A DNA stretch of 29,886 nucleotides from a virus. The stretch is from the IMG/VR virus record IMGVR_UViG_3300046665_000413, positions 1-29,886 of that record. One strand, 5' to 3'. Numbering within the stretch: position 1 is the first letter of the stretch; every line of letters starts with the position of its first letter. The translations under genes were made by a program, and so were the position numbers. The notes under the pieces were generated by a model that ran no database searches, was not told the DNA's origin, and saw only the letters and a list, made by a program, of their open reading frames with translations. Positions 1 to 29,886 of this stretch are shown one piece after another.

Positions 1-135
1 GAAGGCTTCGCTCTAATCGAAGACAATCAGGGTAAGTACCTGGTGACAAAAGAAAGTCCCGAAATCACAGAACTAGAATTTCCTCGGTGTTGGTTGACCG
101 ATGCGAATCGTGATAGACTTTCAATGTTGACTTAA
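1..135 (+). CDS. C-terminal end of an unrecognised protein (5' truncated by window edge)
   Basis: Frame 1 is open from the first base to a TAA at 133-135 and gives 44 residues beginning EGFALIEDNQGKYLV and ending NRDRLSMLT. The start lies outside the window. The stretch is polar and ordinary in composition, with no motif I recognise. It is the last protein-coding sequence before about 1.9 kb of RNA-like, gene-free DNA, and it runs in the same direction as the RNA array. A minus-strand reading frame covers the same bases, but it extends into clearly hairpin-rich noncoding sequence, so I prefer this plus-strand tail. Confidence 0.6.
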   Translation, partial: EGFALIEDNQGKYLVTKESPEITELEFPRCWLTDANRDRLSMLT

Positions 136-678
136 GCTTTGCGTGGTGGCGAGTAGAGCGTTTCTCCTTCCCTGGACTAAGCAACCCGGGGTTCTCTGCA
201 GAATTGCTTAACCCCTTCTGGGGCATGATGAAGTATAATGTAACGACAACGTTACTAGAAGTAATGAAACATTCTTCGAAGTTGTCTTCGCCTACGGCGA
301 ACCCCAGGGACCGAGATGCTCTGGGGTACGACATCCCAGCTCGAACTTATACTTAACTATATTGAAGAGCTGCAGGTCTCGTGACATCAATACCGCATGA
401 GTTCATCATGAACACGGCCTTCGGGTCGCACAGAGTTTGAAGTATCAAACTGGTTTAAAATTTGCCGCCTAGGTTGATAGCCAGGGAGGGTAATCAAGGC
501 CAGAGAGTATCTGAAACAGTGCTCTACGTTGCTCTTGCCAAAAGCAAAAGCAAAATCTTTACCCAGCTGGGGCTGGGTAAAACTAATTCTGAGCTTAGAT
601 GTTACCGACGGGTCTCATCCTAACTTAGGTTAATTAGTATTAACCAGGTTGGTTCTGCACAGAATGTGTTCAAGCTAC
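136..678 (+). ncRNA. Gene-free, hairpin-dense stretch: candidate large structured RNA
   Basis: No credible gene lies here. The sequence is packed with near-perfect hairpins: CCCC-TTCT-GGGG (212-223), GTAACG-ACAA-CGTTAC (240-255), TTCGCC-TAC-GGCGAA (287-301), CCCCAG/CTGGGG (302-307 with 321-326), GTTCA/TGAAC (401-413), CGGCC-TTCG-GGTCG (415-428), GTTTGA-AGTA-TCAAAC (435-450), a 10-bp stem with one mismatch (529-538 with 544-553), TTACCCAG/CTGGGTAA (559-580) and GGTTAAT/ATTAACC (628-645). This density, with GNRA- and UUCG-like loops, suggests a folded RNA rather than a leader. Its position next to tRNA-like and Y-like RNAs in a phage recalls the large ornate GOLLD and ROOL classes, but I cannot assign it to either. 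Boundaries are arbitrary: the stop codon on the left, the first Y-like module on the right. Confidence 0.5.
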
Positions 679-734
679 GAGAGCCGCCGAACTGGATTAT
701 CGGCCAAAAATCTTCCAGTTCAATATTCGCTTTC
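679..734 (+). ncRNA. Y RNA-like module 0 (short, promoter-distal)
   Basis: An outer stem GAGAGC (679-684) pairs with GCTTTC (729-734) through one G-U. CCG follows at 684-686, then a perfect 8-bp second stem GAACTGGA (689-696) with TCCAGTTC (714-721). TTATC directly follows that stem (697-701). This is the Ro60-binding layout of Y RNAs, but the usual CTTTG before the 3' strand is missing. It lies upstream of the promoter at 752-760, so it would belong to the transcript of the preceding structured region. It is the weakest of the eight modules. Confidence 0.55.
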
Positions 735-751
735 AATAATTTAGAAGTTAA

Positions 752-760
752 TGGTATAAT
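752..760 (+). promoter_or_regulatory. Extended -10 promoter for the Y RNA array
   Basis: TGGTATAAT is a perfect sigma-70 -10 hexamer (755-760) with the TGn extension. It ends 7 nt before the first base of the outer stem of Y module 1 (768), which is where transcription should begin. No good -35 hexamer is visible at 17 nt, as is acceptable for extended -10 promoters. Initiation here would give Y module 1 an exact 5' end. Confidence 0.65.
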
Positions 761-767
761 AGATTTA

Positions 768-831
768 GTGAGCCGTTCTTATGTTGGGTTATCAATTGGT
801 GATTACTCCCCGGCATTACTCTTTTGCTCAC
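768..831 (+). ncRNA. Y RNA-like module 1 (minimal, 64 nt)
   Basis: The outer stem GTGAGC (768-773) pairs perfectly with GCTCAC (826-831). CCG sits at 773-775, and the second stem runs 781-788 with 809-816 (8 bp, two G-U). TTATC (789-793) follows immediately, and CTTTTG precedes the 3' outer strand. Human Y1 has the same order: CCGA, a stem, GAGTTATCT, and ACTTG before the closing strand. The loop is about 20 nt with no tRNA-like domain. Module 5 shares the identical outer stem, so the two look like copies. The probable partner is the Ro60 protein encoded at 2074-3705. Confidence 0.8.
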
Positions 832-850
832 TCACGCTTTAATCCTCGTA

Positions 851-881
851 TTGATTCTAAAGAGTCAGTACCTGATTTAAA
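851..881 (+). promoter_or_regulatory. Possible second promoter in the long 832-885 spacer
   Basis: The 54-nt spacer before Y module 2 is much longer than the other linkers. It contains TTGATT (851-856) and, 19 nt on, TTTAAA (876-881) preceded by TGA, a weak extended -10. Initiation about 7 nt later would fall at the start of the module 2 outer stem (886). The hexamers are poor matches, so this is a suggestion only. Confidence 0.25.
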
Positions 882-885
882 GTTT

Positions 886-1016
886 ATGGACCGATAGAAT
901 GGGTTATCTAACTCCAAGACGCAAATACAGGTTCGAGTCCTGTACTCCGCTTCTGTTGCGGAGTTCATCTAATTGGCAGGATGGCGACTCCTGATTCCAT
1001 TCGATTACTTGTCCAT
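886..1016 (+). ncRNA. YrlA-like Y RNA with circularly permuted tRNA-like domain (module 2)
   Basis: The outer stem ATGGAC (886-891) pairs perfectly with GTCCAT (1011-1016). CCG is at 891-893, the second stem GAATGG (897-902) pairs with CCATTC (997-1002), TTATC is at 904-908, and ACTTG precedes the 3' strand as in human Y RNAs. Inside is a tRNA body read in permuted order. The T arm is ACAGG, loop TTCGAGT, CCTGT (927-943). The 3' acceptor strand ACTCCGC (944-950) is joined by a 7-nt loop (951-957) to its perfect 5' partner GCGGAGT (958-964). A D arm follows, ATCT/GGAT (967-982), with TTGG in the loop. The open anticodon end joins the Y stem. No CCA is encoded. This matches bacterial YrlA RNAs, in which a tRNA-like domain is tethered to the Ro60-binding stem. 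Confidence 0.85.
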
Positions 1017-1025
1017 CCCTCTTTC

Positions 1026-1089
1026 ACGGGCCGTTAGAATATCGATTATCTATCTTACAGGCAAACTCGATATTCACTTCTTTGCCCGT
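1026..1089 (+). ncRNA. Y RNA-like module 3 (minimal, 64 nt)
   Basis: The outer stem ACGGGC (1026-1031) pairs perfectly with GCCCGT (1084-1089). CCG is at 1031-1033. A perfect 9-bp second stem GAATATCGA (1037-1045) pairs with TCGATATTC (1067-1075). TTATC (1046-1050) opens the loop, and CTTTG precedes the closing strand. The stems differ in sequence from modules 1 and 5 but pair equally well, which is covariation-like evidence that structure is selected. Spacers of 9 and 10 nt separate it from its neighbours. Confidence 0.8.
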
Positions 1090-1099
1090 TTCAAGTTTC

Positions 1100-1269
1100 A
1101 AACGAACCGAACGTACTAAGGGTTATCTACTTCGACTAGTTAGAACGAAAGCATTACGTAGTTTCTGGAAACAGAATAGTGCCTGAGTCTAATACTGCTA
1201 TACTCTGCTTGAGCTAAAGCTATTGTGGGATGAACTCCCATATCTCCCTTGTCAATCACTTGTTCGTTT
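1100..1269 (+). ncRNA. Y RNA-like module 4 with a distinct 120-nt insert
   Basis: The outer stem AAACGAAC (1100-1107) pairs perfectly with GTTCGTTT (1262-1269). CCG is at 1107-1109, the second stem AAGGG (1118-1122) pairs with CCCTT (1246-1250), TTATC is at 1123-1127, and CACTTG precedes the 3' strand exactly as in human Y RNAs. The insert is not an obvious tRNA mimic. It has a hairpin GCATTA/TAGTGC (1151-1156 with 1177-1182) that contains TTCTG-GAAA-CAGAA (1163-1176), and another, TGGGA/TCCCA (1226-1240). The stretch 1183-1225 may form the rest of a junction. No GTTCRA-type T loop is present. Confidence 0.7.
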
Positions 1270-1278
1270 TTTCAGTTT

Positions 1279-1341
1279 GTGAGCCGTTTAGAATTGGGTT
1301 ATCCTTTTAAGATACTCCCCCAGTTCATTTCTTTTGCTCAC
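1279..1341 (+). ncRNA. Y RNA-like module 5 (minimal, 63 nt)
   Basis: The outer stem GTGAGC (1279-1284) with GCTCAC (1336-1341) is identical to module 1, as is the following CCGTT. The second stem GAATTGGG (1291-1298) pairs with 1319-1326 (8 bp, one G-U). TTATC is at 1299-1303, and CTTTTG precedes the 3' strand. The loop differs from module 1, so this is a diverged duplicate rather than a recent copy. Linkers of 9 nt lie on each side. Confidence 0.8.
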
Positions 1342-1350
1342 TTCAATTTT

Positions 1351-1480
1351 ACGGACCGTTAGTATTAGGTTATCTACTTTTGGGAAGTCGGGACGTTGGT
1401 TCGAATCCAACTGCAGCCTTGAGGGTTGTATAGCTTAGTGGATAGAGCACGTAACATTTCCTAGTACGCCTTTTGTCCGT
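1351..1480 (+). ncRNA. YrlA-like Y RNA with circularly permuted tRNA-like domain (module 6)
   Basis: The outer stem ACGGAC (1351-1356) pairs with GTCCGT (1475-1480). CCG is at 1356-1358, and the second stem runs 1362-1369 with 1460-1467 (8 bp, one G-U). TTATC is at 1370-1374, and CTTTTG precedes the 3' strand. The permuted tRNA body has a T arm GTTGG, loop TTCGAAT, CCAAC (1395-1411). The 3' acceptor strand TGCAGCC (1412-1418) is linked by TTGAG to the 5' strand GGTTGTA (1424-1430; 7 bp with G-U pairs). The D arm GCTT/GAGC (1433-1448) has the loop AGTGGATA containing the conserved GG. T and D arms match canonical tRNA consensus, but there is no anticodon arm and no CCA. It is the second clear YrlA-type module here and is only distantly similar in sequence to module 2. 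Confidence 0.85.
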
Positions 1481-1493
1481 TTCAGTTTTAAAT

Positions 1494-1609
1494 ACAGAGC
1501 CGCTTTAATTAGATTATCTTCTCCTATATCGAAGGACTGCCCAGAGGGGGCTCTCGAAAGAGACGGGTTCGACTCCCAGTCTAAACATCTAGTTATACCT
1601 TTGTTCTGT
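1494..1609 (+). ncRNA. Y RNA-like module 7 with a non-permuted mini-cloverleaf
   Basis: The outer stem ACAGAGC (1494-1500) pairs with GTTCTGT (1603-1609), one G-U. CCG is at 1500-1502, and the second stem TAATTAGA (1506-1513) pairs with TCTAGTTA (1588-1595). TTATC is at 1514-1518, and CTTTG precedes the 3' strand. The insert folds as a contiguous four-way junction: acceptor-like stem GGACT (1534-1538) with AGTCT (1578-1582), hairpin GCCC-AGAGG-GGGC (1539-1551), hairpin TCTC-GAAA-GAGA (1552-1563), and a T-like arm GGG-TTCGACT-CCC (1565-1577). Unlike modules 2 and 6, the tRNA mimic here is attached through its acceptor stem, not its anticodon arm. Confidence 0.7.
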
Positions 1610-1992
1610 TTCCCATGACCTTTCGTATTTTGCTTTGAAGTTTGAAAGTAACCATAGAGTAACTCTGTGGGTTTATCTTTCTCCGACGTACGTTGCGTAC
1701 TACAAGGTTCCGCTGCGCTACACCATGTACTACTCCACTCCCTTCGGAGATCTGGCCAGGAGACATCCCAGCCATGAGGTCAGGTCATGACCGCAGTACT
1801 CGCATTAGACTTACGTATCAAAGCAGTTTAGATTGCTGGCTTAGAGTAACTCTAAGTTATAGCTTTCCGCCCAGTGTCGGCTTCGCCTCTACTGGAGCGG
1901 AGATGATGAAGGAGGATCTGCTTCACCAGGGCCCTGGGTAACCAGGATCCCAGTTCACCTCCAACATCGCATGTGGTAAGTTAGCAGTACAC
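1610..1992 (+). ncRNA. Structured, gene-free tail of the Y RNA transcript
   Basis: No convincing gene is present; the open frames on both strands cross strong hairpins. Visible stems: CCATAGAG-TAA-CTCTGTGG (1652-1670), flanked by GAAAG (1644-1648) and CTTTC (1677-1681); CTTAGAG-TAA-CTCTAAG (1840-1856); CCGC-CCAGT/ACTGG-GCGG (1867-1900, capped by GGC-TTC-GCC); and GGAGG/CCTCC (1911-1915 with 1958-1962) enclosing CCTGG-GTAA-CCAGG (1933-1946). The first two hairpins share the same apical 11-mer AGAGTAACTCT. The region ends at an intrinsic terminator, so it is probably a further noncoding RNA or the 3' part of the array transcript. The Y signature (CCG...TTATC) is not repeated here. Confidence 0.45.
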
Positions 1993-2032
1993 GAAGGCCT
2001 GTTTCCAACCCGGATTCAGGCCTTCTTTTTTT
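1993..2032 (+). terminator. Strong intrinsic terminator ending the RNA region
   Basis: A perfect 9-bp stem GAAGGCCTG (1993-2001) with CAGGCCTTC (2017-2025) is followed by seven T residues (2026-2032). It lies between the RNA array and the Ro60 ribosome-binding site, so Ro60 expression needs read-through or a promoter I cannot see. Confidence 0.9.
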
Positions 2033-2073
2033 AGTGTTTTAAAACTTTGTTCCCAATCCAAAAGGAGCCTCAA

Positions 2074-3705
2074 ATGTCTTTCAATACCCTCGCAAAGAAT
2101 ACGAATACCCGAGTAGCAGCACGTACCACACCGCAGAACAAGCCTGCTGGCAATGCACCTGTAGCACAGGTTAAGAACAACGCTGGTGGCTTTGTGTTTG
2201 AGATCTCTGGCATTCAAAAGCTGGATCGATTCCTCATCATCGGCACGAGCGGCGGTACGTTCTATGCTAACGAAAAGGATCTCACGAAGCAGAACACTGA
2301 CGAGATCGTGGCTCTGATCAAGGCTAACGGCAAGGTTGTGGTTGACCGTGTGGTTGAGATCAGCCAAGCCGGTCGTGCCAAGAACAATGACTATGCGCTT
2401 CTGGTCATGGCTCTGGTCTTCACCCACGGCGATGTTGCAACCAAGATGTATGCAAAGGATAAGTTGAACCTCGTGGCTCGTACTGGCACGCACTTCATGC
2501 ACTTCGTTGCATTCTCAAATGGGATGCGAGGTTGGGGCCGTTCGCTTAAGAGCGTAGTTCAGAACTGGTATTCCTCGAAGGATACCGATAAGCTGGCATT
2601 CCAGATCGTGAAGTACAAGCAACGTGACGGCTGGTCCCACAAGGACATCATGCGTCTGGCTCACGTTAAGCCTGGTACTGATCCGGTTCGTCAGAACCTG
2701 TACAAGTTCATCAACAAGGGTTCAGAGTCGCTGACGCAAGGTGACCTCGTGCCTCAACTTCTGATTGCTGCAGAGCAAGCCAAGACTGCAGATACGAAGA
2801 CGTTGATCAAGCTGATCCAGGATTTCAAGCTCACGCACGAAATGATCCCGAATGAGCAAAAGAATGACCCGAAGGTTTGGGAAGCTCTCGTGCCTCACAT
2901 GGGTCTGGGTGCGCTGGTTCGTAACCTGAACAAGCTCACGGCAGTTGGTCTGATCAAGCCTTTCTCGGAAACGAGCAAGATTGTCAGTGTCAAGCTTCAT
3001 GACGTAGAAGCAATTCGTCGTGAACGCCTACATCCTATGTCCATTATCGTAGCCCAAAAGGTTTACGCAAAGGGTCAGGGGGATAAGGGTTCGCTTGTAT
3101 GGTCACCTGCACGCAACATCGTGTCGGATCTGGAAGATGCGTTCTATGTTTCGTTTGAAGCAGTAGAACCGTCCGGTAAGAACATTCTTCTTGCTCTGGA
3201 CGTATCTGGTTCGATGAGCTGTGCAATCCCCGGAGCGCCACTGTTGAGCTGTGCTGAAGGCACTGCAATCATGGCAATGGTCACAGCTCGTACTGAGCCT
3301 TGGACCGAAATCCGTGGTTTCACGAGCGGTAGGAATGGCTTCAAGGATCTGGGTATCACGAAGAACGATACCTTGGCTACAGCTTGCAGCAAGGTCCGCG
3401 ACAATAACTTCGGTGGAACGAACTGTGCACTGCCGTTCGAGTATGCGCTTCAAAACAAGTGGGACGTGGATGCTGTCTGTGTTTACACGGATAATGAAAC
3501 GTGGTCTGGTGGCCAACACGTGTTCCAAGCAGCACGCAAGTACCGTCAAGGTATGAACAAGCCTGAAGCTAAGCTTATCACTGTTGGTATGGCAGTGAAC
3601 AACTTCAGCATTGCTGACCCGACTGACCGCAATATGCTGGACGTGGTTGGTTTCGATACGGCAACTCCGAGGTTCATTTCGGAATTTGTGGCTGGCAACC
3701 TGTAA
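2074..3705 (+). CDS. Ro60/TROVE-domain RNA-binding protein
   Basis: This is the phage homologue of Ro60/Rsr, a ring-shaped RNP protein that binds Y RNAs on its outer surface and misfolded RNA ends in its central hole. In bacteria it can tether to the exonuclease PNPase through a Y RNA. The protein is 543 aa, close to human Ro60 at 538. The TROVE HEAT-repeat region covers about 40-360 and includes the family signature GWGRSLKSVVQNWY (153-166) and KYKQRDGWSHKDIMRLAH (180-197). The VWA-like C-terminal domain has an intact MIDAS: D376-x-S378-x-S380 in DVSGS, T449 in GGTN and D473 in YTDNE. I chose the ATG at 2074 because AAAAGGAG lies 6 nt upstream; an in-frame upstream TTG at 2047 lacks such a site. 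The eight Y-like modules upstream are its likely ligands. Confidence 0.95.
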   Translation: MSFNTLAKNTNTRVAARTTPQNKPAGNAPVAQVKNNAGGFVFEISGIQKLDRFLIIGTSGGTFYANEKDLTKQNTDEIVALIKANGKVVVDRVVEISQAGRAKNNDYALLVMALVFTHGDVATKMYAKDKLNLVARTGTHFMHFVAFSNGMRGWGRSLKSVVQNWYSSKDTDKLAFQIVKYKQRDGWSHKDIMRLAHVKPGTDPVRQNLYKFINKGSESLTQGDLVPQLLIAAEQAKTADTKTLIKLIQDFKLTHEMIPNEQKNDPKVWEALVPHMGLGALVRNLNKLTAVGLIKPFSETSKIVSVKLHDVEAIRRERLHPMSIIVAQKVYAKGQGDKGSLVWSPARNIVSDLEDAFYVSFEAVEPSGKNILLALDVSGSMSCAIPGAPLLSCAEGTAIMAMVTARTEPWTEIRGFTSGRNGFKDLGITKNDTLATACSKVRDNNFGGTNCALPFEYALQNKWDVDAVCVYTDNETWSGGQHVFQAARKYRQGMNKPEAKLITVGMAVNNFSIADPTDRNMLDVVGFDTATPRFISEFVAGNL

Positions 3706-3728
3706 GTTGTAAGGTTGTAGTAAGTAAG

Positions 3729-3754
3729 AGCCGGGTTTCGATCCGGCTTTTTTT
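3729..3754 (+). terminator. Intrinsic terminator after the Ro60 gene
   Basis: AGCCGG (3729-3734) pairs with CCGGCT (3743-3748), followed by a run of T residues (3748-3754). It closes the Ro60 transcript 24 nt after the stop codon and separates it from the palindromic region. Confidence 0.85.
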
Positions 3755-3765
3755 AGCTTCTGGAG

Positions 3766-4324
3766 AAAAAACTGGACACATGTCCAAAAAACTGGACAAG
3801 TCCGTTTTTTACTTTTCCTTTTAAATCAAGGACTTACAGAGGGTGTGTCCAGTGTGTCCAATTTCTCTAAAAAAAACTGGACAGCTGAAACCATTGCTGC
3901 ATAAGGCTTAGAGCCAGATTGTCCAGTTTTTTTGCCTTTTTTCCAAAAACCATACCTCACTTTCTTTTTGACTAAATAAAAAACAAAAAAGGAAAAACAT
4001 AGGGTTCACCCTAACAGTCCAGGAATATGGGGGTACTATATATATATTTATATTTGAACTTTTAAAAAAATATATTTATATATAAGAGAGTGTTTTCCTT
4101 TTTGGTAAGTTTTTTATTTCTAATAGAAAGTGAGGTATGGTTTTTGGAAAAACACGAAAAAAACTGGACAAAATCGCTGTGAGCCTTATAAACAAAGGCT
4201 TAGAGCCTGTCCAGTTTTTTATTTGGAAATTGGACAAACTGGACAGCAATGCTATAACTCATTGTTTTATATATGTTTTCACGTTTCATAGAAAACGGAC
4301 ATTTCTGGACATGTGTCCAGTTTC
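3766..4324. repeat. 559-nt imperfect palindrome with CTGGACA heptamers; candidate origin or operator array
   Basis: The whole intergenic region is an inverted repeat centred at 4045. The best arms are 25 bp and perfect: 3941-3965, starting TTCCAAAAACCATACC, with 4125-4149. Similarity continues outward to TGGACACATGTCCA (3773-3786) and CTGGACATGTGTCCAG (4305-4320). CTGGACA or its complement occurs at 3772, 3792, 3845, 3877, 3920, 4164, 4208, 4239, 4305 and 4314, with close variants between, often beside A or T runs. The centre (about 4035-4085) is almost pure A/T. Iterons around an AT-rich core suggest a replication origin; a partition site, an operator array or a MITE-like element are alternatives. 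No gene here is credible. Confidence 0.75.
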
Positions 4325-4335
4325 TTGTGATTCCT

Positions 4336-4344
4336 TGGTATAAG
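4336..4344 (+). promoter_or_regulatory. Extended -10 promoter for the metabolic operon
   Basis: TGGTATAAG resembles the TGGTATAAT of the Y RNA promoter and lies 24 nt upstream of the deaminase ATG, at the outer edge of the palindrome. No clear -35 is seen. It is placed to drive the tightly packed operon 4369-9719 and could be regulated by whatever binds the adjacent CTGGACA sites. Confidence 0.4.
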
Positions 4345-4368
4345 AGGGACGTACAGTAGGGGTAAACC

Positions 4369-4737
4369 ATGAATAGTAGACTGATAGATAAACTTAAAAG
4401 GTTGGCCCTTGACTCAGCTCAACCTGAAACTGGTAGGTATCGGATAGCAGCAGCAGTCCTTGATCGCAAGGGTAAAATTTTAGCCACTGGAACTAACTCA
4501 TACGTTAAGACCCATCCTCTTCAAGCTGAATACGCTAAGAAGACTGGCAACGGTCATCGTCACTGGCTACATGCTGAGATAGCTGCTTTAGTGAAAGTAA
4601 AGAATGGACTACCTGCCAAGATAGTAGTCGTGAGGGTTGGCAACGCTGGTGAACTAAGACTGGCTAAGCCCTGCTCCGTATGTGAGATGGCTATCAAACA
4701 GGCAGGAATTGAATCAATAGAATATACGGTAGGTTAA
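4369..4737 (+). CDS. Zinc-dependent deaminase of the cytidine/dCMP deaminase fold
   Basis: The 122-aa protein has the hallmark zinc site of the cytidine deaminase superfamily: H68-A-E70, with E as proton shuttle, and P101-C102-S-V-C105. Spacing and length fit a minimal single-domain deaminase. N-terminal strands (YRIAAAVLDRKGKILATGTN, 24-43) match the usual beta hairpin. The substrate cannot be read from sequence; free cytidine, dCMP or another nucleobase are possible, and a dUTPase in the same operon supports a role in making dUMP for thymidylate synthesis. It is first in the operon, downstream of the extended -10 at 4336-4344. The ribosome-binding site is weak (AGGGGT). Confidence 0.8.
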   Translation: MNSRLIDKLKRLALDSAQPETGRYRIAAAVLDRKGKILATGTNSYVKTHPLQAEYAKKTGNGHRHWLHAEIAALVKVKNGLPAKIVVVRVGNAGELRLAKPCSVCEMAIKQAGIESIEYTVG

Positions 4738-4741
4738 AGAG

Positions 4742-5476
4742 GTGACTAACGAAGAACTATTAGGAAATATACAGGGGTATCTATCTGATTATTTCCGCGG
4801 AGGAGACGTACGAATAAGAGACGTCATACTTCCAGGCCAAATTTTCGATCACAGCAGAGTTAGAGTATCGTTTAATTACATAGGAATATCCGCCCCTGGG
4901 GAATATTTCAACATAGAAACAAGTATTGATGCTTATATGATGGAATATGTGACTGGAGATGCAGTCATGCGCGTATGTCGAGAGATTACTGAAGGGATTA
5001 ATAGACACAGGAGAGAGTACATGGCACAGTGGAATCAACGTCAAGACCAACGTCTTAGACAACAGGAAGATCAAAGACGTGTGGCTCGTGGGCAGCAACC
5101 GGTAGAGCCTCAGGCAGAATTTCCAACAGCAGATGATCCGTGGGGTGGCACTGCTGCGGTAAATTCTATTTACAACGAATACCTCAGAGCTAGGGATGTT
5201 CACTTAAACAGGTTTCAGACTACTCCACTTACTACATCTGCTTCGCCTAATTGGTATAGCATATCTACTAATTCCACTCAGGCCCAATTTCAAGAACCTG
5301 TTCGAACTCACTCTTTTACAGAAGATCAGTTAAAGGCAATGCTTAAAAGCATGCTTAAGGACAATCTCGATCTCCGCATTAGCATGACGGAATCAGATGG
5401 AGAAGTCAGTGTTGAAGCAGAGATCTTCTTGGATGGTGAACTTCTAATTTCAGACTCAGACTCTATTCAACTATGA
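4742..5476 (+). CDS. Unrecognised 244-aa protein
   Basis: I do not recognise a family. It probably starts with GTG at 4742, with AAAGAG just upstream, 4 nt after the deaminase stop. The N-terminal half (1-95) is a compact mix of hydrophobic and charged residues. A strongly charged coiled-coil-like Q/R/E stretch follows (about 98-125), then a low-complexity linker rich in Ser, Thr, Asn and Gln. The C-terminal module (about 190-244) is acidic, with alternating hydrophobic residues typical of beta strands (DLRISMTESDGEVSVEAEI). It overlaps the DHH gene start by 4 nt (ATGA), so the two are probably translationally coupled. A minus-strand frame here is a shadow. Confidence 0.7.
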   Translation: MTNEELLGNIQGYLSDYFRGGDVRIRDVILPGQIFDHSRVRVSFNYIGISAPGEYFNIETSIDAYMMEYVTGDAVMRVCREITEGINRHRREYMAQWNQRQDQRLRQQEDQRRVARGQQPVEPQAEFPTADDPWGGTAAVNSIYNEYLRARDVHLNRFQTTPLTTSASPNWYSISTNSTQAQFQEPVRTHSFTEDQLKAMLKSMLKDNLDLRISMTESDGEVSVEAEIFLDGELLISDSDSIQL

Positions 5477-6339
5477 AAACAGTTATTCTTTACCATTCTT
5501 CCTGCATGGATGGAACTGGTGCACGCTACGCTGCGTGGAAGAAGTTTGGTGATAATGCAGAGTATTTCGCATGTCAGTATGGTCAATCTCTTCCAGAGTT
5601 TAAAAAGGGTCCTGACATTCAAGTCTTCCTTTTAGATTTCAGCTTGCCAACCAAGACTGAATTAGAGGCTCTAGGAGAGGCTTGTGGAAGAGTTGTGGTA
5701 CTCGACCACCATGCGACTGCACGAGAGGCACTGGAGGGCTGTAAAGGCGTAGAAACAGTATTTGACATGAACAGGTCAGGTGCAGTTATCGCCTGGGAGT
5801 ACTTCCACCCCGAATCTGAGACCCCGATGCTTCTGGAATATGTTCAAGACCGAGACCTGTGGAAATTCGATATGGTCTTCAGTAAGGCTGTCCATTCAGG
5901 GCTTGGACTTCTCAAGGGCCGTATGGAAGCTTGGAATAACTATGCTGAGAACGAGGATGAGATAAACAAACTCATCGACATCGGCAATACCTTGCTCCAG
6001 CAACAGAAGCAGATCGTTGAAGCAGCAGTGCCTAAGACTGTCAAGGTCGTACGCTTTAACAAGTACAACGCAGGCATTCTCAACACAGGTGAGTTCGTAT
6101 CCGAAAAAGGTGCTGCAATCTGTGAGGATAAAACGCTTAACGTTGATCTTGCAATCATGTGGTTTGTGACCAAAGACAATCAAGTAATCTTGTCAATGCG
6201 TTCACATAAAGACAGTGGCGTTAACGTAGCTGAACTGTGTAAAGCATTTGGAGGCGGGGGGCATCCTAACGCTGCTGGTTGTAGAGTTGATTTCAAAACC
6301 CTTGAACACATCCTTAACGACGAATGGTGGACTGAATAA
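5473..6339 (+). CDS. DHH/DHHA1 phosphoesterase (NrnA/RecJ-like)
   Basis: The 288-aa protein has all DHH-superfamily motifs: HSSCMDG with D13, LLDFS with D55, the name motif D78-H79-H80 in VLDHHAT, and QDRD with D126/D128 as manganese ligands. The C-terminal DHHA1 substrate-binding motif GGGGHPNAAGC is at 260-270. Relatives hydrolyse short RNA oligonucleotides (NrnA nanoRNase), cyclic dinucleotides or pAp; the size is that of single-module NrnA-like enzymes, not RecJ. A phage could use it to recycle nanoRNA or degrade cyclic-nucleotide defence signals; sequence alone does not decide. Its ATG overlaps the upstream stop (ATGA), and its TAA overlaps the next start (TAATG). Confidence 0.9.
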   Translation: MKTVILYHSSCMDGTGARYAAWKKFGDNAEYFACQYGQSLPEFKKGPDIQVFLLDFSLPTKTELEALGEACGRVVVLDHHATAREALEGCKGVETVFDMNRSGAVIAWEYFHPESETPMLLEYVQDRDLWKFDMVFSKAVHSGLGLLKGRMEAWNNYAENEDEINKLIDIGNTLLQQQKQIVEAAVPKTVKVVRFNKYNAGILNTGEFVSEKGAAICEDKTLNVDLAIMWFVTKDNQVILSMRSHKDSGVNVAELCKAFGGGGHPNAAGCRVDFKTLEHILNDEWWTE

Positions 6340-6848
6340 TGTATAGTAAACTTCAACAAATGATTGCCGGTAACATCAAGTTTCTTACCACGCAGCTTCA
6401 GCCGTACCTCGATAAGCATAAGTGTAAAAATGCGTTTGATCTCTACACTCAGCATTTCGAAGATATGGAAGAGAAGGTCAAAGTGATGGGTTACGTGCAT
6501 CGCCGTGATGCGTATGTTACGATTGGAAATCAAATCGCCAGTGAGCAAACCAGCATTCAGGACGAGATCACTGGTTCGCTTATGAAGACTATCCCCAGTA
6601 CTCGTAAGCAGGAGATCATTGGAAACGCTTTTAGCCGTGAAGTTGAGAAGCTTCTCATGGATTCAAATCCTGAGATGCTCAACTGGGCTAGCGCAGACTG
6701 TATCAAAGATGCTATGGATCTTATGGACGATGGTAGCTACAGTTCTGCACTTCCGTTGATAGCAGCTATTTGGTATGATACTGAAATTGAGAAACTTAAC
6801 GAACCGGAGGTAACTCCGAGTGAACCAACCGAACCACAATTAGCATGA
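6339..6848 (+). CDS. Unrecognised helical 169-aa protein
   Basis: No known domain is visible. The sequence is predicted largely helical, with a Lys/Glu-rich N-terminal half and a hydrophobic helix near the end (SALPLIAAIWYDTEIEKL, 137-154), then a short Pro/Glu tail. The start codon overlaps the preceding stop in TAATG and its own TGA overlaps the next ATG, so it sits inside a continuous translationally coupled operon between the DHH enzyme and the DUF6378-like protein. Cytoplasmic location is likely, as there is no signal peptide or membrane segment. Confidence 0.7.
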   Translation: MYSKLQQMIAGNIKFLTTQLQPYLDKHKCKNAFDLYTQHFEDMEEKVKVMGYVHRRDAYVTIGNQIASEQTSIQDEITGSLMKTIPSTRKQEIIGNAFSREVEKLLMDSNPEMLNWASADCIKDAMDLMDDGSYSSALPLIAAIWYDTEIEKLNEPEVTPSEPTEPQLA

Positions 6849-7408
6849 CAGAAAATAAGACAACAGCAGTAGACTGGGCAAAGGCACTATATACGAACCC
6901 AGAAGATGTAGACTATGCAGTAAAACTTTCAGAAGAACAAGAAGCAAAGGTAAGAAAGGATATGGAAGCAATGGAGAAGCGCTTTGAGAAAATGGCTCAA
7001 GGTGATCCGCTGAAAAGCGAACTTGAAAAACGAATCGGAGCCGCTCCTCTTCCAACTTTTCCAGCAGCAGAAGTTCCTGACTTAGCAACACAAGCATTTA
7101 TCAAGGAATTAAGAAAGGAACCAAAACCTGACAAGCAAAGTGCACATAGTTTCCTTGACGAAGCTTCAAACACGATGAAGCAACGTGCAGCATTGCGTGA
7201 TGCAGAAGATGGTGAACGGACAGCTGCCAAGATTGCAGAAGTGTTTAATGCAATTACGGGACACGAGATTAGCGAAGCCGATGCTTGGATGTTTCTCGTA
7301 GTGTTGAAGATTGTACGTAGCCGTAACGGTAAATATAATCGTGATGATTATGTAGACCTCGCAGCTTATGCTGGTCTTCTCGGTGAATGTGAGAGTCAAA
7401 GTCGGTGA
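6845..7408 (+). CDS. DUF6378-like phage protein
   Basis: The last 70 residues (about 118-187) contain FNAITGHEISEADAWMFLVV, then SRNGKYNRDDYVDLAAYAGL, which match by eye the small domain known as DUF6378, common in tailed phages and of unknown function. Conserved features are the acidic and Trp residues around ISEADAWMF and the D-N/DYVDLAAY motif. The first 110 residues are a charged, probably disordered or coiled-coil extension beyond the usual domain length. The start overlaps the upstream stop as ATGA, and its TGA overlaps the GTG of a small downstream frame. The role is unknown; the neighbours suggest nucleotide or RNA metabolism. Confidence 0.75.
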   Translation: MTENKTTAVDWAKALYTNPEDVDYAVKLSEEQEAKVRKDMEAMEKRFEKMAQGDPLKSELEKRIGAAPLPTFPAAEVPDLATQAFIKELRKEPKPDKQSAHSFLDEASNTMKQRAALRDAEDGERTAAKIAEVFNAITGHEISEADAWMFLVVLKIVRSRNGKYNRDDYVDLAAYAGLLGECESQSR

Positions 7409-7584
7409 CTAAATATTGCCCTAGTAGTAGGGCATTTCATGGAATCCACGAATCTAGGATACAAGGAACTCCTTATAGTGCTATGACATACTATGTATGT
7501 AATCTATGTGGGCAAAGTAAGATTCGTGGACCCGGAGCTTTTTATAAAGACGAATATGAAAAGGAAAATCGAAGTAGAAGTTGA
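7405..7584 (+). CDS. Small putative zinc-ribbon protein, GTG start (59 aa)
   Basis: A frame opens with GTG at 7405-7407, overlapping the preceding TGA (GTGA), and runs 59 codons to TGA at 7582-7584. It fills what would otherwise be a 147-nt gap in a gap-free operon. The product contains Cys5 in YCPSS and a CNLCG pair (Cys32, Cys35), followed by a basic/acidic tail, as in small zinc-ribbon proteins. It has no ATG near its start, so it is easily missed. It overlaps the next gene by 29 nt if that one starts at 7556. A hairpin TGCCCTA/TAGGGCA (7418-7435) inside it could be coding chance or a regulatory stem. Confidence 0.5.
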   Translation: MTKYCPSSRAFHGIHESRIQGTPYSAMTYYVCNLCGQSKIRGPGAFYKDEYEKENRSRS

Positions 7585-7831
7585 AAGCTTCAGTAAATAT
7601 GATTTAGATGGCCCAGTCTCAAGCGTAGTAGAATTTTTTAATAGTATTCTACAAAAACATGGTTCCGATACTACGCTTGATTTTTATGGTGATGAATTCT
7701 ACATATACACTGAACGTGAAGAAACTGATGAAGAATATCAGGCCAGAATAGATAAAGAGAAGTTTTGGACCGATAACCGGGAGAAAGCAGACCGTGAGAA
7801 GTATGAAGAACTTAAAAAAAAATTTGGGTAA
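7556..7831 (+). CDS. Unrecognised small acidic protein (91 aa from the preferred start)
   Basis: I prefer the ATG at 7556, beginning MKRKIEVEVESFSKYDL, because the upstream extension to 7493 reads through the small zinc-ribbon frame and looks non-native. The protein has an N-terminal beta-like segment, a hydrophobic stretch (SSVVEFFNSIL) and a very charged, helical C-terminus rich in Glu, Lys and Asp ending in KKKFG. No domain is recognised. It sits 2 nt before the next gene. The ribosome-binding site is weak (AAAGAC). Confidence 0.65.
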   Translation: MKRKIEVEVESFSKYDLDGPVSSVVEFFNSILQKHGSDTTLDFYGDEFYIYTEREETDEEYQARIDKEKFWTDNREKADREKYEELKKKFG

Positions 7832-7833
7832 AA

Positions 7834-8394
7834 ATGATAGACCGCACAGATAAGCCAAAGTCGTTAACTGAAATGATAGACGAGCATGTCAAAGCTAGTC
7901 CCGGAAGACCTACGGATATCATCTCTTCAGTAGTTTCTGGCGTACTAGGAGGAGTCATTCATCCTCCTGTTTATCCTACAATCGGTCCAAAGGCTCCTCC
8001 GTTTCCTCCACTACAAGTATCAATGCAACCAAACGTCGCTCCATTAACAGCTCAACAACGTGTAATCGAGCTAAAGAAAAAGATTGTCGAATATAAATCT
8101 TTGCTCAGCATCGTAACTGACCTTTCTACAAAGAGTTTCGCATTGTTACTACTCGGTAACATCGAAAAAGAACTTGTAGAAATTCAAGCTGAACTTGGCA
8201 AAAATCAAGTACAGCCTGCTCCGATTCAAACTCCGATTACACCTGTTGTTCAGCCTTACTATCCGCAGGTTCCAACCATCGGCTCACCTGTTCAGCCGTA
8301 TCGTACCGGTGACTTCCCAAGTTTTCCACAAGACCCAGTGACGTTCACTGGCGGAGACGTATTCCTTACCAACTCAAACGAAGACAATCAATGA
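7834..8394 (+). CDS. Proline-rich protein with a central helical hairpin, function unknown
   Basis: The 186-aa protein begins MIDRTDKPKSLTEMIDEHV. Residues 30-70 are Pro/Val/Gly-rich with repeated PPxYPT/PPFPPL motifs. Residues 72-120 form a convincing helical hairpin (QQRVIELKKKIVEYKSLLS and later LLGNIEKELVEIQAEL). The rest is again Pro/Gln-rich (QTPITPVVQPYYPQVPTIG) and probably disordered. Such architecture suits a scaffold or interaction protein, but I cannot name a family. ATGA overlap with the downstream dUTPase indicates coupling. Confidence 0.65.
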   Translation: MIDRTDKPKSLTEMIDEHVKASPGRPTDIISSVVSGVLGGVIHPPVYPTIGPKAPPFPPLQVSMQPNVAPLTAQQRVIELKKKIVEYKSLLSIVTDLSTKSFALLLLGNIEKELVEIQAELGKNQVQPAPIQTPITPVVQPYYPQVPTIGSPVQPYRTGDFPSFPQDPVTFTGGDVFLTNSNEDNQ

Positions 8395-9137
8395 CTAGCA
8401 TCGCTCAAAACTTTCTCACCATCCAAGAAACTCTCAACCAGAAGCTCAGTCTTGAGTGGAAAGAAAAGGGTTGGAACTATCCTGATGCAATGTTCACCGA
8501 GGCTACTGAAGCCTTTAACCATTTGAACTGGGAATGGTGGCGTGCTGTTGATCGTAAAATCGATTGGGATCAGGTAAAACTTGAATGGGTTGACGTCGGG
8601 CACTTTCTGTTCAGTGAAATTATGGCAAGCAGAAACGAGAACAAGTTTAAGACTGTTCTCACTCGTTTCCAAGAAGAAGCTAAGCCTGCGGAATCAGTTT
8701 CGGTTGATAGCGTTAAAAGCAATATCAAGGAATTCATTCATGCAGTTCTTAGCTATGATTCTATCAAAGATGAAGACTGGGTTATTACACATGAGGAACT
8801 CCGTAACGTTCTTGGTTGGTTCCTTGTAGTCGTTGCTGAACTTGGCTTAACCATTGAACAATACTATACCCTTTTCATCGGCAAGGTTTGTCTGAATCAA
8901 CTTCGCTGGAAAAACGGGTATAAGAAAGGTATCTATAACCCCTACGAAGATCCTAAAGAAGATCACTGTAGCGAATACTACATTAAGAATTGGGATGGGG
9001 TAGAAGATAACGAATGGCTTTCAGCGACAGCGGCAACGCTTGATCCTGCAAGCGATACTTTTAAACAAGAGCTGGAATCATTGCTTGATCAGAAGTATGC
9101 GCAAGTTTATGCAAAGGCTTGGGATTGGGTTAAATAA
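8391..9137 (+). CDS. Dimeric all-alpha dUTPase (dUTPase_2/MazG-like fold)
   Basis: It hydrolyses dUTP to dUMP and pyrophosphate, keeping uracil out of phage DNA and feeding thymidylate synthesis. At 248 aa it is within the range of dimeric dUTPases. Metal-binding helix motifs are present: E37-A-T-E40 followed by NWEWWR, and E65-W-V-D68-x-x-HF. The family's downstream signature is also clear: VCLNQLRWKNGYKKGIY (166-182) and WDGVEDNEWL (201-210), where N169, G176-Y177 and E205-D206-N207 are typical uracil- and phosphate-site residues. Together with the deaminase at 4369 it forms a plausible dCTP/dCMP-to-dUMP branch. The start overlaps the upstream stop in ATGA. Confidence 0.9.
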   Translation: MTSIAQNFLTIQETLNQKLSLEWKEKGWNYPDAMFTEATEAFNHLNWEWWRAVDRKIDWDQVKLEWVDVGHFLFSEIMASRNENKFKTVLTRFQEEAKPAESVSVDSVKSNIKEFIHAVLSYDSIKDEDWVITHEELRNVLGWFLVVVAELGLTIEQYYTLFIGKVCLNQLRWKNGYKKGIYNPYEDPKEDHCSEYYIKNWDGVEDNEWLSATAATLDPASDTFKQELESLLDQKYAQVYAKAWDWVK

Positions 9138-9140
9138 CTA

Positions 9141-9719
9141 ATGCACGACGATTGGCATCAACGATATTATGAAGAAAAAGGGGAAGAGAAAGAACTCTTT
9201 CCTCTTAACTTAAAACGTGTCAAGGTCATGATTGAATTGGAAGTCATGGCTGATGTATCAAAACATAACACTCATCAAATCGTTCTTTGCCATCCGGACA
9301 TGGACGGGCAATTAACGTTCGAGGTTGATGGCCTTGAACAAGCAGAGGATGCACTCGATGAGTATGAGATGGAGTGTATTGCAGATGAAGAGCCTGAACC
9401 AGAACCGGAGCCAGTCAAACCGGTAGTTCAAACACCGCCTTCTTACTACACTCAGAACGTTTACAGGCCTCAACCTGTAAGTGAAGAATACAAGCCTAAG
9501 CCTGTATTGAAGTTTGAACCTGACGGACCTATCTCGAACGATAGGCCTGTTCAGCCTGTGGTTCAAGAAGTGAATGTAAAAGTCAGTGCAGAGCCTAAGA
9601 AGATCTCAATCGAAGATCATCCTGTGGTCTCTATTGTCAGTGATGTAGCTGAGATAGCAGATATCTGGAAAAGCTTAGTACCCAAGTTCAAATCAGTGCG
9701 TAAGAAGGTAGGTAAGTAA
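9141..9719 (+). CDS. Acidic, proline-rich protein of unknown function
   Basis: The 192-aa protein starts MHDDWHQRYYEEKGE and has a small folded part (about 20-80) with beta-like segments (KVMIELEVMADV, QLTFEVDGLEQAEDALDEYEME). A Glu-Pro repeat (EEPEPEPEPVKPVV, 82-95) follows, then a long Pro/Val/Lys-rich linker and a basic C-terminal helix ending KSVRKKVGK. No family is recognised. It is the last gene of the plus-strand operon; its stop lies 6 nt before the convergent terminator. Confidence 0.65.
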   Translation: MHDDWHQRYYEEKGEEKELFPLNLKRVKVMIELEVMADVSKHNTHQIVLCHPDMDGQLTFEVDGLEQAEDALDEYEMECIADEEPEPEPEPVKPVVQTPPSYYTQNVYRPQPVSEEYKPKPVLKFEPDGPISNDRPVQPVVQEVNVKVSAEPKKISIEDHPVVSIVSDVAEIADIWKSLVPKFKSVRKKVGK

Positions 9720-9724
9720 CAAAG

Positions 9725-9754
9725 AAAAAGCCACGTTTTAGCGTGGCTTTTTTT
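9725..9754. terminator. Bidirectional terminator between convergent gene blocks
   Basis: AGCCACG (9729-9735) pairs with CGTGGCT (9742-9748) around TTTTAG. A run of A precedes the stem (9725-9729) and a run of T follows it (9748-9754), so it can stop transcription from both sides. It separates the plus-strand operon from the minus-strand structural block. Confidence 0.9.
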
Positions 9755-9772
9755 AGCTTGTTGAAATTGTAA

Positions 9773-10222
9773 TTATAGAGAACCAGACGCTGATTCAACC
9801 CATGCAGTCCCAGTGTAAATAAAATCTGCCCAGGTACTAACTGATGCCAAACTTTTAATGGTTGCTCCGCCTGGCTGTTTAATGGAGATAGAAAATCCTC
9901 CAGTAGCAGTAGAAGCTCTAGTGACACGTACAGTACAGATTTGACCATCAACGATTGATGGCATAGTAACTGTACGGGTGGCCGTAATAGGGCTGGAATA
10001 GTACACGAAAGTATTTGGAGCTTCAGTAACCGTAATGTTGACATCACCAGGTGAGACAACTACCGGCATTAGATTTGAAACCGAAACATTTACTTCGTCA
10101 ATAGCAGCTTGAAGCAAAGTGTCATTAGACGCTAAGTCTTGGAGAGGACGATTATCTACAGTGTAGTGATACGAGTCATCCTCGGTGTAGAATCTAACAG
10201 TGTTAAAGGTTACTAAGCTCAT
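9773..10222 (-). CDS. Virion/tail structural protein
   Basis: The 149-aa protein begins MSLVTFNTVRFYTEDDSYHYTVDNRPLQDLA; a YHYTVDNRPLQDL-type segment occurs in small tail or neck-associated proteins of several large phages. The rest is a Thr/Ser/Val-rich beta domain (VTMPSIVDGQICTVRVTRAS, then GGFSISIKQPGGATIKSL) like the fibre or capsid-decoration domains that also appear in the three tail-fibre proteins of this window. It is last in the minus-strand late transcript and ends just before the convergent terminator. The exact virion position is unknown. Confidence 0.7.
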   Translation of the reverse strand: MSLVTFNTVRFYTEDDSYHYTVDNRPLQDLASNDTLLQAAIDEVNVSVSNLMPVVVSPGDVNITVTEAPNTFVYYSSPITATRTVTMPSIVDGQICTVRVTRASTATGGFSISIKQPGGATIKSLASVSTWADFIYTGTAWVESASGSL

Positions 10223-10248
10223 AATTTTCTAAAGTTGTGTTTTTTATT

Positions 10249-10752
10249 TTACAGTACTGGCTTGATCGTGAAGCAAATTGGGATTCTAGGTAGTGGACCC
10301 CAGTTACCGTCTCTGTAAGCGCCAGCTTCAGCATCGTACAGATTCCAAGCTTTCCAGCCTAGCTTAACCTGAAGGTGTTTACCACCATATTCATAGTTGA
10401 ATTGACCATTAGGGCCTTTGGCGAAAAACGTTGTAGCACCTTCTGCGGTTTTGTTGAACTTGGCTGTCCACTGCGTCTTATCCCACGCTACACCTAAAGG
10501 TTCGTAGTCAAACGTATAACCAGGATTACGACGAAGCCACTTCGTTGCTACTTCTTCGTCAGTGCCAGTAAAACCGTATTGCGGCTGACGACCCTCAAAC
10601 AGTGTTGCATCGAAGGTTTGAAACCATGAAAGCCATTTAGGTAGATTGCCTTCAGCATCTACGAACTTAGCGATCAACGGTGCGAAGATCAACGTTATAA
10701 CTACAAACAGCAATGATGCAATTGCGTAAAACGGGTATAGGATGAGATACAT
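10249..10752 (-). CDS. Membrane-anchored phage protein of unknown function
   Basis: An N-terminal transmembrane segment (about 2-29, YLILYPFYAIASLLFVVITL onward) is followed by a soluble domain rich in Trp and Tyr with NLPKWLSWFQTFDATLF (36-52) and KWLRRNPGYTFDY (71-83). This pattern (membrane segment, then a GNLPKxLxWxQTxD box, then RRNPxYxF) is familiar from short uncharacterised proteins in many phages and prophages, but no biochemical function is known to me. It lies between an SGNH hydrolase and a tail protein, so a role at the cell envelope late in infection is possible. Confidence 0.65.
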   Translation of the reverse strand: MYLILYPFYAIASLLFVVITLIFAPLIAKFVDAEGNLPKWLSWFQTFDATLFEGRQPQYGFTGTDEEVATKWLRRNPGYTFDYEPLGVAWDKTQWTAKFNKTAEGATTFFAKGPNGQFNYEYGGKHLQVKLGWKAWNLYDAEAGAYRDGNWGPLPRIPICFTIKPVL

Positions 10753-10761
10753 TATTGGTCC

Positions 10762-12051
10762 TTAGACGAAGAGTGTTGGATCTATGGCGTTAGAGACTTG
10801 AATCAAGTTATAGCCATAAGGCGTTTCGTGAGTACCATCTCCTGTCACTGCACCGGTAATTCCTGCAGATCCAGTAGGAGCTTTCCATAGACCACTGTCA
10901 CGAGCCGATTCTACCACATCTGCAACTTCGAAGTAAGCCCATAGCGGACTTGGTTTAGTACGAATCCAGTTATTAAGAAGAATGCGTTGTGCATTCGATG
11001 CCACTACTGTCTGGTTAGCTACGGTAGCCCAAGCATCAGTGCTTGTACTTACTGGTGGAATCGTTGACTGAGAAATCTTCTTAGTCGGGAACAGCGCATA
11101 ACCAGCCTGAAGCGCTGTCTGGATAACTGCTGCTGTACGGCCTGCTGTAAGATCGTTAATACCATATTCGAAATGAACGTGGGTATGATATTGAGCCAAT
11201 GCTGCACGTAGAGTATGTGATGCATTAAAGTTCTGAATCGTGTCAGTCTCACAACCGACATTGCAGTACGGACGATCATAGTCTAGTGAACGGCATACTT
11301 CGCCAAGACCCCATCTTCCGAAATTGGCTGATGAACCAGTTGAAACAGCTGTAGAATCTGATCTTCCAGAAAGTCTAGAATCACCATAGCAAATAACTGA
11401 TGGTACTGAAGACATGCCTAGAACGACTAATGGAAATACCGCAAATGAACCTGTTGCTGCTCCACCTGTAGCCGTTGCGCCAGTAAGAACAGCTCTTGGG
11501 TCATTGGTTTGTGCTGCGGACCATACTACCATATTTGATTCTTGAGCAGTTGTAGTAGCAGTGGCTGAACATGGCACGTTAACGGCGCTTGCATATTGAA
11601 TGTACGTACGCACCCAGAATTGAGCACCACTTGGAATACTCACCGGGATAGCATCGGTTGTAACATTTGCACCTGGAGTAGCAGTAGCGGAAGGAGAGTG
11701 AGGAACACCAGACGCAGCCGACCACTCAGCTAATGTAAATGTACCTGCTGGATATTCAATACTAACGTAGTATGTTGCATTCACCGCAATGGTAAATTCC
11801 TGGACGTTGTTAGCATACCAGTTACCATGTACTACTTGTACTGATGTAACAGCATCACCTTGATTTGTATGCAAGGTTCTTGAATACGAAGCTATTTGAG
11901 GAGCTACTGTATACGTTTGATAATTCTGACGGCAACGAGTAGCAATGTTACGCAGAGTTTGACCTGGAGGGGTCGTAGGACCAGAACCACCTCCACTGCC
12001 AACGCCAGCAAGCTTAAGAAGCTTTTTGAATTCGCCTAGACCTAGACTCAT
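10762..12051 (-). CDS. SGNH/GDSL-family hydrolase, probable tail-associated esterase
   Basis: The 429-aa protein has the complete SGNH tetrad in order: YGDS with catalytic S225, G266 in NVGCE, GIND with N299, and DGTH with D405 and H408 near the C-terminus. Relatives remove acetyl or other ester groups from surface polysaccharides. The N-terminal 200 residues are Thr/Ala/Ser-rich beta sequence and could be the virion attachment or carbohydrate-binding part. I prefer the ATG at 12051, which overlaps the upstream TGA as ATGA, over an in-frame TTG four codons earlier. The location in the tail gene block and two genes from PAAR suggests a host-recognition enzyme on the tail. Confidence 0.8.
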   Translation of the reverse strand: MSLGLGEFKKLLKLAGVGSGGGSGPTTPPGQTLRNIATRCRQNYQTYTVAPQIASYSRTLHTNQGDAVTSVQVVHGNWYANNVQEFTIAVNATYYVSIEYPAGTFTLAEWSAASGVPHSPSATATPGANVTTDAIPVSIPSGAQFWVRTYIQYASAVNVPCSATATTTAQESNMVVWSAAQTNDPRAVLTGATATGGAATGSFAVFPLVVLGMSSVPSVICYGDSRLSGRSDSTAVSTGSSANFGRWGLGEVCRSLDYDRPYCNVGCETDTIQNFNASHTLRAALAQYHTHVHFEYGINDLTAGRTAAVIQTALQAGYALFPTKKISQSTIPPVSTSTDAWATVANQTVVASNAQRILLNNWIRTKPSPLWAYFEVADVVESARDSGLWKAPTGSAGITGAVTGDGTHETPYGYNLIQVSNAIDPTLFV

Positions 12052-12269
12052 TGCTTCACCCAAGCGCTTTCGCTAGTTAGATTACTGCCAGTATAAGTGT
12101 AGGTCTTGACCCAAGTGCTAACGCCATCGGTGATGGTATCAGTGATAAGATTGTTTGAACCGTCGTAGCCGTAAGTATGGGCTAGAGAGGACGGACTAAT
12201 TAGTTGAGAACCAGTTGAGTCAAATACTAACTCAATGGTTGCATCGGTAGAAGCGGAAGTAAAAGCCAT
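12048..12269 (-). CDS. Small tail-region protein with YD-repeat-like sequence (73 aa)
   Basis: The product begins MAFTSASTDATIELVFDSTG and contains HTYGYDGSNNLITDTITDG and TYTYTGSNLTSESAWVKQ, two halves of a YD/RHS-like beta hairpin repeat (Y-x-Y-D/T-G-S-N-L). Such tiny proteins are found next to fibre or spike genes in tailed phages and probably decorate or cap them, but the role is not established. Its stop overlaps the ATG of the SGNH hydrolase. On the minus strand the Shine-Dalgarno AGGA sits in the loop of a small hairpin (12274-12292) just upstream. Confidence 0.6.
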   Translation of the reverse strand: MAFTSASTDATIELVFDSTGSQLISPSSLAHTYGYDGSNNLITDTITDGVSTWVKTYTYTGSNLTSESAWVKQ

Positions 12270-12298
12270 GATCGGTATCCTGGAAAGATACCTCTATT

Positions 12299-12619
12299 TT
12301 ACTCGGAACTAACTATTCCCGAGCCGGTAGTTGCAGTGTAAATTCCAGCGTTGTCACCGATAATATGTCCTTGATCTCCAACTCGGTGGAAGGCATTGCC
12401 GTTTATGTCTTTGCTAAGACCAGATCCAGTAGTGGCCACGGTCTGATGACCGCAAGTAGCGTTGCCTATTGCACCGATTGTGCAAACGATCAATCCATCA
12501 GCAGTAACAGTAGTGCCTGGATTACTAATGAAAGTAGTAGTGTATGGAGTAGGAGAAGCATGGAGGTGACAAATACCCTGTCCTTGATCTCCAATACGGC
12601 AGACAGGTTTCTGAGCCAT
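12299..12619 (-). CDS. PAAR-repeat protein, tail spike tip
   Basis: The 106-aa protein shows the PAAR pattern: VCRIGDQGQGICHLH (6-20), a central GLIVCTIGAIGNATCGHQT stretch, TTGSG, and a second RVGDQGHIIGD near the C-terminus. PAAR proteins form a metal-stabilised cone on the tip of the baseplate spike of contractile tails and sharpen it for membrane puncture. The Cys and His residues could bind the tip metal. The start overlaps the preceding stop in TAATG. Its presence implies a myovirus-type tail. Confidence 0.85.
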   Translation of the reverse strand: MAQKPVCRIGDQGQGICHLHASPTPYTTTFISNPGTTVTADGLIVCTIGAIGNATCGHQTVATTGSGLSKDINGNAFHRVGDQGHIIGDNAGIYTATTGSGIVSSE

Positions 12620-12993
12620 TATGCTACCGTATCAGAGAGAATGGTTACGAAGCCGTTCATGAAAGGAATACGCTTACCTGTGTCCGAAGTCAGGACAAGG
12701 TTATAAACAGCGCGGTTCCATAGAACATCTGTTGTTTGGGCAGCTGTGAATGTAACTGTGACTAAGCCAGTATCTCCACCAAGCGTAATGCCGCCAAGCG
12801 TAGTTGAAAGCTCAAGTACGAAGTTGCCATTAGCGTAGCCATCATACGTGCCGTTCATGTTTTCCTTGAGCTTCATATCTGCTGAATAACCAGTCAGATC
12901 AATGGGTAGGCCTGTTTCAAGGTTTACATATAAAAAGGACTGAGTAAAATCAGTCCCTTCGGTTAGTTCAAAGTGAGTAACGTTTCTTGTCAT
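12619..12993 (-). CDS. BppU-like N-terminal domain protein, baseplate/fibre associated
   Basis: The 124-aa protein has the layout of the N-terminal Ig-like domain of phage upper-baseplate (BppU-type) proteins: GTDFTQSFLYVNLETGLPIDLTGYSADMK early on, with the characteristic G-x-P-I-D-L-T-G-Y, followed by beta strands and a closing RIPFMNGFVTI. That fold commonly acts as an adaptor between baseplate and receptor-binding proteins. It is encoded between the o-spanin and PAAR, overlapping both by a few bases. Confidence 0.65.
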   Translation of the reverse strand: MTRNVTHFELTEGTDFTQSFLYVNLETGLPIDLTGYSADMKLKENMNGTYDGYANGNFVLELSTTLGGITLGGDTGLVTVTFTAAQTTDVLWNRAVYNLVLTSDTGKRIPFMNGFVTILSDTVA

Positions 12994-13268
12994 GGTTTAG
13001 AGCAAGCATTAAGTGCTGCTTCTAGTTTAATCGTATATGCGATCAAGTAGTCGTTCTCAGCTGCGAGCAGAGCCAAGTTGTTGTAAAGCAAATCGCCTTT
13101 TTTAGCCTGTGTAAACACATACTTAGGCTTTTGGATATTCTGCTTTTCACACTTGACTTGAATAGGTACTTGCACTTCTTTAGTAACGTACTGAATCTGG
13201 GGCTGAGCCGCTCCAAACACTGTACAGCCAGACAGAAGCATAGCTGCGATGATGATTAATTTTTTCAT
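12990..13268 (-). CDS. Outer-membrane spanin lipoprotein (o-spanin, Rz1-like)
   Basis: The 92-aa protein has a lipoprotein signal peptide MKKLIIIAAMLLSGC with lipobox LSGC and acylated Cys15, followed by a short periplasmic domain with two more Cys residues (Cys39, Cys89). It lies directly after the i-spanin gene in the lysis cassette. O-spanins bind i-spanins across the periplasm and fuse inner and outer membranes in the last step of lysis. It is longer than lambda Rz1 and separate from, not nested in, the i-spanin gene. Confidence 0.8.
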   Translation of the reverse strand: MKKLIIIAAMLLSGCTVFGAAQPQIQYVTKEVQVPIQVKCEKQNIQKPKYVFTQAKKGDLLYNNLALLAAENDYLIAYTIKLEAALNACSKP

Positions 13269-13276
13269 GATGACTC

Positions 13277-13693
13277 TTACGGTTGATTAGCTTGACGATT
13301 ATCGATTAACTGATCCATCAATGCTTTACTATTGGCATAATCGTCTGTGCCAGTAGGCTTTTGTGCAAGAATCGTTTTGGCGTGGGCTGTGCGTGTCTTA
13401 GCCTTAACAGTAGCTTCGCTAACTGCAACGGCAGCAGAGGCAGTAGCTGCGGCATCGGCTTGGGCTAGAGCTTGAGTATTGGCACTGCAATCGCTAGCTG
13501 CCGCTTCGAATTGAGCAGCAGTAGCCTGTGAGGAACCGATTTTTTGGTTTAGAGAAGCGATGGTTGTGTTGAGCGTTCTGATGTGGAAGTACTCTACGGT
13601 GCAGAATAGTGCTAGGACTATAACCGTCACACCAATGACGATACCGAGCCAGTGCGAAAAGAATGCCTTAATAAGTGCAAATGAAGTAAACAT
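13277..13693 (-). CDS. Inner-membrane spanin (i-spanin, Rz-like)
   Basis: From the ATG at 13693, preceded by AAGGAC 5-6 nt upstream, the protein is 138 aa. A transmembrane segment (about 15-34, LGIVIGVTVIVLALFCTVEY) is followed by a long Ala/Gln/Thr-rich helical periplasmic region suited to a coiled coil. This is the normal i-spanin layout. A longer frame reaching 13744 would start with TTG and lacks a ribosome-binding site. Order endolysin, holin, i-spanin, o-spanin is the classical lysis cassette. Confidence 0.75.
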   Translation of the reverse strand: MFTSFALIKAFFSHWLGIVIGVTVIVLALFCTVEYFHIRTLNTTIASLNQKIGSSQATAAQFEAAASDCSANTQALAQADAAATASAAVAVSEATVKAKTRTAHAKTILAQKPTGTDDYANSKALMDQLIDNRQANQP

Positions 13694-13744
13694 GTTTTGT
13701 CCTTGAATTAAGAGGAGTCTATTCCACACTGACTCGGTTGTCAA

Positions 13745-14008
13745 TTACTTCTTAGTAGCGTCAGTGTCAGTGAATGCCTTAGCAGCAACACCAGCACCGA
13801 TTGCAGCAAAGCCACCACAAAGGGTAGTGAAGGCCAGTGCCATGTTTTGGCCATCGAAATGACCTTGATAAATACTTGCTGCGTAGCCAGCGACGAACAT
13901 AACTACGGTAGGAACGCTTAGCCCCATTGATAGAATACGAACTGGACAGAAACTTACGCCGTCGTTTTCTGTGATTAGATCTTTAATAAATTGTTTGATT
14001 GAGAACAT
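13745..14008 (-). CDS. Holin-like small membrane protein
   Basis: The 87-aa protein has a short amphipathic N-terminus (MFSIKQFIKDLITENDG) and two hydrophobic segments (about 27-46, RILSMGLSVPTVVMFVAGYA; and about 56-76, MALAFTTLCGGFAAIGAGVAA), ending in a charged tail. Size, topology and position between the endolysin and spanin genes fit a class II-type holin that permeabilises the inner membrane to release the endolysin. Only 3 nt separate it from the endolysin stop. Confidence 0.7.
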   Translation of the reverse strand: MFSIKQFIKDLITENDGVSFCPVRILSMGLSVPTVVMFVAGYAASIYQGHFDGQNMALAFTTLCGGFAAIGAGVAAKAFTDTDATKK

Positions 14009-14011
14009 GGT

Positions 14012-14551
14012 TTAGTTAACTCCGAGGACTTTCTTGGCACGAGCCCAGTAGGCTTGTCTGTCTGCCAGACCATTGGTGCCGCCATTAATCAGTTTAGTTA
14101 CTTTTAGAAAGGCATCGTCTGTATTCAACTTGGCTAAGTCTGAGAGGTTCTTATTCTTCCAGAATTGTCCTGCTGATAACGCGGCCCATTCAGGCAAAGC
14201 TAGATCGGTTGGATGTGATAGAAAATCGTGGTCCAGAGCCATTGTCATTGCAGCGTAATTGGATCTGCCTGTAACCTGGATTAGACCTCGACCCTTAAAC
14301 AGCACACCATCACCCTTCTGACTATTTCCTAGATCCTTACGCCCTTCATAGGCTTGTCCTGAAGCGAGTTCTGTCGTGTAGATACACCCACAGCTCTCGT
14401 GCATGACTTGAGCGATGAACATAGCAACGACTGGCATATCAGTAATGCCGTATTTAATCAACGTTTCATTGATAGGATCTGTGAACGTATCCAGACGAGC
14501 TTGATTCATCGTCGGAACAATTGCTTTGAGTTGTGCTTGTGTAAGTATCAT
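14012..14551 (-). CDS. GH19 (chitinase-like) endolysin
   Basis: The 179-aa enzyme matches the glycoside hydrolase 19 lysozyme family used by many phages to cleave peptidoglycan glycan strands. Catalytic glutamates are in AQVMHESCG (E52) and TTELASGQAYEGR (E61). The substrate-cleft motif FKGRGLIQVTGRSNY is at 85-99, and the C-terminal NGGTNGLADRQAYW is typical. There is no signal peptide or SAR anchor, so release depends on the adjacent holin. The ATG lies directly against a terminator-like hairpin (14555-14587), and the probable ribosome-binding GGTGA is inside its 3' arm. Confidence 0.9.
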   Translation of the reverse strand: MILTQAQLKAIVPTMNQARLDTFTDPINETLIKYGITDMPVVAMFIAQVMHESCGCIYTTELASGQAYEGRKDLGNSQKGDGVLFKGRGLIQVTGRSNYAAMTMALDHDFLSHPTDLALPEWAALSAGQFWKNKNLSDLAKLNTDDAFLKVTKLINGGTNGLADRQAYWARAKKVLGVN

Positions 14552-14552
14552 G

Positions 14553-14587
14553 AAAAAATCACCGCTAGTTGCCTATACGGTGATTTT
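14553..14587 (-). terminator. Hairpin with T-run immediately upstream of the endolysin start
   Basis: A perfect 10-bp inverted repeat, AAAATCACCG (14555-14564) with CGGTGATTTT (14578-14587), ends on the minus strand in six T residues right before the endolysin ATG. It looks like an intrinsic terminator for the upstream tail-fibre gene, but it also contains GGTGA, the only ribosome-binding site for the endolysin. It may attenuate or delay lysis-gene expression. Confidence 0.65.
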
Positions 14588-14622
14588 AGGTGAAACGTCA
14601 AGTGTCTAGTTGTTACAAAGTG

Positions 14623-15381
14623 TTATGTGCCGATTGCAAGCCAAGAACATCCTGTTGAACCAGCTCCAGCAGAAGGAACGGTTAATTTGAACTGTGTTGT
14701 GCTAATAGCCTGGATACCTACGCCAACGCTGTTTGTTGTAAGGGAGAGATTAAAACCTAAACTTGCGTAAGTAGCTAGACAATTATTTGGAAACGCAATT
14801 GTAAAGTTGCTAGTTGTAGTTGTCTGCGCAGAATAGTTTCCATTCCCCCATTGTATAATAAGTCCGCTTGGAAGTTTTTGATAACCAGCTGTTGATAACG
14901 GGGAAATTCCGAACCCTCCTGAATAACTAAGTACCCCGACCCCTATGGCTCTCCATACGCTAGAACCCGTTTTAACAAAGGTCATTGAATCTCCTGGCCC
15001 CAGAGTAATAGTTGTTAGTGAATTTCCCGTTGGACTAATAACGTCAGCTCCCTGAGAGTTAATAGTTTTATTAACGCTAGTAGTTGTGTTATGAACAGTT
15101 ATACAGGCGCCGTTTGGAAAACTTGTTGTTAATGGAAGAGTCGCAGTTTGGGCACCTGCGGCGGTAAACAATACAAATTTACCAATATATGTAGCATCCA
15201 TAGTTACTGGGGTTGTCCCCACAATTACTTGATCTGAAAAATTACCAAGCGCTGCCTGTACAAACCCAGTAGTTGATAAGTTTTGACCATTATCAAACTG
15301 CGGAGGAGTAGTTGTTGTGACGAAGCTTGACCCTGCCGTAAGCAGATCGGTCAAATTTCCTAAATTTCTTGTACGTGCCAT
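14623..15381 (-). CDS. Tail fibre paralogue A (252 aa)
   Basis: This is one of three related fibre proteins in the window. N-terminal residues 26-48 carry PPQFDNGQNLSTTGFVQAALGNFS, a spacer motif that recurs in all three. The middle is beta-rich repeated sequence (TINSQGADVISPTGNSLTTITLGPGDSMTFV). The C-terminal receptor-facing domain begins with YQKLPSGLIIQWG (167-179) and ends CSWLAIGT, the pattern of the gp53-like tail-fibre C-terminal domain. It is the shortest of the three. It follows tail fibre B and precedes the endolysin, with a terminator-like hairpin between. Confidence 0.8.
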   Translation of the reverse strand: MARTRNLGNLTDLLTAGSSFVTTTTPPQFDNGQNLSTTGFVQAALGNFSDQVIVGTTPVTMDATYIGKFVLFTAAGAQTATLPLTTSFPNGACITVHNTTTSVNKTINSQGADVISPTGNSLTTITLGPGDSMTFVKTGSSVWRAIGVGVLSYSGGFGISPLSTAGYQKLPSGLIIQWGNGNYSAQTTTTSNFTIAFPNNCLATYASLGFNLSLTTNSVGVGIQAISTTQFKLTVPSAGAGSTGCSWLAIGT

Positions 15382-15394
15382 TTTTATTTATTCC

Positions 15395-16435
15395 TTAATT
15401 ACCGACTGCAAATACAAAGTAAGAAGTAGCAGTACTTCCGCTAGTCGGGTTACCTACTGTACAGTTAGTAGTTGATTTATTAAAAACTTCAGGAGTAGCG
15501 TAGTTTCCAGCTGCTCCAAAAGCGGTGGCAACTACTCCAATACACTGAGTTGGAAACGAAATAGGAAAACTTACAACCGCAGTACTGTTAAATGCTACCG
15601 CTGTGCTATAGTTCCATTGCATTATCAATCCGCTAGGCAGTTTCTGAAAACCTGATGTTGCAAAGCTTGGCGCAAATTGTGCAGATAATCCAATCTGAGC
15701 TGATCCGCCTATTAAATACCACTGATTAGTACCCATGTATACAAAAATTGCTGAATCACCAGCATTCAAAACTACAGAAGTAGTATTATTTGAAAAATTT
15801 GTAGAAATAACATCTGAACCCTGTCTTTGAATAGTATTAGGTCCACCGCCACTAACGAACTCTACTCTAGTACCAATAACCACAGTTGACGCTAGTGGCA
15901 AAGTTACCGTTATGTTATTGCCTTGAATATTACAAATTGCACCTGCAACTTGAGCTGCTGTTAAAGTTGTAGTAGAAGAAATGCCAAAATTCGTGGAGTG
16001 TTGCACACCGAACTGTCTAACCCAACTAGTGCTTGCATTTCTAATCGTATTATCGAACTGAGGTGCAGTCGTAGTACGTGAAGCGCTTTCCAATGCAACA
16101 ATCCAAGACGTGACCATGTTTTGAACAAGGAAACGTTCACCGGGCAGAATTGAAATTGAAGAGAAGCTTGAACCAAGCAGGAGGATAGAGTCTGATCCTG
16201 CAGCATTAATAGTGCATAGAGCAGAGCTATTATTGTAAATGCTGTATGACCTAGACGGGAAATTAACACCATCTAGTACAGGAAGAGTGATTGTGTAACC
16301 ACCAGCTCCAGTAATCATGAATTGCTTGTCATACGTTAGCGCACCGACTCCAAGAGTCGTATTGCCTACGATTGTGACTACGGCTTGCTGATTAGGAAGC
16401 TGGGTTGGGTATAGCGGAGTACCAAAATAGCTCAT
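15395..16435 (-). CDS. Tail fibre paralogue B (346 aa)
   Basis: It shares the APQFDNTIRNASTSWVRQ spacer (124-141), the beta-repeat unit ending in QGSDVIST...VVLNAGDSAIFVY, and the terminal FQKLPSGLIMQW domain (263-274) with fibres A and C. The N-terminal 120 residues contain an additional copy of the beta unit (TINAAGSDSILLLGSSFSS). The different N-terminus suggests a distinct attachment point or order in the fibre. The closing sequence TSYFVFAVGN replaces the WLAIG/WMAIG endings of the others, so this tip has diverged. Confidence 0.8.
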   Translation of the reverse strand: MSYFGTPLYPTQLPNQQAVVTIVGNTTLGVGALTYDKQFMITGAGGYTITLPVLDGVNFPSRSYSIYNNSSALCTINAAGSDSILLLGSSFSSISILPGERFLVQNMVTSWIVALESASRTTTAPQFDNTIRNASTSWVRQFGVQHSTNFGISSTTTLTAAQVAGAICNIQGNNITVTLPLASTVVIGTRVEFVSGGGPNTIQRQGSDVISTNFSNNTTSVVLNAGDSAIFVYMGTNQWYLIGGSAQIGLSAQFAPSFATSGFQKLPSGLIMQWNYSTAVAFNSTAVVSFPISFPTQCIGVVATAFGAAGNYATPEVFNKSTTNCTVGNPTSGSTATSYFVFAVGN

Positions 16436-16448
16436 AGTTTATAGTTTC

Positions 16449-16483
16449 TAAAAACTACGAGCAATCATTGTGTACTCGTAGTT
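16449..16483 (-). terminator. Intrinsic terminator-like hairpin between a membrane protein gene and fibre B
   Basis: AACTACGAG (16453-16461) and CTCGTAGTT (16475-16483) form a 9-bp stem. Read on the minus strand, the second arm runs into TTTTT. It overlaps the last codons of the 128-aa membrane protein gene and may reduce transcription into the fibre genes. Confidence 0.6.
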
Positions 16484-16851
16484 GAATGTTCTTTCTCAAT
16501 GAATTTTAATACTTTCTCTTGGGTTAGACTTGTGCCAGACCCAACTATGTTAAACAGATAATATGCAGCGCCCCAAATCATGAACACTAGAACAGATAGG
16601 TTCAGGAGTAATTCACTGGGCTTGACTATTTTATTATCCAGCAGCACCAAGCAATAAGCGTTGCTAAATGCTGAGATCGAAAGAAGTATTAGAATATAGC
16701 GAAGAGATGTGAACCACTTATTCTTGATGTTTTTCTTCTTAATTACAAACGCAAAAAAGAAACCACAAAAACCCATCCCTACCGAGATTAGTAGGTTCAG
16801 AACAAGCGGTACATTTACTGTAGACAGCAGACTTAAAAGAGTTGAGATCAT
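16465..16851 (-). CDS. Three-helix membrane protein, function unknown
   Basis: The 128-aa protein has hydrophobic segments at about 13-37 (VNVPLVLNLLISVGMGFCGFF onward), 50-70 (LRYILILLSISAFSNAYCLVL) and 80-100 (LLLNLSVLVFMIWGAAYYLF), with a basic KKKNIKNK loop between the first two and a charged C-terminus. No family is recognised. Its start overlaps the stop of the adjacent membrane protein gene by 4 nt, so the two probably act together. A holin or antiholin partner role is possible but unproven. Confidence 0.6.
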   Translation of the reverse strand: MISTLLSLLSTVNVPLVLNLLISVGMGFCGFFFAFVIKKKNIKNKWFTSLRYILILLSISAFSNAYCLVLLDNKIVKPSELLLNLSVLVFMIWGAAYYLFNIVGSGTSLTQEKVLKFIEKEHSTTSTQ

Positions 16852-17297
16852 TTGTTTTCCTCAAATGGCCCACCTTGATATTGAGAAGGTGTAGACCGGC
16901 GATCTTCAATGACTATCGTTTCTTGAATGACAGGCTTCTCGTCTTCACGAGGACCGATTACTCTTTGAACAATCTGGTCAACTGCTTCTTCGCCTCTCCG
17001 GTCAATCCATTTGAGAACTGCTCTAATTACGTAGACACCAACCGCGCCTAATGCCCAAGAGAGAGCTACTACACCCTCTGTTGAATGTACATTGGCGTTA
17101 TCAGCGATCCAAGGACCCATGAAAATAGCGAAAGAAGATCCCACTATTGCCATGAATAGAGCATTCTTGAAACTAGTCTTGTTTTGATCACTTAATGCAA
17201 GAATAGGAACGACAGAGCCAGATACACCCGCAAGGATGGACCATGCTTTAGCAACAGTAAAGATTGCCCCGGCAGATGTAGTGACTGGCTCGGCCAT
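16848..17297 (-). CDS. Putative holin-like membrane protein
   Basis: The 149-aa protein begins MAEPVTTSAGAIFTVAKAWS and has three hydrophobic segments (about 11-33, 44-61 and 74-95). A charged cytoplasmic-type tail follows, with RRGEEAVDQIVQRV and DRRSTPSQYQ. Small phage holins with MAEPxTT N-termini and this topology are common, so this may be a second holin distinct from the one beside the endolysin. It is coupled by overlap to the three-helix protein downstream. Confidence 0.55.
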   Translation of the reverse strand: MAEPVTTSAGAIFTVAKAWSILAGVSGSVVPILALSDQNKTSFKNALFMAIVGSSFAIFMGPWIADNANVHSTEGVVALSWALGAVGVYVIRAVLKWIDRRGEEAVDQIVQRVIGPREDEKPVIQETIVIEDRRSTPSQYQGGPFEENK

Positions 17298-17322
17298 GAA
17301 ATATTCCCCTATTAATTTAGTA

Positions 17323-17835
17323 TTATGTCGAAGCTAGTACTTCGAATTTCTTTGCATTTTGTAACTGATCTGTAACAGCGCCTGGCCAAGGAATAGATGG
17401 TAACCCTACTGGGGTCCATCCACATAGTTTATATATGGTAGCTGATAGTGCGCTGCATACTAAGTCGGATCCATCCGATTGTGGAAGAGGAATACCGAAC
17501 ACTTTGTAACCAAAGATACGAGCCAGATCAACGAATCCATAAGGAATTCTAGAGCCAAGCTCAGACCAGATTACTGCCTCACACTTGTCGCGGTCAACTG
17601 GACACTCGAAAACGTCAAAGTCGTAGTCCGCTTCTTGTGAAAGGGGAACGACGTTGCAGCCTCCAGCGTTTGTCTGAGCCAACAGCAAACGACCACCCGC
17701 CCAAATTGCAATGCCCGTATGGGTGTACGGACTATTCGTTACAATTCGAGTCGCAATGGGCAAGAATCCAGTTTTCTTCTTTACAGCTATCAGATCACCG
17801 GTCTTGATAGAATTGCGAACATCATCATACTTCAT
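17323..17835 (-). CDS. Permuted papain-like (NlpC/P60-superfamily, YiiX-type) cysteine hydrolase
   Basis: The 170-aa protein starts with an SIKTGDLIAVKKK strand and has the catalytic His in SPYTHTGIAI (H39) before the catalytic Cys in SDLVCSAL (C127). This reversed His-then-Cys order defines the permuted YiiX/YebB-like branch. Such enzymes cleave amide or ester bonds in peptidoglycan peptides or lipids. Placed between membrane proteins and tail-fibre genes, it could help penetrate the cell wall or assist lysis. No signal peptide is seen. Confidence 0.7.
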   Translation of the reverse strand: MKYDDVRNSIKTGDLIAVKKKTGFLPIATRIVTNSPYTHTGIAIWAGGRLLLAQTNAGGCNVVPLSQEADYDFDVFECPVDRDKCEAVIWSELGSRIPYGFVDLARIFGYKVFGIPLPQSDGSDLVCSALSATIYKLCGWTPVGLPSIPWPGAVTDQLQNAKKFEVLAST

Positions 17836-17848
17836 TTAAAACTCCGGG

Positions 17849-18445
17849 TTATTCGACCGAAGCTGAGCCTGCTTGTGCTTCAATTTGTGCAAACGCGGCT
17901 TGGGCCGTGCTTACAGCTGAGTTAACAGCATCTACCGTAGTTGCTGCACTCACTGCAACCTTTGCTGTACGACGTGCGGTTTCAATTGCTGCTGCAAGAT
18001 TGCACCATAGGTCATACTGGGCGAGAATGTCGTCGCATGCGTCTTTAGCAGCCTTGTCAGTAGCATCAGCTTCGGCTTGTACCAGACCTGGAACTGTGCC
18101 AGTGTAGTTAGCTGCCTTGAAAGCAGCAGCTTGGTTTTGCTTTAGCAGATATGTAGCTACCTGACCTGAGTTAGCTGTGATGAATTTTCCACGAAGCACT
18201 TCAGCAGCGTCATCAAGCTGTACAAGAGAAGCCGCTTGAAGATCTGCAAGTGGCATTGCAGGCGGATCAATAAGAATAGGATGACCACTATCGTCTGCTG
18301 AGATTAATTTACCAGCTGATTGACCTGTGAGAAGAGCTTGGTGCAGTACATCTGTGATAGCTACTGCGTCTTGAGGAATTTGTGCAGCTGTGTGGATTGT
18401 GTCATCGTAGAATCCACCAGTTGATTTTGCATAAAAAAGTGCCAT
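17849..18445 (-). CDS. Tail fibre assembly protein-like
   Basis: The N-terminus MALFYAKSTGGFYDDTIHTAAQIPQDAVAITDVLHQALLTG followed by GKLISADDSGHPILIDPP matches the first domain of caudoviral tail-fibre assembly (TAP) proteins, which chaperone fibre trimerisation. The rest (about 65-198) is an Ala-rich helical region with repeated Ala/Thr heptads rather than the usual short C-terminal helix, so it is longer than T4 gp38-type chaperones. It directly follows tail fibre C in transcription order, the usual position for such a chaperone. Confidence 0.75.
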   Translation of the reverse strand: MALFYAKSTGGFYDDTIHTAAQIPQDAVAITDVLHQALLTGQSAGKLISADDSGHPILIDPPAMPLADLQAASLVQLDDAAEVLRGKFITANSGQVATYLLKQNQAAAFKAANYTGTVPGLVQAEADATDKAAKDACDDILAQYDLWCNLAAAIETARRTAKVAVSAATTVDAVNSAVSTAQAAFAQIEAQAGSASVE

Positions 18446-18482
18446 TTGTTTGCCTTTGTTAATTACTATGTGATTTTAATAC

Positions 18483-19736
18483 TTACCAACCAATTGCCAT
18501 CCAGGAATATTGACCAGATAGAGTAGAGTTATTTCTTAATGTAAATGTAGCGTTATTAATTGCTTGCCAACCACCACTGAAAGGAACCGTACCATTGGCT
18601 GGAGATTGAGGAGTAATCATAACCTGAAGTAGACCGTTTGGCATAGCTACTGGTAATGTTACAGTTACGCTTGTACCTGTTGTTACAGTAGCTGTAGCAC
18701 CCCACTGCATTAGAAATCCGCTTGGAAGTCTTTGAAGACCATTTGCAAGAAGGGATCCGGAAGCTCCTCCACCTACAAGATTCCAGCTTCCGCCATCTGA
18801 AATACATTCTACTGACACTCCTGATTGAAGTACAAAAGTAGTTGAACCCCCAGCTGCCGCCCAAGGCTGAGAAAAATTTGATGTTGAAGAAAGTGTTACC
18901 GGGAATAGCGACGGATTAGTTATCAAATATGAAACACCTGATACCGGGGCGAAAGCATTAATGTTAGGGAGCGTTAAGGTAATAGGACCTGTCGCTCCAA
19001 ACGAAGAAATTAAACTACCGACTTGTGCAGTTGTCAAAGTCTGAGTTGTATTTGCGTTAACTACACCTGATCTATTCCCCAATGCTCTTTGAACGAAAAA
19101 GGCATTTACATTTTGATTATTATTTAAAAACTGGGCGGGAGCAGTGCTAGTAACAGCCCCATCGATAAGTACAAGCTTATCTAATGTCTGGTTGTATCTA
19201 AGTGTAAGTTCCGAACCAGCTACCCAGTCGTTTCCAAACAATGCAACTGCAGCGCTATTGAAAACAATAGTCTTTGCAGGAAGGCCATTAATAGCAATAG
19301 TAGGCGTAGTAGAAGCATTGGCCGCAACTGCACGGACCTTGATATCCATACCATCTAAGAATGCTGCAAAAGTAGGAACTGTAGTTACGACTTGAGCGTT
19401 GCCAGTACCAGTAGCAACACCATAGAAGTTACTAGCAAGGTTATCTACTTGCTGTTTTGTGTAAATGTTTGATACTTGTACTTGTGAACGTGAGATAACT
19501 TCTACAATGTCACCGTTAGCGAATGCGCCTGAAGCAAGTACAATGTTCGCACCGTCAGTGCCGGTAAACTCAGAAAAAGGGTCGAGTTTAGCCCCGTTAT
19601 AAAAAACGTCAACGTTGCCCGGAGAATACGGAGCTGAAAATGTAGTTTGACCTGCAGTTGCAGTAAGCCGAGTGCGAAGCTCTTGCTCTCTGTAATCTGC
19701 TGGAGGTACGCCGTAATATTCTAAATCGACTGCCAT
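18483..19736 (-). CDS. Tail fibre paralogue C, full-length fibre with N-terminal attachment domain (417 aa)
   Basis: The N-terminal 100 residues (YYGVPPADYREQELRTRLTATAGQTTFS, then VDVFYNGAKLDP and FANGDIVEVISRSQ) form the virion-attachment domain typical of phage fibres. A beta-rich middle contains PAQFLNNNQNVNAFFVQRALGN (200-221). The tip domain starts with LQRLPSGFLMQWG (334-346) and ends YSWMAIGW. It shares the middle and tip with fibres A and B, but only C has a complete attachment domain, so it is likely the main fibre. Confidence 0.85.
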   Translation of the reverse strand: MAVDLEYYGVPPADYREQELRTRLTATAGQTTFSAPYSPGNVDVFYNGAKLDPFSEFTGTDGANIVLASGAFANGDIVEVISRSQVQVSNIYTKQQVDNLASNFYGVATGTGNAQVVTTVPTFAAFLDGMDIKVRAVAANASTTPTIAINGLPAKTIVFNSAAVALFGNDWVAGSELTLRYNQTLDKLVLIDGAVTSTAPAQFLNNNQNVNAFFVQRALGNRSGVVNANTTQTLTTAQVGSLISSFGATGPITLTLPNINAFAPVSGVSYLITNPSLFPVTLSSTSNFSQPWAAAGGSTTFVLQSGVSVECISDGGSWNLVGGGASGSLLANGLQRLPSGFLMQWGATATVTTGTSVTVTLPVAMPNGLLQVMITPQSPANGTVPFSGGWQAINNATFTLRNNSTLSGQYSWMAIGW

Positions 19737-19744
19737 TATTTACC

Positions 19745-20074
19745 TTATGAAAGTTCTAGTACGCTAAGACTTACTCCGATCATCGCCGCTGTGTCAGCAG
19801 TAGCGTATAGAGATTCGCCTGTGTTCAATACGATTTTAGGTGCCTTTGAAGCACTGCCGTAAGGAACAGGGATACTATTAAGTTCACTGTTATAAGTTGT
19901 ACCATCAAACTTTTCAAGAGTTAGAAAGTGCATCAGTTTGTTAGTATTGTCTAGGTTAGGAAACGATCCACTGAAGACAATACCAGTTGTACCAGCTGGA
20001 ACTGGACCATAGATAAGAGTACGTGAAGTGCCTACCGTAAGTCCGTTTGTTGAGTGTTTAAAATTCTGTGCCAT
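19745..20074 (-). CDS. Small tail/baseplate protein
   Basis: The 109-aa protein is a beta-rich sequence beginning MAQNFKHSTNGLTVGTSRTLIYGPVPAGTTGIVFSG, with VLNTGESLYATADTAAMIGVSLSVLELS at the end. This pattern (a short-lived reference frame of pressure-resistant beta strands closing in VSVLELS) is common in small accessory tail proteins next to fibre genes. No enzymatic motif is present. It sits 5 nt before the next gene in a continuous late operon. Confidence 0.6.
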   Translation of the reverse strand: MAQNFKHSTNGLTVGTSRTLIYGPVPAGTTGIVFSGSFPNLDNTNKLMHFLTLEKFDGTTYNSELNSIPVPYGSASKAPKIVLNTGESLYATADTAAMIGVSLSVLELS

Positions 20075-20078
20075 TTAA

Positions 20079-20855
20079 TTAAGAACCAAGAAGAATTGCG
20101 TAAATCAGACCGTTGTTTGCAGCTATGTTAAGCGCATTCAAGTTAGAAACTTCGCTTTGATAGACTTGGTAGCTATCAGATGCAGCCGGTGCAAAAGGTA
20201 AAGCCGTGGACCAGTTAACAGTGTTGCCTGTAATCGAAGTAATCGCTCTTACTAAACCTTTGTTTTGTCCCGTCAGGAACTGGATAATATACTTACCTGC
20301 AAATGGCAGGGGAAGAATCGTTGAAGCATTAGTAATCGAAACAGAAATCGTAGTTCCAACTCCAGCTAGCGTGCCTGAAGTAATAGAAGTAGGATAATTG
20401 GTAAAGCTCCATACACCACTTGTAACATTGGTGTATGCAAGAATAGGGTTACCACCGTCATCGGTGGTTTCTGTAACGTAGCTGTTAGCATCAGAGCCAG
20501 CAGGAGATGACAGAGCATCTAGGCTGGCGATTGGAGCTACGCGGTCTTGGAGACGGGCAAATGATTCGTAGGTTGTAGCAGTAGCACGGTTCTCAATACG
20601 AGTACCAGCTTGATACGTACCTGCAACGCCTTCGAATCCACGGATACAGTTGATAAAGCTATTACCACTAACACCGCCTACGAAGATTACTTCTTGAGTT
20701 GAACCGGTATCAATCGTCGCTAAGAAGAATTGACCAGCAGCAGGCTGAGGAAACGTAGAAGCGTTAGCTACTTGAATTGTTGTGTCGCCAGGCTGAACCG
20801 AAGACGCAAGAGTTGTCTTCGCATTGTTGGCATATAGTCTTGTACTTTTGGTCAT
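20079..20855 (-). CDS. Tail structural protein (258 aa)
   Basis: The sequence opens with MTKSTRLYANNAKTTLASSVQPGDTTIQVANASTFPQP and continues FFLATIDTGSTQEVIFVGGVSGN and CIRGFEGVAGTYQAGTRIENRAT. This fold-signature (ANNAxTTLAxxVxxGDTTIxVxxxxxFP) occurs in tail or fibre proteins of many myoviruses near the baseplate genes. A Thr/Ser-rich second domain follows. It has no catalytic motif and is a probable baseplate-periphery or fibre-adaptor component. Confidence 0.7.
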   Translation of the reverse strand: MTKSTRLYANNAKTTLASSVQPGDTTIQVANASTFPQPAAGQFFLATIDTGSTQEVIFVGGVSGNSFINCIRGFEGVAGTYQAGTRIENRATATTYESFARLQDRVAPIASLDALSSPAGSDANSYVTETTDDGGNPILAYTNVTSGVWSFTNYPTSITSGTLAGVGTTISVSITNASTILPLPFAGKYIIQFLTGQNKGLVRAITSITGNTVNWSTALPFAPAASDSYQVYQSEVSNLNALNIAANNGLIYAILLGS

Positions 20856-20857
20856 AT

Positions 20858-21229
20858 TTAAGCGATAGTAATAACTTGGGTGTTGCTAGCAGCCAGCTTT
20901 AGAGCGGCGCTTAGGTTTGTTACGCCTTGTGTAATCGCTGCGATAACAGATGCAGAATTCTCGGTGACGTCAAGTGTAATTTTAGCCTGATTAGATCTAA
21001 CGAATGCATTTCCGAATTTAGGGATAGCGGTTCCTGAGAAGATCTGAAAACGTGTCAATTCCTCTGTATTAGCTACGCCATAGTAATCTCCTAGAGAGGT
21101 AGTACCGGTGTTTTTATAGAGGAAAATATTTTGTGGCAAAAAGCTACCATCTAGAATTAGGGCAGTGATTGTAACCTTGTCGGCTTCTAGTTGAGTAGTG
21201 ATTTGCAGTTGTGATGGTTGGGCGGGCAT
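20858..21229 (-). CDS. Virion structural protein (123 aa)
   Basis: The product starts MPAQPSQLQITTQLEADKVTITALILDGSFLPQNIFLYKNTG and is mostly alternating hydrophobic sequence with a C-terminal helical segment (SASVIAAITQGVTNLSAALKLAASN). No family is recognised. It lies immediately downstream, in transcription direction, of the insertion point of the HNH homing endonuclease gene, which runs on the other strand. A structural role in the tail or baseplate is inferred from neighbours only. Confidence 0.55.
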   Translation of the reverse strand: MPAQPSQLQITTQLEADKVTITALILDGSFLPQNIFLYKNTGTTSLGDYYGVANTEELTRFQIFSGTAIPKFGNAFVRSNQAKITLDVTENSASVIAAITQGVTNLSAALKLAASNTQVITIA

Positions 21230-21237
21230 GTTAGAAT
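21229..21237 (+). promoter_or_regulatory. Possible extended -10 for the HNH endonuclease gene
   Basis: TGTTAGAAT has the TGn extension and five of six -10 matches. It begins at the first base of the neighbouring minus-strand start codon and ends 9 nt before the endonuclease ATG, so the transcript would be almost leaderless. No -35 is seen. Weak evidence, strengthened by a similar arrangement at the second homing endonuclease. Confidence 0.25.
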
Positions 21238-21246
21238 GTCTTTATC

Positions 21247-21894
21247 ATGAATTATTCACGTATATACAGTAATCTTATTTTAAGAGCCCAGGTTAGAACT
21301 TTAGCCGAAGACGTCTACACAGAGAGCCATCACATTGTACCGAAATGCATTGGCGGAGATGATTCTAAGTCTAATTTAGTCGAACTTACGCCTGAAGAAC
21401 ACTTTTTAGCACATCAACTACTAACGAAAATACATCCAAATGAATATGGGCTAATCAAAGCAGCGAATATGATGACCGTAGTTGGTAACGGTCAAAAACG
21501 AAACACTAATAAACTGTTCGGATGGCTGAGAAGAAAACATTCAGAGGCGTGTAAAAATATGCCTCAAGAGCAGAGAGATAAAATAGCTGAATCGCTACGA
21601 GGTAGAGTACAAACAGAGGAACATGTTAAAAACATGATATCTGGCAGAGCAGGATATAGACACTCCCAAGAAACTATAGAAAAAATTAAAGCGTCTAATA
21701 AAGGACTCAAGCGATCAGAAGAAGCGAAGAAAAATATAGCAGCTTCTAAAGTCGGCAGACCTTCTCATAGAAAAGGTACTAAACATTCAGAGGAGTCTAA
21801 ACTTAAAATGTCTTTAGCAAAGACTGGTAAAAAATACGGCCCCAGAGGGCCGTATAAAAAGAAAGTTACAAGCACTTCCGTTCAAGACATCTGA
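21247..21894 (+). CDS. HNH homing endonuclease with NUMOD3 DNA-binding repeats
   Basis: The 215-aa protein has an N-terminal HNH nuclease (ESHHIVPKCIGGDDSKSNLV, 26-45) with H28/H29 and N43, then the metal-site His in EEHFLAHQLL. From about 118 onward there are NUMOD3-type repeats: HSQETIEKIKASNKG, RSEEAKKNIAASKVGRP and HSEESKLKMSLAKTGKK, which bind DNA. It is antisense to the surrounding late genes and is typical of free-standing phage homing endonucleases that spread by cutting alleles lacking them. Its 3' end overlaps the next minus-strand gene by 13 nt. Its target is probably an allele of the adjacent structural genes. Confidence 0.9.
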   Translation: MNYSRIYSNLILRAQVRTLAEDVYTESHHIVPKCIGGDDSKSNLVELTPEEHFLAHQLLTKIHPNEYGLIKAANMMTVVGNGQKRNTNKLFGWLRRKHSEACKNMPQEQRDKIAESLRGRVQTEEHVKNMISGRAGYRHSQETIEKIKASNKGLKRSEEAKKNIAASKVGRPSHRKGTKHSEESKLKMSLAKTGKKYGPRGPYKKKVTSTSVQDI

Positions 21895-22394
21895 ATTGTC
21901 CATTCATAGTGCACACTGAATTCTGCCGTTTTAGGAATTCCCGGAAAAACTTTAATATTGAACATCGTACCGGAGGTTTTATATAATGCAGCCTCTGTTA
22001 TAAGAGCCCCGTTTGCAGTACCTTGGTCAACGTCAGCAATAAACGTTACAGAAGGAGCTGCATTATTAATGGTAAATGAAGTCGGTACGCTAAGAAGAGG
22101 CGTAAACAAAGAAGTCATTGCCTGACTAATCGGCTTTGGAAAAAGGCCCTGAGGGTCGATACATCCACCTGTTCCAATGTGCAGACTTGTAATAGGATCT
22201 GACAGCTGATTAGCCACGTATAGGCTACTCAATAGAACTTGTTTAGCCGTTAGCACGATAAGATTTTTCTTTTCAAAGGCTAGTTCTTTACGACCGTCTG
22301 GATACCATTTCTCTACTCTGAGAACGCCCTCCAGAGGGATAAGGTTTACCATCTTAAGAAGACGTTTTGCAAATCGGTTAATAAGATCTTTCAT
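21882..22394 (-). CDS. Tail/baseplate structural protein (170 aa)
   Basis: After a basic start (MKDLINRFAKRLLKMVN) the protein has GVLRVEKWYPDGRKELAFEKKNLIVLTAKQVLLSSLY, a central HIGTGGCIDPQGLFPKP and a beta-rich tail (SVTFIADVDQGTANGALITEAALYKTSG). The pattern of a short WYPDGR strand, then KNLIVxxxK, then a GTGG loop and ITEAALY is typical of small phage baseplate-peripheral proteins. An internal Met at 15 is an alternative start. The HNH gene is on the other strand just beyond its stop. Confidence 0.65.
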   Translation of the reverse strand: MKDLINRFAKRLLKMVNLIPLEGVLRVEKWYPDGRKELAFEKKNLIVLTAKQVLLSSLYVANQLSDPITSLHIGTGGCIDPQGLFPKPISQAMTSLFTPLLSVPTSFTINNAAPSVTFIADVDQGTANGALITEAALYKTSGTMFNIKVFPGIPKTAEFSVHYEWTIQMS

Positions 22395-22397
22395 GTT

Positions 22398-24602
22398 TTA
22401 GCTGAGTTCTTGTGCATGGGTGATCACTGTGCCACCCCTTGTAATCGTCACTGACGAGTTATATTTATCCGAATAAGTGTTCGGTGATACAGAGTTATTA
22501 TAACCGGATTCCTCGTTAATCGCAGCTCCGTCGATTTCAGAGCCATCGTTCGGATATACTAGATCTGCTCCACGCAACGTATATTGCGGAGTTCCAATTG
22601 CTTGGTGTCCACGAGTAAGGGGCATGTCATAAGTAATGACTGCACGGTCCATTTCGTCTACTGGAAAGTATTGAGGAGCATCGATTGACTGGTTACCAGT
22701 AACCCAGTAAATGCCAACGGTATCTTCCAGAATACGAACACCCATCAAGTAATCGGATAGTGTGATATCAGCAGGCGTAGGTGCATACTGTGCTTGGAAA
22801 CCAAGCTCGGGAATAAGTGCGCCAAGATATCCTACGTCAGTTCCACGGAAAAATAGAGTATTAAAAAACGTTACAAGCGGATTGATAGTAAATGACGAGC
22901 CACTATCGTTAATAGCCGCAACGTTGATTGCCTGACCTGAGTTAGAAGGGTTGAAAATAGTGAAGACCCATTGTCCAGTCGGAGGTATATCAGTTCCTAC
23001 AGATAAACATTTAGCAGCAATGTCATACTGCTTGGTGATGTAAATAGGAATTACACGCATACCAGCAGGAATGTCATACCACGATACTGCCTTACCATTA
23101 GCTACGGTTAGGTCTGCACGACCGCGATTGAATGCAACCTTGTTTCTGCGGATATGTACTTGGTCATGGTCACGTTGGAACATCGTTGTAAGCCAGCTAG
23201 TTTCCGGTGTAGTATTCTCACGGAACTGAGCTTGTGGGTTGATGAAGCCTGACAGTGAACCACCGTTTACAGTAGTCTGAGTACCGTTAATAAGCTCATT
23301 GGTGCCGAGAATCTTAGTAACCCATTGCGGGACATTGGACCTGATGAACGTAGGGCAACCACGCTTAATAGGGTCGTCAGTATTATCCCGACGCATTCTT
23401 GCAATCGGGTATTGAATTTTTTCACAGCGACTTGGATCTAGACGATATGTGCTTAGATCATCAGTAAGCGTAAGCTCTTCTGTCATCGCAGTAATAGACC
23501 AAACGTAAATCGGTTGAGTGTACGTAGGTTTTACTTTGTTGATGATGTCTGATAGTTGCTGGAACGTTTGAATATTTTTGAACGAGTCTACCTTTACGTT
23601 TACAAGGAACGTATGTTTCTTAAGGTAGGTGCGCATTAGATAATCGAAGTGACTGCCTTCCGTAGCGTATCTGTCCTTCTGGCCATCCGGTAGTTCAGGG
23701 ATGATTGAAGCTGGGATCTGTAAGTTGATCCACCATTCCCCGTCACTCAGATAATCCTGAATTTCAACCCACTGTGCAAGCTCTTGGCCTGTGACGATGC
23801 TGTCACCGGGAGCAACCGTAGGCTCTACTCCGAATGGAATAACGTACTGGTTCTGGTCGGTAATAACGATGAACTGATCTGTCTCAAGATAGTTACGAAC
23901 ATCTAGGACGGTTTCATCAGCCCGAGCCAGTGGCATACCTAGAACTAGGTTTAGACCCTTACGGACTAAGTCTAAGGTAGGGCCATTAACGTATACGTAG
24001 TACAGGCCATAAACGAAGTTATAGAACGAGTCAGTTGAGTTTTCTGGATCAACACCAATCAAATCTCCGAACATGGTCGAGATAAGACGTTCATCGATTT
24101 CAGCATCAACGAACCACATAGCGTATTGACGTACGCCATTAACATCAGTGTTTGACGAGAAGCCTTTACCAGAAATGTCTGCGGCGAAACGAACGTTCAC
24201 TGAACCATCATCAGCAAGTTCAAGACGATAGTCAACGTCTTCCTCAAGAATTACTGTAGGAAGGAACGGACGGTTAGCAATGAAACGGCTTGACGTAATC
24301 GTCTTGTTAAGCTTGTATGTATTTACTTGACCTTGAACTGCATTTGATGCAGGAAGAATAACTAGCTCAATAGCTGAGCCAATCGTTTCCTGAATAGTCG
24401 TAAGGCTAATTGATGAGGTAAGCTGCAGGAATTGACTGTATGCTTCCGAAGCACCCTCAGTGCCAGCTTCAAGAATAAGGTTCATACGATCTGTATCCTC
24501 GAACAGAACCGTGAAGAAGTCTGATATACCGTAGAGGTACGTCATGTTCGTCAGATTCTGCCCGATATTCAGGCCGTTTTCAGTGAAGTTAGCACGAGTC
24601 AT
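22398..24602 (-). CDS. Large baseplate/virion structural protein (734 aa)
   Basis: It lies directly after the baseplate J gene (2 nt apart) and before several small tail genes, the position of a second large baseplate wedge protein. The N-terminal part (ISDFFTVLFEDTDRMNLILEAGTEGASEAYSQFLQLT) is helical. Later segments include LDLVRKGLNLVLGMPLARADETVLDV and a long beta-rich region, ending in short Ser/Asn-rich sequence (NNSVSPNTYSDKYNSSVTITRGG). No enzymatic motif is visible. An analogue of T4 gp7, gp8 or gp10 is possible but cannot be read from sequence. Confidence 0.7.
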   Translation of the reverse strand: MTRANFTENGLNIGQNLTNMTYLYGISDFFTVLFEDTDRMNLILEAGTEGASEAYSQFLQLTSSISLTTIQETIGSAIELVILPASNAVQGQVNTYKLNKTITSSRFIANRPFLPTVILEEDVDYRLELADDGSVNVRFAADISGKGFSSNTDVNGVRQYAMWFVDAEIDERLISTMFGDLIGVDPENSTDSFYNFVYGLYYVYVNGPTLDLVRKGLNLVLGMPLARADETVLDVRNYLETDQFIVITDQNQYVIPFGVEPTVAPGDSIVTGQELAQWVEIQDYLSDGEWWINLQIPASIIPELPDGQKDRYATEGSHFDYLMRTYLKKHTFLVNVKVDSFKNIQTFQQLSDIINKVKPTYTQPIYVWSITAMTEELTLTDDLSTYRLDPSRCEKIQYPIARMRRDNTDDPIKRGCPTFIRSNVPQWVTKILGTNELINGTQTTVNGGSLSGFINPQAQFRENTTPETSWLTTMFQRDHDQVHIRRNKVAFNRGRADLTVANGKAVSWYDIPAGMRVIPIYITKQYDIAAKCLSVGTDIPPTGQWVFTIFNPSNSGQAINVAAINDSGSSFTINPLVTFFNTLFFRGTDVGYLGALIPELGFQAQYAPTPADITLSDYLMGVRILEDTVGIYWVTGNQSIDAPQYFPVDEMDRAVITYDMPLTRGHQAIGTPQYTLRGADLVYPNDGSEIDGAAINEESGYNNSVSPNTYSDKYNSSVTITRGGTVITHAQELS

Positions 24603-24604
24603 GT

Positions 24605-27001
24605 TTAAACAGTTTGGTTATTCGTTGTTACGTTGTTCAGTATAAAGATGTTAGTTCTATCTGCTGGATCAAGGTAATCAGTAATAGATCCTGTAGTCGG
24701 TGGAATCAAGTCTCTTGTGAAATGAGTATATGTAATTCCAATCGGCGTTTTAATATTTGTAATACCTGCTACTGAGAGCTGAGCCATTAGATCTGAAACA
24801 ATCAATGTACTACCTGGATCCATAGAACTTAAGAAACTCTTTGTAGTCTCAGTGATTACCGTTGCATCTGGAGCAGCGCCATTATATCCCGTCACTGCTA
24901 AATCAAGCAAATAGAAGTTAAAGCCACGAGCAAGCAAATCACCACAAAGAACTCGGTTAGTTGAGTTCTCAAGATATGATTGTACGCTATCAACGTTATC
25001 AAAGAAGCTAATCTGGAAGCTCGCTGTTTTATTAGCGTAGAGTGGACCGAAGCTTACGATAAGATCCTGACGTGAACTAAATCCATAATCAAACCAAGGA
25101 ATTACTGAGTCACAAACTGCATTAACGGCAGTGCCAGCAATAAAACTAGGAACTGCGAATTGGAACTGATCTTTATTCAAAGCGTTAGTAACAAGCCATG
25201 TTCCGTTAAATCCGGCAACTGAAGAGTTACGAATAGTCACGTAACGGTTTGAAGTAATGCCGTGGTTAGGAACTGTCACTGTTACAGTCGTGCCTGTGCA
25301 TGACATAGTAACAATGGCCTGACTCTGAGTATTCTTGTTCTTAAATGTAAATGGAACAGCGTAGTTAATAACAATGTTATTAGTAACCGTAGCATTGACC
25401 CAAAGACCAGGCATTACGATGTCAAACGCATTTGCGCTTAGTACGTTTACAGAGAAGCTTCCTGAGATTGAGGGGTTGGCAATAAGCATTGATGAGCCAG
25501 AGCCAGGAGCTGCAATATTAAACGCTACGATGTAGTTGAAAGTATTAGCGTCAACTACGTTAATCGGGAACGTACCATTGTACTGAGAAGGACTTACGCC
25601 TTGAATAGTTACAGACGTACCGCTGGTTAGGCCGTGGTTTGTAGCTACGACCGTCACCGTAATTGCAGAGCAAGAAATGGAGACAATGGGGATAGTCTCA
25701 ACAAGTCCTGATACTGTGACCGTTTGACCAGTAGATAGGCCATGTCCAGTAGAAGCTACGTGTACAAGCCCCAGGTTAGCTGCAACGGTTGTGCTTGAAG
25801 CTGCTATTGTAGCTAAGAATGGAATTGTATCGTCTGAGCTTCCACCGCTAACTGAGCTACGTGAAAAGTCATAGATTGCGCCAGTGAGATCAGCATCACC
25901 GAAGTCATCTGTCGTAACCTGTACGATTGACGTAGCAATTGTGTTGCCACAGTATACGTCCACCATACCACCGTTATGAATAAGCAGCGGAGCATTCACA
26001 GCTTGAACTGTAGGCAGAACAGTGCAGATCGTAGCTGCAGTTGCCATCTGGTATGTAAATGTAGATGTGTCAACAACTGTAATAGTGTAGCTGCCGTTAT
26101 AGGTCGTAGGTGCAGCACCTACAATAACAACAGTTTGACCTGAGTTATAACCGTGATTAGACAATACAGCAGTAGCAGTCGTACCTGAGCTGGTAAGCTG
26201 CGTAATGAGCTGAGCTAGCTGGCCAGTAAACACTGCCTGGATTTGGTCACGGATCATTTCCGGATCACCCATACCGATTGAGGTGATTTTGTCCAAGAAG
26301 TTAAAGTTGCTCTGAAGGTTAGAACTGATCGAAGGGTCGTTAATCAGATTACGGGTAGAAATAGCATTCTTAGCCCGTGTGATAAATTCTTCATTTGTCT
26401 CTGACGATACAGAAGTATCCTTCAGGTAGTTAATTTCTGCGTGAAGGAAGTAGGGATCAAAGTTTGAAAAGTAAAGCAGCGAACCGGAGCCGATGTTGTA
26501 TTGTGTACCCTCTGCTTCAGCTACAAGGTCGATATCTACGTAATATTCGTTCTGGAATGCGTCGTATGTCAGCAAGCCTGAACTGAATGTAACAGCAGCC
26601 TGCGGGAAGAACTTTGAAATGTTGTCCGTTGAGAAAAAGATATCAGTTGTCAATGATATGTTCTTCTGCTTAGCAAAGTATAGACGTGCATTTATAACAG
26701 CACGAGTACCAAGATTACGGTCAATGAACCAGTTTGAAAGAATGTTATCAACGATACTAGTAGGAGTCGTATCGTCTACTCCAGTTATCGTATTCTGAGC
26801 GAAATACGAATCGATAGCAAGTCTAACTAGTGCAAGCAGCATAGCGGATGGGCGCAAAACTAAGTCTCTTAGGCCGGTTCCTTCGCGGGTATCTAGGTCT
26901 GGGAACTGCGCTTCAAGGATTTGTTTAGCCAATAACTCAGCCTCCAAGATGTCCTGAGCTGTTGGAGTCAATCCGGGCAAAACACTGTAAAAAGAAGCCA
27001 T
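24605..27001 (-). CDS. Baseplate J-like wedge protein with inserted beta repeats (798 aa)
   Basis: The N-terminal 60 residues, FPDLDTREGTGLRDLVLRPSA (34-53), carry the typical DTREGSxxRDL-type motif of the baseplate J/gp6 wedge family, followed by helical and beta domain sequence to about 260. Residues about 275-620 hold four copies of an Ig-like beta repeat (NHGxxSGQTVxIxG...YNGxxxIxVVDxxTFxY) that are not part of standard J proteins. The C-terminal J domain (LIVSFGPLYANKTASFQISFF onward) resumes after them. Wedge proteins join the six-fold baseplate ring. The inserted repeats may bind saccharide or extend the wedge. Confidence 0.8.
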   Translation of the reverse strand: MASFYSVLPGLTPTAQDILEAELLAKQILEAQFPDLDTREGTGLRDLVLRPSAMLLALVRLAIDSYFAQNTITGVDDTTPTSIVDNILSNWFIDRNLGTRAVINARLYFAKQKNISLTTDIFFSTDNISKFFPQAAVTFSSGLLTYDAFQNEYYVDIDLVAEAEGTQYNIGSGSLLYFSNFDPYFLHAEINYLKDTSVSSETNEEFITRAKNAISTRNLINDPSISSNLQSNFNFLDKITSIGMGDPEMIRDQIQAVFTGQLAQLITQLTSSGTTATAVLSNHGYNSGQTVVIVGAAPTTYNGSYTITVVDTSTFTYQMATAATICTVLPTVQAVNAPLLIHNGGMVDVYCGNTIATSIVQVTTDDFGDADLTGAIYDFSRSSVSGGSSDDTIPFLATIAASSTTVAANLGLVHVASTGHGLSTGQTVTVSGLVETIPIVSISCSAITVTVVATNHGLTSGTSVTIQGVSPSQYNGTFPINVVDANTFNYIVAFNIAAPGSGSSMLIANPSISGSFSVNVLSANAFDIVMPGLWVNATVTNNIVINYAVPFTFKNKNTQSQAIVTMSCTGTTVTVTVPNHGITSNRYVTIRNSSVAGFNGTWLVTNALNKDQFQFAVPSFIAGTAVNAVCDSVIPWFDYGFSSRQDLIVSFGPLYANKTASFQISFFDNVDSVQSYLENSTNRVLCGDLLARGFNFYLLDLAVTGYNGAAPDATVITETTKSFLSSMDPGSTLIVSDLMAQLSVAGITNIKTPIGITYTHFTRDLIPPTTGSITDYLDPADRTNIFILNNVTTNNQTV

Positions 27002-27009
27002 GCTATAAT
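27001..27009 (+). promoter_or_regulatory. Extended -10 promoter for the GIY-YIG endonuclease gene
   Basis: TGCTATAAT is a perfect -10 (27004-27009) with TGn. It starts at the first base of the baseplate J start codon on the other strand and lies 29 nt before the GTG start of the GIY-YIG gene. No clear -35 is visible. It gives the antisense mobile gene its own transcription. Confidence 0.45.
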
Positions 27010-27038
27010 TACCTATCCGTTATATTTGAGATTATAAA

Positions 27039-27878
27039 GTGTCTATTTTAAATAAACAATACATTTGCAGCTTGAACCAAATACTCGATAACTGTGTATT
27101 TGTCTGTCAACCTACCAGAGGTATCCCTCTAGGAGATTTTAAAGTATCTGGTGTGTACGCCATATTGAATACATATAATTCAAAGATTTACGTCGGACAA
27201 GCGGTAGATCTTAGGAACAGATATGAAAACCACTTTTATAGATTGAAAGCAGGAACTAGTAAAAATAAACACCTACAATCGGCCTGGGACTTATATGGCG
27301 AAATCAATTTTAGATTTTATATTCTTGAAGTATGTGAGATTGAACATTTGAACCAAAAAGAACAAACACTACTTGACACGTTTTTTGGAGAATTTTCTTA
27401 CAACATGTGTCCAATTGCTAATTCTAGTCTAGGGTTTAAACATGAGGAGTCCACTATTCAGAACTTGAGAACAATTGCTACCTCTGAAGAATCTAGAGAA
27501 CGTAAATCAAAGATAGCAACTACTATGTGGAAAAACACAGAGCATCGAAATCACATTTCTAAATTAGCGTCTTCTCAATGGGAAAATGAAGAGTATAAAA
27601 ACTACATGTTTACTAAAAGAGACGAATATTTAAATTATGAGAAAGGTAAGAAAGCTCTAAGTAATAAAAGCATTTCTCAATGGCAAAATGAGGATTACAG
27701 GGCTAAGTTTGACAAAACAATATCGGATAAGCGAGCTTCTAGATTGGCTCACCTATCGGAGAAAGAAAGAAATAAGGAAGAGACCCGATTAGCAAAAAGA
27801 AAAATAGCTAATGATAAGTACTTATCCAAGAAAAAAGCAGAGCGTGAAGCCCTGCTTTCTAATAACCCTGCTATTTAG
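27039..27878 (+). CDS. GIY-YIG homing endonuclease
   Basis: The 279-aa protein has the nuclease signature GVYAI (38-42) and KIYVGQ (49-54), the catalytic-region R59 in DLRNRYENH, and the downstream conserved helices (HLQSAWDLYG, then FRFYILEVCE). The rest is a very basic, Lys/Glu/Arg-rich helical tail with repeated SQW(E/Q)NE(E/D)Y motifs (SSQWENEEYKNY, ISQWQNEDYRAK), a likely DNA-binding array. It starts with GTG. It is antisense between baseplate J and a baseplate gene, and its stop overlaps the next minus-strand gene by 8 nt. Like the HNH gene it is a selfish mobile element. Confidence 0.9.
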   Translation: MSILNKQYICSLNQILDNCVFVCQPTRGIPLGDFKVSGVYAILNTYNSKIYVGQAVDLRNRYENHFYRLKAGTSKNKHLQSAWDLYGEINFRFYILEVCEIEHLNQKEQTLLDTFFGEFSYNMCPIANSSLGFKHEESTIQNLRTIATSEESRERKSKIATTMWKNTEHRNHISKLASSQWENEEYKNYMFTKRDEYLNYEKGKKALSNKSISQWQNEDYRAKFDKTISDKRASRLAHLSEKERNKEETRLAKRKIANDKYLSKKKAEREALLSNNPAI

Positions 27879-28404
27879 ACATCTGATCAGACAGCGGTAA
27901 ATCGAGTTGGGGGAACGGGACCGCTATTGAAGCCATAGCTCCGGCCACGGTAAGTATCCTTAAATAGATAACAATAGATTCTTTAGTCACATCGATACCA
28001 AGCAACTGCACAGTCTTTAATTGGCTAGCCACGTCTGAGTCAGTAGTATTCATAATGTACTGACACTGACTCTGTGCATCGGTAATCTGCTCAGTTAGAT
28101 CAGCAATCAGAGTAGTGTCAGTATCTTCAACACGATTAGCATTGACAACAAAGTCAGAGAAGAATGTGCCTTGAGCTGGGATAATAACGTTGCTACCCTT
28201 ACGAGTAAATAAGATCTTAAGAAACATTTGAGCTACTTTCTGTAGACCAGTTACCTTGCGTGGTGTATCCGCAATTTCAAAAATTAACTGACTCTGCGGG
28301 AAGCCCCCTGGGAACGAAATGAACAGTAGATCATAAGTCCCGCCCTGCGGTAGATTGGAAGTTGTACCAATACGTTGGTTGAAGTTAAAGTTTAAGCCAG
28401 CCAT
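27871..28404 (-). CDS. Baseplate protein, possibly gp25-like
   Basis: The 177-aa protein has LQKVAQMFLKILFTRKGSNVI (54-74), which recalls the helix-turn GxNxxxP segment of gp25/GPW-like tail lysozyme-related wedge proteins, then ITDAQSQCQYIMNTT and a strand-rich end (VTKESIVIYLRILTVAG). The position directly before baseplate J in transcription order is where T4-like genomes place a gp25 homologue. The N-terminal 50 residues are a beta domain not found in minimal gp25 proteins, so the assignment is tentative. Confidence 0.5.
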   Translation of the reverse strand: MAGLNFNFNQRIGTTSNLPQGGTYDLLFISFPGGFPQSQLIFEIADTPRKVTGLQKVAQMFLKILFTRKGSNVIIPAQGTFFSDFVVNANRVEDTDTTLIADLTEQITDAQSQCQYIMNTTDSDVASQLKTVQLLGIDVTKESIVIYLRILTVAGAMASIAVPFPQLDLPLSDQMSK

Positions 28405-28796
28405 TACATTGTACCTCCAGGTGTTACGATACCACTCAGCGTGCTAACAGTCGAAGTTTTAAGAGTCGAATAGTAATTCGATTCATCAGTTGCTTCGCCT
28501 TGACCATCACCGTAGTAATCGCCTTTGTTCTTTGTTCTCATAGCAAATTCACGTAACACTGAAGTGATGTGATGAATACTCTCAATAGCAGCTCCGTTTG
28601 GGTAATTGGAACTGCCTGATTGAGCCATCGCTGTTACTCGGTGAAGCTCAGAAAAATCGATGGTTGTAACGTAATCGTTGAAATCCGGACAAGCGCCTCC
28701 ATTGGCAAGGTATGCCGTCATGTCAGAGAAGTATTTAGCCAAACTGTTATAAATCGTTTGAGCTTGGCCTACTGCCGAATTAGCGTCGATTGCCAT
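28404..28796 (-). CDS. Small virion protein of unknown function (130 aa)
   Basis: It begins MAIDANSAVGQAQTIYNSLAKYFSDMTAYLANGGACPDFN and is mainly helical in the first half, with a flexible Gly/Ser/Thr-rich end (YYSTLKTSTVSTLSGIVTPGG). No domain is recognised. It overlaps the next gene start by one base (TAATG) and the upstream sigma factor similarly, so it is part of one coupled operon with baseplate genes. Function inferred only from position. Confidence 0.55.
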   Translation of the reverse strand: MAIDANSAVGQAQTIYNSLAKYFSDMTAYLANGGACPDFNDYVTTIDFSELHRVTAMAQSGSSNYPNGAAIESIHHITSVLREFAMRTKNKGDYYGDGQGEATDESNYYSTLKTSTVSTLSGIVTPGGTM

Positions 28797-29512
28797 TATA
28801 GTCCGATTTCTTTCTTAGTTTTATCGATTTTATTAATCAACTGTTTCTTAATGTAATTGTAGCGATTAATGTTCACACCTAGCTTTGCTGCGATTTGTGG
28901 TGCTGGCATTTCTTTTACATTATCAAGAATAAATTTTTCATCAGGAGTTAGCTGACTTAGGAGATACTCCATAAGCTCGGCATTCTCGTTGTATTGCGTA
29001 AACTCAGCTGGTTTATCCGATGCTGATTCACTCAAGTCAGAGTATAGAGAATTCTTGTATTTTACAACTTGAGCTTTGGACCAGCCAAGAGACTTAGCTA
29101 GTTCTTCTTCGGTTGGATCACGATTGAGCTGATCTGCCAATTCTTGATTGCTAGCGTTCCATTGACGGTACAATAGCTGCATATTTTCCGGAAGACGAAC
29201 AGCATTTTGATATTTGTAATTTAGTCTTCGAACACGCTGGAGATAGTTCGTTACGTGAGTCGATAACTGCGTACCCTTTGAAGGATCGTAGGTCTTAATA
29301 CCATTGATAGCCCATTTTTTAGCTTCTGCACTCAAAGCAGCGCTAGGAAGACTACCTGATTGACGATTAACTTCTTGGAAGATAACGCCACTGAGCTGAT
29401 TTACAAGCTTGCCAAGATCATGCTTACTACCAGTCTGTTTCCATTGGTCAAACAGTTCTCGGTCTTTTGATCGATAATCGATAAACTCTGGCTTTGCTGT
29501 TTCTTCTGTCAT
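28796..29512 (-). CDS. Sigma-70-family RNA polymerase sigma factor
   Basis: The 238-aa protein shows region 2 (58-108), including YDPSKGTQLSTHVTNYLQRVRR, the DPSKGxxFSTxxxxxIRR-type segment that binds the -10 element and RNA polymerase. Region 3 is at 115-155 (RDPTEEELAKSLGWSKAQV). A region 4 helix-turn-helix lies at 185-225 (LSQLTPDEKFILDNVKEMPAPQIAAKLGVNI). It would redirect host RNA polymerase to phage late promoters, like T4 gp55 or SPO1-type sigma factors. Placement inside a virion gene operon, with TAATG-type overlaps, is unusual and could tie late transcription to structural gene expression. Confidence 0.85.
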   Translation of the reverse strand: MTEETAKPEFIDYRSKDRELFDQWKQTGSKHDLGKLVNQLSGVIFQEVNRQSGSLPSAALSAEAKKWAINGIKTYDPSKGTQLSTHVTNYLQRVRRLNYKYQNAVRLPENMQLLYRQWNASNQELADQLNRDPTEEELAKSLGWSKAQVVKYKNSLYSDLSESASDKPAEFTQYNENAELMEYLLSQLTPDEKFILDNVKEMPAPQIAAKLGVNINRYNYIKKQLINKIDKTKKEIGL

Positions 29513-29739
29513 TATAAGTAAACGCTGTAGTTGCTGTATACGCTATTTACATACCCAATCATATAGGCTTGTAGTCTAGCGGAAAATTTCTGCATCACGA
29601 AACAATCGTCTGCCCAGGATGTATCCGACAACATCCCAGATTGGTAAATGTTTGTCGGGATATTAACGCTTCTAGGCAGCCCGCCTTTAACTTCTCCAAG
29701 GGCTGCGAATCCATCTGTAATAGTTGATGCAATTGTCAT
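29512..29739 (-). CDS. Small protein of unknown function (75 aa)
   Basis: The sequence MTIASTITDGFAALGEVKGGLPRSVNIPTNIYQSGMLSDTSWADD ends with an amphipathic C-terminal half (CFVMQKFSARLQAYMIGYVNSVYSNYSVYL). No family is recognised. It overlaps the sigma-factor gene start by one base, and AAGGAGT lies upstream. It might be a small virion or scaffold protein or a regulator of the sigma factor next to it. Confidence 0.5.
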   Translation of the reverse strand: MTIASTITDGFAALGEVKGGLPRSVNIPTNIYQSGMLSDTSWADDCFVMQKFSARLQAYMIGYVNSVYSNYSVYL

Positions 29740-29755
29740 AGTGTTATTTTACTCC

Positions 29756-29886
29756 TTAAGCTACGTGACCGCCAACTTCAGAAGAACTAGTTGTGTTATC
29801 TGGAGTCTTGGCCGTAGCCTGAGAATTGTTAATGAAGTCAGCAACTTCCTGATAATCCAAGAACAAGCTAGCACCAGGTTCAAGCA
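29756..29886 (-). CDS. C-terminal end of a minus-strand protein (5' truncated by window edge)
   Basis: Reading the minus strand from 29884 gives 42 residues, LEPGASLFLDYQEVADFINNSQ and then a Thr/Ser-rich tail ending EVGGHVA, with TAA at 29758-29756. The start lies outside the window. The Ser/Thr/Asn-rich disordered tail is common in virion proteins, but no motif is visible. Confidence 0.55.
   Translation of the reverse strand, partial: LEPGASLFLDYQEVADFINNSQATAKTPDNTTSSSEVGGHVA

What the first reader, a model, noticed from the sequence alone, without database searches (positions are those of the whole stretch)
679..3705. Array of eight Y RNA-like modules directly upstream of a phage Ro60 gene
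Every module has an outer stem of 6-8 bp ending in C, then CCG, then TTATC 10-13 nt later right after a second stem. All but module 0 also have CTT(T)G or ACTTG before the closing strand. Human Y1 has CCG, 11 nt, then TTATC, and CACTTG before its closing strand. Stem sequences differ between modules while pairing is kept, as expected for functional RNA. Ro60 proteins usually have one or a few Y RNA partners. Eight in a row beside an intact MIDAS-bearing Ro60 suggests a phage RNP with interchangeable RNA gates, perhaps to steer Ro60 or an exonuclease to different substrates.
Basis: partly seen in the sequence, partly recalled or inferred. Interest (0 to 1): 0.95.

Follow-up and report, generated by a model that had tools for sequence, protein, structure and literature searches.

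The report
Eight-module Y RNA array beside Ro60
A phage carries, just upstream of its gene for the RNA-binding ring protein Ro60, eight small RNA modules on one common Ro60-binding frame but with different heads; several heads copy pieces of tRNA, which suggests the phage uses them to attract or mislead the cell's tRNA-handling enzymes.

Summary
A descriptor finds exactly eight Y modules in the 29.9-kb window, all on the + strand (679-1609), where shuffles give 0.01. Covariance models trained only on distant Ro60 loci recover seven modules (five strongly) and M0 weakly. The adjacent Ro60 is intact. The kind is known: bacterial and phage Y RNAs, some with permuted tRNA-like domains. Eight is near the top of the range but not unique: of 168 surveyed loci, 126 have Y modules, mostly 1-3; close relatives have 7-8; an unrelated phage contig has about 11.

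What is new is the set of heads. M2 and M6 hold permuted tRNA-like domains. M5 displays the exact tRNA-Lys(UUU) anticodon loop on a short stem, unchanged in all relatives. M4 holds an unnamed GAAA-capped multi-helix domain with strong covariation. The survey supports a general rule: many Y RNAs display real anticodon loops (19/95 short modules against 0.9 in shuffles), and a few display 23S helix 69 or the sarcin-ricin loop.

Best explanation: a transcript cut into Ro60-bound Y RNAs whose heads engage tRNA enzymes, as tether or decoy. Expression, binding and function are untested.

The parts
679..734 (+). M0, short Y module (weakest; lacks CTTG)
   Evidence: descriptor; R1 11.1 bits; relatives' M0 score higher with R1 (L026 40.9 bits, L024 34.0)
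731..760 (+). promoter-like site TTTCAA-18-TATAAT; predicted start is about 767, the first base of M1
   Evidence: sequence; conserved in L004, L007, L008 and L026; not found by the generic scan because its -35 is poor
767..832 (+). M1, short Y module; loop AATTGGT on ATC/GAT, D-loop-like by eye
833..885 (+). M1-M2 spacer, hairpin-forming with changing arms in relatives; possible processing site
   Evidence: by eye
886..1016 (+). M2, Y module with permuted tRNA-like domain (T-arm, 7-bp acceptor ACTCCGC/GCGGAGT, D-arm)
   Evidence: R2 49.2 bits, E 7e-10
1026..1089 (+). M3, short Y module
   Evidence: R1 35.8 bits, E 1.3e-5
1100..1269 (+). M4, Y module with a non-tRNA multi-helix insert (GAAA-capped helix plus two hairpins)
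   Evidence: R2 18.7 bits on the frame; 39 pairs, 14 with changes on both sides, 0/500 shuffles reach it
1279..1341 (+). M5, short Y module displaying TATC-CTTTTAA-GATA, the tRNA-Lys(UUU) anticodon loop
   Evidence: R1 35.4 bits; exact tRNA loop; loop identical in four other loci
1351..1480 (+). M6, Y module with permuted tRNA-like domain (anticodon-like hairpin ACT-TTTGGGA-AGT, T-arm, acceptor, D-arm)
   Evidence: R2 73.5 bits, E 1.7e-15; Rfam YrlA 30.1 bits, E 5e-4
1494..1609 (+). M7, Y module with a T-arm whose acceptor-like partner lies upstream (not permuted)
   Evidence: descriptor; R2 12.5 bits; relative L024 3443-3551
1993..2032 (+). intrinsic terminator GAAGGCCTG/CAGGCCTTC plus T run, between array and Ro60
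   Evidence: 9 pairs, 43/45 cells paired, 2 compensatory
2074..3705 (+). Ro60 (TROVE + vWA), 543 aa; MIDAS D376/S378/S380, T449, D473; K180/R184/H197 align with Xenopus Ro K170/R174/H187
3726..3751 (+). intrinsic terminator after Ro60
224..676 (+). structured non-coding elements A (224-410) and B (434-676) upstream of the array
1615..1982 (+). structured non-coding elements C (1615-1788) and D (1808-1982), same plan as A/B

Best explanation
This is an operon-like array of eight Y RNAs of the bacterial/phage kind, next to the phage's own Ro60. Each module has the Ro60-binding frame (outer stem, CCG, UUAUC abutting an inner stem, usually CUUG before the closing strand) and its own head: permuted tRNA-like domains (M2, M6), a tRNA-Lys(UUU) anticodon stem-loop (M5), a T-arm (M7), a D-loop-like hairpin (M1, tentative), a new multi-helix domain (M4), or a plain loop (M0, M3). 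Most likely M1-M7 are one transcript that starts at M1, is cut in the short AU-rich spacers, and ends before Ro60; each RNA then binds a Ro60 ring and its head brings in or distracts enzymes that act on tRNA (host exonuclease, tRNA-modifying enzyme or anticodon nuclease). Shown here: the modules, their pairing, their kinship, and the identity of the M5 loop with a tRNA loop. Inferred: transcription, processing, Ro60 binding, and the tether or decoy role. I hold the identity at about 0.95 and the mechanism at about 0.5.
For: Eight modules, none elsewhere, shuffles 0.01. Models from distant loci hit the same places. In 166 loci all 224 R1 hits are on the Ro60 strand. Ro60 intact and closest among solved structures to D. 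radiodurans Rsr, E 1e-111. Array conserved in four other phage lineages, with gain and loss of modules. Spacers of 8-14 nt between most modules here and in several unrelated arrays. M5 loop is an exact anticodon loop, identical in the relatives. Phages with Ro60/Y RNAs examined for tRNAs carry them: about 21 in the window's twin, 27-46 in three cultured phages. Published: Y RNA tethers Rsr to PNPase, YrlA is a substrate of DusA and TruB (PMC8394870), and the YrlA tRNA-like domain has been proposed as a competitive inhibitor of an anticodon nuclease (PMC7790460).
Against: No transcript or binding data. M0 and M7 score weakly with independent models. No phage PNPase or RtcB in six related contigs, possibly incomplete. 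A terminator separates array and Ro60, so they are not simply one mRNA. The tRNA-like heads do not derive from the phage's own tRNA genes beyond short motifs. M4 does not look like tRNA or rRNA.
Confidence: 0.55

Rival explanations
1. Tether/gate only: the heads recruit host PNPase or another exonuclease to Ro60 so that the phage degrades structured host RNA (RYPER-like); tRNA likeness is just the handle.
For: Experimentally known for D. radiodurans Rsr/Y RNA/PNPase (PMC8394870 and PMC4726728). PNPase is present in most bacteria, so a phage need not encode it (control genomes).
Against: Does not explain eight different heads, exact anticodon loops, or a loop fixed over five phages.
Confidence: 0.35
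2. Decoy: the anticodon-loop and tRNA-like heads titrate anticodon nucleases or other tRNA-cutting defence enzymes of the host, protecting the tRNA pool.
For: M5 shows the exact tRNA-Lys(UUU) loop; tRNA-Lys is the PrrC target (established knowledge); inhibitor role already proposed for YrlA (PMC7790460); these phages are tRNA-rich; elsewhere Y heads copy 23S helix 69 and the sarcin-ricin loop, the latter a known ribotoxin target (established knowledge).
Against: Stem under the M5 loop is only 3-4 bp; nothing known about the host's nucleases; YrlA itself was reported not to be cut (PMC7790460).
Confidence: 0.25
3. The modules act as one long multi-Y RNA that strings several Ro60 rings together rather than as separate RNAs.
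For: Spacers of only 9-13 nt and no terminator inside the array.
Against: Spacers are AU-rich with a recurring TTCARTTT core and one long spacer can form a hairpin, as expected of processing sites; known bacterial Y RNAs are small.
Confidence: 0.12
4. Chance resemblance or decayed tRNA genes.
For: Only motif-level likeness was claimed at first.
Against: Shuffle, strand and independent-model tests; covariation.
Confidence: 0.01

Closest known systems
Bacterial/phage Y RNAs, including YrlA (Rfam RF02553; Chen et al. 2014, RNA 20:1715, known here only through papers that cite it)
   Same: Location next to Ro60, outer and inner stems with CCG/UUAUC, permuted T-acceptor-D domain in M2 and M6
   Different: Eight modules; below the RF02553 cut-off; an exact anticodon stem-loop in the short module M5; a new domain in M4; a T-arm in unpermuted order in M7
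D. radiodurans Rsr/Y RNA/PNPase (RYPER)
   Same: Ro60 orthologue (phmmer E 1e-111 to 2nvo) with a Y RNA
   Different: Many Y RNAs; no phage PNPase found; no evidence of an exonuclease complex
Vertebrate Y RNAs (RF00019)
   Same: Order of CCG, UUAUC and CUUG in an outer-stem/inner-stem frame
   Different: No Rfam match even at E 10; heads are tRNA-like
Other large Y RNA arrays found here (L098 phage contig, L066, L114 Armatimonadetes, L132 Anaerolineae)
   Same: Seven or more modules beside Ro60; close spacing in part of them
   Different: Unrelated sequences and different sets of heads

Membership tests
Bacterial/phage Y RNAs | Encoded beside a Ro60 orthologue, same strand | tested here: met
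Bacterial/phage Y RNAs | Ro60-site frame: outer stem, CCG, inner stem abutting UUAUC | tested here: met
   all eight by descriptor; R1/R2, M0 and M7 weakly
Bacterial/phage Y RNAs | At least one Y RNA of the locus with a tRNA-like domain | tested here: met
   M2 and M6, R2 49 and 73.5 bits
Bacterial/phage Y RNAs | Expressed and bound by the cognate Ro60 | not testable with these tools
   no RNA or protein data
Rfam YrlA RF02553 as curated | Score at or above the gathering cut-off of 69 bits | tested here: not met
   M6 30.1 bits; relatives 44.9 and 43.6
Vertebrate Y RNA RF00019 | Match to the covariance model | tested here: not met
   no match at E up to 10 in 300-2200
Ro60/Rsr protein | TROVE domain plus vWA with MIDAS residues | tested here: met
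   Pfam 120 and 187 bits; invariant D376, S378, S380, T449, D473
RYPER complex | Y RNA tethers Ro60 to PNPase | not testable with these tools
   no RNase_PH domain in six related phage contigs; host unknown

The most novel reading that the evidence does not exclude
Y RNAs are a general display frame for mimics of translation RNAs (anticodon loops, whole tRNAs in permuted or normal order, 23S helix 69, sarcin-ricin loop), and this phage array is a set of Ro60-held decoys or sensors for host nucleases that attack such RNAs, with M5 aimed at tRNA-Lys anticodon nucleases and M4 at a target not yet recognised.
Probability: 0.25. Interest if true: 0.92.

Novelty: new variant of a known kind. Interest (0 to 1): 0.68.

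Why it matters
What bacterial and phage Y RNAs do is known for only one or two species. An array with eight heads, one of them an unchanged anticodon loop and another a new conserved domain, turns that into a testable question: which enzyme reads each head. If the survey pattern (anticodon loops, helix 69 and sarcin-ricin loop displayed after UUAUC) holds, it would tie Ro60 to surveillance of, or defence of, the translation machinery across bacteria and phages.

Tried and rejected
Rfam at gathering cut-offs on the window: no match. ARAGORN: no tRNA in the window, so the modules are not ordinary tRNA genes. M4 as rRNA mimic: no match above the reversed control. M4 as a copy of the phage's tRNAs: no. 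M4 in sequenced phages: none. M2/M6 as copies of own tRNA genes: only short shared motifs. Phage PNPase or RtcB partner: none found in six contigs. Pairwise covariation on MAFFT alignments (28 compensatory, 75 broken) was spoiled by misaligned arms; the M4 alignment is the clean test. A3 has the inner stem partly misaligned, so R1 understates that stem. Amber-stop recoding suggested by a CTA tRNA: 2 of 39 genes in the window end in TAG, so not strict. The 2014 paper that first described phage Y RNAs and the 2018 Y RNA review were not held, so priority of the anticodon-loop observation could not be checked.
Full report
WHAT IS THERE. Positions 120-2035 hold no gene-like reading frame and lie upstream of an intact Ro60 gene (ATG 2074, stop 3705; Pfam TROVE 119.9 bits and vWA_Ro60 186.6 bits). 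In this stretch a descriptor of the Y RNA frame finds exactly eight modules, all on the + strand, at 679-734, 767-832, 886-1016, 1026-1089, 1100-1269, 1279-1341, 1351-1480 and 1494-1609; none elsewhere on either strand; shuffles of the region give 0.01.

INDEPENDENT TEST. The descriptor was modelled on the window, so I looked at other Ro60 loci: cultured phages, IMG/VR contigs and GTDB genomes. Over 178 loci the descriptor hits almost only the strand of Ro60; shuffled loci gave 12 hits in 1.52 Mb. From 40 short modules of distant loci I built covariance model R1; over the whole window it finds only M3, M5 and M1 (35.8, 35.4, 32.8 bits), and M0 weakly when the region is scored in full. From 23 tRNA-like modules of distant loci I built R2; it finds only M6 (73.5 bits), M2 (49.2), M4 (18.7) and M7 (12.5). 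No sequence of the window's family was in either training set, though the training modules were picked with the window-inspired descriptor. R1 over 166 loci gives 224 hits at E 0.5 or better, every one on the Ro60 strand.

HOW UNUSUAL IS EIGHT. Counting descriptor and R1 hits together, 126 of 168 loci have at least one module; by group 7/11 named phages, 5/5 of the window's family, 50/73 other viral contigs, 64/79 genomes, mostly 1-3 modules. The window's family has 7-8. Unrelated loci with 7 or more: L098 (9, about 11 with R2), L066, L114, L132. So the array is large but belongs to a recurring kind.

ANATOMY. A promoter-like TTTCAA-18-TATAAT (731-760), conserved in relatives by eye, would start transcription at about 767, the first base of M1; M0 lies upstream of it. 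Spacers from M2 to M7 are 9-13 nt, AU-rich, often with TTCARTTT; the M1-M2 spacer can form a hairpin. A terminator (1993-2032) kept by compensatory change ends the non-coding region before Ro60. This fits one precursor cut into separate RNAs; that is inference.

HEADS. M2 and M6 carry the permuted order T-arm, acceptor 3' strand, loop, acceptor 5' strand, D-arm. M6 also begins with ACT-TTTGGGA-AGT, an anticodon-like hairpin with the loop of tRNA-Pro(UGG), although that loop changes in relatives. M5 begins with TATC-CTTTTAA-GATA, the exact loop of tRNA-Lys(UUU), as in the phage's own tRNA-Lys, and it is identical in four other loci while the flanking stem changes. M7 has a T-arm with its acceptor-like strand upstream. 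M4 has a 118-nt insert unlike tRNA or rRNA; its structure has 39 pairs, 14 with changes on both sides, 91.5% of cells paired, 0 of 500 shuffles as good, and at most 44% when slid.

A WIDER PATTERN. Across the survey, 19 of 95 short modules display, on a stem of at least 3 bp next to UUAUC, a 7-nt loop found among 622 real tRNA genes of the same loci; shuffles give 0.94 (maximum 4 in 1000), reversed sequence 0. For inserts of 31-130 nt it is 23 of 138 against 1.9 (maximum 8). Five of the 19 are M5 and its relatives, so the independent number is lower. Some inserts are tRNAs in normal order (L053 6041-6107, 46.9 bits; L132 6015-6087, 36.8 bits). Six modules carry a stretch matching 23S rRNA helix 69/71 (five at 97-100% over 29-30 nt, E 6e-10 to 7e-13; one at 87.5%), and L146 3712-3777, a strong R1 hit (45 bits), shows the sarcin-ricin sequence AGTACGAGAGGAC right after UUACC. 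The loop rule was framed after seeing examples, which weakens it somewhat; the controls are strong.

MECHANISM. Known: bacterial Y RNAs hold Rsr by the outer stem and can tether PNPase; YrlA is modified by DusA and TruB (PMC8394870); a role of its tRNA-like domain as competitor of an anticodon nuclease was proposed (PMC7790460). A Listeria phage has three very abundant non-coding transcripts within 2 kb of an Rsr-like gene, suspected to be Y RNAs (PMC12282133). Here the phage's twin contig has about 21 tRNA genes, cultured relatives with Ro60/Y RNAs have 27-46, and no phage PNPase or RtcB was seen. I take the heads to be handles or baits for tRNA-acting enzymes, held by Ro60. Tether and decoy are not separable with sequence alone.

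MEMBERSHIP AND NOVELTY. The modules meet the sequence-level criteria for bacterial/phage Y RNAs. They fail the Rfam YrlA cut-off and do not match vertebrate Y RNA, so I do not file them under those. Y RNAs near Ro60 in phages are known (cited in PMC12282133 and PMC7765460). The array size and the mix of heads, especially M4 and M5, make this a new variant. Whether anticodon loops in Y RNAs were noted before could not be checked.

Noticed in passing
window 224-410, 434-676, 1615-1788, 1808-1982: Four further structured non-coding elements flank the array, with a shared plan (closing stem, GUAU near the 5' side, AUGWG near the 3' side, a GAGUAACUC-like hairpin in C and D); 65 pairs with compensatory change over the two alignments, no Rfam match. 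One motif occurs only in this phage family in IMG/VR.
   Followed up: partly
L129 2408-2593; L144 2909-3078; L150 5847-6017; L169 6010-6172; L173 5732-5978; L132 6280-6483: Y modules whose insert copies 23S rRNA helix 69/71; exact motif also in L152 and partly in L134. Mostly myxobacterial genomes.
   Followed up: partly
L146 3712-3777; L053 5784: Sarcin-ricin loop sequence AGTACGAGAGGA displayed in the loop of a Y module (L146) and in a hairpin beside Y modules (L053).
   Followed up: partly
L069 3836; L125 3444; L140 3707; L012 3170; L066 1204: Permuted tRNA-like Y modules begin with a complete anticodon stem-loop in 28 of 63 cases (shuffles 4.7), so the permutation point lies between D-arm and anticodon arm.
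   Followed up: yes
L008 about 4140-4570 (L025 3110-3568): In a relative, a reading frame that looks like an HNH endonuclease sits inside the array in place of M6/M7 (by eye).
   Followed up: no
window 3760-4330: Long imperfect inverted repeat (about 68% over 400-480 nt) between Ro60 and the next gene, conserved in relatives.
   Followed up: no
twin contig G001 26-36 kb and 46-48 kb (L188, L189): About 21 phage tRNA genes including one with anticodon CTA (possible amber suppressor); in the window only 2 of 39 genes end in TAG.
   Followed up: partly
L129, L144, L150: Several bacterial Ro60 loci with Y RNAs lie inside dense tRNA-gene arrays.
   Followed up: no
window 5473-6339: DHH/DHHA1 phosphoesterase gene (possible small-RNA exonuclease) 1.8 kb after Ro60.
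   Followed up: no
window 21247-21894 and 27039-27878: Two + strand frames among - strand structural genes look like HNH and GIY-YIG homing endonucleases (by eye).
   Followed up: no

What the first reader, a model, noticed from the sequence alone, without database searches (positions are those of the whole stretch)
886..1480. Two circularly permuted tRNA mimics inside Y RNAs
Modules 2 and 6 place a canonical T arm (TTCGAGT or TTCGAAT loop) and the 3' acceptor strand before the 5' acceptor strand and D arm. The acceptor stem is closed by a 5-7 nt loop, and the anticodon position opens into the Y stem. Acceptor pairs are perfect (ACTCCGC with GCGGAGT) or G-U only, though the two sequences differ. 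YrlA RNAs of bacteria have this design. Here it occurs twice in a phage. The mimics could attract tRNA-modifying enzymes or tRNA-binding nucleases, possibly acting as decoys against tRNA-cleaving defences; that last point is speculation.
Basis: partly seen in the sequence, partly recalled or inferred. Interest (0 to 1): 0.88.

Follow-up and report, generated by a model that had tools for sequence, protein, structure and literature searches.

The report
Phage Y RNAs that mimic tRNA
A bacterial virus carries a string of eight small Y RNAs beside the gene for their partner protein Ro60, and two of them contain a rearranged imitation of a transfer RNA, a known kind of RNA that is here multiplied and diversified.

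Summary
Window 885-1016 and 1350-1480 each hold a T arm, 3' acceptor strand, short closing loop, 5' acceptor strand and D arm in permuted order, inside a Y-RNA stem. Acceptors pair 7/7. The two belong to an array of eight Y-RNA modules (678-1609) upstream of a Ro60 gene whose Y-RNA-contact residues are kept. The design is that of YrlA. Y RNAs in phages are in print, and two tandem mimics also occur in Gordonia phage Cashline, so 'twice in a phage' is not unique. Unusual are size and variety: 7-9 modules and 2-3 mimics of different sequence per phage in this clade. Most likely they are interchangeable adaptor domains on phage Ro60 particles (function inferred). The decoy idea is in print for Salmonella YrlA and is disfavoured for nucleases that need the anticodon loop, because that arm is missing. 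Verdict: new variant of a known kind.

The parts
678..735 (+). Y-RNA module 1, short hairpin type, upstream of the promoter-like element
   Evidence: outer helix 6/6 pairs, CCG...GATTATC core
750..758 (+). TGGTATAAT, extended -10-like promoter element of the main array
   Evidence: identical in 6 of 6 loci inside a variable stretch; no -35 hexamer, and the consensus scan did not list it
767..832 (+). Y-RNA module 2, short hairpin type
   Evidence: outer helix 7/7
885..1016 (+).
   Evidence: Rfam YrlA 15.1 bits only
927..943 (+). T arm of mimic 1
   Evidence: 5/5 pairs, loop TTCGAGT
944..964 (+). acceptor stem of mimic 1: 3' strand 944-950, closing loop 951-957, 5' strand 958-964
   Evidence: 7/7 pairs; two-sided changes in orthologues
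967..982 (+). D arm of mimic 1
   Evidence: 4/4 pairs, loop AATTGGCA
1025..1089 (+). Y-RNA module 4, short hairpin type
   Evidence: outer helix 6/6
1101..1268 (+). Y-RNA module 5, long apical domain without an evident tRNA-like arm
   Evidence: outer helix 7/7
1278..1341 (+). Y-RNA module 6, short hairpin type
   Evidence: outer helix 6/6
1350..1480 (+).
   Evidence: Rfam YrlA 30.1 bits, E 0.0084, below the gathering score 69
1395..1411 (+). T arm of mimic 2
   Evidence: 5/5 pairs, loop TTCGAAT
1412..1430 (+). acceptor stem of mimic 2: 3' strand 1412-1418, closing loop 1419-1423, 5' strand 1424-1430
   Evidence: 7/7 pairs with two G-U
1433..1448 (+). D arm of mimic 2
   Evidence: 4/4 pairs, loop AGTGGATA
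1494..1609 (+). Y-RNA module 8 with a T-loop hairpin (1568) that is NOT in permuted order
   Evidence: outer helix 7/7; fails the permuted-mimic test; fold
1993..2032 (+). terminator-like hairpin and T run that ends the non-coding unit before rsr
   Evidence: inverted repeat I12; stem changes on both sides between relatives; not listed by the scan
2074..3705 (+). rsr, phage Ro60 protein (543 aa)
   Evidence: Pfam TROVE 2.2e-34 and vWA_Ro60 4.1e-55; PDB 2nvo 1e-111 and 1yvp 1.3e-97

Best explanation
The window's phage makes a non-coding transcript (promoter-like element about 750-758, terminator-like hairpin about 1993-2032) that carries seven Y RNAs in a row, with an eighth just upstream. Each Y RNA has the same Ro60-binding stem and a different top domain. 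Two tops are YrlA-type tRNA mimics: circular permutations that keep the T arm, acceptor stem and D arm, with the Y stem in place of the anticodon arm and the acceptor end sealed by a loop. Shown by sequence: the architecture, its covariation across related phages, and the neighbouring Ro60 gene with its Y-RNA-contact residues. Inferred: the transcript is cut in the short linkers, each piece loads onto phage Ro60, and the tRNA-shaped tops act as adaptors that recruit host proteins that know tRNA by shape (TruB and DusA as modifiers; PNPase or another RNase as partner, as in RYPER), so that the phage Ro60 particle steers RNA decay or quality control during infection. Acceptor, T and D stems vary while staying paired and tRNA-invariant loop bases stay, which points to recognition of shape rather than of a given tRNA identity.
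For: Eight modules with fully paired outer helices and a shared CCG...TTATC core on one strand. 11 mimics: T stem 55/55, acceptor 73/77, D stem 41/44, outer helix 66/66 pairs, 0 of 2000 partner shuffles reaching any of these. RNAalifold recovers the mimic unaided for 5 orthologues, 12 of 32 pairs with two-sided changes; pairs slid by 1-3 columns drop from 97.1% to at most 43.9%. Orthologues score up to 44.9 bits, E 7.6e-7, against Rfam YrlA. Ro60 K180, R184, H197 are invariant in 18 of 18 aligned proteins and align with Xenopus K170, R174, H187; H187 is essential for Y-RNA contact (PMC4030889, passage). Promoter-like and terminator-like elements conserved in 6 of 6 loci. Strict survey: 98 Y modules on the sense strand and 0 on the reverse strand in 92 rsr loci. 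No mimic is a permuted copy of a phage tRNA. Published: YrlA is modified by DusA and TruB, and Y RNA tethers Rsr to PNPase (PMC8394870, passages; PMC4726728, passages). A Listeria phage study suggests the same role for abundant ncRNAs near an Rsr-like gene (PMC12282133, passage).
Against: No transcript, processing or protein-binding data. Free energy folding prefers other folds by 3.1 and 1.4 kcal/mol. The second mimic is recovered neither by unaided consensus folding of 3 sequences nor strongly by a model trained on the first (16.1 bits, E 0.043 in 233 kb). Both window mimics lie far below the Rfam YrlA gathering score (30.1 and 15.1 against 69). PNPase partnership rests on Deinococcus literature only; the host of this phage is unknown. 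Module 5 and the short hairpin modules have no assigned partner.
Confidence: 0.62

Rival explanations
1. Decoys: the mimics soak up host tRNA-targeting defence nucleases or toxins, protecting phage and host tRNAs.
For: The longer contigs of the clade carry many tRNA genes (18, 3, 22, 18, 18 and 21 matches in the six contigs, of which 3 are below the family cut-off and two of those lie in a Y module), which suggests that tRNA supply matters to them. Competitive inhibition of an anticodon nuclease is already proposed for Salmonella YrlA (PMC7790460, passage). Several mimics of different sequence per phage would suit several targets.
Against: The anticodon arm is replaced by the Y stem and the acceptor end is a closed loop without CCA, so anticodon- and CCA-directed nucleases lack their site. 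RtcB was found in 0 of 7 records and PF09414 RNA ligase in 0 of 7; PF09511 also 0 of 7, but its control was silent; the records may be fragments. Salmonella YrlA was not cut by the RecA-dependent nuclease (passage), which an inhibitor need not be.
Confidence: 0.12
2. The mimics are maturation handles: the tRNA fold lets host RNase P, RNase Z and modification enzymes process the polycistronic array, with no role in the finished particle.
For: The array looks like one long transcript unit with short linkers, and tRNA-like folds are natural processing signals (general knowledge).
Against: Only 2 of 8 modules hold a permuted mimic, and the cuts expected of these enzymes lie inside the acceptor loop, not between modules. 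Many Y-RNA arrays in other phages show no mimic by the same test.
Confidence: 0.12
3. Remnants of tandem tRNA genes: the 3' half of one decayed tRNA followed by the 5' half of the next only looks like a permuted tRNA.
For: Tandem phage tRNA genes do give scattered hits with a permuted-mimic model, and several relatives of rsr sit inside tRNA clusters.
Against: The two acceptor strands pair with each other and co-vary at all 7 positions. 29 normal-order tRNA genes, many in tandem, scored at most 13 against 15. Each mimic is enclosed by its own Y stem (66/66 outer pairs). ARAGORN finds 0 tRNAs here.
Confidence: 0.03

Closest known systems
YrlA (Y RNA-like A; Rfam RF02553)
   Same: Y stem next to an rsr gene; tRNA-like top in the order T arm, acceptor 3' strand, loop, acceptor 5' strand, D arm, with the Y stem at the anticodon position (model layout)
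   Different: Far below the RF02553 gathering score; two to three mimics of different sequence in a run of 7-9 Y RNAs; phage-borne; no RtcB in the records searched
Y RNAs of phages (Mycobacterium phage LinStu, Gordonia phage Cashline, Streptomyces phage Karp; ncRNAs of Listeria phage CKA15)
   Same: Y RNAs upstream of a phage Ro60 gene, at least one with a permuted mimic in LinStu, Cashline and Karp; a Y-RNA role proposed for CKA15 (PMC12282133, passage)
   Different: Fewer modules there (about 2-3 in LinStu, Cashline and Karp by eye); the RNAs are not annotated in the regions fetched
RYPER (Rsr-Y RNA-PNPase) of Deinococcus radiodurans
   Same: A Ro60 protein with Y RNAs that could tether a nuclease
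   Different: PNPase contact not testable here; the array and the mimic variety are features of these phages
Permuted tRNA genes (Cyanidioschyzon merolae type; recalled, no call)
   Same: 3' half before 5' half with an intervening loop
   Different: No anticodon arm and no CCA, so no functional tRNA can result

Membership tests
YrlA (RF02553) | encoded beside an rsr/Ro60 gene | tested here: met
   Ro60 ORF 2074-3705
YrlA (RF02553) | T arm, acceptor and D arm in permuted order inside a Y stem | tested here: met
YrlA (RF02553) | score at or above the curated gathering score | tested here: not met
   window 30.1 and 15.1 bits, best relative 44.9, cut-off 69; 0 of 7 records over it. So it is called YrlA-type by architecture and is not filed under RF02553
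YrlA (RF02553) | dihydrouridine and pseudouridine in D and T loops | not testable with these tools
   needs RNA; reported for YrlA (PMC8394870, passages)
Ro60-binding Y RNA | terminal stem with conserved bulged C and Ro60-binding core | tested here: met
   outer helix 6/6 or 7/7 in 8 of 8 modules, CCG and TTATC core (the core was the search pattern); that the second C is the bulged base is inferred
Ro60-binding Y RNA | physical binding to the local Ro60 protein | not testable with these tools
   contact residues K180, R184, H197 conserved in 18 of 18
Permuted tRNA gene | complete cloverleaf including anticodon arm | tested here: not met
   anticodon position opens into the Y stem; ARAGORN 0
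RYPER | Y RNA tethers PNPase | not testable with these tools
   inference from literature

The most novel reading that the evidence does not exclude
These phages keep a diversifying set of tRNA-shaped Y RNAs as exchangeable heads on one Ro60 ring, each head aimed at a different tRNA-binding host protein or defence factor. The array would be an arms-race cassette in which heads are gained, lost and remodelled (2 permuted heads in the window, 3 in L003, L004 and L006), including one head with the T arm in unpermuted order (module 8).
Probability: 0.15. Interest if true: 0.8.

Novelty: new variant of a known kind. Interest (0 to 1): 0.46.

Why it matters
As far as the passages I could read say, what the tRNA-like part of bacterial Y RNAs is for has not been settled. 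These phages provide natural replicates: several mimics per genome that share shape and tRNA-invariant loop bases but differ in stem sequence, next to plain Y RNAs in the same array. That makes the question directly testable by swapping tops, and the missing anticodon arm narrows the list of possible partners. It also shows that Rfam's YrlA model at its curated cut-off reports none of the phage mimics searched here.

Tried and rejected
MAFFT alignment of 17 whole modules and of 12 mimic cores misplaced the acceptor strands, so they were not used for pair counts; anchored extraction was used instead. A covariance model of the first mimic's orthologues was searched over 23 sources: it finds the first mimic, the additional mimics of the relatives and several named-phage mimics, but also junctions of tandem tRNA genes, and the second window mimic only weakly (16.1 bits, E 0.043); it is not used as support for that mimic. 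The first module counter undercounted (5 of 8 in the window) and had 23 reverse-strand hits against 144; the stricter one had 0 reverse hits but finds 6 of the 8 window modules. Of 27 hand-picked T arms tested, 18 scored 13 or more and 9 did not: window 1568, L006 4510, L012 4897, L015 4214, 4417 and 4862, L019 4757, L010 4872, and L020 2379, which by eye has a shorter acceptor with a UUCG loop and so cannot pass the seven-pair rule. In the 11-mimic count near-identical rows were left out beforehand (L002 = window; L004 and L005 about equal to L003; the second mimic of L008 equals that of L007 in arms), and the D-arm anchor demanded U8, A14 and GG and the T arm the motif GGTTCRANNCC, so those bases count as selected, not found; in L006 the anchor slipped one base (5 of 7 acceptor pairs; 6 of 7). 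Idea that the mimics are permuted copies of the phages' own tRNAs: rejected (1 of 10 acceptor 5' strands equals that of a phage tRNA, a tRNA-Gly of another contig). Promoter consensus scan: 3 hits against 2.9 expected, none at 750-758; promoter and terminator roles are therefore argued from conservation only. Key papers (Chen 2014, Sim and Wolin 2018, Wang 2018) are not held; what they say is taken from passages of papers that cite them or recalled.

Full report
WHAT IS THERE. The window is an IMG/VR virus record of 29,886 bases, identical over bases 1-2100 to a stretch of a 117-kb contig (L002). ORFs include tail-fibre-like proteins, a dUTPase, a deaminase and a homing endonuclease, so it is a tailed phage; the host is unknown. 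At 2074-3705 lies a Ro60 protein: Pfam TROVE and vWA_Ro60, best PDB matches Rsr 2nvo at 1e-111 and Ro60 1yvp at 1.3e-97.

EIGHT Y RNAs. Upstream of rsr a script found eight modules that share one plan: a 6-7-nt strand ending in C, then the rest of CCG, a few bases, an inner helix strand, [G/A]TTATC, a variable top, the inner 3' strand, a T-rich stretch and the 3' outer strand. In all eight the outer strands pair fully: 678-735, 767-832, 885-1016, 1025-1089, 1101-1268, 1278-1341, 1350-1480, 1494-1609. Modules 3 to 8 are separated by linkers of about 8-12 nt. A TGGTATAAT element lies just before module 2 and is identical in 6 of 6 loci, and a hairpin with a T run stands before rsr, with changes on both sides of its stem between relatives. 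The generic scan listed neither.

THE TWO MIMICS. Chance was tested in two ways. Dinucleotide shuffles of the stretch after each T arm never reached the observed score (0 of 1000 each), and 29 normal-order phage tRNA genes scored at most 13 against 15. Related contigs then gave independent versions: L003/L004/L005 (Rsr 93% identical), L006 (78%), L007 (74%) and L008 (72%). Eleven distinct mimics, in three positional groups, keep 55 of 55 T-stem, 73 of 77 acceptor, 41 of 44 D-stem and 66 of 66 outer-helix pairs, with two-sided changes at 3 of 5, 7 of 7, 4 of 4 and 4 of 6 positions. For the first mimic's five orthologues RNAalifold finds T arm, acceptor, D arm, the stem at the anticodon position and the outer helix without being told, and sliding the pairs by 1-3 columns destroys the signal (97.1% paired against at most 43.9%). 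For the second mimic the evidence is the pairing, the Rfam YrlA match (30.1 bits in the window, 44.9 bits and E 7.6e-7 in its L006 counterpart) and the shuffles. Unaided folding of its three sequences does not give the tRNA fold, and in free energy terms neither module prefers it, though such programs ignore the T-D loop contact.

OTHER TOPS. Module 8 has a T loop at 1568 that is not in permuted order; its L006 counterpart likewise. L012 has a Y RNA with T arm and acceptor hairpin but no D arm visible. Modules 1, 2, 4 and 6 are short hairpins and module 5 a long top with no T-loop motif. Relatives carry a further permuted mimic between the counterparts of window modules 5 and 6 (L003, L004, L006, L007, L008). 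In L007 the last modules are replaced by an ORF with a weak HNH match.

HOW COMMON. In 105 loci with a Ro60 gene (IMG/VR, six named phages, bacterial genomes; 80 of 376 viral relatives kept; 14 genome loci; duplicates dropped), 92 had at least 1000 bases upstream. A strict counter found 98 Y modules on the sense strand and none on the reverse; 26 of 92 loci have at least one permuted mimic at score 14 or more and 8 of 92 at least two (L003, L004, window, L006, L008, L012, L021, L106; mimic list: 36 on the sense strand and 0 on the reverse in 105 loci). Some of these may be tRNA-junction artefacts, as one search shows for a related model. Arrays of seven by this counter occur in L073 and L099. 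Among named phages, Cashline has two tandem Y RNAs, both with a mimic; LinStu has three Y RNAs, one with a mimic; Karp has two, one with a mimic (partly by eye). None is annotated in the regions fetched, and none of 13 loci gave a YrlA match at Rfam's gathering score.

HOW IT LIKELY WORKS. The Ro60 residues K180, R184 and H197 are invariant in 18 of 18 proteins and align with Xenopus K170, R174 and H187. H187 is essential for Y-RNA contact (PMC4030889, passage); that K170 and R174 also matter is recalled. So binding of these Y RNAs by the phage's own Ro60 is the natural reading. Published work says that the YrlA tRNA-like domain is modified by DusA and TruB and that Y RNA tethers Rsr to PNPase (PMC8394870, passages; PMC4726728, passages). 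A 2025 study of Listeria phage CKA15 proposes that abundant ncRNAs upstream of an Rsr-like gene are Y RNAs acting with a host or phage RNase (PMC12282133, passage). The new contribution here is the pattern of variation: stems change while staying paired, and no mimic copies a phage tRNA, although the longer contigs carry many tRNA genes. This fits recognition of overall tRNA shape by an adaptor partner. I put the structural claim at about 0.95 and the adaptor function at about 0.6.

THE DECOY IDEA. The anticodon arm is missing and the acceptor end is a closed loop without CCA, so nucleases that need the anticodon loop or a free CCA end have no site to bind or cut. RtcB was found in 0 of 7 records and PF09414 ligase in 0 of 7; PF09511 was also 0 of 7 but uninformative because its controls were silent. 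Salmonella YrlA is not cut by the RecA-dependent nuclease, and the authors suggest competitive inhibition (PMC7790460, passages). The idea therefore stays open at low probability and is not new.

VERDICT. A confirmed, well-supported observation of a known kind (YrlA-type mimics; Y RNAs of phages) in an unusually expanded and varied form. I searched for print on phage Y RNAs and YrlA; none of the listings or passages I saw describes arrays of this size or several mimics per phage, but the three key YrlA papers are not held, so absence from print is not claimed.

Noticed in passing
window 1494-1609; L006 4443-4550: Eighth Y RNA carries a T-loop hairpin in normal, unpermuted order, apparently with an acceptor-like stem facing the Y stem.
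   Followed up: partly
window 136-677 and 1616-1990: Long non-coding stretches, largely conserved in the closest relatives, with repeated TAGAGTAACTCT (1655, 1842) and GACATCCCAGC (330, 1762); perhaps further structured RNAs.
   Followed up: no
window 3740-4330: AT-rich stretch after rsr full of AAACTGGACA / TGTCCAGTTT repeats and a 116-nt inverted repeat at 73% complementarity.
   Followed up: no
L007 4124-4570: ORF with a weak HNH endonuclease match (E 0.00046, just under the cut-off) sits in place of the last Y modules, possibly a mobile gene inserted into the array.
   Followed up: partly
L124, L128, L129, L132, L133 (contigs of relatives): Large tRNA sets including tRNAs that ARAGORN names Pyl(cta) in four contigs and SeC(tca) in one, probably suppressor tRNAs reading UAG or UGA.
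   Followed up: no
L020 2183-2452 (Gordonia phage Cashline): Two tandem unannotated Y RNAs, both with a permuted tRNA mimic, between the integrase and the Ro60 gene.
   Followed up: partly
L012 4859-4950: Y RNA with a T arm directly followed by an acceptor hairpin closed by GCAA and no evident D arm.
   Followed up: partly
L023 4249-5026 (Gordonia phage GMA2): tmRNA (4249-4660) with a strong permuted-mimic model hit just after it (4704-4769, 51.5 bits) and a Pistol ribozyme (4970-5026), all within about 1 kb downstream of the Ro60 gene.
   Followed up: no
L013, L014, L016, L021, L023: In several phages the Ro60 gene and its Y RNAs lie inside or beside tRNA gene clusters.
   Followed up: no

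Follow-up and report, generated by a model that had tools for sequence, protein, structure and literature searches.

The window (the whole 29,886-nucleotide stretch of DNA that was analysed) is a phage fragment. It encodes a phage Ro60 (TROVE + vWA; Pfam PF05731, 2.1e-34, and PF25045, 4.2e-55) on the plus strand at 2074–3705. Upstream of the Ro60 gene lie eight tandem Y RNAs, at 678–729, 767–832, 885–1017, 1025–1090, 1101–1268, 1278–1342, 1350–1481 and 1494–1609. The two-part stem and the CCG...UUAUC motif are present in all eight, and four of them have a short loop only (~11–15 nt), with no tRNA-like insert. Two plus-strand members, 885–1017 and 1350–1481, are permuted (T-first), YrlA-type Y RNAs, in which the T arm is the first arm of the insert. 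The latter matched Rfam YrlA weakly (30.1 bits for the sister module at 1367–1482, the cutoff being 69), and an Rfam scan of the window at the gathering cutoff yielded nothing useful. The Y RNA at 1101–1268 holds a covarying, multi-hairpin insert of 117 nt that is not tRNA-like. In this insert the hairpins are stacked, with a loop of the GGAAAC type, and a GUACUCUGCUUGAGCUAAAGCUA-like stretch is conserved; both sides have changed in 14 predicted pairs across five relatives. We also observed a TATAAT box at ~748–756, just 5′ of the second Y RNA, which the relatives that were read have there too, just 5′ of Ro, a GGCCUG hairpin that resembles a terminator and has a T run, and further structured non-coding blocks at 230–480 and 1640–2035 with repeated CGUAUU and AGAGUAACUCU elements.

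The eighth Y RNA of the array, on the plus strand at 1494–1609 (module 7 of an earlier sequence-only reading), carries a tRNA-like insert in which the T arm is last. Its Y stems form with 6/6 and 8/8 pairs. The 5′ strand (1494–1518, plus strand), the predicted Ro-binding side, comprises the lower stem ACAGAG, the CCG motif, the upper stem and UUAUC, and pairs with the 3′ strand AUCUAGUU...CUUUG...UUCUGU (1587–1609, plus strand). Within the insert, all on the same strand, hairpin h0 (CUUC-9nt-GAAG, 1518–1534) is the counterpart of a capped acceptor hairpin; it was overlooked in the sequence-only reading, and h0-like hairpins are found in most T-last members described below. The closing (acceptor-like) stem is formed by 1535–1538, which pairs with 1578–1581 of the 3′ half (1578–1582); G1534 also pairs in h0. 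Inside this stem lie a D-like hairpin with a shortened loop, GCCC-AGAGG-GGGC (1539–1551; pair probability ~0.92), an anticodon-position hairpin, UCUC-GAAA-GAGA (1552–1563), and the T-like arm GGG-UUCGACU-CCC (1565–1577; pair probability ~0.9), which is the last arm before the Y 3′ strand. The T arm starts 44 nt into an insert of 68 nt, and 7 nt follow it, whereas in the permuted sister modules it begins 18–20 nt into the insert and is followed by 47–51 nt. The arms thus stand in native order inside a closed Y stem, and the YrlA succession of T arm, capped acceptor and D arm is not present. Searches with Rfam RF00005 (tRNA) and RF02553 (YrlA) at E up to 10 gave no match to this module, and ARAGORN called no tRNA there.

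The sequence-only reading had described the module as a contiguous, non-permuted four-way junction. The stems that it proposed are all possible (GGACU 1534–1538 with AGUCU 1578–1582, the hairpins 1539–1551 and 1552–1563, and the T-like arm 1565–1577), almost free of linkers, and 1534–1582 folded alone gave exactly the four-way fold at −17.3 kcal/mol, with 41% of the ensemble. Nevertheless, 91 of 200 shuffles folded as well (z 0.08), and in the prediction for the whole RNA the closing stem had a pairing probability of only ~0.1, against ~0.6 for a rival 7-bp T stem. Explicit candidate structures of the whole RNA fell within ~3 kcal/mol of one another, so that energy leaves the choice of fold undecided; the gap lies inside the error of the model, which omits tertiary contacts between the D and T loops.

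A close Ro homologue was found in seven IMG/VR contigs, of which L001 is identical to the window. The module at 1494–1609 is cleanly missing from L002–L004 (the window unit 1484–1613 is absent in L002), and the array gains and loses whole units. L002 has an additional permuted Y RNA relative to the window, at 4186–4321. In L006 and L012, an HNH-type ORF (4139–4570; Pfam HNH 4.6e-4, just under the cutoff) occupies the place where the last two Y RNAs of the window lie. No more relatives of the window were found with a DNA pattern for the conserved sister module, nor did a Ro alignment search of genome contigs return any.

The only homologue of the module in the data is its positional counterpart in L005 (4443–4551), which runs CCGC-9nt-GCGG, ACG, a CCAGAAGGUCUGG hairpin, AUUAUC, a perfect 5-bp T arm and CGU. 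Like the module of the window, it went unmatched by Rfam tRNA and YrlA at E up to 10. Retained in L005 are h0, the D-like hairpin (CCAGARGG is common to both), the T arm in last place and, in shortened form, the closing stem. Compensatory changes between the two comprise two pairs in h0 (CCGC/GCGG), one in the closing stem (U-A to G-C) and one in the T arm; the h0 pairs were read by hand, MAFFT having misaligned this hairpin. The closing stem of L005, GGACG/CGUCU, overlaps h0, leaving 3 bp if the hairpin at 4466–4482 also forms. The compensatory changes that the sequence-only reading had proposed to look for in the closing stem and the T arm were therefore found, one in each, albeit in a single homologue with a shorter closing stem. 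L005 has no GAAA hairpin, and because of this the "four-way" part of the description is not conserved. The T arm of L005, with its 7-nt consensus loop, is still last. The positions beside its 5-bp stem are unpaired, which rules out the rival extended T stem there.

The design is not confined to these two contigs. When Ro loci were scanned for Y RNAs that close and contain a T arm, 125 hits were T-first and 17 T-last. The T-last hits include duplicate contigs and spurious cases, and shuffled sequence gave about one T-last hit per pass. T-last Y RNAs are spread over at least eight lineages of phage and four loci in bacteria. The phage members are L043, L066 (two copies), L076, L087, L183, L185 (which joined the list through a covariance model hit), L259, L260/L263, L271 and Myrna/Phabba/ScoobyDoobyDoo; the bacterial members are an Ardenticatenaceae MAG (L109), an Armatimonadetes MAG (L117), an Anaerolineae MAG (L122) and Minicystis (L137). 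L097, L100 and L193 were considered and, being unclear cases, left out of the class. L102, L111, L119, L142, L226 and L244 were rejected, being mostly low-scoring closures or inserts spanning neighbouring tRNA-like units. Whole-genome pattern searches in two phyla also hit several ordinary complete tRNAs, control patterns scored here and there as well, and the inspected hits held no Y-closed T-last module besides L109.

The clear members are near-complete tRNAs inside a Y stem, with UA, a D arm (for example, GCUC-AGUUGGUA-GAGC), an anticodon-position arm and a T arm. Seven modules (L117, L043, L109, L076, L066, L122 and L183) matched Rfam tRNA above the cutoff, contiguously inside the Y RNA, several of them with the acceptor truncated (model positions 4–67 and 6–65). 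ARAGORN calls several T-last members tRNAs, and many sit in tRNA clusters. In L066 and L137 the anticodon loop is replaced by a tetra- or triloop; the arm with a GAAA tetraloop at the anticodon position is shared by L066 and the window. When the 3′ strands were swapped among nine members, the mean duplex energy was −14.3 kcal/mol, compared to −19.8 kcal/mol for the own strands, with overlapping distributions.

Covariation was measured in an 11-member MAFFT alignment from which the window and L005 were excluded. In this alignment, 79% of the cells were paired and covariation reached 0.439, compared to 0.228 after shuffling (0/500), and it dropped sharply when the pairing partners were slid. The acceptor helix, which corresponds to the closing stem of the window, was 88.6% paired, and three of its four pairs had changed on both sides. 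The upper Y stem was only 51% paired, since several rows have it out of register. The covariance model R1, built from the same 11 members and run over 37 kb on both strands, placed the module of the window first (24.0 bits, E 6.5e-5), with its hairpin 1539–1551 on the D arm, and that of L005 second (23.5 bits). Permuted modules of the same arrays scored 19.2 bits or less; the margin of ~5 bits is modest because the Y flank and the T arm are common to the permuted modules. These observations support, at the level of sequence, the existence of a Y RNA design with native arm order (D, anticodon, variable, T last) that recurs in unrelated Ro phages and some bacteria. Module 1494–1609 is a minimal member of this T-last class, given that it lacks an Rfam tRNA or YrlA match and that its GAAA hairpin is missing in its only homologue. 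The proposal of a new Y RNA class in the array thus holds as far as the design is concerned, which stands beside permuted modules in both the window and L066 and recurs with covariation, but its example in the window is minimal and its novelty provisional.

The mimic had been proposed to join the Y stem through its acceptor stem instead of the anticodon arm. Across the class, the strand 5′ of U8-A9 pairs either upstream, as the capped hairpin h0, or 3′ of the T arm, as an open acceptor stem. L109, L117 and L137 have an open acceptor stem of 5–6 bp downstream and no h0. In L087, L066b and L122 we found a capped upstream hairpin of 6–8 bp and nothing real downstream; L185, inspected by eye, looks the same, with the hairpin capped and nothing pairing as an acceptor 3′ of the T arm. 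The remaining members, the window included, combine the hairpin with a short acceptor-like helix, usually overlapping by 1–2 bases (more in the Myrna group). In the window, this helix has one homologue with one compensatory change, along with the low predicted probability given above. The acceptor connection therefore describes the three open-stem members, whereas the capped members depart from it and most others are mixed. In L066, the capped hairpin CGAAUC/GAUUCG is identical to the capped acceptor hairpin of a permuted sister Y RNA, which is why "T-arm/acceptor junction" is the better name for the joint. The two sisters, at 1437–1533 and ~1797–1918, have near-identical Y flanks, one with permuted and one with native order. 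In the simplest reading, the T-arm/acceptor junction is where the Y stem attaches, and the acceptor is capped, partly open or open.

Linkage to Ro was assessed with a DNA pattern that covers the 5′ half only (the Y motif, then a D arm within 36 nt) and was applied to all viral contigs with no protein requirement. It hit 28 contigs. In eight of them, a closed Y stem encloses a T arm in tRNA order. Ro is encoded in 8/8 of these and in 0/20 of the other pattern hits; it is on this contrast that the weight rests, an empty search being weak by itself. One of the eight, L267, is the L066 contig, previously found through its Ro. Two others correspond to the isolate phages Myrna and Phabba, to which ScoobyDoobyDoo is a third relative. 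In all three, an annotated tRNA lies inside the Y RNA: a "tRNA Sup TTA" in Mycobacterium phage Myrna (NC_011273, 94710–94781), a tRNA-Ser in Phabba (NC_054714, 93390–93462) and a tRNA-Sup(cta) in ScoobyDoobyDoo (MZ820085, 92270–92338), with Ro some 37 kb away. The annotated anticodon differs among these close relatives, and decoding is therefore not conserved.

We consider module 1494–1609 to be probably a Ro60-binding Y RNA, as predicted from its stems and motif, with a minimal native-order tRNA-like effector end and membership in the T-last class; its arm order, Y flanks, covariation and Ro linkage are established at the sequence level. The T-like loop could instead be a relic or a coincidence in a Y RNA with an ordinary multi-hairpin insert and no cloverleaf, an account that we find unlikely, though it is the likeliest of the alternatives. 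It would fit the missing Rfam matches, the stability no greater than that of shuffles, the loss of the GAAA hairpin in L005 and the clearly non-tRNA-like insert of the array Y RNA at 1101–1268. It does not explain why the T arm of L005 is perfect and still last, why the closing stem and h0 show compensatory changes, or why a model from other T-last RNAs puts the window and L005 on top. Replacement of the cloverleaf by the hairpin GACGGG-UUCGACU-CCCAGUC (7 bp, bulged A), the fold that the sequence-only reading had named as its possible refutation, is doubtful. The full-length prediction prefers this hairpin, but L005 cannot form it, and the preference is one that model error and unmodelled loop–loop contacts could account for.

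The T-last examples as a whole might also be real tRNA genes between Y-like sequences, their products being processed tRNAs. The ARAGORN calls, the frequent location in tRNA clusters and the 5–6 bp acceptor stems of L109 and L137 point in this direction, yet we regard it as very improbable. Both Y strands pair around the modules, the acceptor stems are mostly 3–5 bp with truncated Rfam matches, and the anticodon loops are tetra- or triloops or vary among close relatives. Moreover, Ro accompanies the Y-closed modules alone among the pattern hits, and module 1494–1609 is not called a tRNA.

In the reading of the module as a minimal T-last Y RNA, the effector end would consist of the D-like hairpin, an optional anticodon-position hairpin and the T arm in last place. 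The Y stem would meet the mimic at the T-arm/acceptor junction via a short acceptor-like helix, usually beside a capped hairpin, and would dock on the Ro60 ring. The elbow, formed by the T loop UUCGACU and the D-like loop, may then be presented to enzymes that bind the tRNA elbow, or to a tethered ribonuclease, for example PNPase, at another angle than in YrlA and with no chargeable acceptor end. TruB reads the T-loop consensus, which the module retains; dihydrouridylation appears unlikely, as the D-like loop is shortened and lacks the usual U20. With different Y RNAs in the array, a single Ro60 would be able to serve several partners. In a more far-reaching version, T-last would be a second architecture that had so far gone unrecognised, with a mimic re-permuted at the T/acceptor junction and regaining the anticodon-position arm that YrlA lacks; such RNAs would serve as phage Ro60 decoys or sensors against host anticodon nucleases, the 5′ strand of the acceptor switching between capped hairpin and open stem. 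We give this version little credence, but a decoy role against an anticodon nuclease becomes testable because the T-last RNAs regain an anticodon-position arm.

Ro60 systems thus use at least two ways of connecting a tRNA mimic, even side by side in one array, which argues that the elbow (T and D loops), rather than a particular tRNA end, is the presented part. Among the "suppressor" tRNAs annotated in phages, some belong to Y RNAs. The contrast between T-last and T-first modules offers a direct test of which arm a partner enzyme reads. The parts are known; the connection appears, provisionally, to be new, although the 2014 Y RNA survey, which reportedly covers more than 250 bacterial and phage Y RNAs, may already describe it.

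YrlA is the closest known system. It superposes on tRNA with a circular permutation (PMC11472068). The Ro60 homologue Rsr binds to its Y stem, TruB and DusA act on its tRNA-like end as modifying enzymes, and Rsr is tethered to PNPase by Y RNA (PMC8394870). Salmonella YrlA is not cut by the anticodon nuclease, and competitive inhibition by its mimic has been raised as a possibility (PMC7790460). YrlA (Rfam RF02553; PDB 6CU1) and the T-last Y RNAs are alike in the Y stem with a CCG...UUAUC-type motif, in having T and D arms and in lying near Ro60. YrlA, however, is entered via the anticodon stem and has the order T, capped acceptor, D, whereas T-last Y RNAs have the order D, (anticodon), T last and can include an arm at the anticodon position. 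With tRNA (RF00005) they share the arm order and, in the clearer members (L043, L066, L109 and others), U8-A9 and the D- and T-loop consensus. They differ from it in that the acceptor is short or a capped hairpin, there is no CCA end, the anticodon loop is unconserved and the whole lies inside a Y RNA. The short Y RNAs of the array and vertebrate-type Y RNAs share their Y stem and Ro-binding motif with module 1494–1609 and differ from it in having no tRNA-like insert. The "tRNA-Sup" gene of Myrna covers the tRNA-like portion of a T-last Y RNA, and the Y RNA around it had been left unannotated.
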